Shown here one piece after another: positions 1 to 64,000 of a stretch of DNA of 64,000 nucleotides. The notes under the pieces are model-generated. The model was not told where the DNA came from, ran no database searches, and saw nothing but the letters and a program-made list of their open reading frames with translations. The stretch is from Myroides odoratus DSM 2801 (lineage in GTDB: Bacteria > Bacteroidota > Bacteroidia > Flavobacteriales > Flavobacteriaceae). Made by a program: the position numbers and the translations under genes. The DNA lies in the NCBI RefSeq assembly GCF_000243275.1, contig NZ_CM001437.1, positions 2,162,490-2,226,489 on the forward strand. Reading direction: 5' to 3'. Every line of letters starts with the position of its first letter. The stretch's first letter is position 1.

Positions 1-61
1 CTTTACAAGCAACTAATGAAGCTAGAGCTAGACCAGAGGTTAATAATACTCTTTTTTTCAT
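1..61 (-). CDS. Lipoprotein, N-terminal fragment cut by window edge
   Basis: The first 20 codons are visible on the minus strand from an ATG at 61-59. They encode a basic start (MKKR), a hydrophobic stretch and the lipobox SLVAC followed by Lys, so the product is an exported lipoprotein cleaved before the Cys. The function lies outside the window. A TATTTTTG box on the minus strand at 104-97 (pattern TAnnTTTG) sits 36 bases upstream and could be its promoter. The gene is divergent from the SCO gene at 315. Confidence 0.7.
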   Translation of the reverse strand, partial: MKKRVLLTSGLALASLVACK

Positions 62-96
62 TTGTATTTAAGTTTTTACTTTAATTCTAGTTTAAA

Positions 97-104
97 CAAA
101 AATA
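97..104 (-). promoter_or_regulatory. Candidate -7 promoter box for the edge lipoprotein gene
   Basis: Minus-strand TATTTTTG fits the Bacteroidota -7 consensus TAnnTTTG. I see no convincing -33 TTG at the expected spacing, so this is a weak call. The rest of 105-314 holds no gene that I can support. Confidence 0.35.
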
Positions 105-314
105 GAAAATATCTTTTGAGTAATTTCCTTTTGAGGCTATAAATTGAATTTTTAGGAATAAATCTTCTTTTTTGGCGTGATTTACGGTTTTAAAATGCAA
201 AAAAGAAAGGAGTAAAGCATGGAGGATAGTATGGAGGAAAGAAGTGTGGTTTTAAGCTAGCTTTAACGTATTTATAGGTTGGAATTTGTAAGTTTGTAGG
301 AAACTCAAAGTATC

Positions 315-1022
315 ATGTTTCAATTTTTTAAACGCTATAGATATTTCTTTCTATTTTTCTTTTTGATGAGTTGTGGAATTCTCGTTTTGTTTTACAATGC
401 ATTGAAATATAGAAAGAGCTTGCCAGTGTATACACCTTCCATGGTTAATCCAGAAATGGTAGATAGTTTAATTCAACACGAGGCGAATAAGCAAAAACAT
501 CGTATTGCTCCTTTTACTTTTATCAATCAAAATGGAGATACCATTACCAATAAAGATTACGAAGGGCATATTTATATCGCCGATTTCTTCTTTACTACTT
601 GTCCAACCATTTGCCCTATCATGGGTGATAATATGGAGTGGTTACAAGATAAAATCAAAACACTACCGGGGGTGAAGTTACTTTCCCATACCGTTACGCC
701 TGATATTGATAGCGTTCCAGTTTTGAAGGAATACGCTTTGAAGCGCGGAGTAGATGATTCCATTTGGAATTTAGTCACGGGAGATAAACGCGACATTTAC
801 TATATCGCCAGAAATTCGTACTTGGCTGTAAAAACAGGTTCACCAGAGGAGATGTACGACATGGTACATACGGAGAATTTCGTTTTAGTTGATAGTGAAG
901 GACGTATCCGAGGATTTTATGACGGAACGAATTTGAATACCAAGGATCCTGAAAATAAAAATATGGAAGAACTATGGGAAGATATCCAATGGTTGTACCA
1001 ACATGAAAAGGAAACGAAGTAA
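315..1022 (+). CDS. SCO1/SenC-family copper chaperone
   Basis: 235 residues. SCO proteins carry copper and/or reduce the Cu(A) site cysteines during cytochrome oxidase assembly in the periplasm. One N-terminal membrane anchor (about residues 11-28) is followed by a thioredoxin-like domain. The copper ligands of the family are present: C96 and C100 in TTCPTICP, and H185 in VHTENFVLVD about 85 residues later, the normal spacing. The length is typical. It stands alone, followed by a strong terminator at 1043. No oxidase genes are in this window, so the target oxidase is inferred from the family only. Confidence 0.9.
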   Translation: MFQFFKRYRYFFLFFFLMSCGILVLFYNALKYRKSLPVYTPSMVNPEMVDSLIQHEANKQKHRIAPFTFINQNGDTITNKDYEGHIYIADFFFTTCPTICPIMGDNMEWLQDKIKTLPGVKLLSHTVTPDIDSVPVLKEYALKRGVDDSIWNLVTGDKRDIYYIARNSYLAVKTGSPEEMYDMVHTENFVLVDSEGRIRGFYDGTNLNTKDPENKNMEELWEDIQWLYQHEKETK

Positions 1023-1042
1023 ACGAATAACAAGAATAGAAG

Positions 1043-1074
1043 AAAGCCATGCTGAGAAAATAGCATGGCTTTTT
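1043..1074 (+). terminator. Terminator after the SCO gene
   Basis: An 11-bp perfect stem (left arm 1043-1053, right arm 1062-1072) running into a T tract, 21 bases past the SCO stop codon. Confidence 0.8.
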
Positions 1075-1179
1075 CAGTTTTACCAAAATCCTAGTCTACA
1101 ACGCAGATTCAAGACGTTGACTTAGTAGTATTTGGACTAATTAATCCTTAAATTATGTTCGAATTCTTTTTTTATTGCT

Positions 1180-1187
1180 TATTTTTG
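1180..1187 (+). promoter_or_regulatory. Candidate -7 promoter box of the feo operon
   Basis: TATTTTTG followed by CA is a good match to the Bacteroidota -7 box. It lies inside the longest feoA reading frame (which opens at 1155). This argues that translation starts downstream, at the GTG at 1212. The -33 side is weak. Confidence 0.5.
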
Positions 1188-1211
1188 CAATGTGAATTAA
1201 ATCTAAATAAG

Positions 1212-1451
1212 GTGAATACAACATTAGACTTATTGAAAAGAAATGAAAAGGGCGTAATTGCTGATTTTGACATGCATAAAGTTCCTTTAAAATTATTAGA
1301 AATGGGATGTTTACCAGGTAATGCTGTTGAGCTTTTGGAAGTTGCTCCATTAGGAGATCCAATTTATTTCTGTATCAATGATACACATCTATCAATTCGC
1401 AAGGAATTAGCGAGAGAAATTGTAGTGAGCCTAGAAGGCGATTTGAAGTAA
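1212..1451 (+). CDS. feoA: FeoA, ferrous iron transport protein A
   Basis: 79 residues from the GTG at 1212, a small SH3-like cytosolic protein that supports FeoB-driven Fe(II) uptake. The FeoA core is visible: an LLEMG turn followed by a G-NAVELLEVAPLGDP strand region and a C-terminal ELAREIVV segment. The frame is open back to an ATG at 1155, but that would add a 19-residue Phe-rich tail not usual in FeoA and would place a promoter-like TATTTTTG inside the gene, so I prefer the GTG. feoB follows after 15 bases, so the two are co-transcribed. The start choice is inference; the family call is firm. Confidence 0.85.
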   Translation: MNTTLDLLKRNEKGVIADFDMHKVPLKLLEMGCLPGNAVELLEVAPLGDPIYFCINDTHLSIRKELAREIVVSLEGDLK

Positions 1452-1466
1452 GATTAGTAGAACCAA

Positions 1467-3578
1467 TTGATGAAAAAAGATATTAAAGTTGCCCTAATAG
1501 GTAATCCTAACGTAGGTAAAACCTCTGTATTCAATGCCTTAACAGGTTTAAATCACAAAATCGGGAACTATCCTGGTATTACCGTTGATAAAAAATCAGG
1601 TACAACAAAGTTAAATGATGAGGTAACCGCTACCATCATCGACTTACCTGGAACCTATAGTATCAATGCCAGCTCAGAAGATGAGCGTATTGTGTTGGAT
1701 TTATTGTTTGATTCAACCAATGAAGACTATCCCGATGTAGCGATTGTCGTTGCTGAAATCGAAAACTTAAAGCGAAATTTACTGCTATTTACCCAAGTGA
1801 AAGAATTGGGATTCCCTACGGTTTTAGCCATTAATATGGCGGATCACATGGATGAAAAGGGAATTAGCATTCAAGTTGCTGCCTTAGAAAAGAAACTCAA
1901 TACTAAAATTGTTTTGATGAGTGCCAAGAAGAAATTGGGTATTCAAGAATTAAAACAAGCTGTATTAGATTATAAAAATTATTCCATCGAACCTTGTCTG
2001 AATGCAACAGACGTCGATCCAGCATTCTTTGGAAAATTAGCCTTGACTTTCTCGAATTTATCTGTATTCAAGTTATGGATGATTTATTCGCAAGATATTA
2101 CCATTGGAAATATTGGGAAGAAAGACATCGAGGCTAAAGGCATTCACTTGTCAGATAATGAAATAAAAAAATTACAACATAAGAAGACGATTAAGCGCTA
2201 TCAGTTTATTAATGATACGCTGAAAGAAACGTATACACGTGATACAACAAAAGCAACGGGACTTCGCACGAAAGTAGATCGAATCTTAACGCATAAAGTG
2301 TACGGGTATTTGATTTTCTTCGGAATCATGATGTTGGTTTTTCAAGCAATTTTTGAATGGTCGAGTATTCCAATGGATTGGATTGATGAGCAATTCTCAA
2401 ATTTAGGTTCATGGGTACATGAAGTAATGGAACCAGGTAAACTAACGGATTTAATAGCCGATGGTATTGTGCCAGGAATTGGGGGAGTAATGCCGTTTAT
2501 TCCGCAGATTGCTATCCTATTCATGTTTATCTCTATTCTAGAAGAGACAGGCTATATGAGTCGTGTAGTATTCTTGATGGATAAATTAATGCGTCCTTTT
2601 GGATTGAGTGGAAAATCAGTAGTGCCTTTGATCTCAGGAAATGCTTGTGCTATTCCGGCGATTATGTCTGCGCGTAATATCGAGAATCCCAAAGAGCGAT
2701 TGATTACCATCTTAGTAACGCCATTTACAACGTGTTCTGCCCGTATTCCGGTATATATTATCATCATTGCTTTAGTAATCCCAGAAACGCGTTTATTTGG
2801 GTTCTTGAGCTTGCAAGGATTGACCTTAACGTTGTTCTATTTCATCGGATTCTTAGCAGCACTTGTGTCATCTTGGGCGCTGAGCAAGTACATCAAAAGC
2901 GAACGCAAATCGTATTTTGTGATTGAGATGCCGAATTACCGTACGCCTATTATCAAAAACGTAGTGGCGAATATGTACGAAAAAACAAAGGCTTTCGTTG
3001 TGGGAGCTGGAAAGATTATTTTCGTACTGTCAATCATTATATGGTTCTTAGGTGCACATGGTCCTGGAGATAAATTTGAAAATGCAGAAGAGCACATGGC
3101 TCAAATGCACCAAGATAAAGAAGTATCAGAAGAGGAAATGAGTGAGTATGTGGCAAGTTACCGCTTAGAAAACTCGTATATTGGTATATTAGGTAAATCA
3201 ATTGAACCTGTAATCAAACCTTTGGGGTATGATTGGAAAGTGGGAATTGCAGTATTGTCTTCTTTTGTAGGACGTGAGATTTTTGTCGGTGTTTTAGGAA
3301 CGATCTACAATGTTGGATCGGGAGATGAAAACGACGAAGATGGACGTATCAAACAAAAAATGGCTGCTGAGATTTGGCCAGATACTGGCGAAAAAGTATT
3401 TACCCTAGCAAGTGGAGTGTCCTTGATGTTTTTCTATGCTTTCGCGATGCAGTGTACTGCTACAGTAGCAATTGTACGAAGAGAAACAAAATCTTGGAAA
3501 TGGACCATTTATCAATTGGTCTTTATGACGGTTCTCGCTTATGTGGCAGCGTTTATAGCCTATCAACTCTTAAAGTAA
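1467..3578 (+). CDS. feoB: FeoB, ferrous iron transporter
   Basis: 703 residues. FeoB imports Fe(II) across the inner membrane and has a cytosolic G domain. G motifs are clear: GNPNVGKTS (residues 12-20, P-loop), DLPGTY (59-64) and NMAD (123-126, guanine specificity). The membrane half starts near residue 275 and includes the family gate signature around the SGNACAIPA segment, with further helices to the C-terminus. It is somewhat shorter than the ~770 residues of the E. coli protein, as is common in Bacteroidota. It lies between feoA and a small Cys-rich partner gene, with 15- and 5-base gaps. An iron-responsive promoter would be expected from the family, but I saw no clear Fur box. Confidence 0.95.
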   Translation: MMKKDIKVALIGNPNVGKTSVFNALTGLNHKIGNYPGITVDKKSGTTKLNDEVTATIIDLPGTYSINASSEDERIVLDLLFDSTNEDYPDVAIVVAEIENLKRNLLLFTQVKELGFPTVLAINMADHMDEKGISIQVAALEKKLNTKIVLMSAKKKLGIQELKQAVLDYKNYSIEPCLNATDVDPAFFGKLALTFSNLSVFKLWMIYSQDITIGNIGKKDIEAKGIHLSDNEIKKLQHKKTIKRYQFINDTLKETYTRDTTKATGLRTKVDRILTHKVYGYLIFFGIMMLVFQAIFEWSSIPMDWIDEQFSNLGSWVHEVMEPGKLTDLIADGIVPGIGGVMPFIPQIAILFMFISILEETGYMSRVVFLMDKLMRPFGLSGKSVVPLISGNACAIPAIMSARNIENPKERLITILVTPFTTCSARIPVYIIIIALVIPETRLFGFLSLQGLTLTLFYFIGFLAALVSSWALSKYIKSERKSYFVIEMPNYRTPIIKNVVANMYEKTKAFVVGAGKIIFVLSIIIWFLGAHGPGDKFENAEEHMAQMHQDKEVSEEEMSEYVASYRLENSYIGILGKSIEPVIKPLGYDWKVGIAVLSSFVGREIFVGVLGTIYNVGSGDENDEDGRIKQKMAAEIWPDTGEKVFTLASGVSLMFFYAFAMQCTATVAIVRRETKSWKWTIYQLVFMTVLAYVAAFIAYQLLK

Positions 3579-3583
3579 AGTAG

Positions 3584-3718
3584 ATGGATTACCAAGAGAT
3601 TATCGTTTATGGTTTATTGCTTTTTGCCATTGGTTATTTTATTAAAAAAAGCTTTGGAAAGAAAAGTAACAAAAAAGGTGGAGGCTCTTGTGGGAGCGGA
3701 AACTGTGGATGTTCGTAA
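3584..3718 (+). CDS. FeoB-associated small Cys-rich membrane protein
   Basis: A 44-residue gene starting with ATG at 3584, five bases after the feoB stop. It has a single hydrophobic helix (about residues 6-20), then a Lys/Ser/Gly linker and a Cys-rich tail ending GSCGSGNCGCS. Small proteins of this build (one membrane helix, then a CxxxxCxC-type tail) directly after feoB are a recognised family, thought to assist or regulate FeoB in the way FeoC does in enterobacteria. The role is inferred from position and composition. It is the last gene of the feo operon; a terminator follows at 3759. Confidence 0.8.
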   Translation: MDYQEIIVYGLLLFAIGYFIKKSFGKKSNKKGGGSCGSGNCGCS

Positions 3719-3758
3719 CGCAATTTAGTACCTTACAGAGGTAAGTAAATAAAAATAG

Positions 3759-3800
3759 AAAAGCATCAATAGACTTGAGTTTATTGCTGCTTTTTTTTTT
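3759..3800 (+). terminator. Terminator of the feo operon
   Basis: An imperfect stem (AAAAGCA at 3759-3765 with TGCTTTT at 3787-3793, plus an inner CAATA/TATTG pairing) followed by a run of ten or more T. Confidence 0.75.
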
Positions 3801-3899
3801 GTGCACCTGGTTACGGTAATTTAGTTGTAATTTTTAAATTAAGATAAATTTCGAAAATCTTTTGTTTGCAATTAAGTATTGGTGCTTGTTTTTATTCAC

Positions 3900-4445
3900 T
3901 TATTTTTTAATAATTATTTCTTTACCTGATTCTTCAACAATAATTATATTTTCAGTTTTTTGATCAAGTTTTAAAGTAATCTCAGAAACTTTATTATAAA
4001 ATAAATCCTTTGATTGATACGCTTTTTCTAATAAATCTAAATCATAGGAAACTAAATTCTTATCGCTATTGAATTTCATTATTTCTTTAAACGTAATTAA
4101 TTCATTAACATCTAAATTTTTTTGTACTTCAATTAAATTTTCGGCGATATATACATTCTTTAAGTCTTCTAATTGTAAATGATCGCCCTTATAAGGGGTA
4201 AGGTTAATTCTATCTGGGGCAGTTTCTAGTTTTTTGACTTCTATAACACATAAACCACTTGTCCCTGTACAACCACTTAACCAAAACCATCTATTTTCCA
4301 TGTTTTTATATAAATATGTTCCAGGTTTAGCAGGTAAATCTAAGGTTGAATTATTATTTGATACTAATTCTTTTTCTTCTGTTTCACAAGAGATAAAAGA
4401 AATTGTGCATAAAAGCAGTCCTAAACAAAAAAAGTTTTTTCTCAT
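3900..4445 (-). CDS. Lipoprotein of unknown function sharing a module with its neighbour
   Basis: 181 residues with a lipoprotein signal: basic MRKN start, hydrophobic core and lipobox SFISC followed by acidic residues. No known domain is recognised. The C-terminal third (MKFN, then a YDLDLLEKA segment, then an acidic/Ile-rich tail) resembles the middle of the upstream neighbour at 4457-5218, which has MKFN followed by LDIDLLKK. The two genes are 11 bases apart and probably one transcript. Base composition is very AT-rich compared with the flanking feo and nuo genes, which hints at an accessory region. Confidence 0.65.
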   Translation of the reverse strand: MRKNFFCLGLLLCTISFISCETEEKELVSNNNSTLDLPAKPGTYLYKNMENRWFWLSGCTGTSGLCVIEVKKLETAPDRINLTPYKGDHLQLEDLKNVYIAENLIEVQKNLDVNELITFKEIMKFNSDKNLVSYDLDLLEKAYQSKDLFYNKVSEITLKLDQKTENIIIVEESGKEIIIKK

Positions 4446-4456
4446 TTTATATAATT

Positions 4457-5218
4457 TTAATTGTATTTTTTTAAAAGTAATTTTAGATTTTCTTCTGTGA
4501 AAAAATTCATATCCATTTTTAATTTAATTGTTTTGCCATGTTTCCTATAAAAGACATAGGGAAAACCATCAGTTTTATCACTGTATTCTGGAAGTAGTTG
4601 TTTTACTATATCTTCTGAATTAAAGAAAATATTCCAATTCTTATTAAGAAAACCAAAATTTGAATATGCAGTTCCTTTTTTATAATTTTCAAGAATGATA
4701 GATGATTGTGGAAAAAGAGCCACTAATTTTACATCACTACTAGATAAGTTATTTAAAGTTTTGAAAAATTCTAAACAATGCCCACACCTTAAGGATGTAA
4801 TTACAAACAAACCATCCCATGATTCTATTTCACTTAAAGGAATTTCTTCATTAGAAGTATTAGTGAAATAATTATTTATTAATGCTTCTTCTTCACCGAC
4901 TTCATTGATTATTGCGATATAATCTACATTACTACCCAAATCTTTAGTGAAGTTTACAATGTAATTTTTAAACTCTTTTTTACTTCCCTTTTTTAATAAA
5001 TCTATATCTAATGATGATAGTATGCCTTGCTCATTAAACTTCATTACATTAATAAAAGAGTCAATTTCTGTTTTGTTTAAATTATTAAGTAGCAGAGGGA
5101 ATCTTTTTTCTATATATGTATATTTAGTCTCGTAGTCGATATTTGTTTTTTTTTCTTTTACACAAGCTGTAAAAAGCAAACAAATTATTGCTATTCTCAT
5201 TATTTTTAATAAATGCAT
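4457..5218 (-). CDS. Thioredoxin-like lipoprotein with a CGHC motif
   Basis: 253 residues. An N-terminal lipoprotein signal ends in the lipobox LLFTAC followed by VKEKK. The C-terminal half (about residues 130-250) looks like a thioredoxin fold: a VITSLRCGHCLEFF strand-loop-helix with a CxxC, and a late GFPYVFY segment resembling the cis-Pro loop. This suggests a periplasm-facing thiol reductase or peroxiredoxin-type protein; the substrate is unknown. Residues about 45-115 share the MKFN / DLL module with the downstream gene. An ATG six codons in (at 5200) is an alternative start but would leave a short signal peptide. Confidence 0.65.
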   Translation of the reverse strand: MHLLKIMRIAIICLLFTACVKEKKTNIDYETKYTYIEKRFPLLLNNLNKTEIDSFINVMKFNEQGILSSLDIDLLKKGSKKEFKNYIVNFTKDLGSNVDYIAIINEVGEEEALINNYFTNTSNEEIPLSEIESWDGLFVITSLRCGHCLEFFKTLNNLSSSDVKLVALFPQSSIILENYKKGTAYSNFGFLNKNWNIFFNSEDIVKQLLPEYSDKTDGFPYVFYRKHGKTIKLKMDMNFFTEENLKLLLKKYN

Positions 5219-5274
5219 ATAGTAAAATAGTCTATGTTAGTTTTTTTATATTAGATTGTGATTAAAGCTTATTT

Positions 5275-5421
5275 TTAATTACACTGGATGAAGAAAATAA
5301 GTGCATTGCTGCTTTGTGCGTAAGAGACAAAATTGGGATTTAGGTCATACAACTCTTGTAACAAGGTTATGTTGTGGCTATCGTTTTTGGATAGCATGCT
5401 GGGTTGAGGTTTTGTGCTCAT
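5275..5421 (-). pseudogene. Truncated copy of the small orphan gene at 5790-6035
   Basis: A 48-codon frame starting with ATG at 5421 aligns end to end with the first part of the orphan protein at 5790-6035. Both begin MSTKPQ, both have a ND-HN-LLQ-L core, both continue NPNF-SYA-S and end near AL-FF. The copy then stops early (TAA at 5277-5275), losing the C-terminal ~33 residues. Both lie on the same strand about 600 bases apart, so this is most simply an old tandem duplication, one copy being decayed or shortened. It is below the usual length for a confident gene call. Confidence 0.6.
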
Positions 5422-5789
5422 AAATGTTATTGTTTTAAGAATGATATGAAAAACCGTGAGGTTTAGGTGTCCTATGCCAATAACAGCATTGCAGTTGTTT
5501 CCAAGTATGCCACCTTGTCTTACGGAAGTATCTTTTAGAAGTATAATGTTATTGTTTAGGAATTTTAAATATACTATGTATTTCGTTTTTTTAATTAGTT
5601 AATGTGTTGTTTTTTAGGTGGTTATTTGAATTTTGAATGAGATTGTTGATTTAGATTTGTTTTGTGTATTTTACCAATGAGACATATCAATGAGATAATA
5701 AAGGGGTGACTAATGACGAAATAGAAAAGCAGTAGCAAACCAAGTTTGTTACTGCTTTTTTAATTATGAAAAATAGTTTAGTTGAACCC
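5422..5789. other. Intergenic stretch of 368 bases
   Basis: It contains no gene that I can support. The first ~120 bases may be the diverged upstream flank of the truncated copy, with weak resemblance to 6036-6140. The end carries the hairpin at 5725-5760. Confidence 0.5.
5725..5760 (-). terminator. Terminator below the orphan gene
   Basis: A 15-bp stem with one G-T pair (5725-5739 with 5745-5759). On the minus strand it ends in a T-rich tract just past the stop codon of the gene at 5790-6035. A T run on the plus strand could make it bidirectional. Confidence 0.65.
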
Positions 5790-6035
5790 TTAAGTTCTGG
5801 GGTGTTTTAGATTTTGTAGTGCATGGACTAACTCTAGCACACCTTGTACATCTTCTGTATTTAGTGCAAAGTCATCATTTTGTTGTGTGCAATTGTGCAG
5901 ATAGAAAAAGAAAAGTGCCTTAATGCTTGCTGCATAAGAGGCAAAGTTGGGATTGTGGTTAAACAATTGTTGCAAAAGAGAAAGATTGTGCCAGTCATTG
6001 GCTGAAATGACACGATGTTGGGGTTTTGTACTCAT
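5790..6035 (-). CDS. Small orphan protein, 81 residues
   Basis: Predicted from the ATG at 6035 (MSTKPQHR). The frame stays open upstream to a GTG at 6134, but similarity with the truncated copy at 5275-5421 begins exactly at this Met, which supports the start. There is no signal peptide and no recognised domain. The sequence is rich in Asn, His, Gln and Leu, with a FFFYLHNC stretch in the middle and an amphipathic C-terminus. It is followed by a good terminator. The existence of a paralogous remnant suggests that it once was, or still is, a protein-coding family. Function unknown. Confidence 0.5.
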   Translation of the reverse strand: MSTKPQHRVISANDWHNLSLLQQLFNHNPNFASYAASIKALFFFYLHNCTQQNDDFALNTEDVQGVLELVHALQNLKHPRT

Positions 6036-6284
6036 AAGTTGTGATTTAAATAACCCAGATACCCCCGTGATGGAACTTGTGTACCAAGCATGTGTTGTGC
6101 TGGTTAGATTGTGTACAAGTACCAAAGAGGTCACTGGTATTATAGTAAGTTAAAAAGTTAATGTTGAGAGCACTAAAATAGATTTTTTTTAGTATAAAAA
6201 TTAACTTAAGTTGTTGTAAATCTGTGTTTTATTTGTTTTGTGAACGAGATTTTTGGTTGTTGTTTGAATTGTTGATTTGGAGGA

Positions 6285-6539
6285 GAGGGTGAGGGGGCGA
6301 GAATGGTGAGGAGGTGTGAATGGTGAGGAGGTGTGAATGGTGAGGAGGTGTGAATGGTGAGGGGGTGTGAATGGTGAGGGGGTGTGAAGGTGAGGTGATG
6401 AGAAGGTGAGGTGATGAGAAGGTGAGGCGATTAGAGGGTGAGGCGATTAGAGGGTGAGGCGATTAGAGGGTGAGGCTATTAGAGGGTGAGGCGATGAGAA
6501 GGTGAGGTGATGAGAAGGTGAGGCGATGAGGAGGTGAGG
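6285..6539. repeat. G-rich 17-bp/16-bp tandem repeat array
   Basis: About 15 tandem units. After a first 16-base unit come five 17-base units of the form AATGGTGAGGnGGTGTG. Nine 16-base units of the form AnGGTGAGGnGATnAG then run to about 6530, with a partial unit at the end. The plus strand is almost free of C, so the array is strongly strand-asymmetric. There are no spacers, so it is not a CRISPR array. No coding frame is supported through it. It lies downstream of nuoN and upstream of the orphan gene. Confidence 0.9.
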
Positions 6540-6676
6540 TTTGTTGTTTGCTATTTGTGAAGTCGCGAGGCGATGAGATGTAGAGCCCCGTAGTGGCAAA
6601 TGGCAATTTGCCAAGTAACAAGATCAATTATAAAAAAAAGAGGGTGAACCGTCAACTGCCAACCGTTCACCGTAAA
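6540..6676. other. Non-coding stretch with small inverted repeats
   Basis: It contains GGCAA-T-TTGCC near 6602-6612 and GGTGAAC (6643-6649) paired with GTTCACC (6665-6671) around a GTCAACTGCC core. No gene is seen. With the tandem array it forms part of a 711-base gap between the orphan gene and nuoN. Confidence 0.5.
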
Positions 6677-6712
6677 CAAAAAAAGACCAAGTATCCAGAT
6701 GAATACTTGGTC
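6677..6712 (-). terminator. Terminator of the nuo operon
   Basis: A 10-bp perfect stem GACCAAGTAT (6685-6694) / ATACTTGGTC (6703-6712), with an A run at 6677-6684 that becomes a T tract on the minus strand. It lies 34 bases past the nuoN stop. Confidence 0.85.
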
Positions 6713-6746
6713 TTCGGTAATTTATTGAATTGTTATTTATTTGTTC

Positions 6747-8126
6747 TTAGTTGAATAATCCCAGTACTAATGATGGGAATAAACCAAATACTACAACAGC
6801 AGCAACAGCGATTAAACCTACGATTTTGTAAGATAAAGGCACTTGAATTGTTGTTGTTTCTTCTTCCTCTTCTTGTTTGGTAAACATCAAGATGATAATT
6901 TTCAGGTAGTAGTAAATACTGATGAAAGAGTTAATCACCCCAAAGATGACTAAAGTGATGAATCCGTTTTTCACTGCTTCTGTGAATAAGAAGAATTTTC
7001 CGAAGAAACCAGCGAAGATTGGAATACCTCCCATAGATAATAACGCAACAGACAAGATAACCGCTAAAAGGGGGTTAGATTTGCCTAATCCTTTGAAGTT
7101 ATTGATGTGTTCGTTATCTTTTCCTTTAGTTACAATGGTTAATACCGTAAAAGCGGCAATACCTGCGAATGCGTATGATGTAGCGTAGTAGAATAGGTTT
7201 GGTGTTGCGCTACCTAATGCTGTTAAAGCCATCATCATAAAACCAGCATGTGAAATACCAGAGTATGCCAATAAACGCTTCATATTATCTTGACGTAACG
7301 CCATGATGTTACCTACAGTCATCGTTAAGATTGCAATGACAACAATAGCAGTAGTGTAGTGTGAAGGCATTTGGTGTAACAAGTTAATCGATACTTTATA
7401 CAAAGTGGCAACCGCTGTTACTTTTACCAACGTACTCATCATTGCCGTTGTTAAGTTTGGTGCCCCTTGGTATACGTCCGGTGCCCAGAAGTGGAAAGGT
7501 ACAGCTGCGATTTTGAAAAGCATACCGATAATAACCATCGTCACTCCTAATGCATACCAAACAGGCATTGGATTACTTGTCGTTAATTGGGTGATTTGAG
7601 CCAAATCAAAAGACCCTGTTGCTCCGTAAATCAAAGCAATTCCGAATAGAACTACTCCAGAAGCAAAAGATCCTAATAAGAAATATTTCATGGCAGACTC
7701 GTTACTCTTGATGTTGGTACGATCTGATCCACAAAGAATGTATAGGGTGATAGAAAGAATTTCTAATCCCACGAAAAACATCGCCATATTTCCAAAACTC
7801 ACCATGGAAATCGCTCCCATCAGCAAGAATAACTTTAAAGAAATATAGTCTGATATTTTAGAAAATTGCGTTTGATAAAAGTCTTTACTCAAAGCAACTA
7901 ACAAAATAGTTAATGCAATAAATAAAGAAGTAAAGGCACTAGAAAACTTAGTAGTCACAATCATATTGTTGTAATGGGCTTCCACCACATCAATTGTACA
8001 AAGCGTGTAACCCAGAATTCCCAGTAGTCCTACAATCGTTAACGGGATGATTAATTTTCTCAAATTAATGATCTCTGCTAGTAGAACGATAACCGCTAAT
8101 ACTCCAACTGCTATTAATGTATTCAT
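6747..8126 (-). CDS. nuoN: NADH-quinone oxidoreductase subunit N
   Basis: 459 residues, one of the three antiporter-like proton-pumping subunits of complex I in the inner membrane. Many transmembrane helices are visible. The conserved middle region holds the FHFWAPDVYQGAP segment and the later RLLAYSGISHAGF segment typical of Mrp/Nuo antiporter-type subunits. An acidic run (QEEEEE) lies in a loop near the C-terminus, before the last helix. It is the last gene of the nuoA-N operon; a terminator follows 34 bases after the stop. Confidence 0.95.
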   Translation of the reverse strand: MNTLIAVGVLAVIVLLAEIINLRKLIIPLTIVGLLGILGYTLCTIDVVEAHYNNMIVTTKFSSAFTSLFIALTILLVALSKDFYQTQFSKISDYISLKLFLLMGAISMVSFGNMAMFFVGLEILSITLYILCGSDRTNIKSNESAMKYFLLGSFASGVVLFGIALIYGATGSFDLAQITQLTTSNPMPVWYALGVTMVIIGMLFKIAAVPFHFWAPDVYQGAPNLTTAMMSTLVKVTAVATLYKVSINLLHQMPSHYTTAIVVIAILTMTVGNIMALRQDNMKRLLAYSGISHAGFMMMALTALGSATPNLFYYATSYAFAGIAAFTVLTIVTKGKDNEHINNFKGLGKSNPLLAVILSVALLSMGGIPIFAGFFGKFFLFTEAVKNGFITLVIFGVINSFISIYYYLKIIILMFTKQEEEEETTTIQVPLSYKIVGLIAVAAVVVFGLFPSLVLGLFN

Positions 8127-8174
8127 CTTTTATATTTTGGAATTATGGCTTCAGAATAAGCTGAATCTCAATTG

Positions 8175-9608
8175 TTATTTAATATAGGATACGATTTCAA
8201 CCAAACTTGGTGTAATTAAATCGGTAATTGGTTTAGGGTAAACACCTAAGAAAATCACGGTGATTACTAATACGCCTAATACAATTTTCTCGTTTACTGA
8301 CACCTCTTTAAATACTTTGGTATTCGTTTCCCCTAGCATAGATCTTTGGAACATACGCAACATATAGAAAGCTCCGAAAATAATACTTGTTCCTCCAATG
8401 ATCGCGTACCAGATATTGATTTGCGATAGACCATATAGTAAGCTGAATTCACCAATGAAACTGAATGTTCCTGGTAAACCAATCGAAGCAAACAACAAGA
8501 TCATGAATAAAGAAGCAAATTGTGGCGCTTGTTGGCGAATTCCTCCCATTTCATTAATTGCTCTAGTCTCGAATCGATTGTACATAATTTCAGCTAGGTA
8601 GAATAAACCAACGATTACAAAACCGTGGGCTAGCATTTGATAAACTGCTCCTAGTAAACCATCCAATGTTAGGGTATAAGCCCCTGCTGCAATTAAACCA
8701 ACGTGAGCTAGTGAAGAATAAGCGAAGAAACGCTTGATATTCACTTGTTTTAGAGCTACGATTGATCCATAGACCACTCCGATGATACACAATACTAAAA
8801 TAGTTGGCATCAACTCTTTCGCAGCTGATGAAGTGATTGGTAATTGCCAACGGATGATCGAGTATAATCCCATTTTCAACATAATCCCAGATAAAAGCAT
8901 AGTTCCAACAGTAGGTGCTTTTTCGTAGGTTGATGCCTGCCAAGTATGGAAAGGGAAAATAGGTATTTTAATTGCATAAGCTAAGAAGAACGCTAGGAAA
9001 ATCCAGTATTGCTCTTGACTTGTTAAGCTTACGTTGTATAAATCTGCTAATAAGAAGCTACCTGCTTTTTGGTAAAGGTAAATGAACCCAACCAACATGA
9101 ACAAAGATCCTGCAAAGGTGTAAATAAAGAATTTAAAAATAGCTTTTTTACGCGCTTCGAAAGTATCATTCCCCCATAGTAAAGCAATGAAGTAGATTGG
9201 AATTAAAGATAATTCCCAGAAAATATAGTATAAAAATCCGTCTGCAGCTAAGAATGTTCCAGTCATAGCAAATGACATAAACATCACTAACCCGTAGAAT
9301 AGATTTGATTTTTCAATGTGATTTCCAAAAGAGGATAAAATGATTAGCGGTGTTAACATCGTTGTTAATAAAACAAGGGCTAAAGCTAATCCATCCGCTT
9401 TTAAGGCAATGTGAATATTAGGATTCATAATCCATTGCGTCGTAAAACCGGCATTTACTCCTGAATTGTGTTGGCAAATGATGGCAATTGTTTCTACAAA
9501 TGCGACTAACCCGAATAGCAAAGCAATTTTAGGGGCAAGTGTTTTATTTGCTAAAAACGTAGCAAATGCTCCAACTAATAACGTTAATAATAATATAGTT
9601 ACGTTCAT
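8175..9608 (-). CDS. nuoM: NADH-quinone oxidoreductase subunit M
   Basis: 477 residues, the second antiporter-like pump subunit. The conserved FWELSLIPIYFIALLWG segment, with the key Glu of helix 5, is near residue 130. The IPIFPFHTWQASTYEKAPT and VNIKRFFAYSSLAHVG segments follow, with the conserved Lys. Around 14 hydrophobic segments are visible. It sits between nuoL (9 bases upstream) and nuoN (48 bases downstream) and has the usual family length. Confidence 0.95.
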   Translation of the reverse strand: MNVTILLLTLLVGAFATFLANKTLAPKIALLFGLVAFVETIAIICQHNSGVNAGFTTQWIMNPNIHIALKADGLALALVLLTTMLTPLIILSSFGNHIEKSNLFYGLVMFMSFAMTGTFLAADGFLYYIFWELSLIPIYFIALLWGNDTFEARKKAIFKFFIYTFAGSLFMLVGFIYLYQKAGSFLLADLYNVSLTSQEQYWIFLAFFLAYAIKIPIFPFHTWQASTYEKAPTVGTMLLSGIMLKMGLYSIIRWQLPITSSAAKELMPTILVLCIIGVVYGSIVALKQVNIKRFFAYSSLAHVGLIAAGAYTLTLDGLLGAVYQMLAHGFVIVGLFYLAEIMYNRFETRAINEMGGIRQQAPQFASLFMILLFASIGLPGTFSFIGEFSLLYGLSQINIWYAIIGGTSIIFGAFYMLRMFQRSMLGETNTKVFKEVSVNEKIVLGVLVITVIFLGVYPKPITDLITPSLVEIVSYIK

Positions 9609-9617
9609 CTCTCTAAA

Positions 9618-11504
9618 TTATCTTGCAATGAATAAATAATACAACATCAAACAGATTCCAAATACAAAGGCAAATAAGTACAATCCGATATTTCCGTTTT
9701 GTGCTTTTTTTCCTTGTAATGATAATCCATCTGCTATTTTTCCTAATCCATAAATGGCTTCAGACAATACTACTTCTACTACATCTCTAAAGAATACTGC
9801 AAGTGCGTAAATTGGTTTTACAATTACTTTCATGTAGATTTCGTCGATATAGTATTTGTTGTATAATACCTTGTGGAATCCTGTCATTTGTTCATCTGCA
9901 GGAGGAAGTTCACCTTTTTTGATGTATTTGCTATACGCAATAAATAAACCAATACATGCTCCAATAACAGCGATAGCCATTAGGATGTATTCTGTCGTAC
10001 CTAATACGTGTGGATGTGCATTCGCACTGTTCACGATAATAGGTTCTAAATAGCTATTTAACCAACTGTTTCCAGGTAAGCTAATTGCTCCACCTACCAC
10101 AGATAAAATACCTAAGATCCATAAAGGAACGGTAATGGCAGCTGGACTTTCATGCAAATGATTTTTTTGTTCTTGCGTTCCTCTGAAATTTTTGAAGAAA
10201 GTCAAGTATAACAATCGGAACATATAGAATGCTGTCATGATAGACGCGATAGATCCGATTACGTATAATACTGGATTATGACTGAAAGCTGTTAATAAGA
10301 TTTCGTCTTTCGAGAAGAATCCAGAGAAAGGAGGGAATCCTGAAATAGCGATTGTTGCTAAAAGGAAAGTAGCATAAGTTGCAGGCATAAATTTCTTTAA
10401 ACCTCCCATATTTCTCATGTCTTGTTCACCACCCATAGCATGGATAACAGATCCTGATCCTAAGAATAAACAAGCTTTGAAGAAAGCGTGTGTTACCACG
10501 TGGAACACCGCGATTTCGTAAGCACCAAAACCAACAGCCATAAACATTAATCCCAATTGAGATACGGTTGAATAGGCCAATACTTTTTTGATATCGGTTT
10601 GTACCAAACCAATAGTAGCAGCAAACAAAGAAGTTACAGCTCCTACAATGGCAATGATATTTTGGATATGCGGTGCTAAGTCAAAAACAAAGTTTAATCT
10701 AGTGATTAAGAAGATACCTGCAGTAACCATTGTTGCCGCGTGAATTAACGCAGAAACAGGTGTTGGTCCTGCCATCGCATCGGGTAACCAAGTATACAAT
10801 GGGATTTGAGCACTTTTTCCTACTGCACCAATGAATAAGGCTAAAGCAGCCCATCCAATCCATGTATTGATTTGGTGGTTCGTTCCGTGCATTAATGCTT
10901 CTTTAATCGTCATATAATCCAAAGATTGGAATAAGAAAGCCAAGATAAATACTCCAACTAAAAAGCCTAAATCCCCGATACGGTTCATGATGAATGCTTT
11001 TTTAGCGGCGTCGTTATACGACTGGTTTTTATGCCAAAATCCGATTAATAAGTAAGAACATAATCCTACACCTTCCCATCCGATGAATGTGATTAATAAG
11101 TTACTTCCTGTAACTAACACAATCATGAAGAAGATGAATAGATTTAAATAAGCGAAAAACTTAGCGTAGTTTTCGTCATTTTTCATGTAGTTGGTCGAAT
11201 ACCAGTGAATCAATGTTCCGATTCCAGTAACAAATAACAACCACAACAAAGAAAGTTGATCCAGTAAAAAGCCAAAAGTAACATTGAAGTTAGCTAGGGC
11301 CATCCATTCGAATAGTTCTATCTCAATAGGTTGTTTGGTACTGTTCACCTGGATGAATGCCAATAGTGAAATGATAAAAGAAATTAAAACTGCTACAGTT
11401 GCGATAATTCCTGAACCATTACCTAATTTTTTTCCGAAGAAAACATTGACCAAAGACCCAATTAATGGGACTAATAATAAAAGTAAAATTACGTTTGTAT
11501 CCAT
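9618..11504 (-). CDS. nuoL: NADH-quinone oxidoreductase subunit L
   Basis: 628 residues, the distal antiporter-like pump subunit, whose long C-terminal lateral helix clamps the membrane arm. Typical blocks are visible: FIGWEGVGLCSYLLIGFW with the key Glu, then IPLYTWLPDAMAGPTPVSAL, then DIKKVLAYSTVSQLG with the pump Lys. A hydrophilic segment follows (FRGTQEQKNHLHES, about residue 440). The C-terminal ~100 residues form the lateral helix and anchor. It starts six bases after nuoK. Confidence 0.95.
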   Translation of the reverse strand: MDTNVILLLLLVPLIGSLVNVFFGKKLGNGSGIIATVAVLISFIISLLAFIQVNSTKQPIEIELFEWMALANFNVTFGFLLDQLSLLWLLFVTGIGTLIHWYSTNYMKNDENYAKFFAYLNLFIFFMIVLVTGSNLLITFIGWEGVGLCSYLLIGFWHKNQSYNDAAKKAFIMNRIGDLGFLVGVFILAFLFQSLDYMTIKEALMHGTNHQINTWIGWAALALFIGAVGKSAQIPLYTWLPDAMAGPTPVSALIHAATMVTAGIFLITRLNFVFDLAPHIQNIIAIVGAVTSLFAATIGLVQTDIKKVLAYSTVSQLGLMFMAVGFGAYEIAVFHVVTHAFFKACLFLGSGSVIHAMGGEQDMRNMGGLKKFMPATYATFLLATIAISGFPPFSGFFSKDEILLTAFSHNPVLYVIGSIASIMTAFYMFRLLYLTFFKNFRGTQEQKNHLHESPAAITVPLWILGILSVVGGAISLPGNSWLNSYLEPIIVNSANAHPHVLGTTEYILMAIAVIGACIGLFIAYSKYIKKGELPPADEQMTGFHKVLYNKYYIDEIYMKVIVKPIYALAVFFRDVVEVVLSEAIYGLGKIADGLSLQGKKAQNGNIGLYLFAFVFGICLMLYYLFIAR

Positions 11505-11510
11505 AAGGAA

Positions 11511-11831
11511 TTATCCTTTTAAGTTCTTTAATTTATCAATATCAATTGCGCCGATATTTCTGTAAATCGATACGAGGATAGCTAATCCAACAGCAACTTC
11601 TGCTGCGGCTACTGCCATAGTAAAGAAAACAAAAACTTGTCCTTGTGCATCTTGGTGATAAGTTGAAAAAGCAACTAATAGCATATTAGCTGAGTTCAAC
11701 ATAATCTCAATACACATAAACATTACAATTGCGTTTCGTCTATATAATATTCCAAATACTCCGATGCAGAATAATAGAATCGATAAGTAGATGTATTTAT
11801 CAATACCGATGATTTCAATTACATTTTCCAT
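11511..11831 (-). CDS. nuoK: NADH-quinone oxidoreductase subunit K
   Basis: 106 residues with three transmembrane helices, the MrpC-like membrane subunit of complex I. The conserved CIEIMLNSANMLLVAF segment carries the membrane-embedded Glu used in proton transfer, and AAEVAVGLAI carries the second. The length is standard. It is packed between nuoJ (2 bases) and nuoL (6 bases). Confidence 0.95.
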   Translation of the reverse strand: MENVIEIIGIDKYIYLSILLFCIGVFGILYRRNAIVMFMCIEIMLNSANMLLVAFSTYHQDAQGQVFVFFTMAVAAAEVAVGLAILVSIYRNIGAIDIDKLKNLKG

Positions 11832-11833
11832 AA

Positions 11834-12349
11834 TTATGCTGCTTTTTCAGATTTATCTTTTTTAGAAATCAATACAGCTCCAATCATTGCTAGTAATAAT
11901 AATACTGCAATCATTTCAAATGGAACTACGTATTCATTCAATAATACTTTTCCTAATACGTGAACAGACTGGAAGTCTTGTCCGTGGCTAGCATATTGTA
12001 ATTCGTACGCTTGATTTCCTCTTAAAGTGATTGATAACAACAATAAACCTACTAAACAGAAGGCAATCGTTGCTACTACTTTAGACACTAAAGGTTTAGA
12101 TACTTCGTGGCTGATATTTAAGTTCATTAACATGATGGTAAATAACATTAAAATCATAATGGCCCCTGAGTATACCATAATATGGATCATTCCTAAAAAC
12201 TGTGAGTTCAATAGGATGTAATGACCTGCTATTGAGAAGAAACTAACAACCAACCACAAAGCGCTGTGAATAGGGTTTTTACTCAACAACGTTAACGCTG
12301 CACTTCCGAGTGTAATGGTCGAAAGGATGTAAAATAAAATTTCTATCAT
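11834..12349 (-). CDS. nuoJ: NADH-quinone oxidoreductase subunit J
   Basis: 171 residues with five predicted membrane helices. The family signature is present near residues 45-75: LNSQFLGMIHIMVYSGAIMI, where helix 3 of the family makes a pi-bulge important for coupling. It ends in a basic, Lys-rich tail. It is separated by only 2 bases from both nuoI and nuoK. Confidence 0.95.
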   Translation of the reverse strand: MIEILFYILSTITLGSAALTLLSKNPIHSALWLVVSFFSIAGHYILLNSQFLGMIHIMVYSGAIMILMLFTIMLMNLNISHEVSKPLVSKVVATIAFCLVGLLLLSITLRGNQAYELQYASHGQDFQSVHVLGKVLLNEYVVPFEMIAVLLLLAMIGAVLISKKDKSEKAA

Positions 12350-12351
12350 AA

Positions 12352-12900
12352 TTACGCTTGATTCTGTTTGTTCGTATTAGCAATAGCTGCCTCTAAAGGC
12401 ATAACCAATTTATCTTTTCCGTAGATAAAGTTTTCACGCGTGATATCTGCTTTGGTAATCTCTCCTGATTTAGTCAAGTAAATAGCTTGTTTAGGACAAG
12501 ATTCTTCACATAAACCACAGAAGATACAACGAAGCATGTTGATCTCATAGATTTCAGCATACTTTTCCTCGCGGTATAAGTGTTTTTCTTCTGGTTTACG
12601 TTCTGCAGCTTTCATCGTGATTGCTTCTGCAGGACAAGATAAAGCACATAAACCACAAGCAGTACAGCGCTCTCTTCCTTCGTCGTCGCGCATTAGCGTA
12701 TGTCTACCACGGTATACAGGGCTAAATGGACGGGTTTGTTCAGGATAAGAGATTGTCACCTTTTTCTTAAACATGTGTTTTAAGGTAACCATCATTCCTT
12801 TGAAAATCGCAACCAAATAGATGCGCTCACTCCAAGTTAGTTTCTTGTTAGAAACCATCTTCTTTCTTCCTGATAAAGAATATGTATTAGTTGATGACAT
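12352..12900 (-). CDS. nuoI: NADH-quinone oxidoreductase subunit I (two 4Fe-4S)
   Basis: 182 residues, the peripheral-arm subunit that passes electrons through clusters N6a and N6b. Two ferredoxin-type motifs are visible: CTACGLCALSCP (from C79) and CIFCGLCEESCP (from C125). The N-terminal ~40 residues form the amphipathic region that docks on NuoH. It lies between nuoH (6 bases) and nuoJ (2 bases). Confidence 0.95.
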   Translation of the reverse strand: MSSTNTYSLSGRKKMVSNKKLTWSERIYLVAIFKGMMVTLKHMFKKKVTISYPEQTRPFSPVYRGRHTLMRDDEGRERCTACGLCALSCPAEAITMKAAERKPEEKHLYREEKYAEIYEINMLRCIFCGLCEESCPKQAIYLTKSGEITKADITRENFIYGKDKLVMPLEAAIANTNKQNQA

Positions 12901-12906
12901 GTTTAA

Positions 12907-13938
12907 TTAGTTTAATAGTAAGATTACAACTGCTGTAACGATTAAGTTCAATAATGCCAATGGGATTAATGATTTCCATCCTAAGTTCATCAATTGGTCA
13001 TAACGGAAACGCGGTAAAGTCCAACGTACCCACATGTATACAAAGATGAAGAAACAGATTTTTATAAATAGGGCTACAATTCCCAAAACATTTGCAATGT
13101 TTACTCCCCAATTTTCAACAGCCCATGACATACCTGGATAGTTATAAGCTCCAAAGTACAACACCGCGATGATAGCAGAAGAAATAAACAAGTTTGCATA
13201 TTCTGCGAATAAGAAGAATCCCATTTTCATCGAAGAGTATTCCGTGTGGAATCCACCGATTAACTCTTGCTCACATTCAGCTAAGTCGAAAGGGGCTCTA
13301 TTTGTTTCAGCGAATGAACAAATTAGGAAGATTAAAAACCCTAGGGGTTGATAAAATACGTTCCAGTTCATTCCACTTTGTTGCAATGCAATTTCTCTCA
13401 TACTCATACTTTGTGTCAATAACAACAAAGAGATAAGTGAAAGTCCCATTGCAATTTCGTATGAAATCATTTGAGAAGCAGCACGAATACCACTCATCAA
13501 AGAATATTTATTATTAGATGCCCAAGCACCAATCATAATTCCGTAAACACCAACAGAAAGTACAGCAAGAACGTATAAGATTCCTACGTTAAGATCTGCG
13601 GCTTGTAGAATAATTTCTCTTCCGAAAAGAACAAATTTGTCACCCCAAGGCAATACAGCACTTGTCATAAGTGCCAAGGTCATAGCCAAGAAAGGACCAA
13701 ATTTGAATAAGAATCGGTTAGGTGTTGTTGGTTCATACTCTTCTTTAGCAAATAGTTTTAAACCATCGGCCAAAGGTTGTAGAACCCCTCCTTTACCTGC
13801 ACGGTTTGGACCTAAACGATCTTGTATCCACGCTGCAATTTTTCGTTCAGCTAACGTAGCATACATCGCCATAAGCATTGTAATTGCGAATACAACTACA
13901 ATAATAACTGCTTTATCAATAATAATAGCTTTATCCAT
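12907..13938 (-). CDS. nuoH: NADH-quinone oxidoreductase subunit H
   Basis: 343 residues, the membrane subunit that forms the quinone tunnel with NuoB and NuoD. The signature AAWIQDRLGPNRAG is near residue 35. The loop APFDLAECEQELIGGFHTEY is near residue 215, with the acidic cluster implicated in coupling. Eight to nine hydrophobic helices are visible. It starts 11 bases after nuoG. Confidence 0.95.
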   Translation of the reverse strand: MDKAIIIDKAVIIVVVFAITMLMAMYATLAERKIAAWIQDRLGPNRAGKGGVLQPLADGLKLFAKEEYEPTTPNRFLFKFGPFLAMTLALMTSAVLPWGDKFVLFGREIILQAADLNVGILYVLAVLSVGVYGIMIGAWASNNKYSLMSGIRAASQMISYEIAMGLSLISLLLLTQSMSMREIALQQSGMNWNVFYQPLGFLIFLICSFAETNRAPFDLAECEQELIGGFHTEYSSMKMGFFLFAEYANLFISSAIIAVLYFGAYNYPGMSWAVENWGVNIANVLGIVALFIKICFFIFVYMWVRWTLPRFRYDQLMNLGWKSLIPLALLNLIVTAVVILLLN

Positions 13939-13949
13939 TTTATACCGTT

Positions 13950-14975
13950 TTATTCTTTAGATTCTTCGTTAGTAAAAGGGATAGCTTTCATACTGATCTT
14001 TTTGCGATCTTGCTCACGTCCTTCTAAAATGTGTTCTTCTGTTTTAATCACTACGTGATCTAATTTCTTCGTGTAGTTATTTTGATTGATTACAGAGAAT
14101 TTTTCGAATTTACGCGGTCCTTCAATTACCCAATCACTTGTTTCTTTGTGGTCAAAGCGACATGAGTTACAGATAAATTCTTCTACTTCGTGGAATTCGT
14201 CTTTACGAGCCGTTACACGTTGAATTTCATCTCCAAACATCCATACCGTGGTTTTTCCAGAACAAGTAGGGCAGTTGCGGTGTGCATTGTACGGTTTATT
14301 AAACCAAACACGAGATTTAAAACGGAAGGTTTTATCTGTTAATGCACCCACTGGACATACGTCAATCATGTTTCCAGAGAATTCATTTTCAATTGCCGCT
14401 GAAATATAAGTAGAGATTTGAGCGTGTTCCCCTCTACCACAAACACCGTGTACGCGTTCATCTGTTAATTGCTCTGCTGTTTTTACACAACGGTAGCACA
14501 GAATACAACGATTCATGTGTAATTGGATGTTATCTCCTATGTTTTCAGGTTCAAATGTTCTTTTTTCTTCCTGGTATCTTTTTTGTTCTTTTCCGTGTTG
14601 AAACGCTAAGTTTTGTAAATCACATTCTCCCGCTTGATCACAAACAGGACAGTCTAAAGGGTGATTAATAAGAAGAAATTCGGTTACTGATTTTCTCGCT
14701 TCTAAAACTCGTGGTGAAGAGATGCTTTTTACTTCCATACCATCCATAACTCCTGTTTTACAAGAAGCCATTAGTTTAGGCATCGGACGTGGATCTGCTT
14801 CACTACCTTTCGAAACTTCAACCAAACAAGCTCTACATTTTCCTCCCGTTCCTTCTAGTTTTGAGTAATAGCACATCGCTGGTGGAACTGATTCCCCACC
14901 AATCATTCTTGCTGCTTGTAGAATGGATGTTCCTGGTTCTACTTCTATTTCATGTCCGTCTATAGTAACTTTCAT
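13950..14975 (-). CDS. nuoG: Short NuoG-type iron-sulfur subunit
   Basis: 341 residues, against ~700-900 for a full NuoG. The N-terminal 2Fe-2S domain is present (CYYSKLEGTGGKCRACLVEV). So are the C-C-C-H region ending CPVCDQAGECDLQ and the 4Fe-4S-type segments RCILCYRCVK and CPVGALT. A further CPTCSG ... CNSC pair lies later. The molybdopterin-oxidoreductase-like C-terminal half is absent, without a downstream remnant. Short NuoG proteins of this size are known in Flavobacteriia, so this is a lineage form rather than a truncation. It sits between nuoF and nuoH. Confidence 0.9.
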   Translation of the reverse strand: MKVTIDGHEIEVEPGTSILQAARMIGGESVPPAMCYYSKLEGTGGKCRACLVEVSKGSEADPRPMPKLMASCKTGVMDGMEVKSISSPRVLEARKSVTEFLLINHPLDCPVCDQAGECDLQNLAFQHGKEQKRYQEEKRTFEPENIGDNIQLHMNRCILCYRCVKTAEQLTDERVHGVCGRGEHAQISTYISAAIENEFSGNMIDVCPVGALTDKTFRFKSRVWFNKPYNAHRNCPTCSGKTTVWMFGDEIQRVTARKDEFHEVEEFICNSCRFDHKETSDWVIEGPRKFEKFSVINQNNYTKKLDHVVIKTEEHILEGREQDRKKISMKAIPFTNEESKE

Positions 14976-15005
14976 AAATTGTGCTTTTTAGCTAAAAAAT
15001 TAGCA

Positions 15006-16364
15006 TTATTTATTAATCAGGTGTTTTACGCTCTCAAAAGGTTCATTGACATAGTGATTTCTGTCCTTTACTTTTTCAGGGAATAAAACGTGATATTCAA
15101 ACTCTTCTCTAAAATGTCTAATAGCAGCAGCAACTGGCCAAGCAGCAGCATCTCCTAATGGACAAATTGTGTTACCTTCAATATTGCTTTGGATATTCCA
15201 TAATAGGTCAATATCCTCCATTGTTCCGTGTCCAGTTTCAATGCGGTGCAATACTTTTTCCATCCATCCTGTTCCTTCGCGACAAGGTGAACATTGTCCA
15301 CAGCTTTCATGCGCATAGAAACGAGCGAAGTTCCATGTATTTCTTACGATACAAGCGGTATCATTGTAAACAATAAAACCACCTGATCCCAACATAGATC
15401 CACTTTCAAAACCACCATCAGATAAAGATTCATACGTCATGAGACGATCTTCACCATTCGCTGTTTTGTATATTAAGTGAGCAGGTAAGATGGGCACTGA
15501 TGATCCACCAGGGATTAAAGCCTTGATTGGACGATCATCCATCATTCCACCACAGTATTCATCCGAATTGATAAATTCCTCTACAGTAATACCCATTTCA
15601 ATTTCGTAAACGCCAGGTTTTCTGATGTGTCCTGAAGCAGAAATTAATTTTGTTCCTGTAGAACGACCCAAACCAATTTTAGCATAATCATCACCAGAAT
15701 TGTTGACAATCCACGGAATATTAGCAATTGATTCAACGTTGTTTACTACTGTTGGATTTCCCCATAAACCGCTTACCGCAGGGAAAGGTGGTTTGATTCG
15801 AGGATTTCCTCTTTTTCCTTCTAAGGATTCAATTAAGGCTGTTTCTTCTCCACAGATATACGCTCCAGCACCACAGTGCACGTGTAAATCAAGAGAGTAA
15901 TCAGTCCCTAGGATATTCTTTCCTAACCATCCTGCCGCATATGCTTCTTTGATGGCTCTTTCTAAGGTTTTGAATACCCACATATATTCACCACGGATAT
16001 AGATGTACGATAAGTTTGCTCCTAAAGCATAACTTGCCGTAATCATTCCCTCAATTAATAAGTGAGGGATATATTCCATTAAGTATCTATCTTTAAATGT
16101 TCCTGGTTCAGACTCATCGGCGTTGCATACCAAGTGTCTTGGTTTACCTGATTTTTTGTCGATGAAACTCCATTTTAAACCAACAGGGAAACCTGCACCT
16201 CCACGACCTCTTAGTCCTGATGCTTTTACCTGTTCTGTAATATCGTCTGGAGCCATTGTTTTCAATGCCTTTTCAACCGATGCATATCCGCCATTTTGAC
16301 GATATACTTCGTATGATTTTATCCCAGGGATATTGATTTTGTCTAATAATATTTTTGTCGCCAT
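15006..16364 (-). CDS. nuoF: NADH-quinone oxidoreductase subunit F (NADH/FMN)
   Basis: 452 residues, the NADH-oxidising flavoprotein at the tip of complex I. The glycine-rich NADH/FMN segment [14 protein letters not shown] is near residue 50, and [19 protein letters not shown] lies in the FMN region. The 4Fe-4S (N3) motif [12 protein letters not shown] is near residue 350, with its fourth Cys in NTICPLGD. Its presence with NuoE shows that this complex accepts NADH directly. It lies four bases after nuoE. Confidence 0.96.
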
Positions 16365-16368
16365 ATTA

Positions 16369-16899
16369 CTATTTGTCGTGAAGAATTACTTTTCCTGCTT
16401 TACAATCATCAATGATTTGGTCGATTTTTTCTCGCGTCAGGTGCTCTTTGTAGAAGTCGCCTAACTGCATCATTGGTGCATATCCACAAGCGCCTAAACA
16501 CTGAACACCCACCACAGAAAATAACCCATCAGGTGTTGTTTCTCCTGGTTTAATACCTAATTTTTCACAAGCGTATTCCATCATATCGTCTGCTCCACGA
16601 ATGCCACAGCATGAAGTTAAGCAAAACTCAAACATATACGTACCCATTGGTTTTTGGTTGTACATCGTGTAGAACGTAACTACCTCGTATACTTCGATAG
16701 ATGAAATGCCTAATATCTCCGCCACTTTATCCATTAATTCTACGCTCAACCAGTTGTCATGTGCATCTTGTGCTGCGTGTAAAACAGGTAAAAGCGCTGA
16801 TTTCTTTTTATCAGCAGGGTAGTGGCTCAACAATTCGTCAATGCGTTGTTGAAGTTCAGGCGTGATATTTATATTTTGTTTGTATTTCTTCGTTTCCAT
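16369..16899 (-). CDS. nuoE: NADH-quinone oxidoreductase subunit E (2Fe-2S)
   Basis: 176 residues, a thioredoxin-like 2Fe-2S protein (cluster N1a) that partners NuoF. The four ligands are in FCLTSCCGIRGA (first pair region) and QCLGACGYAPM (second pair). The N-terminal helical bundle contains the usual LLPVLHAAQDAHDNWL segment. It is three bases from nuoD and four from nuoF. Confidence 0.95.
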   Translation of the reverse strand: METKKYKQNINITPELQQRIDELLSHYPADKKKSALLPVLHAAQDAHDNWLSVELMDKVAEILGISSIEVYEVVTFYTMYNQKPMGTYMFEFCLTSCCGIRGADDMMEYACEKLGIKPGETTPDGLFSVVGVQCLGACGYAPMMQLGDFYKEHLTREKIDQIIDDCKAGKVILHDK

Positions 16900-16902
16900 G
16901 AT

Positions 16903-18138
16903 TTAAGCGTCTAATTCTCCTGCAATGATGTTTAAACTTGATAGGGTAATAATCGCATCTGATAGCATACCTCCTCTTACGATGTCATTGTACGCTTGGT
17001 AAATGATAAAGCAAGGTCTTCTGAAATGCAAGCGATACGGTGTTCTACTACCATCTGTGATCAAGTAGAATCCTAGTTCACCATTACCTCCTTCAACGGC
17101 GTGATACAATTCAGTTACTGGAACAGGTACTTCACCCATCACAATTTTGAAGTGATAAATTAAAGCCTCCATATTGGTGTATACATCTTCTTTTGGAGGA
17201 AGGTAGTACTCCGGAACATCTGCGTGGAAAGGCCCTTCTGGCATTTTATCCAATGCTTGACGGATGATTTTCATACTTTCCCAAACTTCTGCATTACGCA
17301 CACAGAAACGATCGTAACAATCACCAGCTGTTCCTACAGGAACTTCAAATTCAAAATCCTCATAAGAACAATAAGGAGTAGCGATACGAACGTCGTAATC
17401 TACACCAGCCGCACGTAAGTTTGGTCCTGTAAATCCGAAGTTGATTGCTTCTTCTGCGGAGATTCCACCTACACCTACTGTACGATCCATGAAGATTCTA
17501 TTTCTAGTTAATAAACCTTCAAATTCGCTCCAAATAGCTGGGAATTCAGCTAAAAATTCTTCAATTTTTTTGAATACTGTTGGGCTCCATTCTCTTTCGA
17601 ATCCACCAATACGTCCCATGTTTGTCGTTAAACGAGCCCCTGAGATTTCTTCGTAGATTTCGTATATTTTTTCTCTGTATTGGAATACATATAAGAATCC
17701 AGTTAAGGCTCCTGTATCTACACCCATAACAGAACTACAAATGATGTGGTCTGCGATACGTGCTAATTCCATCACAATCACGCGCATATATTGCACGCGT
17801 TTTGGAATATCAATACCTAAAGCTTTTTCTACTGTCATCCACCAAGCCGTATTGTTGATCGGTGATGAACAATAGTTCAAACGATCCGTTAATACGTTGA
17901 TTTGGTAGAATGGGCGGTTTTCTGCGATTTTTTCAAAGGCACGGTGAATATAACCGATCGTTCCTTCTCCATCTAGTACCTTTTCCCCATCTAATAAGAT
18001 AATATTTTGAAAGATACCATGCGTTGCTGGGTGTGTAGGACCTAAGTTTAAGATCTGTAACTCTGTTCCATCTTCTTGAAACTTTTCCTCAATCAGCTTC
18101 GCGTATCTCTGTTCCGGTGGTAATAATAAATCTGACAT
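16903..18138 (-). CDS. nuoD: NADH-quinone oxidoreductase subunit D
   Basis: 411 residues, the 49-kDa-type subunit lining the quinone site. The conserved NLGPTHPATHG with the quinone-proximal His lies near residue 31, and GYIHRAFEKIAENR near residue 62. It ends, as the family does, with a short Asp-containing tail (GELDA) close to the DxxR-type C-terminus. It is encoded separately from NuoC (22-base gap), unlike the fused NuoCD of E. coli. Confidence 0.95.
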   Translation of the reverse strand: MSDLLLPPEQRYAKLIEEKFQEDGTELQILNLGPTHPATHGIFQNIILLDGEKVLDGEGTIGYIHRAFEKIAENRPFYQINVLTDRLNYCSSPINNTAWWMTVEKALGIDIPKRVQYMRVIVMELARIADHIICSSVMGVDTGALTGFLYVFQYREKIYEIYEEISGARLTTNMGRIGGFEREWSPTVFKKIEEFLAEFPAIWSEFEGLLTRNRIFMDRTVGVGGISAEEAINFGFTGPNLRAAGVDYDVRIATPYCSYEDFEFEVPVGTAGDCYDRFCVRNAEVWESMKIIRQALDKMPEGPFHADVPEYYLPPKEDVYTNMEALIYHFKIVMGEVPVPVTELYHAVEGGNGELGFYLITDGSRTPYRLHFRRPCFIIYQAYNDIVRGGMLSDAIITLSSLNIIAGELDA

Positions 18139-18160
18139 AATCTTGAATCTTAATCAGTTA

Positions 18161-18682
18161 TTAACAATTGTGAATCGTTCTACCAAAGAATCGATCGTCT
18201 TTGTCTGTTCTTCCTTCATCTTCCAATGGAAATTCTTTGCGCAGAGGGAAAGATTCCATTTCATCCATATTTAAAATACGTTTCAATTGTGGATGATTCT
18301 TGAACTTAATGCCGTAGAAATCATAGGTTTCTCTTTCTTGCCAATTCGCAGATTTGAATAAATCTACAACAGAATCAACCGTTGGATTTTTGCTGTTCAA
18401 AAAGGTTTTGAAGCGAATTCTCACGTTGTCCATCCAATTGTGCATGTGGTATACCACGGCAAATTGACGATCTTCTTCTGAATCTGGGTAGTGAACCCCA
18501 CAAACATCCGTTAGAAAGTTGAAATTCATTTGGTCATTTTCTTTCAAAAACTGAACAACTGCGTGAAGAGTATCAGGCGCGACTTCAAAAATAAGCATGT
18601 CGTGTTGTTCGTGAAATTCCTTAACCGACAAACCAAATTGGTCGATTAAAGCTTTTTGAATGGTTTGATTATCTAATGCCAT
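18161..18682 (-). CDS. nuoC: NADH-quinone oxidoreductase subunit C
   Basis: 173 residues, the 30-kDa-type peripheral subunit. The conserved NFLTDVCGVHYPD segment is near residue 54 and the WQERETYDFYGIKFKNHP signature near residue 115, followed by the RIL...FPLRKEFPL segment. It lies between nuoB (2 bases) and nuoD. Confidence 0.95.
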   Translation of the reverse strand: MALDNQTIQKALIDQFGLSVKEFHEQHDMLIFEVAPDTLHAVVQFLKENDQMNFNFLTDVCGVHYPDSEEDRQFAVVYHMHNWMDNVRIRFKTFLNSKNPTVDSVVDLFKSANWQERETYDFYGIKFKNHPQLKRILNMDEMESFPLRKEFPLEDEGRTDKDDRFFGRTIHNC

Positions 18683-18684
18683 AT

Positions 18685-19239
18685 CTATTTACTTTCTATG
18701 TTATACGATTTTAATAACTCATCGTATTCTTTTGTACCACGTCTATAAACTGATTCTGCTTTAACGATTTCATGCAATCTCATAACGCCATCAAGAATCT
18801 GTTCTGGTCGAGGAGGGCATCCTGGTACATATACGTCTACAGGAATCACTTTGTCAATTCCTTGTAATACAGAATAAGTATCAAAAATACCACCTGAAGA
18901 AGCGCAAGCACCAACAGCGATTACCCATTTAGGTTCAGCCATTTGTTCGTATACTTGGCGTAGGATAGGGGCCATTTTTTTCGAAATAGTTCCCATTACC
19001 ATCAACATATCTGCTTGTCTAGGAGAGAAACTCATACGCTCTGATCCGAAACGGGCAATATCATATGTTGCAGCCATGGTTGCCATAAATTCAATACCAC
19101 AACATGAAGTGGCAAAAGGTAAAGGCCACATTGAGTTAGAACGTGCCAAACCAACTACTTCACTTAATTTAGTGGCAAAAAAACCTTCTCCTACATATCC
19201 ATCAGGAGCTTCTACTGTTTTATATTTTTTATCGCTCAT
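18685..19239 (-). CDS. nuoB: NADH-quinone oxidoreductase subunit B (cluster N2)
   Basis: 184 residues, carrying the terminal 4Fe-4S cluster N2 next to the quinone site. The tandem Cys pair is in [12 protein letters not shown]. The other ligands are in [12 protein letters not shown] and [10 protein letters not shown]. Length and order of motifs are standard. It starts 12 bases after nuoA. Confidence 0.96.
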
Positions 19240-19251
19240 CTTCCTAGTTTT

Positions 19252-19617
19252 TTAATCCCATTCGAGACCCTTCTTTTTAAATTCATATAATAGTCCAACT
19301 ACCAAAAGGAATAAGAAAATTCCCATTTTGGCCAATCCTTCCCATCCCAATTCTTGAAAGTTCATCGCCCAAGGATAAAGGAATACTACTTCAACATCAA
19401 ATAGAACAAAGAGAATAGCAACTAAGAAATACTTTACGTTAAAAGGAATACGTGCGTTTCCCAATGATTCTAGTCCACATTCCCAAGTACTATCCTTGAT
19501 TTTTGATTTTTTTCTAGGTCCTAGTTTCCCAGAAACCCATATCGTCATAGATACAAATCCCGCAGCTAGTGCAATTTGCATTAAAATTGGTATAAAATCG
19601 AGTTGACTTGATTGCAT
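19252..19617 (-). CDS. nuoA: NADH-quinone oxidoreductase subunit A
   Basis: 121 residues from the ATG at 19617 (MQSSQLDF), a three-helix membrane subunit. The conserved loop has TWECGLESLGNARIPFNVKYF, and the second helix has LFDVEVVFLYPWA. The frame is open to an ATG at 19647, but that codon lies next to the -7 box of the operon promoter (19649-19656), before the likely transcript start, so the inner Met is chosen. It is the first gene of the 14-gene operon. Confidence 0.92.
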   Translation of the reverse strand: MQSSQLDFIPILMQIALAAGFVSMTIWVSGKLGPRKKSKIKDSTWECGLESLGNARIPFNVKYFLVAILFVLFDVEVVFLYPWAMNFQELGWEGLAKMGIFLFLLVVGLLYEFKKKGLEWD

Positions 19618-19648
19618 AAGTACAAGTTTTATGTTAGAATACAACATA

Positions 19649-19680
19649 CAAATATAGAGCCCTAGATCGTCTTTACAAAG
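19649..19680 (-). promoter_or_regulatory. Promoter of the nuo operon
   Basis: On the minus strand, CTTTG (19680-19676) is followed after exactly 19 bases by TATATTTG (19656-19649). This matches the Bacteroidota housekeeping pattern TTTG-N19-TAnnTTTG closely. It is one of the clearest promoters in the window. Confidence 0.8.
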
Positions 19681-19763
19681 CTTTGGAACTCTTGGTCTTG
19701 TGCTAATTCTTTAATATAGCCCAATATGTATTTAGATTAATTATAAATAGTGATTAAAGGAAT

Positions 19764-19798
19764 AAAAAAAAGCTACCTAACACGAGTTAGATAGCTTT
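19764..19798 (-). terminator. Terminator of the cold-shock gene
   Basis: A 13-bp stem with one mismatch (AAAGCTAcCTAAC with GTTAGaTAGCTTT). The A run at 19764-19770 becomes a T tract on the minus strand. It lies 28 bases past the stop. Confidence 0.75.
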
Positions 19799-19826
19799 AC
19801 TGTAACGGAAAATTATATATATTTTC

Positions 19827-20030
19827 TTAATCTTCTATCACTTGTACATTAGTGGCAATAAGCCCTTTTTTACCTTGTTCCTCTTCGTAAGAAACGCGGT
19901 TACCTTGTTCAACATTCTTTGTTCTTAAACCTGTGATGTGAACAAAGATGTCTTGTTTAGTAGCTTCATTAGTAATGAAACCGAATAATCCTTTGTCTTC
20001 GTTGAAGAATTTAATTACGCCTGTGTGCAT
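19827..20030 (-). CDS. Cold-shock-domain protein with altered RNP1
   Basis: 67 residues, the size of one CspA-type nucleic-acid-binding beta-barrel. The N-terminus TGVIKFFNEDKG and the RNP2 segment QDIFVHITGL are clear. RNP1, normally KGFGFI, reads KGLFGFI, with one extra Leu inside the motif. The C-terminal strand is GKKGLIATNVQV. It is a single gene with its own candidate -7 box (20065-20058) and terminator. Family members melt RNA structure in the cold or act as general RNA chaperones; which applies here cannot be told. Confidence 0.88.
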   Translation of the reverse strand: MHTGVIKFFNEDKGLFGFITNEATKQDIFVHITGLRTKNVEQGNRVSYEEEQGKKGLIATNVQVIED

Positions 20031-20057
20031 TTTAAAAAAATAAAAATATTAGAACAC

Positions 20058-20065
20058 CAAATATA
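20058..20065 (-). promoter_or_regulatory. Candidate -7 box of the cold-shock gene
   Basis: Minus-strand TATATTTG, 27 bases upstream of the start codon, fits TAnnTTTG. The leader is AT-rich. No good -33 box was found. Confidence 0.45.
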
Positions 20066-20179
20066 TAGTTTTTTTGGAGTCTAAAAGAATTGAATTTGAA
20101 TTTTTTACTAAAAAATATTCTAGCTTGTGTTTTTTCTAATTTTTATCGCGTTTTTGACGCTTTAAAAGATGGATTTTTA

Positions 20180-20215
20180 GAAAAAAAATAGAGGGAGCTA
20201 AATTTAGCTCCCCCT
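20180..20215 (-). terminator. Terminator after accC
   Basis: A perfect 20-base palindrome (20193-20212, GGGAGCTAAA and its complement). An A run at 20181-20188 forms the T tract on the minus strand. It lies 25 bases past the accC stop. Confidence 0.85.
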
Positions 20216-20236
20216 ATTTGTATAGGTAGAATATGT

Positions 20237-21589
20237 TTATTCTTCTTCTAACGGTTTCATATGGAATGATTCCATGAAAGCAGTTGTATAGTTACCTGCT
20301 CTGTAATTTGGATCATCCATCAACTGTCTGTGGAAAGGAATTGTTGTTTTAATTCCTTCGATTACAAACTCGTCTAATGCACGTTTCATTTTGTTGATTG
20401 CTTCTTCTCTTGTTTGAGCGGTTGTGATCAACTTTGCAATCATTGAATCGTAGTTTGGTGGAATAGAGTATCCAGAATACACGTGTGTATCTAAACGCAC
20501 TCCATGACCTCCTGGCGCATGCAACGTAGTAATTTTTCCAGGAGAAGGTCTGAAGTCATTAAATGGATCTTCAGCGTTGATACGACATTCGATAGAGTGT
20601 AATTTAGGCGTATAGTTTTTACCAGAGATTGGCACACCTGCAGCAACTAGGATTTGTTCGCGAATTAAATCGTAATCAATCACTTGTTCTGTAATTGGGT
20701 GTTCCACTTGGATACGCGTATTCATTTCCATGAAGTAGAAGTTGCGATCTTTGTCCACTAAGAACTCAATCGTTCCTGCTCCTTCGTATTTGATGAATTC
20801 TGCAGCTTTTACAGCAGCTAATCCCATCTTGTCTCTCAATTCATCAGTCATGAATGGAGAAGGAGTTTCTTCAGTAAGTTTTTGGTGACGTCTTTGGATT
20901 GAACAGTCTCTTTCAGATAAGTGACATGCTTTACCATACGAATCTCCTACAACTTGGATTTCGATGTGACGTGGATCAACGATTAGTTTTTCCATGTACA
21001 TTCCATCATTTCCAAAAGCAGCAGCAGCTTCTTGACGAGCACTTTCCCACGCTCTCTCGATTTCTTCTTCTTTGAAGATCTCACGCATCCCTTTACCACC
21101 ACCTCCAGCAGTTGCTTTCATCATGACAGGGTAACCAATTTCTTTGGCTGTTTTCTTTGCGTGTTCTAATGACTCTAATAAGCCATCTGAACCTGGAACC
21201 GTTGGTACTCCAGCTAACTTCATTGTTTCTTTTGCTGTTGCTTTGTCTCCCATTTTTTCGATCATCTCAGGAGAAGCACCGATAAATTTTACTCCGTGTT
21301 CTTGACAGATCTTAGAAAACTTTGCATTTTCAGCTAAGAAACCATATCCAGGGTGAATCGCATCAGCATTTGTGATTTCAGCTGCAGCGATAATGTTGGA
21401 AATTTTTAAATACGATAGGTTTGAGGGTGCAGGTCCGATACATACTGCTTCGTCAGCGAAACGTACGTGAAGGCTGTCTGCATCTGCAGTTGAATAAACA
21501 GCTACAGTTTTTATTCCCATTTCTTTACACGTTCTAATGATGCGTAAAGCAATTTCACCTCTATTAGCTACTAATATTTTTTTAAACAT
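20237..21589 (-). CDS. accC: Biotin carboxylase of acetyl-CoA carboxylase
   Basis: 450 residues. It carboxylates the biotin of AccB with ATP and bicarbonate, the first step of fatty acid synthesis. The N-terminal [16 protein letters not shown] block, the ATP-grasp glycine-rich loop [12 protein letters not shown] and the catalytic region [15 protein letters not shown] are all present. The length is standard. It follows accB (67-base gap) and ends the cluster. Confidence 0.96.
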
Positions 21590-21656
21590 CTTCTGAAATT
21601 TTAAATTCTAAATTGTACTTTTCTTCTTCGCAAGCAAAAAAGGGTTGTTTAATTTC

Positions 21657-22139
21657 TTAAGATGGGTCAACTAAGAATAAAGGTTGATCAAACTCAACAG
21701 GTGACGAATCGTCAACTAAGATTTTCACGATTTTACCTGATACTTCAGATTCGATTTCGTTGAATAACTTCATTGCTTCAATAACACAAACTACATCTCC
21801 AGGTTTGATTACTGTTCCTACTTCTGCGAAAGGAGCTTTGTCTGGAGCCGGTTTTCTGTAGAATGTTCCAATGATTGGAGATTTTACAGTGATGTATTTT
21901 GCATCTTCTCCTGCTTGTGGTGCAGCTGCTGGAGCTTCACTAGTTGCAACTGGTGCTGCAGCTACAGGTGCTTGTGGCATTGATGGTGCAACTGGAACTT
22001 GTTGGATATACGTTGTTTCAGTGCTTCCTGTTTCTGTCGTTTTGATGGTGATTTTAAAATCATCCATTTCTAATTTTACTTCTGTAGCTCCTGATTTCGC
22101 TACGAATTTGATTAGGTTTTGAATTTCTTTAATGTCCAT
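21657..22139 (-). CDS. accB: Biotin carboxyl carrier protein
   Basis: 160 residues. An N-terminal helical part is followed by an Ala/Pro-rich flexible linker (about residues 45-77) and a C-terminal biotinyl domain. The biotin attachment motif VIEAMKLFNEIES is present, where the Lys of EAMK is modified by biotin ligase. It stands between fabH and accC, so carboxylation and the first condensation step are made together. Confidence 0.95.
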   Translation of the reverse strand: MDIKEIQNLIKFVAKSGATEVKLEMDDFKITIKTTETGSTETTYIQQVPVAPSMPQAPVAAAPVATSEAPAAAPQAGEDAKYITVKSPIIGTFYRKPAPDKAPFAEVGTVIKPGDVVCVIEAMKLFNEIESEVSGKIVKILVDDSSPVEFDQPLFLVDPS

Positions 22140-22174
22140 ACTAATGTATTGGTTAGTTGTTTTTCCTAAATTAA

Positions 22175-23170
22175 TTAACTATTGTAAGCCCACTTTAAAT
22201 ATATCGATCCCCATGTGAAACCTCCACCAAAGGTAGCAAAGATAATATTATCACCTTTCTTCAATTGGTTTTCATAATCACATAATAATAAGGGTAAAGT
22301 AGCAGAGGTTGTATTTCCGTATCGCTCGATGTTCATTAGAACTTTAGAATCATCCACTCCCATGCGGTGAGCAGTAGCATCGATAATGCGTTTGTTTGCT
22401 TGATGTGCAGCCAACCAATTTACATCACTGTGTGTTAAATTGTTGCGTTGCATGATTTTCTCACTGACATCAGCCATGTTAGATACGGCATATTTGAAAA
22501 CAGTTTTTCCGTCTTGGAAAACATAGTGTTGCTTATTGGCAACTGTTTCAGCGCTTGCTGGTAAAATAGAACCACCAGCGTCAATTTTTAAGTATTCTCT
22601 TCCGATTCCGTCACTTCTTAGATATTCATCTATAATTCCGTAACCATCTGTATTGGGTTCAAATAAAACTGCTCCGGCAGCATCTCCAAAAATAATGCAA
22701 GTTGCACGATCCGTATAATCGATAATAGAAGACATTTTATCCGATCCGATTAACAGTACTTTTTTGTACTTACCAGATTCGATATAAGCAGAAGCAACAG
22801 ACATTCCATATAAGAAGCTTGAACAAGCAGCTTGTAAGTCAAAAGCAAAAGCATTTGTAGCACCAATTTGAGAAGCTACGTATACTCCTGTAATTGCTAC
22901 AGGCATGTCTGGGGTAGCGGTTGATAATAGGACTAAGTCTATTTCTTTCGGATCTACTCCTGATTTTTTAATTAGATTCTCCGCAGCTTTGATAGCCATA
23001 TACGAAGAGCCTTGTCCAGGTTCTCTAAGAATGCGACGTTCTTTAATTCCTGTTCGAGAGGTTATCCACTCGTCGTTAGTTTCAACCATTTTTTCTAAAT
23101 CCGCGTTGGTTAACTTTGTCTCGGGCAAATAACAACCAACAGCAGTAATGGCTGCATGTATTTTTGTCAT
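22175..23170 (-). CDS. fabH: 3-oxoacyl-ACP synthase III
   Basis: 331 residues from the ATG at 23170 (MTKIHAAITAVGCYLPE). An 11-codon upstream extension exists but is atypical of the family. It condenses acetyl-CoA with malonyl-ACP to begin fatty acid chains. The catalytic triad is visible: Cys116 in DLQAACSSF, His in NWLAAHQANKRI and Asn in ERYGNTTSAT. The C-terminal FGGGFTWG turn is also present. Upstream is rpmF with a terminator-like hairpin in between; downstream are accB and accC. Confidence 0.95.
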   Translation of the reverse strand: MTKIHAAITAVGCYLPETKLTNADLEKMVETNDEWITSRTGIKERRILREPGQGSSYMAIKAAENLIKKSGVDPKEIDLVLLSTATPDMPVAITGVYVASQIGATNAFAFDLQAACSSFLYGMSVASAYIESGKYKKVLLIGSDKMSSIIDYTDRATCIIFGDAAGAVLFEPNTDGYGIIDEYLRSDGIGREYLKIDAGGSILPASAETVANKQHYVFQDGKTVFKYAVSNMADVSEKIMQRNNLTHSDVNWLAAHQANKRIIDATAHRMGVDDSKVLMNIERYGNTTSATLPLLLCDYENQLKKGDNIIFATFGGGFTWGSIYLKWAYNS

Positions 23171-23282
23171 ATGGTGTTGCTTTACTTTATAAAAACATTC
23201 CAAAAAGAAGCGAAAATTACGAAAAAAAAACGAACTGGAGCCTTTTTAAGTCTTAAAACTCGCTCTCTTGGTAAATTTCGGC

Positions 23283-23313
23283 AAAAAAAAACTCTCACAC
23301 ATTGTGAGAGTTT
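23283..23313 (-). terminator. Hairpin between rpmF and fabH
   Basis: An 11-bp perfect stem (23289-23299 with 23303-23313), followed on the minus strand by a run of T. It should end or attenuate transcription after rpmF, so fabH-accB-accC would be reached by read-through or have its own promoter. I did not find a strong one. Confidence 0.75.
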
Positions 23314-23331
23314 ATTGTGTTTTTGAAAAGC

Positions 23332-23529
23332 TTATGCTTCTACTGCTGTTGTCTTGTCTATTACAACTTGTCCTCTGTAGTAAAGTTTTCCTTCGTGCCA
23401 GTAAGCTCTGTGGAATAAGTGAGCTTCACCAGTAACAGGACAAGTAGCGATAGTTGGAGCTACAGCTTTGTAGTGCGTTCTTCTTTTATCTCTTCTTGTT
23501 TTCGAGGTCTTTCTCTTAGGATGTGCCAT
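23332..23529 (-). CDS. rpmF: Ribosomal protein bL32
   Basis: 65 residues. The classic start [16 protein letters not shown] is present, with a short C-terminal domain including [17 protein letters not shown]. It has only one Cys (in CPVTG), so it is the zinc-free form of L32. It is paired with the DUF177/YceD gene 9 bases upstream, an arrangement conserved across most bacteria and linked to lipid synthesis through fabH downstream. Confidence 0.95.
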
Positions 23530-23538
23530 TTTACTATA

Positions 23539-24111
23539 TTATTTATCCGTTAATAGTTTTTTTAATTTTTCCCATCTAGGGTCTATATCTGCCTTGTCTG
23601 AATCACTTGTCGTTTCTTCTTCTTGTGATTCTTCCATTTCATTGTCTTCGTCTTCGTCTCCAAATAAAAAATCAAATTCTTCTTCATCGAAGTCTTCGTC
23701 TTCTGCTGCTTCAGGGCTCACTCGTTTGACAGGAATGGACAATACAAGTAATTCATAGATGTATTGCGAGAGCTTAATCTCGTATTCATTCATTGGGAGG
23801 ATGAGTATTTCATCGTGATCGTCATTGAATTCTTCTCCAAATTTTACAACTAGATTGAATTCATTCTCAATAGGAAGATCAAAGTCTTCATTTGTGACAT
23901 CACAAGGAACGTTTACAACTCCTTTTGCCTTAAAGTTTACCTCTAAAAGGGTAGCTTTTTTATTTAAAAGAACGCTAATATTTGCTTCTATACGGTTGAA
24001 ATCATCGTAGTCGTAATTTTTGAAAAAATCACTATCTATTTGATATTCAAAAGTATGTTCTCCATTTTTCAATCCTATGAAGGATATCGAATATGTTTTT
24101 TCGGTATTCAT
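23539..24111 (-). CDS. DUF177 (YceD-type) protein upstream of rpmF
   Basis: 190 residues from the ATG at 24111 (MNTEKTYSISF). Two earlier Met codons exist, but the furthest (24135) overlaps a TATCTTTG -7 box. The family contains a beta-rich N-terminal part and the motif VNVPCDVTNEDFDLPI with its conserved Cys. The tail is very acidic, ending in DPRWEKLKKLL. DUF177 proteins are linked to 23S rRNA accumulation and almost always sit next to rpmF, as here. There is no signal peptide. Confidence 0.88.
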   Translation of the reverse strand: MNTEKTYSISFIGLKNGEHTFEYQIDSDFFKNYDYDDFNRIEANISVLLNKKATLLEVNFKAKGVVNVPCDVTNEDFDLPIENEFNLVVKFGEEFNDDHDEILILPMNEYEIKLSQYIYELLVLSIPVKRVSPEAAEDEDFDEEEFDFLFGDEDEDNEMEESQEEETTSDSDKADIDPRWEKLKKLLTDK

Positions 24112-24132
24112 CAAATACATGATTTGAGCGTG

Positions 24133-24160
24133 CAAAGATAAAAAATTATTATTATTACAA
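24133..24160 (-). promoter_or_regulatory. Promoter of the DUF177-rpmF cluster
   Basis: Minus-strand TTG (24160-24158), a 17-base spacer, then TATCTTTG (24140-24133) followed by CA. The -7 box is a strong match to the Bacteroidota consensus. The spacer is slightly short. Confidence 0.6.
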
Positions 24161-24161
24161 G

Positions 24162-25232
24162 CTAATTATCAAATTTTTTTGTATTATTTTCTTTTTCTTG
24201 GGGCACAAGTGGGTTGCTCTTGGCTTCAATGTTTCGGTTTCGGTTTCTGAAAACATCAAGGGCTAAGTACAAGGCCTCGCGAAAAGAAGTAGGGTCAGCT
24301 AGGTTTTTACCTGCTATATCATAAGCTGTTCCGTGATCAGGCGAAGTTCTAATTTTGTTTAGACCTGCGGTGTAATTTACACCTTTGCTGAAAGAAAGCG
24401 CTTTGAAAGGTGCTAAGCCCTGGTCGTGATAACACGCAATGACTGCGTCAAAGCTGTTGTAAAGTTGTGATCCAAAAAAGCCATCGGCTGGAAATGGACC
24501 GGATACGAGTATGCCTTCTTCTGCTAGTTTAGTTATCGTTGGTTTGATGATTTCTTGCTCTTCCGTTCCAATAACGCCTTCATCTCCTGCATGTGGATTA
24601 AGTCCTAAAACAGCAATACGCGGATTGAAGATGTTGAAATCGTTCATCAATGCTTCGCGAATAGTCTTTACTTTTTCTTCGATGCGCTGTGGAGTAATTG
24701 CTTGTGCAACGTCTTTTAAAGGAAGGTGATCCGTTAATAATCCCACTTTTAAATCGTCGCTAACCAAAAGCATCAAAGCATTACCTTCTAACTGTTCATT
24801 TAGGTAATTTGTATGCCCAGGGTGTTTAAACTCTTCCGATTGGGTGTTGTATTTATTAATCGGAGCAGTGATTAAAATATCAATTTCATCGTTTTTTAAG
24901 GCTTCTGTTGCTGCAACAAATGATTTGATTGCATAGCTGCCGACAACCGGATCGTTCTCGCCAAAGTTGATGTTGACGTTCTCTTTCCAAAGGTTTAATA
25001 CGTTAAGCTTACCTGTGACAATTTGATCTAAACTATCAATGCCTTGAAAATTCACATTGCTATTGATGTTCTTTTTAATATAAGATAAGGGCTTTGAACT
25101 ACCGAAAATAACGGGGGTACAGAGCTCAAGCATTCTGTTGTCTTCGAAACATTTAAGGATAACTTCGGGTCCAATACCGTTTAAATCGCCTATTGATATA
25201 CCTACCCTAACATTTTCTTCTTTATGGCTCAT
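24162..25232 (-). CDS. pdxA: 4-hydroxythreonine-4-phosphate dehydrogenase
   Basis: 356 residues from the ATG at 25232 (MSHKEENVRVGIS). The frame is open for 42 more codons upstream, but that part crosses the ribE promoter and start and is not protein-like. PdxA makes the 3-carbon amine that PdxJ uses for pyridoxal phosphate. Family blocks are ISIGDLNGIGPEV, KHPGHTNYL (metal-binding His) and CYHDQGLAPFKAL (metal-binding HDQG). It is divergent from ribE. Confidence 0.93.
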   Translation of the reverse strand: MSHKEENVRVGISIGDLNGIGPEVILKCFEDNRMLELCTPVIFGSSKPLSYIKKNINSNVNFQGIDSLDQIVTGKLNVLNLWKENVNINFGENDPVVGSYAIKSFVAATEALKNDEIDILITAPINKYNTQSEEFKHPGHTNYLNEQLEGNALMLLVSDDLKVGLLTDHLPLKDVAQAITPQRIEEKVKTIREALMNDFNIFNPRIAVLGLNPHAGDEGVIGTEEQEIIKPTITKLAEEGILVSGPFPADGFFGSQLYNSFDAVIACYHDQGLAPFKALSFSKGVNYTAGLNKIRTSPDHGTAYDIAGKNLADPTSFREALYLALDVFRNRNRNIEAKSNPLVPQEKENNTKKFDN

Positions 25233-25252
25233 AGTTTCGTATAAATTATTAG

Positions 25253-25272
25253 TAATTTTGAAAACAAATTTA
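25253..25272. promoter_or_regulatory. Divergent ribE/pdxA promoter boxes
   Basis: Plus-strand TAATTTTG (25253-25260) faces ribE. Minus-strand TAAATTTG (25272-25265) faces pdxA. Both fit TAnnTTTG and they are only four bases apart in a 57-base gap, so the two genes may compete for polymerase. The -33 boxes are weak. Confidence 0.4.
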
Positions 25273-25289
25273 ATAAAATAAATGGAGTA

Positions 25290-25883
25290 ATGTTTACAGG
25301 AATTGTTGAAGAAATTGCAATCGTTAAAAATATTGCACGAGAAAAAGAAAATATACACCTAACTGTGTCGTGTTCATTCGTTAATGAACTGAAGATTGAT
25401 CAGAGTGTTTTACACAATGGAATATGTTTAACAGTCGTGGCGATTGAAAACGAAACCTTTACTGTAACGGCTATCAAAGAAACGATTGATGTTACGACAA
25501 TCGGACAGTGGAAAATCGGACAAGAAATTAATGTAGAACGCGGGATGTTGGCGAATGCGCGTTTGGATGGACATATTGTGCAAGGACACGTAGATACGGT
25601 TGGTCGTTGCGTGTCTATTGAGGATGCGGATGGAAGTACGTATTACGGATTTGAATTTGACAAAAACGTAAAACATACGACGATTTCTAAAGGGTCAATT
25701 ACGATTGATGGAACGAGCTTAACTGTTGTGGATTCTGGAATTAATACATTCAGCGTTGCGATTATTCCGTATACAAAAGAGCATACTATTTTCAAACATT
25801 ATGAAGTAGGACAAGTAGTAAATTTGGAGTTTGATGTGATCGGAAAGTATGTGGAGAAATTACTGCACATTAGGAGTATTTAA
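25290..25883 (+). CDS. ribE: Riboflavin synthase alpha chain
   Basis: 197 residues. It dismutates two 6,7-dimethyl-8-ribityllumazine molecules into riboflavin. The start MFTGIVEE is diagnostic. Two homologous lumazine-binding barrels follow: the first has the LHNGICLTV segment, and the second begins at the NARLDGHIVQGHVD segment and has IDGTSLTVVD. The C-terminal helix is for trimerisation. No FMN riboswitch is seen upstream, and the other rib genes are elsewhere (ribF is at 35432). Confidence 0.95.
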   Translation: MFTGIVEEIAIVKNIAREKENIHLTVSCSFVNELKIDQSVLHNGICLTVVAIENETFTVTAIKETIDVTTIGQWKIGQEINVERGMLANARLDGHIVQGHVDTVGRCVSIEDADGSTYYGFEFDKNVKHTTISKGSITIDGTSLTVVDSGINTFSVAIIPYTKEHTIFKHYEVGQVVNLEFDVIGKYVEKLLHIRSI

Positions 25884-25924
25884 GAACTTTTTGTTAAAAA
25901 TTCGATGTATTTGTTCCTATCTAT

Positions 25925-25932
25925 TACATTTG
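25925..25932 (+). promoter_or_regulatory. Candidate -7 box of the sigma factor gene
   Basis: TACATTTG fits TAnnTTTG and lies 17 bases upstream of the start codon. No convincing -33 box was found. Confidence 0.4.
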
Positions 25933-25949
25933 AATTGTAAAACAGTAAT

Positions 25950-26534
25950 ATGAAAATGGATGTGCAAAGTCAAAACTTTGTTTCGATGACGGATGAGGAG
26001 TTGGTACAATTCATCATTCACAATGGAAATACAAGTTTATTTGGTATTCTTTATGACCGGTATGGGCAGAAAGTCTATCAAAAATGTTTGGGATTCGCTG
26101 AGTCCCGAGATGCTGCAGAGGATTTGACGCAAGATGTTTTCGTGAAATTATACCTTAATTTAAAGTCATTCAGGGGGGAGGCGAAATTTTCGACTTGGCT
26201 TTATTCCTTTACGTATAATCATTGCGTTAATTATTCGAAGTCTATTTTAAAGCGGCAAAGAGATAATGTGGAATTACAGGAAGAAGCAATGTATGTTTCT
26301 ACTGCAGACGAGGAAGTGACGGACGAAGAAATTTTTTCATTAACAGTTGAAAAACTTCAAGAAGCACTAGGCTTAATTGATCCTGAGGATAAAATCGTTT
26401 TATTGATGAAGTATCAAGATGATAAATCGATACGCGAAATAGCACAACTACTTGAATTGGGAGAAAGTGCCGTAAAAATGCGATTACACAGGGCTAAAAA
26501 GAAGATTGTAGAATTATATAATTCGTTGTCATAA
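25950..26534 (+). CDS. ECF-type sigma-70 family RNA polymerase sigma factor
   Basis: 194 residues. Region 2 is visible (LYDRYGQKVYQKCLGF, then AEDLTQDVFVKLYLNLKSF and the FSTWLYSFTYNHCVNY segment). Region 4 has an helix-turn-helix (DDKSIREIAQLLELGESAVKMRLHRAKKKI). Regions 1 and 3 are lacking, as in ECF sigmas. The next gene overlaps by one base (TAATG), indicating translational coupling. That product has no membrane span or zinc-binding anti-sigma signature, so the sigma/anti-sigma assumption is not secured. The target promoters are unknown. Confidence 0.9.
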   Translation: MKMDVQSQNFVSMTDEELVQFIIHNGNTSLFGILYDRYGQKVYQKCLGFAESRDAAEDLTQDVFVKLYLNLKSFRGEAKFSTWLYSFTYNHCVNYSKSILKRQRDNVELQEEAMYVSTADEEVTDEEIFSLTVEKLQEALGLIDPEDKIVLLMKYQDDKSIREIAQLLELGESAVKMRLHRAKKKIVELYNSLS

Positions 26535-26764
26535 TGGAGAATCCTTTTAAGAAAATACTGCAAGACGAGAAATTGCCGGACTATCTGAAAGATCGGGTGA
26601 TTGACAATTTGAATTTTATTAAACTTTCCTTAGACGTATCTGAACTTTATACGGTTCAAGTGCCTAAAGTGGTTGAATCATTTATAGGAGATGTTGATAA
26701 AGAGAAAGAAAAGAAAATAATAGAAAAAATTAAAAAAGAAGATCATGATGGAGAAATTATATAA
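26534..26764 (+). CDS. Small protein coupled to the sigma factor gene
   Basis: 76 residues of cytosolic type. The N-terminal part is NPFKKILQDEKLPDYLKDRV, a short amphipathic helix follows, and the tail is Lys/Glu-rich. No known domain is recognised and there is no transmembrane segment. It overlaps the sigma gene by one base and the MscS-type gene by 20 bases. It could be a sigma regulator by position, but that is only inference. Confidence 0.7.
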   Translation: MENPFKKILQDEKLPDYLKDRVIDNLNFIKLSLDVSELYTVQVPKVVESFIGDVDKEKEKKIIEKIKKEDHDGEII

Positions 26765-27572
26765 TTTTGAATATCCAAGTGAGATGATTAACGATGTGAT
26801 GAATTCACTGGTTAAAGGCGTTTTTGGTTTTCTGCTTATTGCAGGTTATGTATTGCTTTGCTGGCTAATGCTTAAGCTTTTTTCCTATATCCTTAAGAAG
26901 ATGTTTAAACTGGTTCGTTTAGATAAAATTCAAGAGGGATTAGATGATAATGAGTTTTTGAGCAAAATCAAGATTAGAGTAAAAGTTGATGCTATTCTGC
27001 TCTTCTTTGTCAAGGTTTTTCTTGTGTTTTTAATGGTGCTTATTGGTGCAGAGCTTTTTGGATTAGAAATCGTTTCGCGTGAAATAGGTAATCTGATGAT
27101 GTTTGTGCCGAAGCTATTTGTGGCTTTGTTGATTTTTATTGGTGGACTGTACTTCGCTTCTTGGATTAAGAAGGTAATTGTAGAAGTACTGAAAGCGGTA
27201 GATTTCGTTGGTGCGCGAATGATTGGAAATATTCTGTTCTATTTGATTTTGATCTTCGTTGTGATTACAACGTTGAATCAAATGGGGATTGATACGTCTA
27301 TAATTACCAGTAATATCTCTATTATTATAGGAGCTATCTTATTAACGGTAGCGCTATCGTTAGGGTTGGGTGCAAAAGATGTGGTTACGAAATTGCTGTA
27401 CTCTTTTTATGCGAGAAAAAATTTAGAAGTAGGACAATATATTGGAATCAATGGATTGAAAGGTTATGTGATTTCTATTGATAATATATACCTGTGTCTG
27501 TTAGTGGATGGGAAAAAGAATTACATTCCAATTAAGACTGTTTCGGAAAGTCATATTGAAATATTAAAATAA
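26745..27572 (+). CDS. MscS-like small-conductance channel-type membrane protein
   Basis: 275 residues with four to five hydrophobic helices (about 20-50, 85-108, 120-145, 155-180 and 185-205). The segment IGAILLTVALSLGLGAKDVVTKLL resembles the pore helix of MscS-type channels, and the C-terminal part resembles the start of the beta domain (ARKNLEVGQYI, then GYVISIDNIYLCL). The larger cytosolic vestibule of E. coli MscS is missing, so this belongs to a short branch. It is the third gene of the sigma operon, suggesting an envelope-stress link. The terminator is two bases downstream. Confidence 0.75.
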   Translation: MMEKLYNFEYPSEMINDVMNSLVKGVFGFLLIAGYVLLCWLMLKLFSYILKKMFKLVRLDKIQEGLDDNEFLSKIKIRVKVDAILLFFVKVFLVFLMVLIGAELFGLEIVSREIGNLMMFVPKLFVALLIFIGGLYFASWIKKVIVEVLKAVDFVGARMIGNILFYLILIFVVITTLNQMGIDTSIITSNISIIIGAILLTVALSLGLGAKDVVTKLLYSFYARKNLEVGQYIGINGLKGYVISIDNIYLCLLVDGKKNYIPIKTVSESHIEILK

Positions 27573-27573
27573 T

Positions 27574-27599
27574 AAAAATGCCTTCGGGCATTTTTTTTT
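27574..27599 (+). terminator. Terminator with TTCG loop
   Basis: A stem AAAATGCC / GGCATTTT around a stable TTCG tetraloop, with a T run. It directly follows the MscS-like gene. Confidence 0.85.
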
Positions 27600-27639
27600 G
27601 GAGTTGAGGGAAGGGAAAAGGGAGAGAAGTACATCTTCT

Positions 27640-27700
27640 AATTAAACTGAGTTCCTTCTTTAATCGATAAAATCCACAACTTCACAAAGCACAAGCCTAA
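27640..27700. repeat. Member of a dispersed CAC-rich intergenic repeat family
   Basis: A block of the form TTTAATCGATAAAATCCACAACTTCACAAAGCACAAGCC resembles blocks at 37725-37770, 37815-37850 and 37915-37955 (TTTAATTGATAAATCTCACAAAGC-like). As in those places it follows a G-rich stretch (27600-27630) and lies between two converging genes. Confidence 0.55.
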
Positions 27701-27709
27701 TTAGCTACT

Positions 27710-27755
27710 AATTAAAAAAGGTTTGTTTTTTAAAAAAAACAAACCTTTTTTAATT
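27710..27755. terminator. Perfect 22-bp inverted repeat, likely bidirectional terminator
   Basis: Arms 27710-27731 and 27734-27755 are exact complements around two bases. The sequence is A/T-rich with a GGTTTG/CAAACC core and T runs on both strands. It separates the converging sigma operon and the universal stress gene. Confidence 0.7.
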
Positions 27756-27842
27756 GGATATTTTTACCCATTTATCTTATGGGATTATATTTGTTTTAGG
27801 GTTTAAGGAATATCTCATCTATTCCCTGTTCCCTAAAAAAAT

Positions 27843-28670
27843 CTAGTCAATTTTAAATGTCAATACCGAAATAGGTGAGTGGTTTACTAAATCCTCACTG
27901 ATACTTCCGTTAAAGAAGTGTGCTAATCCTGTACGACCATGCGTAGCAATCGCGATTAAATCAGCGTCAATTTTTTGACAGTAATTTAAAATCCCTTTTT
28001 CTACGTTGATATCATTGTAGATGCTTAAATCAAATTCTTTGTCTGTAATATCTTCTAAGAATGTTTCAAGCGTTTCTTCTGCTACATGTGTTGCTTTGAA
28101 ACTGTTTGGTGTGTTGACCATTAATAAATGTAAGTCAGCACCCACTACTTTGTTTAAGGCTAACGTGCTTTTGAAAGAATCTTTCATTTCGCTTGTGAAA
28201 TCAGAAGCAAAAACGATGTCCTTAATACAGTTGTCTTCAAATTCTCCTTTTACTACAAATACGGGAACTGGAGAGGTACGCACCACTTTTTGTGTGTTCG
28301 ATCCAACAAAATATTCTTTCATTCCACTTGCTCCGTGCGATCCCATAACGATTAGGTCCACTTCATTGTGAATGGCTGATTTGGTTACACCTTGAGAAGT
28401 ACGGTCTAAAATTAAGCTTGTAGAAACCGTTAATCCATCAAATAAAGAATCTAGTGCAATTTGTTGTAATTTTTGTTCAGCAGCGTTTTTGAAAAACATC
28501 ACTTCTGGAGCTGGTGTTCCTTTACTAATGCCATCACTTGCTTCTTGTGGTAAATCAAGGATGTGTAGTAAAATGATTTCAGCGTTGTGTTTTTTCGCAA
28601 AATTTACACCTGCTTTAATTGCGTTATGTGCCTGTTGTGAAAAATCCGTTGGTATTAGTATTTTTTTCAT
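27843..28670 (-). CDS. Tandem-domain universal stress protein
   Basis: 275 residues made of two UspA-type alpha/beta domains of about 140 residues. Each has the nucleotide-binding signature near its C-terminus: GSHGASGMKEYFVGSNTQKV in the first and ATHGRTGLAHFFNGSISEDL in the second, both of the G-x2-G-x9-GS form. Both may therefore bind ATP. It begins with KKILIPTDFSQQA. A single-gene unit, divergent from the rimP operon. Confidence 0.9.
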   Translation of the reverse strand: MKKILIPTDFSQQAHNAIKAGVNFAKKHNAEIILLHILDLPQEASDGISKGTPAPEVMFFKNAAEQKLQQIALDSLFDGLTVSTSLILDRTSQGVTKSAIHNEVDLIVMGSHGASGMKEYFVGSNTQKVVRTSPVPVFVVKGEFEDNCIKDIVFASDFTSEMKDSFKSTLALNKVVGADLHLLMVNTPNSFKATHVAEETLETFLEDITDKEFDLSIYNDINVEKGILNYCQKIDADLIAIATHGRTGLAHFFNGSISEDLVNHSPISVLTFKID

Positions 28671-28753
28671 AATTAAGTGTAAAAGTGGATTAAGTGTTTA
28701 ACATGTTTTTTTAGTGTTCTAAATTTAAGCATATAATTATCAATACACAAAAG

Positions 28754-28785
28754 TTTTTATTAGTACAAAAAAAATAGTATATTTG
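28754..28785 (+). promoter_or_regulatory. Promoter of the rimP-nusA-infB operon
   Basis: TATATTTG at 28778-28785, followed by CA, matches the Bacteroidota -7 box well. A TTTTT run ends 19 bases earlier in place of the -33 TTTG. The leader that follows carries a terminator-like hairpin before rimP. Confidence 0.65.
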
Positions 28786-28813
28786 CACCGTTATTTATTA
28801 AAGAAGTTAAATA

Positions 28814-28846
28814 ATGAGGGGACATAATAGTCCCCTCTTTTTATAG
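28814..28846 (+). promoter_or_regulatory. Leader hairpin (attenuator candidate) with a 10-codon frame
   Basis: A perfect 8-bp GC-rich stem GAGGGGAC / GTCCCCTC (28816-28823, 28830-28837) is followed by TTTTT, all between the promoter and the rimP start. It has the form of an intrinsic terminator. A short frame ATG...TAG (28814-28846, MRGHNSPLFL) covers the hairpin exactly and could be a leader peptide. NusA, encoded in the operon, stimulates hairpin termination, so autoregulation is plausible but is inference. Confidence 0.6.
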
Positions 28847-28849
28847 CAT

Positions 28850-29317
28850 ATGACATTTAAAAACAAAGTACAAGAGTTGTTGGATGCAGCTTTAGCTGAG
28901 AAGCAAGAGTTGTTTTTGATTGAAATGACAATTTCTCCAGATAATAAGATCTTAGTGACCTTAGACGGAGATAACGGGGTTAATTTGCAAGACTGTATTG
29001 ATGTAAGTAGAGCCATAGAGCACAACTTAGATAGAGAAGAACACGATTTCGCTCTAGAAGTTGCCTCTGCGGGTGCGACATCACCGTTGAAATTGTTGCG
29101 TCAGTATAAGAAGAATATTGGTAGAAAAGTGAAATTAGTTACTTTAAATCAAGAGAAATACGAAGCAACAATCGCATCAGTCGGAGAAGCATCGATCGTA
29201 TTACAGTGGAAAGCGCGTGAAGCAAAAGCTGTTGGAAAAGGAAAGGTTACAGTTGAAAAAGAAGCTGTTATACCATTCGAAAATATAAAAGAAGCTAGTA
29301 TAATAATTTCATTTTAA
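28850..29317 (+). CDS. rimP: Ribosome maturation factor RimP
   Basis: 155 residues. RimP is needed for 30S subunit maturation. Family features are the start region [19 protein letters not shown], the [24 protein letters not shown] segment and the SH3-like C-terminal domain ([18 protein letters not shown]). The length is normal. It is first in the classical rimP-nusA-infB order, with an 11-base gap to nusA. Confidence 0.93.
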
Positions 29318-29328
29318 AAAAATATCAG

Positions 29329-30567
29329 ATGGAGAATAGTGGTTTAGTAGAATCGTTCTCAGAATTTCAAGAGTTAAAATACATTGATAGAGTTACGTTA
29401 ATGGCCATCTTAGAAGATGTATTCAGAAATGCATTGAAAAAGAAATATGGTGATGACGATAACTTCGATATCATTATTAACCCTGATAAAGGAGATTTCC
29501 AGGTTTTTAGAAGTAGAGTCGTTGTAAACGATGGTGAGGTTGAGGATGATAAATATGAGATTTCATTAAGTGAAGCTAGAAAGATTGAGTCGGATTTTGA
29601 AGTAGGAGAAGAAGTTTCGGAAGAGGTGAAGTTAGAGGATATTGGAAGAAGAGCTGTTTTAGCTTTACGTCAATATTTGAACTCAAAAGTAACAGAGCAT
29701 GACAATGCTACGCTATATAAGCAGTTTAAAGAGGTAATCGGAGAGATTTACGCTGCAGAAGTACATCATATTCGACCAAAAGTTGTAATTTTGATGGATG
29801 ATGAAGGAAACGAAATTGTTTTGCCAAAAGAAAAACAAATTCCTTCTGACTTTTTCAGAAAAGGAGATACAGTAAAAGGAATTATTGAGGCTGTTGAATT
29901 GAAAGGAGCAAAACCTCAAATTATCATGTCTAGAACATCGAACCGATTCCTAGAGCGTTTGTTAGAACAAGAAATTCCTGAAATTGGAGAAGACAAAATC
30001 CAAGTTAAAAAGGTAGTTCGAATTCCAGGTGAAAAAGCAAAGATTGCAGTTGAAGGATCTGATGATAGAATTGATCCTGTAGGAGCTTGTGTTGGAATGA
30101 AAGGGTCGCGTATCCACGGAATCGTTAGAGAACTTGGAAACGAAAATATCGACGTTATTCATTACACAACCAATACAGACTTGTTTATTAAACGTGCATT
30201 AGCGCCTGCAAAAGTAAATAAGGTTGTATTTGATGAAGAAACCAAAAAAGCAAACGTATATTTAGATACGGAAGAAGTTTCTAGAGCAATTGGAAAAGGA
30301 GGGCAAAACATTAAGTTAGCAGGAATGTTAACAGGATTTGATATCGATGTAATGCGCGAATTGAACCCAGAAGATGATGATGTTGAATTAAGAGAATTCA
30401 GCGATGAAATCGACGTGTGGGTAATTGAAGAGTTTGCTAAGATTGGATTAGATACAGCAAAAAGCGTGTTGAATTTAAGTGTAGAGGAACTAATCAAACG
30501 TACAGACTTAGAAGAAGAAACGATTCAAGAGGTTCTTCGTATTCTTAAGGAAGAGTTTGAGGATTAA
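29329..30567 (+). CDS. nusA: Transcription termination/antitermination factor NusA
   Basis: 412 residues. The order is: N-terminal RNA-polymerase-binding domain (1-125), S1 domain (about 130-200), KH1 with GACVGMKGSRI, and KH2 with AIGKGGQNIKLA. A short acidic C-terminal helix-hairpin region follows. The tandem AR repeats of E. coli NusA are absent, as usual in Bacteroidota. It lies between rimP and infB. Confidence 0.95.
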   Translation: MENSGLVESFSEFQELKYIDRVTLMAILEDVFRNALKKKYGDDDNFDIIINPDKGDFQVFRSRVVVNDGEVEDDKYEISLSEARKIESDFEVGEEVSEEVKLEDIGRRAVLALRQYLNSKVTEHDNATLYKQFKEVIGEIYAAEVHHIRPKVVILMDDEGNEIVLPKEKQIPSDFFRKGDTVKGIIEAVELKGAKPQIIMSRTSNRFLERLLEQEIPEIGEDKIQVKKVVRIPGEKAKIAVEGSDDRIDPVGACVGMKGSRIHGIVRELGNENIDVIHYTTNTDLFIKRALAPAKVNKVVFDEETKKANVYLDTEEVSRAIGKGGQNIKLAGMLTGFDIDVMRELNPEDDDVELREFSDEIDVWVIEEFAKIGLDTAKSVLNLSVEELIKRTDLEEETIQEVLRILKEEFED

Positions 30568-30618
30568 ACCAGCACTTCTATTAACAACACAACACAAATA
30601 ATACACTAAAAAGATAAT

Positions 30619-33612
30619 ATGTCTGAAGAAAGAGCAATAAGAATAAATAAAGTTTTAAGGGAATTAAATATTTCTCTAGATAGAGCCGTGGACTTTTTGA
30701 AAGGCAAAGGGTATGAAATTGATGCAACACCAAATGCAAAGATCTCCCAAGAAGAATTTAACGTTCTGAATAAACAGTTTTCTGCTGATAGAGGGAAAAA
30801 GGAAGCTTCTATTGAAGTGAGTGAAGAGAAAAGAAAAGAAAAGGAAGCGCTTAAAGTTGAGCGTGAACGTGAATTAGAAGAAAAGAGAAAACAAGAAGAA
30901 CAAGCTCGTATCAAGAAAGAACAAGAAATCATTAGAGCCAAAGCAGAAGAGCAAGTTGCTATCAAAACTGTGGGTCAAATTGATCTTGAACCTAAAAAAA
31001 CTTTAGAATCTTCTTCAGCTGTATCTGAAAAAGTGGTTGAGAAAGAAGAAAAGAAAGCTGAGCCTGTAAAGAGTGAAGAACCAGTTGCGAAAGAAAGCGT
31101 TGCACAAGAAAAAGTAGAGGAGAAAGTTGAGGCTGCTCCTGTTGCTAAGGTTGATGTCGATTCAAAAACTGATTCAGCAAAAAATACGACAAAAAAAGTT
31201 GAAGCGAAGAAAGTAGCGAATAAAGAATCAAAAGTAAAAGACAAACCTGTGGAAGAAAAGCAACATAAGGAGTCTGCTAAAATAGCAAACGAAGAAACTA
31301 AAGTAGTTGAAGACGATAAAGTTGATGCGAAGTTAGGTGATGAAATCATCAAAACGAATTATCAAAAACTTTCAGGGACTACTTTTACAGGGCAAACGAT
31401 CGATTTGTCTCAGTTTGACAAGCCTAAGAAGAAGAAGGAGGAGAAGAAAGACGACAAAAAGGGCAATGCTGCTGGGCGTAATAAAAGAAAACGTATTGCA
31501 AAACCTGCCAATGCAGAAGGCGCTGGTGCAAACCAAAATAACGCAGGAGGAACTGCTAATAAACCAGGTGGAAACGCAAATAGACCAGGTGGGAATAACA
31601 ACCGCCCAGGAGGAAATAATGCGAATAAACCAGGTGGAAACAATGGTAAGTTCAATAAAAATAACAACAACAACCGTAGAAATGCTCCAGTTGTAAAAGC
31701 TGAGCCAACGGAAGAAGAAGTTAAAAACCAAATTAAAGAAACGCTTGAGCGTTTACAAGGTAAAGGAAACAGATCGAAAGCAGCGAAATACCGTCGTGAT
31801 AAACGTGATGTTCACCGTAAAAAATCAGATGAGGAACAAAGAGCATTAGAAGCAGGAAACAAAGTACTGAAAGTAACAGAATTCGTTACTGTAGGTGAAG
31901 TTGCTACCATGATGGATGTGCCTATTACAAAGGTAATCGGAACATGTATGTCTTTGGGAATCATGGTTACCATGAACCAACGTTTGGATGCTGAAACATT
32001 GACAATTGTTGCTGATGAATTTGGTTATGAAGTTGACTTTACAACTGCTGATTTAGAAGAAGCAATTGAAGAGACTCCAGATAGACCAGAAGATTTAAAA
32101 CCTCGTGCACCAATCGTGACTGTAATGGGACACGTGGATCACGGTAAAACATCTTTACTGGATTACGTGCGTAAAGCGAACGTAATTGCAGGAGAGTCTG
32201 GAGGTATTACACAACACATCGGAGCATATGGAGTAACGTTAGAGAATGGTCAACAAATTACCTTCTTAGATACACCAGGTCACGAGGCGTTTACCGCAAT
32301 GCGTGCACGTGGAGCTCAAGTTACCGATATTGTAATTATTGTAATTGCAGCAGATGATGACATCATGCCACAAACAAAAGAGGCGATTAGTCACGCACAA
32401 GCTGCTGGAGTACCTATTATTTTTGCAATCAATAAAGTGGATAAGCCAACGGCTAACCCAGAGAAGATTAAAGAGAAATTAGCTTCGATGAATTTATTGG
32501 TTGAAGAATGGGGAGGTACATACCAATCACAAGATATTTCTGCAAAACAAGGTATCGGAATGAAAGAATTGTTGGAGAAAGTTTTACTTGAGGCAGAAAT
32601 GCTTGAATTAAAAGCAAATCCAGACAAATTAGCATCAGGTACTGTTGTAGAAGCATACTTAGATAAAGGACGTGGATATGTATCTACGGTATTAGTACAA
32701 GCTGGTACATTGAGAGTAGGAGATTACCTATTAGCAGGATGTAACCACGGTAAAGTTCGTGCAATGCATGATGAACGTGGAAATGCAGTACAAGAAGCTG
32801 GACCATCAAGACCAATCTCTGTATTGGGATTAGACGGAGCACCAGGAGCCGGAGATAAATTCAACGTATTCGAAGAAGAAAAAGAGGCAAAACAAATTGC
32901 TGCAAAACGTACTCAATTATTACGTGAGCAATCAGTTCGTGCACAAAGACATATCACACTTGCTGAGATTGGACGTCGTATCGCTTTAGGAGATTTCAAA
33001 GAATTGAACATCATCTTAAAAGGAGACGTGGATGGATCTGTTGAAGCACTTTCGGATTCATTCTCGAAATTGTCAACAGAAGAAATTCAAATCAATATCA
33101 TTCACAAAGGAGTGGGTGCCATTACAGAGTCTGACGTATTGTTAGCTTCTGCATCAGATGCAATTATCATCGGATTCAACGTTCGTCCAATGGCTTCGGC
33201 TAAAGTATTAGCGGATAAAGAGGAAATCGATATCAGAAACTACTCAATTATCTATGATGCAATTGATGACTTGAAAGACGCAATGGAAGGTATGTTATCT
33301 CCAGAGTTGAAAGAAGAAGTAACAGGTACTGCTGAAATTAGAGAGTTATTCAAAATTTCTAAAGTGGGTACAATTGCAGGATGTATGGTTATTGATGGTA
33401 AGATCTTCCGTAACTCTAAGATCCGCTTAATCCGCGAAGGTGTAGTTATCTATACAGGAGAACTTACTGCGCTTAAACGTTTCAAAGATGACGTGAAAGA
33501 AGTATCTAAAGGATATGATTGTGGTATTCAAATTAAAAACTACAACGATATCAAAGAATACGATACGATTGAAGCATTCCAAGAAGTGGAAGTTAAGAAA
33601 AAGCTTAAATAA
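30619..33612 (+). CDS. infB: Translation initiation factor IF-2
   Basis: 997 residues. IF-2 brings initiator tRNA to the ribosome using GTP. A long N-terminal region (about residues 45-400) is charged and low in complexity, rich in Lys/Glu/Val/Ala and then in Asn-Gly-Pro repeats of the form N-K/R-PGGN near residues 310-355. The G domain has GHVDHGKT near residue 504, then DTPGHE and NKVD. The C-terminal IF2 domains end in EVEVKKKLK. Length variation in the N-terminal region is normal for the family. A strong terminator follows. Confidence 0.96.
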
Positions 33613-33633
33613 GCTGATTTCTAATCAAGATAC

Positions 33634-33668
33634 AAAAGAGAGACTCGCAAGAGTCTCTCTTTTTTTTA
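33634..33668 (+). terminator. Terminator of the rimP-nusA-infB operon
   Basis: Stem AGAGAGACTC / GAGTCTCTCT around GCAA, with a T run to 33667. It lies 21 bases past the infB stop. Confidence 0.9.
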
Positions 33669-33740
33669 TGACAAAATGACTGCTTTTTTTATTTGGCGCG
33701 TCATTTGCTATATCAGTAAGGAACATTAATTGTTGTATCT

Positions 33741-34415
33741 ATGATGATATGGGTTTTTATGATTGCCATGATGCTTGCCAGTTGGTGGGTGGGTAATCGT
33801 TTACAAGCTAAATTTAAGAAGTATTCTGAGGTTCATTTACAGAATGGGATGAGTGGTGCCGAAATTGCACAAAAAATGCTTTTAGACCACGGTATTCGCG
33901 ATGTACGCGTGATTTCTACACCAGGTAGATTAACTGATCACTATAATCCGATGGATAAAACGGTAAACTTAAGTGAAGCCGTATACAATCAACGTAATGC
34001 GGCAGCGGCAGCTGTAGCAGCTCACGAAGTAGGACACGCTGTGCAACATGCACAGGCTTACTCTTGGCTAACGATGCGCTCAAGAATGGTTCCCATTTTA
34101 GAAGTATCGTCTCGCTTTATGCCGTTTGTTTTAATTGGAGGTGTATTAATGCTGCAAACGTTTCCTCAACTATTGTTATTGGGAATTGTCCTTTTCGCGT
34201 TGACTACGATATTCTCTTTTGTAACACTACCAGTTGAATATGATGCGAGTAATCGTGCATTGAAATGGTTGGAGGCGAAACATATCGTAACTCCTCAAGA
34301 ATTAGTAGGCTCTAAAGATGCCTTGAAATGGGCTGCAAGAACGTATGTAGTAGCGGCGCTTTCTTCTTTAGGGACATTGCTATACTATGTAATGATTTAC
34401 ATGAATAGAAGGTAA
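33741..34415 (+). CDS. Membrane zinc metallopeptidase (YugP type)
   Basis: 224 residues. An N-terminal membrane helix is followed by a domain with the zincin motif AAHEVGHAVQHAQAY near residue 95. Two or three hydrophobic helices follow (about 130-165 and 205-220). The segment VHLQNGMSGAEIAQKMLL and the VEYDAS motif, whose Glu is a likely third zinc ligand, are typical of the YugP / neutral zinc metallopeptidase family. The substrate is unknown. It is flanked by terminators on both sides, so it is expressed alone. Confidence 0.88.
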   Translation: MMIWVFMIAMMLASWWVGNRLQAKFKKYSEVHLQNGMSGAEIAQKMLLDHGIRDVRVISTPGRLTDHYNPMDKTVNLSEAVYNQRNAAAAAVAAHEVGHAVQHAQAYSWLTMRSRMVPILEVSSRFMPFVLIGGVLMLQTFPQLLLLGIVLFALTTIFSFVTLPVEYDASNRALKWLEAKHIVTPQELVGSKDALKWAARTYVVAALSSLGTLLYYVMIYMNRR

Positions 34416-34446
34416 TAGATGTTTTTATTATATTTTAATTGTTTAG

Positions 34447-34478
34447 AAAAGGATTTCAATTACTGAAATCCTTTTTTT
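34447..34478. terminator. Bidirectional terminator between converging genes
   Basis: A 12-bp perfect stem AAAAGGATTTCA / TGAAATCCTTTT with T runs both ways. It touches the stop codon of the minus-strand gene ending at 34477. Confidence 0.8.
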
Positions 34479-35289
34479 ATTCTATCTCAATCAATAGAGG
34501 AATATGGTCAGAAACCTTATTTGCTTCTTTGATTGTTTCAAAATCTTCAAAAAATAAAATAGCTTTGGAGGTTTTGACAGTAAAAAGTTCTTGTTGCAAG
34601 AAAATATTGTCATATTCGCTAGCCAAGCAGTCTCCCTTGATGCATTTTTGGCGCAAAGATGTTTTCTGATCGGTAAAGGCAGGGGTGTATCCCTGTTTCT
34701 TTAGTGGGTTGAAAACAGAGTTCGATTCGGGTGTATTGAAATCCCCTAAGAAAATAAGATTTTTATTCTCGTAAAGTGCAGGTAAGAATTTCAAATATTT
34801 GATTTCTTGTTCGGGTTGGTGTTTTTTTGGCAATGCATGTAGGCTGACCAAGGTAAATTGGAAATCTTTATGTTGAAAGGTAGCCATGTAGGGCTCGCGT
34901 TCAATTTCCATTTGATAGGTTGGTTCTAAAAAGGCCTTTTTTTGTAGCTTGAGCTGTTTCGTTTTCCACAGATAGGCATAGCGTTCTGATCGATAAGGAG
35001 AACTTACAGTAGGATCACTGAGTGCATACTCCCATTTAGCACCACTTTTTCTATTGAGCTCTTCATGTAGGGCTAAAATGGTTTGCGCACCACTTGGATT
35101 TGTTACGACTTCTTGGATAGCAACCACATCAGCTTGTTTCATGATTTGCGCAATATAGCTGATGTTTTCCTCTGTTTTACTACTTCCGACATTCTTTAGG
35201 TTCCAAGTCATGATTTTAACTTGTGAAAATAACAGAAGTGGGGCAAGTACCAAAAGGAAAACCAAGGAGGTTTTAAATAAACGAGGCAT
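34477..35289 (-). CDS. Secreted endonuclease/exonuclease/phosphatase-fold protein
   Basis: 270 residues with an N-terminal signal peptide (hydrophobic VFLLVLAPLLLFSQ). DNase I-like motifs appear in order: MTWNLKNVGSS, ADVVAIQEVV (catalytic Glu), VSLHALPKK, FLGDFNTPES (catalytic Asp and Asn), SEYDNIF and SDHIPLLIEI (catalytic Asp-His). It is thus an exported phosphoesterase, perhaps a nuclease that frees phosphate or removes extracellular DNA; the true substrate cannot be told. The gene is monocistronic. Confidence 0.88.
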   Translation of the reverse strand: MPRLFKTSLVFLLVLAPLLLFSQVKIMTWNLKNVGSSKTEENISYIAQIMKQADVVAIQEVVTNPSGAQTILALHEELNRKSGAKWEYALSDPTVSSPYRSERYAYLWKTKQLKLQKKAFLEPTYQMEIEREPYMATFQHKDFQFTLVSLHALPKKHQPEQEIKYLKFLPALYENKNLIFLGDFNTPESNSVFNPLKKQGYTPAFTDQKTSLRQKCIKGDCLASEYDNIFLQQELFTVKTSKAILFFEDFETIKEANKVSDHIPLLIEIE

Positions 35290-35431
35290 GTTAATTACTT
35301 TAGATTAGGCGTATTATTGTGTAATAATTCATGTGATTTGTAAAAAATGAAGTATTTTTACAGCTTGAATTTTTATTTAGAAAACGGGGCAAAACTAAGT
35401 AAAATCCCCTTAAAAGACTAAAGTTATCATC

Positions 35432-36385
35432 GTGAAAATATTTTCTTCCATTGGCGAATTTAAAACAGATAAAAAAGTTGTTGCAACACTAGGAACCTTT
35501 GATGGTGTACATATTGGACATCAAATGATTATCAAGAAGTTAGTGGATGCTGCCAAAGAATTGGATGCTGAAAGTTTGGTATTAACCTTCTTTCCACATC
35601 CGCGAATGGTATTGAAACAAGATCACGGTATTCGCTTGCTTAATACTTTAGAAGAAAAGCAAGAACTATTAGCGCACTTAGGCTTAGACAATCTTGTGGT
35701 ACAAAAGTTCGATTTGGACTTTGCAAATCTAACTGCTGAAGAATTTGTCAAACAAGTATTAGTTGATACTTTTAATATTTCTAAGATTATAATTGGATAT
35801 GATCACCGTTTTGGAAAAAATAGAACAGCAGATATTCACGATTTAAAGCGTTTTGGTGCATTTTACGGATTTGAGGTGGAGGAGATTTCTGCACAGGAAA
35901 TCGATCATGTTTCGATTAGTTCAACAAAGATTCGAACAGCATTAGAGGGAGGGAATATAGCTTTAGCGAATGAGTTCTTAGGTCATGCCTACCATTTCTC
36001 AGGTAAAGTAATTCACGGTAAAAAACTGGGCCGTACATTAGGTTTTCCAACTGCTAATTTTGAAATTTCTGAATCGTATAAAATGATTCCACAAAATGGC
36101 ATTTATGTGGTGGAGTCTGAAATAGAAGGGGAACGAGTAAAAGGAATGATGAGCATTGGTATTAATCCTACTTTTGTGAATCACCCCCATACAATAGAAG
36201 TAAATTTTCTAGATTGGTCGGGAGATTTATATAATAAAACGTTAAAAGTTCGTATCTTGGATCGCATTAGAGATGAACAAAAATTTAACTCGCTCGAAGA
36301 GCTTATCGCTTGTCTAAAACAAGATGAATTAGCAACGCGAGCTTATTTTGACCGCCATGTGGAAAAAAGCACTACAACCCGTTGA
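35432..36385 (+). CDS. ribF: Bifunctional riboflavin kinase / FAD synthetase
   Basis: 317 residues starting at a GTG (35432); no better ATG is close. It converts riboflavin to FMN and FAD. The N-terminal FAD synthetase has TLGTFDGVHIGH and the ISSTKIRTAL motif. The C-terminal riboflavin kinase has GRTLGFPTANFE and the NPTF...IEVNFLDW segment. The length is standard. The next gene starts inside its 3' end, so the two are translated together. Confidence 0.93.
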   Translation: MKIFSSIGEFKTDKKVVATLGTFDGVHIGHQMIIKKLVDAAKELDAESLVLTFFPHPRMVLKQDHGIRLLNTLEEKQELLAHLGLDNLVVQKFDLDFANLTAEEFVKQVLVDTFNISKIIIGYDHRFGKNRTADIHDLKRFGAFYGFEVEEISAQEIDHVSISSTKIRTALEGGNIALANEFLGHAYHFSGKVIHGKKLGRTLGFPTANFEISESYKMIPQNGIYVVESEIEGERVKGMMSIGINPTFVNHPHTIEVNFLDWSGDLYNKTLKVRILDRIRDEQKFNSLEELIACLKQDELATRAYFDRHVEKSTTTR

Positions 36386-37667
36386 TAATGCCCCTTTAAT
36401 TATATTTAGAATTTTTTTCGGATTTTTATTTGCCTGTGAATCTTTTGGCGCTATTGCTACGGGATGGGTAAGATTGAATATGGTAGACGTCAAGTTTACC
36501 TTCTCCCATATTTATATGGATTTTTTGCAAGTCCTAGTAGGGCCGCAAATGTATGTTTACTTTTTTGTAATGGGACTTACGTCCTTAGCTGTAATGCTTG
36601 GGTATCGCTATAAATGGTCTATGCCTTTGCTGACTTTACTTTGGGCAGGCACCTACTTTTTACAGAAAACATCGTATAATAATCACTATTATCTCTTGAT
36701 GATTATTTGTGTTTATATGTGTTTTTTACCTGCTGCATCCTATAAATCGTTAGATGTTAAAGCCAATCGCGTCAAAGAAGAATTAGCTATGCCGCTTTAT
36801 TTTAATTGGATTTTTATCTTTCAAGTGAGCGTATTGTACGTATACGGTACGATTGCAAAGTTTTATCCGGATTGGTTGGACGGTACCTTTACTGAAATTA
36901 TGTATCAATCGGCTAATATTCCCGATTTTTTCAAAACAATATTTACTCAGAAAGAATTTTACTTGATTATTGCCTACTTAGGAATTATATTCGATGGACT
37001 GATTGTTCCAGCTTTGTTGTGGAAACGTACGCGTACCCTGGCTTTAATCGCTTCTTTCATCTTTCACTTGTTCAATTCTGTCACTTTACATATTGGAATT
37101 TTCCCTTATTTCGCTCTTACGTTTGCGTTATTCTTCTATCCTTCCGATCAAATTCGACGTATCTTTTTGAAAAAGAAACCCGTTTTAGAACAAAAGGAAA
37201 ATTTCGCAACTCCTCAGTTAAGCAAACCTGTTTTAGGGTTTTTAGCTGTATTTATGTTTATTCAATTTGCTTTGCCTTTAAGACAACATTTTATAGAAGG
37301 GGATATCTTATGGACAGATGAGGCTCATCGTTTAAGTTGGCGCATGATGTTGCGTTCTAGAGGGGGATATACCAATTTTATTGTAGAAGATAAAAACACA
37401 AAAGAACGCAGTATTTATAATACAGAAGGCGTGTTAAGTAGAAAACAAGAAGCTCGTTTAAGCACATCCGATATGATTTGGCAAATGGCACAGTATATAA
37501 AGAAAGAATATGCCGCTAAAGGTATAGATGTTGCCGTTTATGCTGACAGTTGGGTTTCCGTTAACGGACGTGAGTATAGCCGTTATATCGATGAGAATGT
37601 CGATTTAGCAAGTGTGCCTTGGAATTACTTTGGGCATAGTGAATGGATTTTGGATAAACCTTTTTAA
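36357..37667 (+). CDS. HTTM-family (gamma-carboxylase-like) membrane protein
   Basis: 436 residues from the ATG at 36357, overlapping ribF by 29 bases. The HTTM family (related to the membrane part of vitamin K-dependent gamma-carboxylase) is recognised by several helices with the YNNHYYLLMIICVYMCFLPA segment and the NWIFIFQVSVLYVYGTIAKF segment. A soluble, partly beta-rich C-terminal part of about 130 residues follows the last helix (near residue 300). Bacterial members are of unsettled function. The ribF link is conserved enough by position to be noted but has no known reason. Confidence 0.82.
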   Translation: MWKKALQPVDNAPLIIFRIFFGFLFACESFGAIATGWVRLNMVDVKFTFSHIYMDFLQVLVGPQMYVYFFVMGLTSLAVMLGYRYKWSMPLLTLLWAGTYFLQKTSYNNHYYLLMIICVYMCFLPAASYKSLDVKANRVKEELAMPLYFNWIFIFQVSVLYVYGTIAKFYPDWLDGTFTEIMYQSANIPDFFKTIFTQKEFYLIIAYLGIIFDGLIVPALLWKRTRTLALIASFIFHLFNSVTLHIGIFPYFALTFALFFYPSDQIRRIFLKKKPVLEQKENFATPQLSKPVLGFLAVFMFIQFALPLRQHFIEGDILWTDEAHRLSWRMMLRSRGGYTNFIVEDKNTKERSIYNTEGVLSRKQEARLSTSDMIWQMAQYIKKEYAAKGIDVAVYADSWVSVNGREYSRYIDENVDLASVPWNYFGHSEWILDKPF

Positions 37668-37705
37668 TGGAGAAAGGTTATGAGTGATGGGTTATGGGGT
37701 GTGAG

Positions 37706-37850
37706 TTAGGGGTTATGGGTGAAAACTTTAATTGGTAAATCTCACCAAGCACAAACCTCACAAAGAGCAAACCTCACTTAATACAAATGAGTTAGGTTAG
37801 GGGTTATGGGTGAAAACTTTAATTGATAAATCTCACAAAGCAGAAACCTC
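37706..37850. repeat. Imperfect 91-base direct duplication in a non-coding gap
   Basis: A block starting TTAGGGGTTATGGGTGAAAA at 37706 recurs at 37797 with only a few changes over ~55 bases, including the TTTAATTG-TAAATCTCAC part. Fragments of the same motifs (TGAGTGATGGGTTA) occur at 37680 and 37866, and a CAC-rich form at 37915-37955. The whole 308-base gap between the HTTM gene and lpxH holds no gene and is built mainly of this repeat family. Confidence 0.75.
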
Positions 37851-37963
37851 ACTTAATAGGTAGTTATGAGTGATGGGTTAAGGGTTAAGAGAAATCGAAA
37901 CGAAGTAAATTTTCCTTTGATTGATAAATTTCACAACTTTACAAATAACAACTTCACAATAAC

Positions 37964-37993
37964 AAAAAAAGCCTTCTATTCAGAAGGCTTTTT
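37964..37993 (-). terminator. Terminator after lpxH (possibly bidirectional)
   Basis: Stem AAAAAGCCTTCT / AGAAGGCTTTTT with A and T runs on either side. It overlaps the last codons of the minus-strand lpxH gene and would also stop transcription arriving from the HTTM gene. Confidence 0.75.
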
Positions 37994-38746
37994 ATATTTT
38001 TCAAGGTGAAATTCACCGTCAAAGTGACCATAGGTAAAGTAATTAATCCAATCCCCTAAGTTGATATATTTTGATTGTTGATTTAAATCAATCACCATCG
38101 GTAGGTGGCGGTGTCCAAATACAAAGTAGTCATAGTGTTGTTGTTCTAATTTTCGCTTTGCATAAAGGACTAGCCATTCGTTGTCTTCTCCTAAGAAGCG
38201 CACATCTTCAGCTCCTGAGATTAATTTGTTCTTTACAGATAAGTATTGTGCTAAACGCACACCAATATCAGGGTGTAACCAATTGAATAACCATTTAGAA
38301 AATCGATTGGTAAAGACTTTTTTCATTCGTTTGTACCCTAAATCTCCAGGACCTAAGCCATCTCCATGTCCAATGAAAAAACGCTTCCCATTGATGGTGA
38401 AAACTTGGGGTTCATGAAAAACAGGTATACCTAACTCCGTTTGGAAGTAGTCATTCATCCATAAATCGTGATTGCCAACAAAGAAGTAGATGGGGATTCC
38501 CTTGTCTCTTAGCATGGCTAATTTGCCAAGTATACGAACAAATCCTTTGGGTACAACCGTTTTATATTCAAACCAGAAGTCGAATAAATCGCCCAAGATG
38601 AATAAAGCCCCCATGTCTTCTTCCTTTTCGTTCAGCCATGCTAAAAAAAGCTGTTCTCGCGGCATGCTTTTTTCACGTGTAGGCGCTCCGAAATGTTGAT
38701 CAGAAGCAAAGTAAACCCCTTTTGTTGTATCAATAGTAAAATTCAC
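37976..38746 (-). CDS. lpxH: UDP-2,3-diacylglucosamine diphosphatase (LpxH type)
   Basis: 256 residues, GTG start at 38746. It hydrolyses UDP-diacylglucosamine to lipid X in lipid A synthesis, on the inner face of the inner membrane. The metallophosphoesterase motifs are ASDQHFG, ILGDLFDFWFE, FVGNHD, IGHGDGLG and VFGHRHLP, in that order. The start lies six bases after the queD stop, so the two form an operon. An alternative role as another metallophosphoesterase is less likely given the FDFWFE signature. Confidence 0.85.
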   Translation of the reverse strand: MNFTIDTTKGVYFASDQHFGAPTREKSMPREQLFLAWLNEKEEDMGALFILGDLFDFWFEYKTVVPKGFVRILGKLAMLRDKGIPIYFFVGNHDLWMNDYFQTELGIPVFHEPQVFTINGKRFFIGHGDGLGPGDLGYKRMKKVFTNRFSKWLFNWLHPDIGVRLAQYLSVKNKLISGAEDVRFLGEDNEWLVLYAKRKLEQQHYDYFVFGHRHLPMVIDLNQQSKYINLGDWINYFTYGHFDGEFHLEKYKKPSE

Positions 38747-38752
38747 AGGAGT

Positions 38753-39205
38753 CTATAGATTATCAGATTGATACCATTCTGCATAAGATGAATCTGTTTC
38801 TTGTAAACGCAACGAAAACAAAGCAAGATTCTCCGGTAAACGATTCTTGATTTTATTGGCAAAATCAATCACCATATTTTCACTTGTTGGTTGGTAATCA
38901 ACTAAAATTACGTGGTGTCCACGGTCTTTCAGCTCTTGTGCTAACTCAACGTGAGGTGTGTTTTTATTGAAGACTGTAGCATGATCAAAAATATCTACAA
39001 TTTCTTCTTTTACTATTTTCTTTAGATCACTGAAATCAATTACCATCCCAAATTTTACATTAGAGGAATCGGTGATAGGTGTACCAATTACTGTAACAGC
39101 TAGTTTATAGCTGTGTCCGTGTACATTGCGACATTTACCGTCATATCCATATAATGCATGACCTGTTTCGAACGTAAATTGTTTTGTAATTCTAATTTTA
39201 GACAT
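38753..39205 (-). CDS. queD: 6-carboxy-tetrahydropterin synthase family
   Basis: 150 residues from the ATG at 39205 (MSKIRITKQFTFE); an upstream TTG extension is rejected. The zinc ligands are the His of ETGHALYG and the HGH of CRNVHGHSYK, and the catalytic Cys lies in the same CRNVHGH motif. VIDFSDLKKIV, DHATVFN and PTSENMVIDFA complete the family pattern. It makes carboxytetrahydropterin in queuosine synthesis, although some homologues act in pterin pathways. It is co-transcribed with lpxH. Confidence 0.88.
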   Translation of the reverse strand: MSKIRITKQFTFETGHALYGYDGKCRNVHGHSYKLAVTVIGTPITDSSNVKFGMVIDFSDLKKIVKEEIVDIFDHATVFNKNTPHVELAQELKDRGHHVILVDYQPTSENMVIDFANKIKNRLPENLALFSLRLQETDSSYAEWYQSDNL

Positions 39206-39287
39206 AACCAAAAATTTTGACAAAGGTAGTGAAAAATCTAGTTGGGTTGTCCCTTCTTTGGTTAGGTTTTGGTTTGAGCCGTGGATT

Positions 39288-40070
39288 TTAAAATATACGA
39301 TACTGGAGTTGAAGCTTTGCCATAGGGTAATACTTAAACCAATTGATGTAAGTGTCTACTTCTCCAAAGTTATTGCCTCTTGCTAGTGTTGAACTAATCT
39401 CAACTCCATTTTGTTTTAATTCATAATCGCCAGCATATAAAAGTCCGAGTTCAAATTTTACGCCAAAGCGCCTTTTAGGTAAGGCTCGACCTATTCCTAT
39501 GCCGATATAAGGCTTGATGGTATTGCCGAGTGTTAACTCCGCATCTAATTTTCCGTTAGTAATATCCAGTTTCTGACCATTGAAGTCAAGTTCAGGCCAA
39601 TCGTAGGGTGGTTGTAATTGCGCTGGACTTCCATCGCGATTGACGATGATTCCATTTGCAGAAAGCTTTGTTTTCCCAAAGTAAAATCCTCCACTAAGAT
39701 AGAGTATCCCCCCTTTGAATGGATAGTAGTCCACAACGAGATTGCCGTGTACATTATTCATTTTAGCTTTCATGTCATAGGCTACGTTTTGCCCGAAAGC
39801 TTGACGTAATGCACCATAAGGGTCGTCTAAATTAAAACGATGCGATTGGGTGCTATAACTGTAGGTATTGAAGCCTCCTTTTAGTAGAAAATGGGGAGAC
39901 AGTGGAGTTGCTATTTCTAAATTGAAACCTAAAGTTGTCAGTCCTGTGGCAACCGTAAGCTGTTTAAATGCTTCAGCATCCTGTGATGTGGTGCTGTGCT
40001 GTGCTAAAAGGATACATGGGCCTAGCAACAGGGAAGACTGGAGAAGGAATGATAATCGTTTGATTTTCAT
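39288..40070 (-). CDS. Outer-membrane beta-barrel-like protein
   Basis: 260 residues with a signal peptide ending near LLAQ (a common Bacteroidota cleavage region). The rest alternates in the way of beta-strands. It contains GGFNTYSYSTQ, VVDYYPFKGGILYLSGGFYFG and a later KPYIGIGIGRALPKRRFG stretch. It ends with an aromatic residue (LQLQYRIF), the usual barrel-assembly signal. It resembles OmpW/OmpX-like small barrels of Bacteroidota in layout, but I cannot name it. It stands alone on this strand. Confidence 0.7.
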   Translation of the reverse strand: MKIKRLSFLLQSSLLLGPCILLAQHSTTSQDAEAFKQLTVATGLTTLGFNLEIATPLSPHFLLKGGFNTYSYSTQSHRFNLDDPYGALRQAFGQNVAYDMKAKMNNVHGNLVVDYYPFKGGILYLSGGFYFGKTKLSANGIIVNRDGSPAQLQPPYDWPELDFNGQKLDITNGKLDAELTLGNTIKPYIGIGIGRALPKRRFGVKFELGLLYAGDYELKQNGVEISSTLARGNNFGEVDTYINWFKYYPMAKLQLQYRIF

Positions 40071-40094
40071 TTTTCTTTTAAAGGTAGGTAAAAT

Positions 40095-40124
40095 AAAAAC
40101 ACGATTTCAAGCGAAATCGTGTTT
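40095..40124 (-). terminator. Terminator after the enoyl-CoA hydratase gene
   Basis: A 12-bp perfect stem AAACACGATTTC / GAAATCGTGTTT around AAGC, with A's that give a T tract on the minus strand. Confidence 0.75.
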
Positions 40125-40139
40125 ATTCAGCGGATGCTA

Positions 40140-40901
40140 TTATTTATTTTTAAAAGCGTTTAACGCGTTAATTGTGAAATCTGATAATACTAAACGACCA
40201 GAAATCTCTGCTCTTTCTGTTAGTAATTCATCCCAATTTGAAGTTCCTTCCCAAAAGATTTGTTTCATTTCGGTTAAGGCCTCTGGGTTATAGGCGCTTA
40301 CGCGCTGTGCAAAAGTGTGGAGTTCAAGATCTAATCGCTCTGTCGTTTCATACACTTCATCATATAAACCCTGTTGTTGTGCCCAAGAAGCTGTTTTCCA
40401 TTCGTGTGCAGCTAAAGACATGGAAGTAAAAGCGGTTTTTCCTATTTTTCTCGATACAGCAGGTTCGATAACAAATGGACCAATACCAATGGCTAACTCA
40501 GATAATTTGATAGACGCCTGTGTTGTAGCGAAACAATAATCACAAGAAGCTGCTAATCCAACTCCTCCGCCTACCGTTTTTCCGTGAATACGGCCGATAA
40601 ATATTTTTGGACTTTTGCGGATGGCATTGATCACATGAGCAAAACCAGAAAAGAATTTCTTTCCTGTGGCTTTGTCTTGGATAGCCAATAATTCATCAAA
40701 AGAAGCACCTGCGCAAAAAGCACCTGTTCCTTCACTTTGAAGAATAACAGTGGTAACCTCCGTGTTACTGTCTAATTGTGTAATTGCAGTAGTTAACTCT
40801 TCTAATAAGAAGCTTGGAAATGAGTTACTTGCAGGGCTATAAAACGTAATAGTTGCAATTTTATCCGCTATGGCGGTTTTTATATTGGCGTTTTGTTGCA
40901 T
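40140..40901 (-). CDS. Enoyl-CoA hydratase/isomerase family protein
   Basis: 253 residues of the crotonase fold. The oxyanion-hole segments are GTGAFCAGASFDELLAI (near residue 60) and HGKTVGGGVGLAASCDY (near residue 108). The canonical second Glu position (GxxPxxG region) reads ELAIGIGPFVIEPA, so the exact reaction is uncertain. It is probably a CoA hydratase or isomerase in branched-chain, aromatic or fatty acid breakdown. A candidate -7 box (TACATTTG) is at 40925-40918. It is monocistronic. Confidence 0.82.
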   Translation of the reverse strand: MQQNANIKTAIADKIATITFYSPASNSFPSFLLEELTTAITQLDSNTEVTTVILQSEGTGAFCAGASFDELLAIQDKATGKKFFSGFAHVINAIRKSPKIFIGRIHGKTVGGGVGLAASCDYCFATTQASIKLSELAIGIGPFVIEPAVSRKIGKTAFTSMSLAAHEWKTASWAQQQGLYDEVYETTERLDLELHTFAQRVSAYNPEALTEMKQIFWEGTSNWDELLTERAEISGRLVLSDFTINALNAFKNK

Positions 40902-40917
40902 AATAATAGTCTTTTGC

Positions 40918-40925
40918 CAAATGTA
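40918..40925 (-). promoter_or_regulatory. Candidate -7 box of the enoyl-CoA hydratase gene
   Basis: Minus-strand TACATTTG, 17 bases upstream of the start, fits TAnnTTTG. A TTGC lies 16 bases further upstream, closer than the usual spacing. Confidence 0.4.
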
Positions 40926-41887
40926 AGAAATCTTACGAACGCAATAAAATGTTTATAGGGTTCAACCCAGTTTTGGTTCTTAGCGTAAAATAATTGTGCT
41001 GGATTAAGAAAAAATTCACATAATGAGATTTTATAAAAGGAACCTGAATTTAACGTATTTAACGTTTAATTTTAGGTTAAAAATAGGGGGTATAATTAGA
41101 TTGCGGGTAATAGAGAAAAAAGTACTTTTCTTTACTGCGTTGATAATTTTTTATAAAAAGGAGTATCACTTGTAAAAATACATGCTGAACGCGTTTTTTT
41201 AAAACTAAAAATGCAGTATATTGGACGACTTTTTATCGCTTAGTTCTATCCTTATTTAGAGGACAAAAAGCACTTTTTATACTTCAAGATGTCTTTTTAG
41301 AACCACTTCGAAAAATGCGATTTTTTGACTCTTCTCAAAATAATTAACTTAAAATCATTTAATAGTTGTTAATTAACTTTTTAGGTTGTTTTTTGTTTTG
41401 ATATTAACTTTTTCAAAGGTTATTATCCTTTTTATTTCAAAAAATAAATGTGAATATGATAATTTTTTAAGTTGATGTATTGTGAATAATATTCTATAAA
41501 TAGTTTATTATTTGCATGTAATTGTTTATTTTTGTGTTGATTTTATACAATAACGCATAAAATCATGAAGATATATTTATACCTTTTACTACTAAAATGA
41601 AGGAAAACCTAAGAAAAGGAGTAAAAAATATAAGTATTTATAAGCATAAAGGACATTTCAGTGGTTTTCTAATAATTTACTTGGGCTGAGTGAAAAAAAG
41701 GAAAATCCAGCAAAAAAAAGCAAAAAAAAGAGAAAGAACTATAAGAAGAAACGAAAGTGTATTTCTGTAGATATTTTAAGTGGGATGCTTAAAAACTACG
41801 CAGGATTGATCGAAAAAAAATAAATATAAAAAATAGATTTAAGTTGACTTGGGCTGAGTAAATTTAAATGTATTAGTAGCAATAGGA
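40926..41887. other. Long AT-rich non-coding stretch upstream of the surface operon
   Basis: About 960 bases without a gene that I can support. It holds a TATTTTTG -7 candidate at 41527-41534 (plus strand) and a possible 30-codon frame from the ATG at 41597 to the TGA at 41689. A 13-base exact direct repeat is at 41679 and 41847. If transcription starts near 41540, the leader would be more than 500 bases long, unusual for this phylum. Confidence 0.6.
41679..41859. repeat. Direct repeat ACTTGGGCTGAGT, two copies 168 bases apart
   Basis: Copies are at 41679-41691 and 41847-41859. They are relatively G/C-rich islands in a very AT-rich region, just upstream of the surface operon. They could be regulator-binding sites; nothing in the sequence proves this. 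Confidence 0.6.
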
Positions 41888-42070
41888 ATGTCTACGCTGT
41901 ACTTACACAGTGTAGCATTTCCGTGTATTTTTCTGTTCCATTACACTGTTGTATTGGAACCACTTCTTTATATTTTTTTAGTAGATCTTCTATTTATGAC
42001 ACATATGCGTATCATGCATATTGTTGTTGTGCTATACATATACACCTTACACATTAAAAACTATAATAAT

Positions 42071-45000
42071 ATGTTTAATAGACAACACATGGAAGAGAAA
42101 ATTACTTTTTCCCTCTGGACGAGGGTGTTAATTTTTCTGGTACTCTTAGTACCATTGGTCCAAGGATATGGACAAACGAAGGTTTTGGCAACTTCTGTAA
42201 AATCGGGCACAAATGTGAAAGAGGCCCTATTAGGACAAGGAAGCTATCAGCCTACAACAGATACTAATTATGCGGAAGTTATAGGGGCTCAAAATATTAA
42301 GGATGGAAATGAATCTACCTATGCAACGTTAAAAGCTAAAACTGTAGCAGCAGTAGTCACCAAAAATGGAGAGGCATGGGTTCAAACTAATTTTGATCAT
42401 AAGATTCCTATTGGAACAACGAGTTATGTCAAAGTTTCAAAAGTTACTGCTGGAGGCGCAAGCCTTGATTTGGGGGGTGTCTTAGGAGGTCTCTTGGGTT
42501 TGTTAGGAGATAAGATATTTGTCGAAGCATACGCAAATGCTGAAGATGGTTCGCCAATTGCGGGCACGAATCTAAAAACTACTTTCGTAGAAACGAAGTC
42601 AGGAGATTTATTGTTAGCAATTACTTCTAAAGTTCCTTATGAAGGAATTAGAGTTAAATTGAGAAGTGAAGCTAGTGCTTTGAATTTACTCGGTTCCAAA
42701 AATTATGAGATGAATATATATGAAGCTTTTTATTATACAGGAGAGGCTTCATGTGGAAAACCTTTGGCAACAGGAGTTGGTTCGGTAGGATTAAATCTCG
42801 ACGTGCTTGGTGGATTATTCACTACTATAGGTACGAATCAATATGGTAAATCAATTGATAATGACGCAAATTCTTTCTCTGTTTTAAAAGGAGGAAATCT
42901 TTTAGCAGTTAATGTAGGAAGTAGTATTTCACAATATTTTTATTTTCCAACAAAATCATCGAGTAATGGAACAGTCAATATCAAACTAGGAGGTAATACA
43001 GGAGTATTAGATCTTAATTTGCTTTCTAATATTGAAGTGCGACTCTATGGCAATGATGAACTTGTTTATCTAAGAGCCTTAAGTGGGGGATTATTAAATG
43101 GGGTAGATATTGCAGGACTTTTGCATAATAATGAGCCCGTTACTTTAACCTTTGCCCCTGGTAAAGCGTTTGATAAAGTAGAGGTTCGTATGAATACCTC
43201 GGTAAATGTTGGACTAGCTAGTGGTGGATTGCGCATTTATGATGTAGAACGCTATGATGGAACTACATGCATTAATCCGAATTATAGGGATCCAGAATCA
43301 ACACAAGTACCTTTTGAAACCGCTAGTTGTGTTACTTCTTTAGTGGATTTCCAAAATGTTGATTTCGCTACGAATGTATTGGATAATAATAACGAAACCT
43401 ATGCAACTTTATATGCAAAAGCAGGAACGCTATTAGCTGGAGAATATGCTTCGGGTATGATCCAAATGGCTTATCCAGACTTGGTTCCTGCCTATACAAC
43501 TTCGTATATCCGTATCGGTATGGAAGGCGAAATATTGAGTAGACTTCTAGGTGGAACCTTAGGTAGTTTACTTGATGGAACTTTGGGAGCTATATTAGGA
43601 AAGCACTATTTTGAAGTAGATGTATATAATGAGACAAATCCAAATCCAATTGCTCATGCGAGTAGTAGTTCTAGTTTTACTTCTACAACAGGTGGAAAAA
43701 TGACCGTTGTTCAAGATAAAATCGGTCGATATTATCTTGCAGTTACACCTAATCAAGCCTATAAAAGCATCAAGATTACTAATAAAGTATCAGGTATCCC
43801 AAATGGAGAAATCCGCACTTTAAATGTATATAATATGTGTCGTGAAATCGGAACAAATCCGTGTTTTGCACCACAGTTTACATCTTACGATCAAACTGGA
43901 CTCAGTCTGAGTGTAGGTTCGTTGAATGGGGCTGGAGTAACTAATCCATATTATGCAATTAGTGGTAATTCTTCTGATTATGCAGAGATTAGTACTGGAA
44001 CAGTTGCTGTTGCGGCAACAGTAAGACAAGCAATTTACTTCGGAAAACCTTCTCAAGCAGGTGACCAGATAAAAATGCGTTTACAGTTAAATCCTACAGG
44101 ACTTTTAGCTTTGGATTTAGCAGGTAAGTATAATGTGGTCACTTTCTTAGGTGATCAACAGAAAGAAGTATTCACGTTACAACAAGGTTTGATTAATAAT
44201 CTAAATCTATTAAACTTATTTAAATCAGGGGGAATTCAAACGTTGACTTTTGATACAACCCAAACATTCGACCGTGTTGAAATACAGGTTGGGTCTTTAG
44301 TGAATGCCTCTGTTATACCAGCCATTCGCTTATATGATGTGAAACGCGTGAGTACAACTTGTCCTGAATCAAGTGGGGTTTCTCCTTTTACGACACCAGT
44401 TTGTGCAACTGAATTATTGGACGCAAATAACGCCAATGATATCAATAACCTATTTGATGGTAACTTTGATTCCTATGCAACGTTGCAATCAGGAGCAGGG
44501 TTTTTATTGGGATTAGGAAATAAATTTGAAGGTTTTGTTGAAATGGGATATACCGCTTCGGTACCTGCCAACACCACGTCTTATGTCCGTATAGATTTTG
44601 AAAATACGGCTTTAGAAAAGTTAATAAGCGGAAGTTTAGGGAACCTAGTCACCGGAATATTAAATGGATTAGTATTTGGAAATCACGATTTTGAAGTTCA
44701 AGTAAAAAATGAACAAGGAGCTGTTATTTTAAATAGAGGAACACAAACGACTAATGCTTCTTCAAGTGAAGGAACCATTAGAGTTGTGGTTGATAAACTA
44801 GGACGAACCTATTTAGCTATTACGCCAACTAGTGCTTATAAATCCGTTCGTATTATTGATAAAACAAATAGTGCTTTAGGCCTTTTGGCACAACCCAACA
44901 GCATGAATGTTTATGGGATGTGTTATGAAACTGCTCCAGCAACTTGTGTAGCTCCTTTTGCAACTTCGTTTGAATATGAAGGAGTTAATTTATCTGTGAA

Positions 45001-47806
45001 TGCTTTAGGCGGGGCGGGAGTTACATACCCTGAACGTGCTATTGATGATAATTCTACCCATGGCTCACAAATGAGTTTAGGTACAATTAGTGTTGCAGGT
45101 GGTGTGAAACAATGGATTTATTTTAATTCACTATCTGAAGCAGACGATATTACTAATATCCGCTTAAAAGTTGGTGCAGGAGGCGTAAGTGTTGACCTAT
45201 TGGCAAATTTAGAAATAGCAGCTTATCGAGGGGATGCTCTTGTAGATCGTTTGGACTGGAATAACGAATTGTTGGAAGGAGTAGATCTTTTAGGCTTGCT
45301 AAATTCTGCTAATGTTGTTGATATTCCATTTAAACCCAATGGCATATATGATCGAATTGCGATTAGTATTAAAAGTGTAGTCGGTGTTGGAGTATTTCCT
45401 CCAGTAGAAATCTATAAGGTAGAAAGACTTTGTAGTCCTTATGGACCCGATCAAAACTTAGTATCATGGAAGTCATACAAAGTAAATGATGATGCTGCTA
45501 CTGATTTCGTAACAGGGGGAGAAACAATTGAATATACAATTCACGTGAAAAACGTTGGTTCAACAGTAGTTAATCAATTTTCAGTGTCTGATCGAATCCC
45601 TACAGGTACATCTTTTGGTACTGATTTTTCCAATGGAACTTTGTCGGTTAATAGAGATCTAATAACCTATAATTTCTCAGGTACAATGACACCGGGGAAT
45701 GAGCAAAGATTTGTATTTACAGTAGCTGTAAATCCTACGTTAGAGGGTATCTTACAAATAAAAAACACTGCTTTTACGAAAGAGGCGGGAGACATTATTT
45801 CATATCCTTCTTATCCACCAGTAGATAATACCAACCCTACAGAACCAGATCTAACAAAGAACCCTGGAACGATTATCAAAGTAGTACACAGTACGGCATT
45901 GCCTAAGGCGATTATCACTTCAGATCACGGGAATGCTGTATGTCCAGATACGGAGTTTATTTTAGATTCGAATAAAGGTCCTGCTGAGGCAGATACGTAC
46001 CAATGGTATTTTGGTGATGAAGCGATTGATGCGACAATGGCAGGGTCGACGAATCCAAATTACGGAAAGGAAAAGACGCTAACAACTAATTATCCAGGTA
46101 GTTATACGGTTGTGTATACCAAAGGAGTAGAAGTTTCAGTTGAATCAGATCCTTTTGTCGTGACTCAACTTCCTACGCCAGTTATTCAATTTTCATCGAG
46201 TCAACGTATTAACGTGACGATACCAAGAGATCAAAATACAGTAACAGTAACCTTGCCAACAGCTACTGTTGAAGGAGGAAATGGAACTATAAAATGGTAT
46301 AATGATCAGGCTGTAGAATTTGATGGATCTTCTATCACATTTGATACTCCTGGAGTTTACCTCTTAACTGTAGTGGCTCAGGGAACTAATCAATGTGAAT
46401 CTGTTGAAAACGTAATGATTACCGTTTATGATGATAGCTTATGCCCGCCTATGATAGAAAGAGTGTATGCAACAGGTTCATCAAGCTGGGGATCTATCAT
46501 TACGGGAGGAGTTAGTGGTACAAGTAATACCCTTGATGGAGATCCAACAACTTATTCTACATTAACAACGGGTATTGGACTTTTAGGTATCGGTACCGTA
46601 TGGCAAAATATCTACTTTGAAGAAGAAGCAACTGCGGGTACTCCTGTAACCATTAAGCTTGGAAAACAATACAGTGGATTGATGCTAGCTGGAGGTATTT
46701 CAGTTGTAGGATTAGATGCTGATGGTAATACCATCGGAACGTTAAAATCAGTTCAAGGTGGTTTATTAGATTTATTAGCAGCGGATAATGTGATTGAATA
46801 TACATTCGTTCCTTCTGATAGAACTGGACCTAAAAAGTATAAAGGAGTTCGTGTTTCTCAAGGATCTTTATTGAGTGTGGCTCAAATAGCTAAAGTGTAC
46901 CATGCATATCATACGAAAAATGTAAGTGCATTTTCGCCTGAATACTGTGAACCTGTTTCAGATAATGTACATCCAGCAGTACTAGATGTATTACATGGAG
47001 TGCAAGATTTAGGTATAGGTGCAGCAAGTGCAACCGCTTCTGTTGCTAATCCATGGAATGCTGTGGATGGCAATCTTGAAACGTATGCTACGATAGCTAG
47101 AGGTGTTGCTGTGTTGAATGCTGCAAGTTTAACAGTAATCTTTAAACAACAAGCGATGCCTGGAGATAAATTACATATCGTAACGGAGGTTCCTGGAAAT
47201 CCTATTTTGAGTTTAGAATTAATTAAAGGCTATACAATCCAACGCTATTTAGGAGATCAAAAAGTAGGAGCAGAGATTGATGGAACAAATGGTGCTCAAA
47301 TTCTAGATCTAAAATTATTAGGATTAGGGTATCGCAATAAGTACAAAATGATCATCAAAGACATCGATCAACCTTTTGATCGCGTTAAGATTTCTTATGG
47401 AAGCGTGGTTGGAGTACTCGGAGACCTTACTAGGATATACGAAGTAACAGTGGCTCCTCGAATTGATGTTGGCATTGATATCGACGAGGAATATTTAGAC
47501 CTATGTCAAGGCGGTATATTAACCATTAATGCCGAAGACAACTGTTCTACTTATGAAGTTTATACCGAAGAAACAGGTGGTACACCAGTTCCAACAGAAG
47601 GGTTGAATAACTTCAGATTACCTTATCATTTACCTGAATATCAGGATGAATTACCTGGAGATACAGGTTTAGGACCAAAATACAGTGTTGTTTATGTACA
47701 AACGTACAGAAATGGCTGTGTGATAGGTAGAAGATTACCTATTCGCTTACTATTGAAAAATTGTTCAGTAAAGTCAAATCTGAACGTCACACAAAAAATT
47801 AAATAA
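42071..47806 (+). CDS. Giant modular surface protein (~1,900 residues)
   Basis: The start is placed at the ATG at 42071; the frame is open to 41888, but the signal peptide (TFSLWTRVLIFLVLLVPLVQ, ending near GYGQ) begins here or at 42089. The body alternates two module types of ~170-190 residues. Module A carries a YATL motif after a short Asp/Asn-rich segment and a TTSYVRI-like strand. Module B carries a conserved start of the form GVNLSV-L-GAGVT and a FDRVEI-like strand near its end. The order is A-B-A-B-A-B, then a DUF11-type repeat (EYTIHVKNVGSTVVNQFSV), an Ig/PKD-like segment (YQWYFGDEAID), then two more B-like modules and a Cys-containing C-terminus. No standard type IX sorting domain is seen at the end. 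It is probably an adhesin or matrix protein. Confidence 0.75.
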   Translation: MFNRQHMEEKITFSLWTRVLIFLVLLVPLVQGYGQTKVLATSVKSGTNVKEALLGQGSYQPTTDTNYAEVIGAQNIKDGNESTYATLKAKTVAAVVTKNGEAWVQTNFDHKIPIGTTSYVKVSKVTAGGASLDLGGVLGGLLGLLGDKIFVEAYANAEDGSPIAGTNLKTTFVETKSGDLLLAITSKVPYEGIRVKLRSEASALNLLGSKNYEMNIYEAFYYTGEASCGKPLATGVGSVGLNLDVLGGLFTTIGTNQYGKSIDNDANSFSVLKGGNLLAVNVGSSISQYFYFPTKSSSNGTVNIKLGGNTGVLDLNLLSNIEVRLYGNDELVYLRALSGGLLNGVDIAGLLHNNEPVTLTFAPGKAFDKVEVRMNTSVNVGLASGGLRIYDVERYDGTTCINPNYRDPESTQVPFETASCVTSLVDFQNVDFATNVLDNNNETYATLYAKAGTLLAGEYASGMIQMAYPDLVPAYTTSYIRIGMEGEILSRLLGGTLGSLLDGTLGAILGKHYFEVDVYNETNPNPIAHASSSSSFTSTTGGKMTVVQDKIGRYYLAVTPNQAYKSIKITNKVSGIPNGEIRTLNVYNMCREIGTNPCFAPQFTSYDQTGLSLSVGSLNGAGVTNPYYAISGNSSDYAEISTGTVAVAATVRQAIYFGKPSQAGDQIKMRLQLNPTGLLALDLAGKYNVVTFLGDQQKEVFTLQQGLINNLNLLNLFKSGGIQTLTFDTTQTFDRVEIQVGSLVNASVIPAIRLYDVKRVSTTCPESSGVSPFTTPVCATELLDANNANDINNLFDGNFDSYATLQSGAGFLLGLGNKFEGFVEMGYTASVPANTTSYVRIDFENTALEKLISGSLGNLVTGILNGLVFGNHDFEVQVKNEQGAVILNRGTQTTNASSSEGTIRVVVDKLGRTYLAITPTSAYKSVRIIDKTNSALGLLAQPNSMNVYGMCYETAPATCVAPFATSFEYEGVNLSVNALGGAGVTYPERAIDDNSTHGSQMSLGTISVAGGVKQWIYFNSLSEADDITNIRLKVGAGGVSVDLLANLEIAAYRGDALVDRLDWNNELLEGVDLLGLLNSANVVDIPFKPNGIYDRIAISIKSVVGVGVFPPVEIYKVERLCSPYGPDQNLVSWKSYKVNDDAATDFVTGGETIEYTIHVKNVGSTVVNQFSVSDRIPTGTSFGTDFSNGTLSVNRDLITYNFSGTMTPGNEQRFVFTVAVNPTLEGILQIKNTAFTKEAGDIISYPSYPPVDNTNPTEPDLTKNPGTIIKVVHSTALPKAIITSDHGNAVCPDTEFILDSNKGPAEADTYQWYFGDEAIDATMAGSTNPNYGKEKTLTTNYPGSYTVVYTKGVEVSVESDPFVVTQLPTPVIQFSSSQRINVTIPRDQNTVTVTLPTATVEGGNGTIKWYNDQAVEFDGSSITFDTPGVYLLTVVAQGTNQCESVENVMITVYDDSLCPPMIERVYATGSSSWGSIITGGVSGTSNTLDGDPTTYSTLTTGIGLLGIGTVWQNIYFEEEATAGTPVTIKLGKQYSGLMLAGGISVVGLDADGNTIGTLKSVQGGLLDLLAADNVIEYTFVPSDRTGPKKYKGVRVSQGSLLSVAQIAKVYHAYHTKNVSAFSPEYCEPVSDNVHPAVLDVLHGVQDLGIGAASATASVANPWNAVDGNLETYATIARGVAVLNAASLTVIFKQQAMPGDKLHIVTEVPGNPILSLELIKGYTIQRYLGDQKVGAEIDGTNGAQILDLKLLGLGYRNKYKMIIKDIDQPFDRVKISYGSVVGVLGDLTRIYEVTVAPRIDVGIDIDEEYLDLCQGGILTINAEDNCSTYEVYTEETGGTPVPTEGLNNFRLPYHLPEYQDELPGDTGLGPKYSVVYVQTYRNGCVIGRRLPIRLLLKNCSVKSNLNVTQKIK

Positions 47807-47837
47807 GATATACTAGAGAATTAAAACATATAGCACT

Positions 47838-50720
47838 ATGAAAAAAATCACATTATTAGCGGCAGTTTTAGGAGCTTCATATTTTGCGAATGCTCAGGTA
47901 GGTATAGGTATACCAACACCTGTTTCGTCTACACAGTTAGACGTGACAGCTAACGATAAGGGTATTTTAATTCCTCGCGTTCCATTAACGGCGATAAATG
48001 AATTTAAGCCAATTGTAGGAACACAAACGGAAAGTTTATTAGTATATAATAGTAACGGTGCTGATATTCCAACCGGATTCTATTACTGGGTTGATTCCAA
48101 ATGGAATAGAATTGTTGGAAAAGCAGAGCTGGATCAAGTTATTGAAAATTTAGGCGATAATATTACCAATTTAGAAGCAGATGTAAAAAATATACAAACA
48201 GTAATTAATTACATTTTACCTTCTAATCCTTCTAATGATGCTACTACGCCAGAAACACATACAACAGTAGTATATAAAGATGGTAAATTTTATACGGTAA
48301 CGTATGATGCCACAACACAAACATACACAACTCAAGAAATCAATTTTGAGGATATGGTGAATGGTTTTGAAACGAAAACATTCATGAAAGAGGTATTGAA
48401 TGCAGAGGGGAAAGTAATCGGAATGATTTATTTTTCAGAGCAAACAATTATCGATTGGTTAGCAGCAGATCCAGCAAATACAATTGCGAATATTCCAAAT
48501 AATGCACCTGGAGCAATGCCAATCAAAGTGAAGGATATCGTGGTAAATAATATCCAAGAGATTTTAGAATCACCAACGAATATTACGATTACTACCGTTG
48601 AAGGGGATAGAACCTTTACTACTGTAGAGGAGTATTTGCAATACATTACTCAATTTTCAAATGGTAACGTAATCTATACAGAAATTGCAGATCCAGCCAA
48701 TGCAGGTCAAACGATTTGGGTATTCCAATATTGGGATGAAGCAACAAATACATACAAAACCATCGACATCCAAGGTTTAGTAGAAGCTGCTGAGACCAAT
48801 ACTACGATTGTTACTTACAACAACAAACAATACTACTTATCAGAAGCGTATATCAAAGCAGGAGGAGAAACAAATCCAGCAAATTGGACGGCTGTTCCAG
48901 CAGGTGCGATTCACGTAGATGTAGTAGGTGGTGTAATCAACAACATCCAAGAGATTTTAGAATCACCAACGAATATCACCATTACTACAACAGAAGGGGA
49001 TAAAACGTTTACCACAGTAGAAGAATACTTACAGTACATTTCTCAATATTCAGATGGAAATGTAGTGTACAGAGAAATCGACGATCCAGCTAATGCGGGT
49101 CAGAAAATTTGGGTATTCCAATATTGGGATGAAGCAACAAATACGTACAAAACCATCGACATTCAAGGTTTAGTTGAAGCAGCTGAGACCAATACAACAA
49201 TTGTTGTGTACAACAACAAACAATACTACTTATCAGAAGCGTACATCAAAGCAGGAGGAGAAACAGATCCAGCAAATTGGACGGCTGTTCCAGCAGGTGC
49301 AATTCACGTAGATGTAGTAGGTGGTGTAATCAACAACATCCAAGAGATTTTAGAATCACCAACGAATATCACCATTACTACAACAGAAGGGGATAAAACG
49401 TTTACCACAGTAGAAGAATACTTACAGTACATTTCTCAATATTCAGATGGAAATGTAGTGTACAGAGAAATCGACGATCCAGCCAATGCGGGTCAGAAAA
49501 TTTGGGTATTCCAATATTGGGATGAAGCAACAAATACGTACAAAACCATCGACATTCAAGGTTTAGTAGAAGCAGCTGAAACCAATACTACGATTGTTAC
49601 TTACAACAACAAACAATACTACTTATCAGAAGCGTACATCAAAGCAGGTGGAGAAACAGATCCAGCAAATTGGACAGCTGTTCCAGCAGGTGCGATTCAC
49701 GTAGATGTAGTAGGTGGTGTAATCAACAACATCCAAGAGATTTTAGAATCACCAACGAATATCACCATTACTACAACAGAAGGGGATAAAACGTTTACGA
49801 CAGTAGAAGAATACTTACAGTACATTTCTCAATATTCAGATGGAAATGTAGTGTACAGAGAAATCGACGATCCAGCCAATGCGGGCCAGAAAATTTGGGT
49901 ATTCCAATATTGGGATGAAGCGTCTGAAAGCTACAAGACTATTGATATTAAAGATTTAGTTGCGCAGACAGAAACGAAAACACAAATCAAACGCGCTGAA
50001 GTTTCAGTGGATGGTACATTACCAGCTTTTGGAGAAGTACGTACAGCACCAATAGCAGGAGATGTGAAAAAAGGCGAAATCTTTTATGAGTACAATGCTG
50101 AGGGAGATCAAAAAGATTACATCAACATGACGGAAGATATCTTAAACTCAATCAACAATAACGAAGAGATTAAGAATGCAATCACGAATGTATTGAATCA
50201 AGGAGGTAACGTGTACTTCGGAGATCATGATAATGATGATAATACTCCTGCTGTATTCTACCAAGTAATTACAAAGCTAGATGGTACTAAAGAGAACAAA
50301 GAAATTGAATTACCAGCTTCGTTCTTAGTGAACTTGATTAACAAGTACAAAGATATTGTGAAGCAAGCATTAGGTGATACAATTATTAATGAAGGAGATA
50401 CAGTGTTCACTGGAAATGTTTACAATGGATATAAAGTGTATCTAGGAAAAGGAGCTACAACCATCCAAGTGTATTCTGCAGTTGCTACGCCTGTGTCGTT
50501 TGCTAGTTTAGCAGGTGATAAACAAATTAGACAGGTATTGGGAATCAAATTACTCAATGCAACAGGACACATTGTAACGGAGAGCACAACGGATGTTATT
50601 GTAGAGACTGGAACAACAGTGAAATTTAATATTGGTGTAGGTAATCAATATATGATGTTGCCAGCAGGTGCTTATGAAGTTGTAGTTGAATATGCTTCAA
50701 ACGAGCAAGTTCAACCCTAA
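47838..50720 (+). CDS. Secreted repeat protein with 131-residue near-identical repeats
   Basis: 960 residues with signal peptide KKITLLAAVLGASYFANAQ. The first ~90 residues are the Bacteroidota surface module with VGIGIPTPVSSTQLDV and NDKGILIPRVPL motifs, also found in the next gene. From residue 237, three full copies and about two thirds of a fourth copy of a 131-residue unit follow. The unit begins NNIQEILESPTNITIT and includes VFQYWDEA and NKQYYLSEAYIKAGGE. The C-terminal ~250 residues are unique. It has no CHU_C or other sorting domain at the end. It lies 31 bases after the giant gene and is followed by a hairpin. Confidence 0.75.
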   Translation: MKKITLLAAVLGASYFANAQVGIGIPTPVSSTQLDVTANDKGILIPRVPLTAINEFKPIVGTQTESLLVYNSNGADIPTGFYYWVDSKWNRIVGKAELDQVIENLGDNITNLEADVKNIQTVINYILPSNPSNDATTPETHTTVVYKDGKFYTVTYDATTQTYTTQEINFEDMVNGFETKTFMKEVLNAEGKVIGMIYFSEQTIIDWLAADPANTIANIPNNAPGAMPIKVKDIVVNNIQEILESPTNITITTVEGDRTFTTVEEYLQYITQFSNGNVIYTEIADPANAGQTIWVFQYWDEATNTYKTIDIQGLVEAAETNTTIVTYNNKQYYLSEAYIKAGGETNPANWTAVPAGAIHVDVVGGVINNIQEILESPTNITITTTEGDKTFTTVEEYLQYISQYSDGNVVYREIDDPANAGQKIWVFQYWDEATNTYKTIDIQGLVEAAETNTTIVVYNNKQYYLSEAYIKAGGETDPANWTAVPAGAIHVDVVGGVINNIQEILESPTNITITTTEGDKTFTTVEEYLQYISQYSDGNVVYREIDDPANAGQKIWVFQYWDEATNTYKTIDIQGLVEAAETNTTIVTYNNKQYYLSEAYIKAGGETDPANWTAVPAGAIHVDVVGGVINNIQEILESPTNITITTTEGDKTFTTVEEYLQYISQYSDGNVVYREIDDPANAGQKIWVFQYWDEASESYKTIDIKDLVAQTETKTQIKRAEVSVDGTLPAFGEVRTAPIAGDVKKGEIFYEYNAEGDQKDYINMTEDILNSINNNEEIKNAITNVLNQGGNVYFGDHDNDDNTPAVFYQVITKLDGTKENKEIELPASFLVNLINKYKDIVKQALGDTIINEGDTVFTGNVYNGYKVYLGKGATTIQVYSAVATPVSFASLAGDKQIRQVLGIKLLNATGHIVTESTTDVIVETGTTVKFNIGVGNQYMMLPAGAYEVVVEYASNEQVQP
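48546..49990 (+). repeat. Tandem 393-bp intragenic repeats
   Basis: Units begin at 48546, 48939, 49332 and 49725, each exactly 393 bases (131 codons) apart. Copies 2, 3 and 4 are almost identical at the DNA level, and copy 1 is somewhat diverged. The last copy breaks off near 49990 after the VFQYWDEA segment. Such long near-identical repeats invite recombination that changes copy number. Confidence 0.92.
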
Positions 50721-50739
50721 TTTAAATTAATCAATAGCG

Positions 50740-50780
50740 AAATGATGGGGCTTTATTGTAACAGATAAACCCCATCATTT
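50740..50780 (+). terminator. Hairpin inside the surface operon
   Basis: A long stem AAATGATGGGG(c)TTTAT / ATAAACCCCATCATTT, 16 pairs with one bulge, followed by only a short T tract. It lies in the 82-base gap before the next gene. It may be a partial terminator lowering expression of downstream genes or an mRNA-stabilising end for the repeat-protein transcript. Confidence 0.6.
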
Positions 50781-50802
50781 TAAACTTAAACAAAACAATA
50801 AG

Positions 50803-51408
50803 ATGAAAAAGATATATTTAGGATTCGTATTTTCAGTATTGAGCACAGTAGGTTTCGCTCAAACTAAAGTAGGGGGTACACCAACAATCAATGCGAACGC
50901 GATGCTTGAAATTGAAGCTTCAGATAAAGGTCTATTATTGCCAAGATTAGAATTGGTTAGTACAACAGATTTTGCTCCATTAGAAGCGCATGTAGCAGGT
51001 ATGACCGTTTACAATACCAAAAGACAAAATGATGTAGTCCCTGGGTTCTATTATAATGATGGAACAAAATGGCAACAAATGGTAACTTCAGATAATAAAG
51101 CAGTGAAGTTCTTCTACATGCCTTCTATTGTTTTTAATACGGGTACACCTGGTGCTGGAAATAAAGATTTATACCAAGAATATGTAAATCAATTTACGTT
51201 AGTTGGTAATACAGCTAGTAGCGTTGGAGCACCCGCAGTAATTCCGCATTTCCCTGAGGCAACTGATTTATATTACTATGTAACAGATTATGATACGGCT
51301 GTTTTTTCTGGTATTTCTATTACAGCAGATGGAAAAATGACCTATACCGTAACTGGTTCAGGTAATCCATACTCTGTGATGAATATTGTTTTCGTTGTTA
51401 AAGAATAA
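50803..51408 (+). CDS. Small secreted surface protein, relative of the repeat-protein N-terminus
   Basis: 201 residues with signal peptide KKIYLGFVFSVLSTVGFAQ. The front half repeats the module of the preceding gene: VGGTPTINANAMLEIEASD, DKGLLLPRLEL and PGFYYNDGTKWQQMV, which aligns with PTGFYYWVDSKWNRI there. The second half is unique, with FFYMPSIVFNTGT and a C-terminal beta-rich part. It was probably derived by duplication from the same ancestor. It is followed by the CHU_C gene after six bases. Confidence 0.7.
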   Translation: MKKIYLGFVFSVLSTVGFAQTKVGGTPTINANAMLEIEASDKGLLLPRLELVSTTDFAPLEAHVAGMTVYNTKRQNDVVPGFYYNDGTKWQQMVTSDNKAVKFFYMPSIVFNTGTPGAGNKDLYQEYVNQFTLVGNTASSVGAPAVIPHFPEATDLYYYVTDYDTAVFSGISITADGKMTYTVTGSGNPYSVMNIVFVVKE

Positions 51409-51414
51409 GAAGAG

Positions 51415-52704
51415 ATGAGAATAAACCACAAAATCTTGCTTGGTTTTTTTGCTTTGACAGGAGGTTTAGCGTTTGGACAAACCGTTAATTACGGTGGTTT
51501 GTACATTATGCCAAATACAGAAATGGCAACGCTCTTCCCGATGGAAAACAAAGAGGAAGCTTCGGTATTCAACAACGGGACGTTGTATGTATACCATAAC
51601 TTGTCCAATGATGGAATATTTGATTTTAGAGAAGATGGAAAACTGAAAAATTCAGGTAAAACAATCTTTACTGCTAATCAACAACAACTCATCGGTGGAA
51701 GTAAAGGGATCCGTTTCAATAACCTCGAACTGAATAATTCAACTGCTGAAAGTGCTTTTTACCTAAGCAATGATATTTCAACAAAAGGAGAAGTTGAGTT
51801 TGTAGATGGAATTGTAACAATGGAAGAAAGTAAAGGTTCTTTTGCTTTTATGGAAGGAGCCAAAGCGAATAACCCATCAGACCAAAGCCATGTGAATGGT
51901 ACGGTAGATAAAGTAGGGAAGGATGCTTTTACTTTTCCTATAGGAAATCATGGGTACTATCGCCCTGCTCATATTACTGCGCCAGAAAACAGCACAGTTT
52001 ATGTAGGAGGATATAAGTACAAAGACGATGCTTTTTTTCATGATAAATCAAATGCTGCAGGTGTAATCAAAACCTTGAATACAACGGAGTATTGGTATAT
52101 AGATAAAGAAACCAATGACGAGACAGGAAACAAAAAAGGAAAGGCAAATAAAGAAGAAAAAAATGTCATCCTCGAGTTAAGTTGGGATGATCGTACCACT
52201 TCTCCTACTGTACTTGAAAACCCTGAAAATGATTTACATATTGTTCGTTGGGATGAAGAAAAGAAAATATGGGTTGATGAAGGTGGAATTGTCGATATGA
52301 GTACCAATCGTATCATCACACCAGCAACAATAAAAGGATTGGGATACTTTACATTAGCAACTGTAAAAACAGATTGGTTATTAGAAGGAGATGTCGTAAT
52401 CTATAACATTGTTACCGCTGATGGTGATGGAGTGAATGATTATTTCTTTATTGATAACATCCAAAGATTTCCAAACAATAGCGTTCAAATTTTCAACAGA
52501 TGGGGAGCTAAAGTGTTTGAAACGAAAAACTACGATTCAAATGGCAATGTTTTTACTGGCTATTCTAAAGGGAAAATGACCTTAAATGATAGTGAGAAGC
52601 TACCTTCAGGAACATATTACTATGTTATTGTTTATGAAGTAGAGAAAGACGGCGCATCGAGAACGATTAAGAAAGCAGGGTATTTACATTTAGAAACGAA
52701 TTAA
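51415..52704 (+). CDS. Gliding-motility-type (CHU_C) C-terminal domain protein
   Basis: 429 residues with a signal peptide (ILLGFFALTGGLAFGQ). The middle is beta-rich, with FNNLELNNSTAESAFYLSND and a FPIGNHGYYRPAHI segment. The C-terminal ~90 residues match the gliding-motility-associated C-terminal domain: TADGDGVNDYFFIDNIQRFP, VQIFNRWGAKVFE and LPSGTYYYVIVYE. This domain marks surface proteins exported by the type IX secretion system. It is the only protein of the cluster with a recognisable sorting domain and sits directly before a PorP/SprF gene, its expected partner. Confidence 0.88.
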   Translation: MRINHKILLGFFALTGGLAFGQTVNYGGLYIMPNTEMATLFPMENKEEASVFNNGTLYVYHNLSNDGIFDFREDGKLKNSGKTIFTANQQQLIGGSKGIRFNNLELNNSTAESAFYLSNDISTKGEVEFVDGIVTMEESKGSFAFMEGAKANNPSDQSHVNGTVDKVGKDAFTFPIGNHGYYRPAHITAPENSTVYVGGYKYKDDAFFHDKSNAAGVIKTLNTTEYWYIDKETNDETGNKKGKANKEEKNVILELSWDDRTTSPTVLENPENDLHIVRWDEEKKIWVDEGGIVDMSTNRIITPATIKGLGYFTLATVKTDWLLEGDVVIYNIVTADGDGVNDYFFIDNIQRFPNNSVQIFNRWGAKVFETKNYDSNGNVFTGYSKGKMTLNDSEKLPSGTYYYVIVYEVEKDGASRTIKKAGYLHLETN

Positions 52705-52712
52705 TAGTAAGG

Positions 52713-53645
52713 ATGAATTTTTTAAACAAACTCAAAAAAGTTGGAACAGCCTTAGTATTGATAAGTGCTGCTCAACAAGGTTTTGCACAGCAAGAACCCC
52801 AGTTTGCACAATACATGTATAACACTTCTGTTTATAACCCTGCATATGCTGGTACAAGAGAAGTATTAAGTGTATTTGGAAATTATAGAACACAATGGGT
52901 AGGATTAGATGGAGCTCCAAAAACAGCGAGCTTTTCCGTAAGTACGCCTATTAATGATTCTAATGTAGGATTGGGACTTTCTTTTGTCAATGATAAGATT
53001 GGTATTATGGATGAGAACAATATTGCTATTGATTTCTCATACAAAATAAAACTGAACTATAACTATCAATTGGCTTTTGGATTAAAAGCCTCTGCGGATC
53101 TCTTGAATGTAGATTATGCAAAAGGACATCCTTTTGACCCTTCAGATATCAACATCCAAGAAAATATCACCAATAAGTTTACACCCAATATTGGTGCAGG
53201 GGTATACCTTTATTCTGATCGATCGTATTTAGGGGTATCCGTGCCTAGCTTTTTAGAAACACACCGTTATGATGATAACGATGTAACAACAATGAAACAA
53301 CGCATGCAGTTATATTTAATCGGGGGATATGTATTTGATATCAATCCAGATTTAAAATTCAAACCTGCATTCTTAATGAAAACGGTACAAGGAGCACCCT
53401 TACAGATTGACTTAACCGCAAATTTCTTGATTTTTGAGAAATTAACTGCAGGAGTTGCGTATCGTTGGGATGCCGCTGTTAGTGGATTGGTCGGATTTCA
53501 AATCAGTGAAAGCCTATTCGTAGGATATTCTTATGATGCAGATACATCCAAATTGAAACATTACAACAGCGGATCACATGAGTTTTTCTTACGTGCCGAT
53601 ATCTTTAATCGATACACGAGAAAAACATCGCCGCGTTTCTTCTAA
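52713..53645 (+). CDS. PorP/SprF-family type IX secretion membrane protein
   Basis: 310 residues with a signal peptide ending near GFAQQ. The family signature QQEPQFAQYMYNTSVYNPAYAG is present, followed by RTQWVGLDGAPKTASFSV and an outer-membrane barrel that ends in an aromatic residue (RFF). PorP/SprF proteins help type IX cargo with CHU_C-type ends reach or attach to the outer surface. It is nine bases after the CHU_C gene and 17 bases before the OmpA-type gene, the typical arrangement. Confidence 0.92.
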   Translation: MNFLNKLKKVGTALVLISAAQQGFAQQEPQFAQYMYNTSVYNPAYAGTREVLSVFGNYRTQWVGLDGAPKTASFSVSTPINDSNVGLGLSFVNDKIGIMDENNIAIDFSYKIKLNYNYQLAFGLKASADLLNVDYAKGHPFDPSDINIQENITNKFTPNIGAGVYLYSDRSYLGVSVPSFLETHRYDDNDVTTMKQRMQLYLIGGYVFDINPDLKFKPAFLMKTVQGAPLQIDLTANFLIFEKLTAGVAYRWDAAVSGLVGFQISESLFVGYSYDADTSKLKHYNSGSHEFFLRADIFNRYTRKTSPRFF

Positions 53646-53662
53646 CCTAAAGATGATAAATT

Positions 53663-55636
53663 ATGCAAAAGAGATTAGTTAAATTACTAGTTTTATCTTC
53701 AATCGCGTTGACAACATCAATAGGATGGGCACAAGAAAGGCGTGAAAATAAAGCAGATCAAAAATTTGAAAAGTACGAGTATATCAATGCGATTGAGATA
53801 TATGAAAAAGCAGTCGAAAAAGGATTTAAAAGCGTAAACACGCTGCAAAAACTAGGAGATGCTTATTATTTTAATGGCAAGCTGACTGAGGCGAATAAAT
53901 GGTATGAAGAACTATTTCAATTTGCGAAAGAGAATCAGGCCTCTATCGGTTCCGAATATTACTATCGCTATGCACAAACCTTGCGTGCGATGCAGCAATA
54001 TGAAGAAGCAGATGCCTATATGACGAAGTTTACAGCTTTGGAACAAACGGATTCTCGCGCTCAATTGTTTGAAGCAAACAAGAATAATTACAGAACGGAT
54101 ATTGAGAAGCGCTCAAATCGCTATGAAGTAGAAGCGCTGCAAATCAACAGTGAGTATTCAGACTATGGAGCCGCGATTTTTAAAGATCAATTGATCTATA
54201 CCTCTGCGAGAGCATCAAATGATGTTTCGGGGAATAAAGTACACAAATGGACCAATGAGGCGTATACAAGTTTATATGCTTCAAAAATTAAACAGGACGG
54301 AACATTTGATGAACCCCATACCTTCTTCAATGGAGATGGAAAGGACATCAACCAATCAACGGCTGTTTTCACCAAAGATGGTAAAACGATGTATTTTACT
54401 CAAAATGCAAGTGCAACCAAAGATGAAATACAACAGAATCGCTTTAAAAATGCCTTGTTACAGTTGTTCAAATCTACGTTACAAGAAGACGGAACTTGGA
54501 GCAAGCCTGTGGCATTGACGATTAATGATGCGAAAGCAAATAATGCACACCCTGCGTTAACGCCAGATGATAAATGGTTGTATTTCGTGTCAGATCGCAG
54601 TGGATCTATCGGACAAAGTGATTTATTTCGCGTAGCGATATTAGAAGATGGAAGCTTTGCGAAAGTAGAGAATGTAGGAAAGCAAATTAACACAGAAGGA
54701 CGCGAAACTTTTCCGTTTATTTCAAGTGATTTTATGCTCTATTTCTCAACCGATGGTAGACCTGGATTAGGTGGATTAGACATCTTCATGGCGAAAATGA
54801 ATGTAGATGGATCTTTTGGAACCGTTACGAATATTGGAGAGCCGATGAATAGTCCTGCTGATGATTTTGGTTACTACTTTGATCCTAAAACAAAAAAGGG
54901 ATTCGTTAGCTCCAATCGAGCTGGTGGAACAGGAGGAGATGATATCTACTTCGTACAAGAGAAGAAAGAGATCATCTGTAAACAAAGTATTGCTGGTTGG
55001 GTGTTTAATGCTTCTACAAGAGAATCTTTAGCCCATGCTAAAATCACGGTATATGATGCTACTTACACGGTGTTGGATAGTATTCACGCAGATGATCAAG
55101 GGAAGTTTAATATAACCGACCTAGATTGTGGTAAAAAATACCGTTTAAAAGCAGAAGCAGAAGGATTCCAAACCAAAGAAATTGCGCAGACCATGGGGTA
55201 TGAATTAAATGCAGTAGAGCAAGTAGAAATTGGATTAGAACCCCTTCAAGAAACGATTACGGAAGATGATGATTTATTCAAGAAATTGAAATTACAACCA
55301 ATTTATTTTGATTTTGATAAAGCAACCATCCGACCTGATGCAGCAGCAGAATTAGCACAAGTTGTTGAGGTATTGAAAATGTATCCAAACATCAAGATTG
55401 ACGTTCGTTCGCATACGGATAGCCGTGGAAATGATGCTTATAATATGAAGTTATCAGACCGTAGAGCAAAATCAACGATGCAATGGATGATTAAACAAGG
55501 CATTGATCCAGAGCGAATCTCAGGAAGAGGGTATGGAGAAAGTCAGTTAATCAATGCATGCAAAAATGGTGTTCCATGTTCGAAAGAACAACACCAAGAA
55601 AATAGAAGAAGTGAGTTTATCATTGTAAAAATGTAA
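53663..55636 (+). CDS. OmpA-family protein with TPR, PD40 and Cna-like regions
   Basis: 657 residues with a signal peptide (LLVLSSIALTTSIGWAQ). TPR-like helices (about 25-135) are followed by WD40/PD40-type blades (about 145-430, for example PDDKWLYFVSDRSG). A carboxypeptidase-regulatory-like domain follows (about 440-520, AGWVFNASTRESLAHAKI). The C-terminal OmpA domain (about 545-657) has YFDFDKATIRPDA and the peptidoglycan-binding region with RSHTDSRGND and LSDRRAKS. It likely ties the surface apparatus to the cell wall. It is the last gene of the operon; a strong terminator follows. Confidence 0.92.
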   Translation: MQKRLVKLLVLSSIALTTSIGWAQERRENKADQKFEKYEYINAIEIYEKAVEKGFKSVNTLQKLGDAYYFNGKLTEANKWYEELFQFAKENQASIGSEYYYRYAQTLRAMQQYEEADAYMTKFTALEQTDSRAQLFEANKNNYRTDIEKRSNRYEVEALQINSEYSDYGAAIFKDQLIYTSARASNDVSGNKVHKWTNEAYTSLYASKIKQDGTFDEPHTFFNGDGKDINQSTAVFTKDGKTMYFTQNASATKDEIQQNRFKNALLQLFKSTLQEDGTWSKPVALTINDAKANNAHPALTPDDKWLYFVSDRSGSIGQSDLFRVAILEDGSFAKVENVGKQINTEGRETFPFISSDFMLYFSTDGRPGLGGLDIFMAKMNVDGSFGTVTNIGEPMNSPADDFGYYFDPKTKKGFVSSNRAGGTGGDDIYFVQEKKEIICKQSIAGWVFNASTRESLAHAKITVYDATYTVLDSIHADDQGKFNITDLDCGKKYRLKAEAEGFQTKEIAQTMGYELNAVEQVEIGLEPLQETITEDDDLFKKLKLQPIYFDFDKATIRPDAAAELAQVVEVLKMYPNIKIDVRSHTDSRGNDAYNMKLSDRRAKSTMQWMIKQGIDPERISGRGYGESQLINACKNGVPCSKEQHQENRRSEFIIVKM

Positions 55637-55673
55637 AATTAGTACTACTATAAACACATTATTTTAATTCCCA

Positions 55674-55706
55674 AAAGGGCCACTCAATCAGAGTGGCCCT
55701 TTGTTG
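55674..55706 (+). terminator. Terminator of the surface operon
   Basis: A 12-bp perfect stem AAAGGGCCACTC / GAGTGGCCCTTT with a T-rich end, 38 bases past the OmpA-family stop. Confidence 0.85.
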
Positions 55707-55716
55707 TTTATAAAGG

Positions 55717-56133
55717 CTAAATAAGGTTAAAAACAAACAAGAGCTCCTTTTGGGAGCTCTTGTTGTATAGTACTGAAACATTAGGAGGAGGATCTACTAG
55801 TGTTATATATGGATTCGAATGGATGACAGGTTGGTAGAAGTACAGTTTGCCTGTAAAGCGAAGTCGATCTTTTGCTTGCGGTTGTTCCGACACTTGTGCA
55901 ATAAAAAACGTTTCACAGCTGATGTTGGTCGCCTTACAGCTTTTGCTCTTGGTCGCTTTTCCAGTATCTTCCGAAGGAGTAGCCCCCAACTGATAGACAT
56001 ACATATTCGCAATCGGACAGAAAGACTGCTTGCCCTCACAATCTTGTTGGGCGAAAAAATTAATCTTTTCAACCCCTAACAAAACAAATATGAGACACAA
56101 AAATTGGGCGATATGTCGATTGTACTTCATCAT
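55717..56133 (-). CDS. Small exported Cys-containing protein whose frame runs through a terminator
   Basis: 138 residues with a signal-peptide-like start (hydrophobic IAQFLCLIFVLLG). It has several Cys residues (DCEGKQSFC, KSKSCKATNISCETF) and a Pro-rich segment near the end (VDPPPNVSVL). The last ~18 codons cover a perfect GAGCTCC stem with a T-rich tract on the minus strand (55731-55764), so the stop codon (TAG, 55719-55717) lies beyond a terminator. It may have lost its original stop. A TATATTTG -7 box lies at 56149-56142, just upstream. Function unknown. Confidence 0.55.
   Translation of the reverse strand: MMKYNRHIAQFLCLIFVLLGVEKINFFAQQDCEGKQSFCPIANMYVYQLGATPSEDTGKATKSKSCKATNISCETFFIAQVSEQPQAKDRLRFTGKLYFYQPVIHSNPYITLVDPPPNVSVLYNKSSQKELLFVFNLI
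55731..55764 (-). terminator. Terminator-like hairpin inside the 3' end of the small Cys protein
   Basis: Stem AACAAGAGCTCC / GGAGCTCTTGTT around a short loop, followed on the minus strand by TTTGTTTTT. It is located before the stop codon of the gene that it should end. Confidence 0.7.
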
Positions 56134-56141
56134 GAATGAAA

Positions 56142-56149
56142 CAAATATA
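56142..56149 (-). promoter_or_regulatory. Candidate -7 box of the small Cys protein gene
   Basis: Minus-strand TATATTTG fits TAnnTTTG and lies eight bases before the start codon, so the leader would be nearly absent. No clear -33 was found. Confidence 0.4.
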
Positions 56150-56283
56150 TTTAGTTTTTAGTCATCTTCCTTCCTTTTTAGGTAAAGTTTAGCAGGAAAA
56201 AAAAGAGAACCACTTTTTTATAGGATGTTATAGAATTAACTACCTTTAATAGATAACTCACACGAACACTAAAAATTGAAACG

Positions 56284-56781
56284 ATGAAAAAAGGAATAGT
56301 ACTAGCAATTATGGCCGTTGTATTTGCTTCATGCAAAGACGGGAAAGAGCATCCGCAACAAGAACCTGTAGCGTCACCAGCACAAACAGAAGTAACCCAA
56401 ACCGCAAATTTAGATTGGCTTTTGGGGAATTGGAAAAGAACCAATGACGAAGCAGGTCGTTCAACTTTCGAAACGTGGAAAAAAACAAGTGCTACGCAAT
56501 ATGATGGAATTGGCTATACACTTGCACAAGGAGATACCTTGAGTAAAGAATATATGAAAGTAGAACAAGTAAATGGGCAATGGAGCTTGTTTGTCAGAAC
56601 TTCGGATGAAGCCGATACAGTCGAATTTAAAGTAGCAGAATTAAAAGAAAATACCTTGCTTTGTGTCAATGAAGCACACGATTTTCCAACACATATCGCC
56701 TATCAACTGGATGGAGATAAACTAAAAGCGAAGGTGTCAAATAAAGATATGGTTATTGACTTTGACTTTGTAAAAGAGTAA
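56284..56781 (+). CDS. DUF6265-like lipoprotein
   Basis: 165 residues with a lipoprotein signal (KKGIVLAIMAVVFASC, Cys followed by Lys-Asp). A short Gln/Pro-rich linker leads to a small beta-barrel-like domain. The domain has LDWLLGNWKRTNDEAGRSTF, then FETWKK and YDGIGYTL, and later VNEAHDFPTHIAY. The W-LG-W and FETW pattern is seen in lipocalin-like DUF6265 proteins of Bacteroidota. The ligand and role are unknown. It is a single gene between the Cys protein (divergent) and hipBA. Confidence 0.7.
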   Translation: MKKGIVLAIMAVVFASCKDGKEHPQQEPVASPAQTEVTQTANLDWLLGNWKRTNDEAGRSTFETWKKTSATQYDGIGYTLAQGDTLSKEYMKVEQVNGQWSLFVRTSDEADTVEFKVAELKENTLLCVNEAHDFPTHIAYQLDGDKLKAKVSNKDMVIDFDFVKE

Positions 56782-56836
56782 AGGGACACATAAATATTCG
56801 AACTTGTTTTTCAATAAGAATCAAACCGAAATACCA

Positions 56837-56875
56837 TTGTTTATCAGTTTGTTGTTTTGTATATTTGTAATACAA
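56837..56875 (+). promoter_or_regulatory. hipBA promoter with overlapping inverted repeat (candidate operator)
   Basis: TTG (56837-56839), a 20-base spacer, then TATATTTG (56860-56867) forms a good promoter. The inverted repeat TTGTAT (56857-56862) - 7 bases - ATACAA (56870-56875) directly covers the -7 box. HipB proteins repress their own operon by binding inverted repeats, so this is a likely operator; the binding itself is inference. Confidence 0.6.
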
Positions 56876-56915
56876 TAATGTTAGTTAAAGCATATTTTTA
56901 ACTTTAAATACCATC

Positions 56916-57224
56916 ATGATGTTTCTTATATCACCTTATAAAGCACAGTTAAAACTTGCAGCGTTTATTCGTGAAAGACGATTATTAAAGGAGCTTACAC
57001 AAGAGGGGTTAGCAGATCGTTCTGGTGTTCCTTTATCTACACTTAGAAAGTTTGAACAGAAAGGAGTGATTTCTTTAGAATCCTTCCTTAAATTGTTGAT
57101 GGTATTAGGTAGTTTGGAAGATGTATTGGAGGTAATTGAACCTCCTAAGGTTACTTTTAAATCCATAGATGATGTTTTGAAAGAGGAAACCAAAACAAGT
57201 AGAAAACGAGGACGTAAAAGATGA
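56916..57224 (+). CDS. hipB: HipB-type XRE-family antitoxin
   Basis: 102 residues. One helix-turn-helix domain of the Xre/Cro type (about residues 15-65): LTQEGLADRSGVPLSTLRKF is the recognition part. The C-terminal tail is basic (KTSRKRGRKR). The gene overlaps hipA by four bases (ATGA), the classical toxin-antitoxin arrangement. It likely binds the operator at 56857-56875 alone or with HipA. Two consecutive ATG codons (56916, 56919) could start it. Confidence 0.88.
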   Translation: MMFLISPYKAQLKLAAFIRERRLLKELTQEGLADRSGVPLSTLRKFEQKGVISLESFLKLLMVLGSLEDVLEVIEPPKVTFKSIDDVLKEETKTSRKRGRKR

Positions 57225-58453
57225 GAGAGTCAGTTAGAGAGATTAAAGTAGGAATAGATTTCGGAAATGAAGTTGAACCCGTTGGGCGTTTAGCGCAACG
57301 AGACGCTATAGTTTATTTTGAATATGATGATACTTTTCTCTCGAAATCTATTGAGCTATCACCATTTCGTTTACCGTTGCAATCGGGTCTAATTGAACTT
57401 CCAGCTAAACCATTTGAAGGATTAGCAGGTGTTTTTGCAGATAGTTTACCTGATGGTTGGGGACGATTGCTTTTTGATCGTATGATGCGAAAAGACGGTA
57501 TATTACCTGCTGCAATAACAGTTTTAGATCGTTTGGCTTATGTTGGTGAGTATGGGATGGGAGCGTTGGTTTATGAGCCTGATAAGAGTCCTTTTAGTGA
57601 GGAAAACGAAATTGATTTAGATTACCTAGCTGATCAAACAAAGCAAGTATTAGAGGGAGAATCAGAATTAGTAATCAAAGAGCTATTGGCTTTAAATGGA
57701 TCCTCTGCTGGTGCTAGACCTAAAGCATTAATTGGTGTTGATGAAAAAAGAGAAACAATAGTACATGGAGCAAAACAATTGACTCCCAATTTTGAACATT
57801 GGTTAGTGAAATTTCCAAATACTCAAGATGGAAATGATGCAGGAGCAATTGAATATGTCTATGCTTTAATGGCGAATCAAGCCGGAATTTTAATGCCTGA
57901 TGTACATTTATTTCCTTCAGATAAAGGAAGTGGATATTTTGCCGTTAAGCGCTTTGATAGAGAAAGAAATGAGCGATTTCACCTCCATACTGTAGCGGGA
58001 TTGACACATAGTGATTTTAGGTTTCCATCTTTAGATTATGAAGATTTAATTGCTTTAACTAGAAGCCTAACTCAAGATCATAGGGAAGTTGAAAAAATGT
58101 ATCGTTTAGCTGTCTTTAACGTCATGGTTCACAATCGAGATGATCATGCAAAGAATTTTAGTTTTTTAATGAATAGTAAAGGGCAATGGTCCATGACACC
58201 TGCTTATGATTTGACTTTTTCTAGTGGTCCAGGAGGTGAACATAGCACAATGGTTATGGGAGAAGGTAAAAATCCAACAGTCAACCATTTGAGGAAACTG
58301 GGGTTGAATATGGGGCTTTCAAAAGAGCTTGTTGATTCTATTCTTGAACAAACAAAAGAGGCTATAGTATCTTGGAGAAAATTAGCTAGTGAATATGGAG
58401 TAAGTAAAGAAAATGTGAACTTGATTGGTAAAGTAATTGATCAATATGTATAA
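57221..58453 (+). CDS. hipA: HipA-type serine/threonine kinase toxin
   Basis: 410 residues, close to the usual HipA length. The N-terminal HipA_N part includes GLAGVFADSLPDGWGRLLFD. The loop that holds the regulatory autophosphorylation Ser in E. coli HipA reads GSSAGARPKALIGV. The catalytic core has VHNRDDHAKNFSFLM and PAYDLTFS, the HipA equivalents of the kinase catalytic and metal-binding Asp residues. In E. coli HipA phosphorylates GltX; other HipA proteins use other aminoacyl-tRNA-synthetase-related targets. No sign of recent transfer is seen. It is translationally coupled to hipB. Confidence 0.9.
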   Translation: MRESVREIKVGIDFGNEVEPVGRLAQRDAIVYFEYDDTFLSKSIELSPFRLPLQSGLIELPAKPFEGLAGVFADSLPDGWGRLLFDRMMRKDGILPAAITVLDRLAYVGEYGMGALVYEPDKSPFSEENEIDLDYLADQTKQVLEGESELVIKELLALNGSSAGARPKALIGVDEKRETIVHGAKQLTPNFEHWLVKFPNTQDGNDAGAIEYVYALMANQAGILMPDVHLFPSDKGSGYFAVKRFDRERNERFHLHTVAGLTHSDFRFPSLDYEDLIALTRSLTQDHREVEKMYRLAVFNVMVHNRDDHAKNFSFLMNSKGQWSMTPAYDLTFSSGPGGEHSTMVMGEGKNPTVNHLRKLGLNMGLSKELVDSILEQTKEAIVSWRKLASEYGVSKENVNLIGKVIDQYV

Positions 58454-58527
58454 GAAGATTTGTTTCTAGATAAGTAGAAACGAAGCATTCAGGATTATTT
58501 TTAAAATCAAAGCTAAATAGAGAAACA

Positions 58528-59481
58528 ATGAAACAGATCCTTGCAATTATTTTATTTTTTTCTTTTTATCAAGGAATTGGACAAGCAAAAAAAATTGGTC
58601 CAGACGAATTGTTATTTGAACAAGCGTATCTAATTCAAAATTTTATCCAAGAAGAACTTGCGTTAGATTATTATCTTTATTCTAGTAGTGTAGACAAATC
58701 TGCAAAAGAACTTGCAGTTGATATAAGAGATAAAATGCTAATAAAGGCTATTGATTTATATCAAGAACTAATAAAGGAATACCCGAAGTCAAAATGGACA
58801 TTTAGAGCTTTAAACAATATTGGATTTGCAGAATTAGCGTTACAAAATAAGGATAAAGCAAAATTGTACTTTGAACAAGTATTGAAAAGTAATGCGAATG
58901 ATAAAGAAAAAGGCGGAGCGGGTTCTGGTATTATGGGAGAACCCTATGCAAACTATAAAAATAGAGCCGCTAGAGAATTAGCTAAAATCTATATAGAGGA
59001 ACAGAATTTCGATAAAGCATTAGAGTATCTTGCTTTAACTAAGCAATATACCTATCAGCATTTTTGTGGTAATGCTTATGCTGAAGAAAAAATTACAATG
59101 CGTTTGCTTTACGCTAAATGTTATGTTGGATTGAATCAAATAGATAAGGCAATCCAAATTCTTGTTCCCAATCTTCTAGAAAATGGACTTGCCGATAATA
59201 CAAAAGTTGTTAATTTTATTTTTGACCTTTTGTCTTCTAGGTATAAAATAGAAGAATTAAAAAATGAATATAAACAGAGTTTTAGAAATGTTAAAACTCG
59301 TTTACAGGGAGTAAAAGGTGAGGAATATGAAGTAGATTATATCACTTTTTTTACAATTGATATTGTGCTAGATTCGTGGATTTTAGCCAGTGTGGAAGGG
59401 GAGGAAAAAGAAAAAGAAATTGAGCGAATTTATTCTAACTCTTTGTTTTATAAAAAGTTATATGGAGCTATAGACCAGTAA
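58528..59481 (+). CDS. Exported TPR-like protein of unknown function
   Basis: 317 residues with a signal peptide (KQILAIILFFSFYQGIGQ). The rest is helical, with repeated patterns such as YPKSKWTFRALNNIGFAELA, ALQNKDKAKLYFEQVL and EEQNFDKALEYLALTKQY, that fit tetratricopeptide repeats. The last ~100 residues are also helical but less regular. It starts 74 bases after hipA and could be read through from it, though a separate promoter is likely. A converging terminator at 59515 follows. Confidence 0.65.
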   Translation: MKQILAIILFFSFYQGIGQAKKIGPDELLFEQAYLIQNFIQEELALDYYLYSSSVDKSAKELAVDIRDKMLIKAIDLYQELIKEYPKSKWTFRALNNIGFAELALQNKDKAKLYFEQVLKSNANDKEKGGAGSGIMGEPYANYKNRAARELAKIYIEEQNFDKALEYLALTKQYTYQHFCGNAYAEEKITMRLLYAKCYVGLNQIDKAIQILVPNLLENGLADNTKVVNFIFDLLSSRYKIEELKNEYKQSFRNVKTRLQGVKGEEYEVDYITFFTIDIVLDSWILASVEGEEKEKEIERIYSNSLFYKKLYGAIDQ

Positions 59482-59514
59482 ATTGCTGTGTTAGGAGTTT
59501 TGGATATAAAGCAT

Positions 59515-59544
59515 AAAAAAACACCCATTTTAGGGTGTTTTTTA
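59515..59544. terminator. Bidirectional terminator between converging genes
   Basis: Stem AAAACACCC / GGGTGTTTT with A and T runs on both sides. It lies 33 bases after the TPR-like gene and 19 bases after terC on the other strand. Confidence 0.85.
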
Positions 59545-59563
59545 TTTAAAATATCAGTCTTAT

Positions 59564-60592
59564 TTAAGCTTTTTCGATGGAGTCATCATCTTTCTTTTCT
59601 GGAAACATAATAGAAACTAATACAGAAATAACCAGAATTGAACCAACAATACCTAGTGAAATAGGTGATGGAATATGAACCCATGGAGAAATCAACATTT
59701 TTACTCCAATGAAGCTTAAAACAATCGCTAAACCATAGGGTAATTTGCTAAACATATGGATGAAGTTTGCCAATAAGAAATACAGAGAACGTAAACCTAA
59801 AATGGCAAAAATATTCGATGTATATAAAATGAAAGGGTCACTTGAAATAGCAAAAATAGCAGGGATAGAATCTACAGCAAAGAGCACATCAGTAAACTCA
59901 ATTACTGCAACTACAACTAGTAGAGGTGTTGCCATCTTTACACCATTTTGTACAGTAAAGAATTTTTTGCCTTCATAATTGTCAGATACTTTCCAGAATC
60001 TTTTGACTAAACGTGCCCCAGCAGATTCACTAAAATCTTTTTCATCATCGTCATCATCACCACCCCACGATTTAATACCTGCATAGACTAAGAATAATCC
60101 GAATAGCGTCATAACAACGTTAATTTTTACTACAGAACCAAAAATGGTCATCTCTGGCAAATAGGTAATATTTATAATTCCCACACCAGCAAAAATAAAG
60201 ATAGCTCTGAAAATCAAGGCTCCGATAATTCCCCAGAAAAGTACAGTGTGATGTAAGTATTTAGGAACTTTAAAGTACCCAAAAACAAGGATAAATACGA
60301 AAAGATTATCAACGGATAATGCTTTTTCAATCCAATAGGCCGCTTGGAATTGAGTAATCTTTTCTACTGCTAATGCATGACCACCTTCATCGTGGTTAAA
60401 TACCCAATACACAACACCGGAGAAGGCCATGGCAAGGGAAATCCAAACAATTGTCCAAATAGTTGCCTCTTTTGAAGAAACTTCGTGCGCTTTTTTATTA
60501 AAAACGCCTAAATCTAATAGTAACATAATGATTACTACGATTCCAAATCCCCATACTAAGCCAGGGTGTGTAGCTAAAATGTTTTGTTCCAT
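59564..60592 (-). CDS. terC: TerC/Alx-family integral membrane protein
   Basis: 342 residues with about nine membrane helices. Family blocks are AAYWIEKALSVDNLFVFILVF (acidic residues in the membrane), IEFTDVLFAVDSIPAIFAIS and LGLRSLYFLL. Between them lies an acidic cytosolic loop (GGDDDDDEKDF). TerC/Alx proteins export or sense metals such as Mn(II) and belong to the tellurite-resistance (Ter) gene set. It is placed 74 bases after a TerY-P-type kinase on the same strand, which ties it to the phospho-signalling module upstream. The name Alx is equally possible. Confidence 0.9.
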   Translation of the reverse strand: MEQNILATHPGLVWGFGIVVIIMLLLDLGVFNKKAHEVSSKEATIWTIVWISLAMAFSGVVYWVFNHDEGGHALAVEKITQFQAAYWIEKALSVDNLFVFILVFGYFKVPKYLHHTVLFWGIIGALIFRAIFIFAGVGIINITYLPEMTIFGSVVKINVVMTLFGLFLVYAGIKSWGGDDDDDEKDFSESAGARLVKRFWKVSDNYEGKKFFTVQNGVKMATPLLVVVAVIEFTDVLFAVDSIPAIFAISSDPFILYTSNIFAILGLRSLYFLLANFIHMFSKLPYGLAIVLSFIGVKMLISPWVHIPSPISLGIVGSILVISVLVSIMFPEKKDDDSIEKA

Positions 60593-60666
60593 AATTTACT
60601 TAATTACCTTGTGATGTAGAATCATCACTTTTAAATCCATTTACTTTTTATTATACCTCTTTATTT

Positions 60667-62175
60667 TTATTCCATCATTGTTACGTAAAGTAATTTACCC
60701 CCTTCATCTGCAGACATCAATATTTTTTTATCGTGTGCTAATATAATGCGTTCTTGGGGTAGTACATCAACTTGTTCTGTTATATCTTTCATCCCAATTA
60801 CGGAGAGATTTGTGAGTATCCATTGTCCGTGTTCAAAAGACAGTTGGGCAACAGCTTGTTTGTCAGCTTCGGTTAAATTCTCATTGTTAATTTTGTTTTT
60901 TGATACATGCCATTGGTGTAGTTTTTTTTGATCGCAAACGACTATTCGGTGATTTTCCAATTTCCATACCCCTTCTGGATTTCTACTATATAAATCTAAA
61001 ATAGGAACATGGTAAGGAGTTGTTTCTTTACAAAAAGGACATGTCGGTTTTGCGGTATTGTCAAATACAAACCATTTCTCACTGCAATTTGGATTAGCAC
61101 ACGCTTGGAGTAAATCCAATGTTTTTAGAAGCGCTGCTTCCCATTCATTAGCGGTTGGTCGTAAAATAGGATGGTGAAGACCCGTGATGAAAGCGCGATC
61201 TACCAAACTCGTAAGATAAGGACCTAAAAGGGTATAGGGAATTTGATTGGGGTTGCCCCAAAATGAATCCCATTTGCCTAGTTGATTTAGTTTTACCCGA
61301 TTGGTTTCATCTGTAGGATGCTCAATAAATAAGGCTTTTTCCCCCATCAATAACACTTCATCCTTGTCCGAATCTAAATCCCATATTTTCCCTCCACGAA
61401 GCGGATGCCTTCGCAATAAATACATATAAATTAATACCGCTAAAGCGTGTAAATCTGTTTTTTGGTTAGGCAGAACTCTGTTAGGGGCTGTTAGGGCAAG
61501 ATGTTTGGTGCTGAGTACTTCGGGGGCAATGAAATCAGCTGTCCCAATTACTTCAGGTGGAAACATCCCAGGAACAACAAGTCCATCTAAATCAATGATA
61601 TTAGCAGATTTGGTAATCGGATCTACTAAGATATTGTTGTAGGATAAATCAGAATGTGCTAATCCCATTTGATGCATCTTCTTTATCCCTCTTGTGATGG
61701 TTAAGGCGATGTGTAAATAACTAGACCAATCCCCAAGTTCACTAGAGTCTAGGTTGAAAGGGAATTGTTTATTGCGAAAAGAAGGGGAGGTGAACCACTT
61801 TCCTACTTTTTCATTACCAACTAAGGTTTGGTGCATTTGATATCCTTTGGCAAAGAAAAAATTGGAGTTGTAAATAGGTACAATAACACCAATTAATCCG
61901 TTTTTTTCGACAGCATCATATGGCCATCTAAAAATCTCCTCTAGATAATAGTGCGCAGCATTTCCTTGTTTTATATTTTCATGATATAAGGTAACAATCT
62001 TGAGGATTCGTTCCCTTTGATTAAGGTCTTGTTTTTCTCTAAAAAAAGCAACAACATATTCTCTTTTAGGAGAGAAGTAAACATCTTTTACTCCTCCTTG
62101 CTTGGGTTTTCCATCATCTATATATTCATAGGTTTTTGATGGGTCAACAATTGAATTAACGCGTATTATTTGCAT
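60667..62175 (-). CDS. Divergent Ser/Thr protein kinase with zinc ribbon (TerY-P triad)
   Basis: 502 residues from the ATG at 62175; a TTG eight codons upstream is less likely. The kinase domain (about 1-340) has the catalytic loop AHSDLSYNNIL (H174, D176, N181) and IIDLDGL in place of DFG (D195, metal-binding). The nucleotide-binding end is GGVKDVYFSPKREYVVAFFR, where the VAIK lysine position is occupied by Phe. A zinc ribbon follows (CANPNCSEKW with CPFCKE), then a C-terminal beta-rich part that looks FHA-like (HQWHV, LSVIGMKDI). It starts ten bases after the PP2C stop. The family is known from TerY-P systems; its substrate is not known. Confidence 0.85.
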   Translation of the reverse strand: MQIIRVNSIVDPSKTYEYIDDGKPKQGGVKDVYFSPKREYVVAFFREKQDLNQRERILKIVTLYHENIKQGNAAHYYLEEIFRWPYDAVEKNGLIGVIVPIYNSNFFFAKGYQMHQTLVGNEKVGKWFTSPSFRNKQFPFNLDSSELGDWSSYLHIALTITRGIKKMHQMGLAHSDLSYNNILVDPITKSANIIDLDGLVVPGMFPPEVIGTADFIAPEVLSTKHLALTAPNRVLPNQKTDLHALAVLIYMYLLRRHPLRGGKIWDLDSDKDEVLLMGEKALFIEHPTDETNRVKLNQLGKWDSFWGNPNQIPYTLLGPYLTSLVDRAFITGLHHPILRPTANEWEAALLKTLDLLQACANPNCSEKWFVFDNTAKPTCPFCKETTPYHVPILDLYSRNPEGVWKLENHRIVVCDQKKLHQWHVSKNKINNENLTEADKQAVAQLSFEHGQWILTNLSVIGMKDITEQVDVLPQERIILAHDKKILMSADEGGKLLYVTMME

Positions 62176-62185
62176 GGCATTCGTA

Positions 62186-63559
62186 TTAATAAACGACAAT
62201 TAACGTTCGGTCATCATGATTTCCTTTACTCCAAAAATCCATCCAAGCGACTAATTGTTCTGCTATTTGGTGATCATCGTTAAAATCTACTTTTATATCA
62301 TCTTCGTTTTCTCCTTGTAAATCAGCAATAAAATCAGTCCAAGCTGGAGTTTGCATGAGTTGACTTTCAGTGCCAAACTTAGGATCGTATATTCCATCAC
62401 TCATGGCAAATAAATAACTGAAATGTGGGGTGTAGAATACATGTAAACGATGAATAATTGGCTCTTCATGTACTTCTTTCATCGTTATGAATCGAGTTCC
62501 TCCACCAAATTCTCCCACATCTAATTTATTTAATACGGTTGCCTTTTGAAGCGTATCATCATAAATAACAATTGGGCAATCTCCCACACTATAGGACAGG
62601 AATAAAAACCCTTGGTCTATTTTTTTGCAGAGCACAAAAGCGAGTGTAGTATGAATTTCTTCTAATTGGAGGTTGCTTTGTTTCACTTGTTCCTTTAAAT
62701 TAGAAAATAGAGAAGAGATACAAGTAGAAAATGCTACAGTAAGCTCAGGTGTTACTGCAATAGACTGTGCTACTTGTTCTGGCAAAGCACAATGAGCAAG
62801 AGCTGTATCCAAAGTAAGAAGTATTTCTTGCTCTTGAAAGTAATCTTGAAGAAAGGAAGTAACCCATTGAGCCCCTTGACGGGCATAAGGAGCAGATCCT
62901 GCACCATCCGCAACAGCGAGTAATCCCCATTCCTCTGTTAGTTGTATATGACAATAGGCATCATCGCGGTAAGCTCCAACATGTGCATGAGATCGCCCGC
63001 GTTTAGATGCTGCAACGAGTTTGCGATTCAAGAATTCACTTGTGCTACTCATTGTATCAGGTTGTGCATATAAACTTGAAGAATCACTAGGTAGATTTCT
63101 CCAAAGATCCTTAGGATTGGCATTTACCATAAAGTAAATAGATTTCTTTTCTAGTTGAGTAGGGGCTTTTTGATGACTAAATACAATTTCTATTTTAGAA
63201 GAAGTCATAGCTAATGGAATGCCTGTAATGGTGCCTTGTATAGCATCATAAGACAAACCCAATGGCTCTAATCCTTCTATTGTTTTAATTTTTAAATGAG
63301 GAAATTGCTGTATATCCAAGGTAAAAGTATAAGTCCTACCAACTTCACCATGAGGTAACGTCAAATGCTCATCTTTAAATTCTTCTATTTCTTGATACAT
63401 CATAAAGTGTTCGATCACGTGATTTTGAAAGGTTTCTATCCACTCGACGCCTTGAGTAATTTCTTCTTTTTTCAATAATTGATCAATGAAGGTGTCGTGT
63501 AACTTTTTATCGATAGCAGTGTGTTGTTCGAGAACATATTTTAAAAAGCGATGACTCAT
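62186..63559 (-). CDS. PP2C phosphatase with Ig-like N-terminal domain (TerY-P triad)
   Basis: 457 residues. A helical start (1-65) is followed by an Ig-like fold of the He_PIG type at about 68-146 (GLSYDAIQGTITGIPLA is its signature). The PP2C domain (about 185-457) has GAYRDDAY, VADGAGSAPYA, YSVGDCPIVIY, MSDGIYDP and HDDRTLIVVY, the metal-binding acidic residues of the family in their usual order. No signal peptide or membrane helix is seen, so the Ig-like domain is probably intracellular. The start overlaps the TerY stop by one base (TAATG), showing translational coupling. Confidence 0.88.
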   Translation of the reverse strand: MSHRFLKYVLEQHTAIDKKLHDTFIDQLLKKEEITQGVEWIETFQNHVIEHFMMYQEIEEFKDEHLTLPHGEVGRTYTFTLDIQQFPHLKIKTIEGLEPLGLSYDAIQGTITGIPLAMTSSKIEIVFSHQKAPTQLEKKSIYFMVNANPKDLWRNLPSDSSSLYAQPDTMSSTSEFLNRKLVAASKRGRSHAHVGAYRDDAYCHIQLTEEWGLLAVADGAGSAPYARQGAQWVTSFLQDYFQEQEILLTLDTALAHCALPEQVAQSIAVTPELTVAFSTCISSLFSNLKEQVKQSNLQLEEIHTTLAFVLCKKIDQGFLFLSYSVGDCPIVIYDDTLQKATVLNKLDVGEFGGGTRFITMKEVHEEPIIHRLHVFYTPHFSYLFAMSDGIYDPKFGTESQLMQTPAWTDFIADLQGENEDDIKVDFNDDHQIAEQLVAWMDFWSKGNHDDRTLIVVY

Positions 63560-64000
63560 TATCCTAAAGTTCGATTGATATCAAAATCAGAATCAGAAAG
63601 CCCATAATGTCCTTCATTGCCACACCACGGACAAGTATTATATCCATCACCTGATATACAATGAACCCCGCCACAAACACAAGTCGCTACGGAATAAATA
63701 TTACCACAACAAGGACAACTAGGATTACCCCTTAGTTCTTGTGAAGAAACTTTTAGGGAATAATCTCGGTTACTAGAGTATTGTTTATAGGTGGCTTCAT
63801 CAATTCTAAATGCACCTTCTGCAATATAATCCCTAGATTGTAGATCCCAAAAACCTGAATCTGAAAAAGATCGCTTGAATTTGATGAGATACATACGCTC
63901 AGTCTTAGAACATTTAGCATTGAGTACAACGAATTGATCATCAGGTATAGTATGATTCTTAGTTAAATCAATTTTTTCAATTACGTCTGGATGAGCTTTG
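63559..64000 (-). CDS. TerY-type protein, C-terminal zinc-ribbon part (cut by window edge)
   Basis: The frame is open from the right window edge to the TAA at 63561-63559. A Met at 63894 is internal, since the frame continues upstream in protein-like sequence (AHPDVIEKIDL, DDQFVVLNAKC). Visible are ~146 C-terminal residues with a Cys cluster CPCCGNIYSVATCVCGG, then CISG and CPWCGNEGHYG, a TerY-C-like zinc ribbon. In known TerY-P systems this ribbon follows a von Willebrand A domain, which should lie just outside the window. It is the first visible gene of the unit. Confidence 0.75.
   Translation of the reverse strand, partial: KAHPDVIEKIDLTKNHTIPDDQFVVLNAKCSKTERMYLIKFKRSFSDSGFWDLQSRDYIAEGAFRIDEATYKQYSSNRDYSLKVSSQELRGNPSCPCCGNIYSVATCVCGGVHCISGDGYNTCPWCGNEGHYGLSDSDFDINRTLG

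Follow-up and report, generated by a model that had tools for sequence, protein, structure and literature searches.

The four linked genes at the edge of the window (the whole stretch of DNA analysed, 64,000 nucleotides) very probably form the 3′ end region of a chromosomal ter (tellurite/stress) cluster in a Myroides-like flavobacterium. Such clusters are already known in bacterial metal and envelope stress, and this one is best read as two separable modules, one nested in the other. It fits the known TerY-P/ter system in most of the features tested; TerB and ATPgrasp_Ter were not found. The initial annotation had described a TerY-P triad placed upstream of terC and considered the system reduced to one Ter output protein. 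The triad is borne out by a TerY protein (vWA and TerY_C), a PP2C-type phosphatase and a kinase with four invariant zinc-ribbon-type Cys. The supposed reduction is wrong, as eight additional genes lie on the same strand past position 64000, encoding a second vWA protein, a PF26677 protein, TelA, three TerD, PRTase_3 and HAD. The order on the one strand is terD-terD-HAD-PRTase_3-terD-telA-PF26677-vWA-terY-PP2C-kinase-terC.

The source genome is a single contig of 4.3 Mb, in which the sequence past 64000 was read as a 19-kb stretch (L003; window position = L003 position + 55510). A vWA domain beyond the edge, whose absence was to count against the triad, is present directly there (profile PF00092), and the further ter genes sought to the right of the window were found when the sequence was extended. 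Re-reading of the ORF listing returned the same order and coordinates of the four genes, all on the minus strand (Table 1), the same one-base overlap between the zinc-ribbon ORF and the PP2C gene (shared base 63559) and the same 74 bases between the kinase gene and terC (60593-60666). The ten-base spacing between the PP2C and kinase genes holds with a kinase start at ATG 62175 but is lost with the upstream TTG 62199, which would overlap the PP2C gene. The ATG is favoured, likely giving a protein of 502 aa, because Met is found at this column in 8 of the 14 other alignment rows (L007, L010, L011, L012, L014, L015, L016 and L058). TerD, TelA and TerC family genes occur together in the cluster by profile matches, and a genome-wide profile search placed all three TerD matches and the sole TerY_C match of the genome inside it. 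The second vWA protein (212 aa) is encoded upstream of terY on the same strand. Upstream of its gene lies that of a 320-aa protein, which had no Pfam match in its own profile search and is named after the PF26677 label carried by its 50 listed relatives in the protein database, itself among them.

A tblastn search of the 19-kb stretch with an Azospirillum TerB query (E 1e-4) gave no TerB match. TerB is common in the proteobacterial loci examined and is not used here as a defining feature of a ter cluster. PRTase_3 and HAD are present, but no ATPgrasp_Ter was found above the cut-off genome-wide, hence the cluster has at best a smaller metabolite part than the enterobacterial locus. A genomic island at the upstream tRNA-Met was considered and rejected: no repeat of 12 bases or more of the tRNA 3′ end is present elsewhere in the window or the 19-kb stretch, and none of the 12 related loci examined for this idea has a tRNA. 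A hipBA pair lies near the cluster.

Table 1. Features of the ter cluster inside the window (window coordinates).
Feature	Position	Strand	Description
terY (part)	63559..64000 (full gene to 64608 = L003:8049-9098)	-	C-terminal end of a vWA + TerY_C protein
PP2C-type phosphatase	62186..63559	-	457 aa; PP2C_2 domain at residues 187-428
Divergent Ser/Thr kinase	60667..62199	-	C-terminal zinc-ribbon-type Cys cluster, then all-beta domain
terC	59564..60592	-	Membrane protein of TerC/Alx type (342 aa) with an acidic loop separating two membrane stretches
Terminator-like hairpin	59516..59543	-	3′ of terC; stem of 11 pairs followed by a T run; recognized by consensus alone

The zinc-ribbon ORF first annotated was too short because the window edge cuts the gene: read whole from the genome, the terY product is 349 aa long rather than 111 or 146 aa. 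It matches the profiles TerY_C (PF15616, 1.1e-36) and VWA (PF00092, 1e-9), and in a 12-row alignment the Cys residues C298, C301, C310, C312, C317, C326 and C329 are invariant, together with D11, S13, S15, T79 and D116. The phosphatase matches PP2C_2 (PF13672, 2.8e-28), its acidic residues D218, D388, D449 and D450 being invariant in 15 rows. The kinase matches Pkinase (PF00069, 9.8e-11), and modelling predicts a protein kinase fold for its kinase domain. C367, C372, C387 and C390 are invariant in 15 rows, as a zinc ribbon would have them; no zinc-ribbon profile matched the kinase, and the structure search (VIA-align) with its model gave matches mainly to residues 13-366. Further on, at about residues 398-510, the model predicts with confidence an all-beta region, for which the 50 fold-search matches listed offered no identification. 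TerC matches PF03741 (1e-45) and TIGR03718 (355 bits, cut-off 246.4). Identity with Myroides marinus reaches 94% for TerC and 78% for the kinase. Searched by sequence against the PDB, TerC matched nothing, PP2C and TerY had one borderline match each and the kinase matched distant kinases.

The two modules are HAD-PRTase-TerD-TelA-PF26677-TerD-TerC (module A) and TerD-vWA-TerY-PP2C-kinase (module B). They are found at separate loci in G465 and G399, where module A has the order HAD-PRTase_3-terD-telA-PF26677-terD-terC and its TerC is 83-84% identical to the window TerC. A third genome, G453, has module A on one contig and the triad on another, both contigs being short. Two further genomes with a triad, G498 and G587 (the latter containing L018), gave no PRTase_3 match. 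Among 395 Bacteroidota genomes, PRTase_3 passed the profile cut-off in 15 and TerY_C in 10, the two counts being taken as covering the same 395 genomes from their equal totals and shared handles. Nine genomes have both (G000, G127, G360, G399, G453, G465, G510, G517 and G529), six have PRTase_3 without TerY_C (G210, G215, G494, G549, G564 and G576) and one, G498, has TerY_C without PRTase_3.

All seven PRTase_3 loci examined carry HAD, PRTase, TelA and a PF26677 relative and end in a TerC-family match. This terminal match is shorter in L132, L133 and L134, with only 22-24% identity, and a long-type TerC ends module A in the three such loci of genomes lacking TerY_C (L129, L130 and L131). Because module A ends in a TerC-family gene at loci without the triad, terC is best regarded as its last gene; in the window, module B separates it from the PF26677 gene. 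The composition of module A varies: in Sphingobacterium, L012-L014 combine HAD, PRTase and terC with no TelA or PF26677 match, and the Capnocytophaga locus L016 has TelA and PF26677 with HAD, PRTase and terC absent from the stretch covered.

The TerY-P triad in ter stress-response loci is reportedly defined in the 2012 work of Anantharaman, Iyer and Aravind. Papers citing that work place a TerY-like vWA protein, PP2C and a kinase with a C-terminal zinc ribbon near TerD, TelA, TerC, PRTase and HAD. The present cluster has the same set, its kinase with a putative zinc ribbon, and shows no essential difference; in it, module B lies inside module A and terC comes after the kinase. Excerpts of other papers associate TerY-P, composed of a vWA protein, PP2C and a zinc-ribbon kinase, with tellurite resistance and propose that it acts as a metal-sensing phosphorylation switch (PMC11090510, PMC4978471). 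The Azospirillum ramasamyi plasmid (NZ_CP029830.1) likewise has four terD-family genes, terC, two vWA genes, TerY_C, PP2C and kinase in one direction; it differs in that terC lies upstream of the triad, TelA is not annotated, terB is present and the biosynthetic genes are more complete (phosphoribosyltransferase, StiP-like, HpcH/HpaI). The enterobacterial plasmid ter locus (pVet6; terY-CYXYW-ZABCDEF), as far as the excerpted description goes, shares TerC, TerD, vWA/TerY_C and biosynthetic genes, but it is organized as two divergent operons with terB and terW, and pVet6 has no kinase annotated after terY (PMC12054061). According to the same excerpt, the ter operon is inducible by Te, Zn and Mn, and in Klebsiella terC adds to the resistance against tellurite and zinc (PMC12054061). 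TerC relatives are tied to the metalation of exported enzymes and to Mn export in the portions seen of two further papers (PMC12096827, PMC10550928). The window TerC belongs to the same family as these TerC/Alx metal-handling proteins by profile TIGR03718 and differs from those described there in being ter-linked, in a loop that is more acidic on average and in the lack of any riboswitch family match in the 19-kb stretch, where Rfam at the gathering threshold matched the upstream tRNA-Met alone.

A mainly anti-phage role for the cluster, like that of TerY-P-like triads in some defence loci, is unlikely. Such a role would agree with the excerpted report that TerY-P triads accompany restriction-type systems and that TerY-P-like modules with OB-fold kinases act as stand-alone defence (PMC11090510), as well as with the extra C-terminal all-beta domain predicted for the kinase and with the nearby hipBA pair. 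However, a PADLOC scan of 10 of the 12 cluster proteins left nine without a match and the kinase matching weakly to kinase-containing models only, nuclease, helicase and McrBC domains are absent from all twelve proteins, and the full ter companions TelA, TerD and TerC are present.

The same cluster is also found in Myroides, Sphingobacterium, Frigoriflavimonas and further genomes, the comparison comprising 12 loci from named organisms and nine further stretches. Seventeen Bacteroidota loci with the triad and at least 1.8 kb of sequence past the kinase were counted; L015 (223 bases past the kinase), L076 (contig ending inside PP2C) and L005 were left out. The last, a Hymenobacter plasmid, has its kinase split into three overlapping pieces, and its annotation shows no terC within 12 kb. 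The terC gene lies directly behind the kinase in 12 of the 17 (the window, L010, L011, L012, L013, L014, L017, L068, L069, L070, L071 and L073) and not in L016, L018, L072, L074 and L075, hence the linkage of kinase and terC is more than chance. HAD and PRTase_3 accompany the triad in all 12 loci with terC and in none of the five without it, within the stretches covered, while TerD and vWA matches are beside the triad in all 17. Outside Bacteroidota, none of the nine loci compared (L004, L019, L020, L021, L058, L101/L102, L103/L104, L105 and L107) has terC immediately behind the kinase. Among the papers listed by a literature search over partial texts, with Anantharaman et al. 2012 outside it, none deals with the Bacteroidota gene order.

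This adjacency, together with the acidic loop of TerC, was a tempting but weak clue to TerC as the target, and it is now removed. Direct control of TerC by the kinase and phosphatase through the loop, which the charge distribution would place in the cytosol, is very unlikely. The loop core is indeed more acidic in ter-linked TerC, with 5-8 acidic residues in 24 proteins, than in unlinked TerC, with 1-6 in 32, the two sets overlapping; unlinked means that no other ter gene was present in the flanks, about 1.5 kb on either side if the contig was long enough, as checked at 33 loci. The 24 linked rows amount to two lineages rather than independent cases, because a Bacteroidota clade (18 rows, support 96/87), which stands apart from the paralogous TerC of the window's genome, and a proteobacterial clade (6 rows) hold them all. 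Moreover, loops of the same type occur in G210, G494 and G215, in which the TerY_C search was negative. The acidic loop therefore appears, from these alignments, to go with ter linkage or clade and not with the triad, and it provides no evidence for TerC as the triad target. All 24 linked rows have the motif D[YF][SN] after the acidic run, but 4 of the 32 unlinked rows have it too, which makes it a tendency only, and its Ser is replaced by Asn in one sub-clade. A stricter motif, D[DE][ADN]?D[DE].[EKQD]D[YF][SN], fitted post hoc to the first ter-linked TerC, was rejected because neither of two new proteobacterial TerC fitted it. Direct control is further opposed by the eight additional genes, which mean that the triad with TerC is not a minimal unit, and by the five triads without terC behind the kinase, two of these genomes having terC with module A at another locus. 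The annotated proposal of the loop as the regulated target is thus weakened.

Least probable is that terC is an independent metal-export gene lying beside the triad by accident: TerC often occurs where ter genes are missing (29 of 100 genomes of the family match), two more TerC-family genes are found in the same genome and 74 bases separate terC from the kinase, but the 18 Bacteroidota ter-linked rows form one clade with the own paralogue outside, and long-type TerC ends module A even in genomes lacking TerY_C, which assigns it to the ter genes.

Transcription of terC could be separate from that of the kinase because of the 74-base gap, which contains an inverted repeat with 6-base arms (60611-60628); the corresponding gap of M. 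marinus holds another, 12-base palindrome. A separate promoter and terminator in this gap had been named as evidence against a common unit, and the sense-strand scans, which are weak, list none. The absence of a promoter is weak evidence, since sigma-70-type sites are no commoner than in shuffled sequence (47 sites against 50.7), and terminator-like sites number 7 against 6.5 expected in shuffles. The Bacteroidota-type promoter pattern is TTG-N17-23-TAnnTTTG. Shuffled sequence gives 0.9 sense-strand sites of this pattern, whereas the cluster region has four: two fall within terC, another precedes the tRNA and the fourth lies roughly 50 bases upstream of HAD. The site ahead of HAD suggests that transcription may also start inside the cluster.

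Module A would be the working part of the system. TerD and TelA would work in the cytosol or at the membrane edge, the nucleoside-like metabolite that the literature proposes may be the product of HAD and PRTase, and TerC would handle metal at the membrane. Module B would form a regulatory cassette, in which the vWA/TerY proteins may bind metal and scaffold a complex while the kinase and PP2C would set opposing phosphorylation states. The likeliest substrates of the kinase and PP2C might be the vWA/TerD partners rather than TerC specifically, a tentative choice made because both adjoin every triad counted, that is, on co-occurrence alone. TerC could then be affected via the complex or through co-transcription.

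Slightly short of an even chance, we propose that Ter in Bacteroidota consists of a working cassette (module A) and a plug-in phospho-switch (module B), inserted before terC in the lineage of the window and acting in trans elsewhere; the variable make-up of module A at L012-L014 and L016 counts against this reading. Genomes with the working cassette alone, with the switch alone or with both apart would offer natural test cases for what the switch adds.

In three module A loci (HAD-PRTase-TerD-TelA-PF26677-TerD-TerC) of other Bacteroidota genomes, L132, L133 and L134, the terC position is occupied by a shorter and very different gene of the TerC family (22-24% identity), hence the terC slot is retained while the type of TerC changes. 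Proteins of the PF26677 family occur next to TelA in ter clusters of Bacteroidota.

Two possible control elements are listed in the table. The candidate promoter precedes HAD by about 50 bases, where the leading pair of terD genes meets module A. The inverted repeat between the kinase gene and terC is possibly an operator or a chance occurrence; the corresponding gap in Myroides marinus (L010) contains a 12-base palindrome, which differs from it.

Features of the ter cluster, its surroundings and a related locus (L003, stretch reaching beyond the window; window position = L003 position + 55510)
Feature	Location	Strand	Remarks
Inverted repeat	window 60611-60628		6-base arms, 6-base loop; kinase-terC gap
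Candidate promoter	L003:13959-13988, beyond window	-	match to Bacteroidota-type promoter pattern
PF26677-family protein	L003:9855-10817, beyond window	-	320 aa
tRNA-Met gene	L003:15528-15602, beyond window	-	directly upstream of cluster
hipB-like HTH gene and hipA-like gene	window 56916-58453	+	HipA_C 3.1e-49, Couple_hipA 1e-14
All-beta domain of kinase	residues about 398-510 (kinase gene, window 60667-62199)	-	confident structure model
TerY-P kinase homologue	L005:12001-13483, Hymenobacter plasmid		three overlapping-frame pieces; no gene listed over it

The tRNA-Met gene is followed by a terminator-like hairpin. A second copy of the tRNA 3′ end turned up neither in the window nor in L003, and 12 related loci showed no tRNA. 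On the other side, the hipB-like and hipA-like genes overlap by four bases; the pair ends about 1.1 kb from terC, in the opposite orientation.

In the kinase, a confident structure model places the all-beta domain C-terminal to the kinase domain and the Cys cluster. No fold was assigned to this domain because the rows of the fold search span mainly residues 13-366. On the Hymenobacter plasmid, vWA and PP2C genes adjoin the fragmented kinase homologue. The kinases of L007 and L068-L071, whose genomes are assigned to the same genus as the window, show 55-57% likeness to the window kinase, while those of Sphingobacterium (L012-L014), which belongs to another family, are closer (65%). This order of likeness suggests that the cluster was transferred horizontally or exists in several old lineages.
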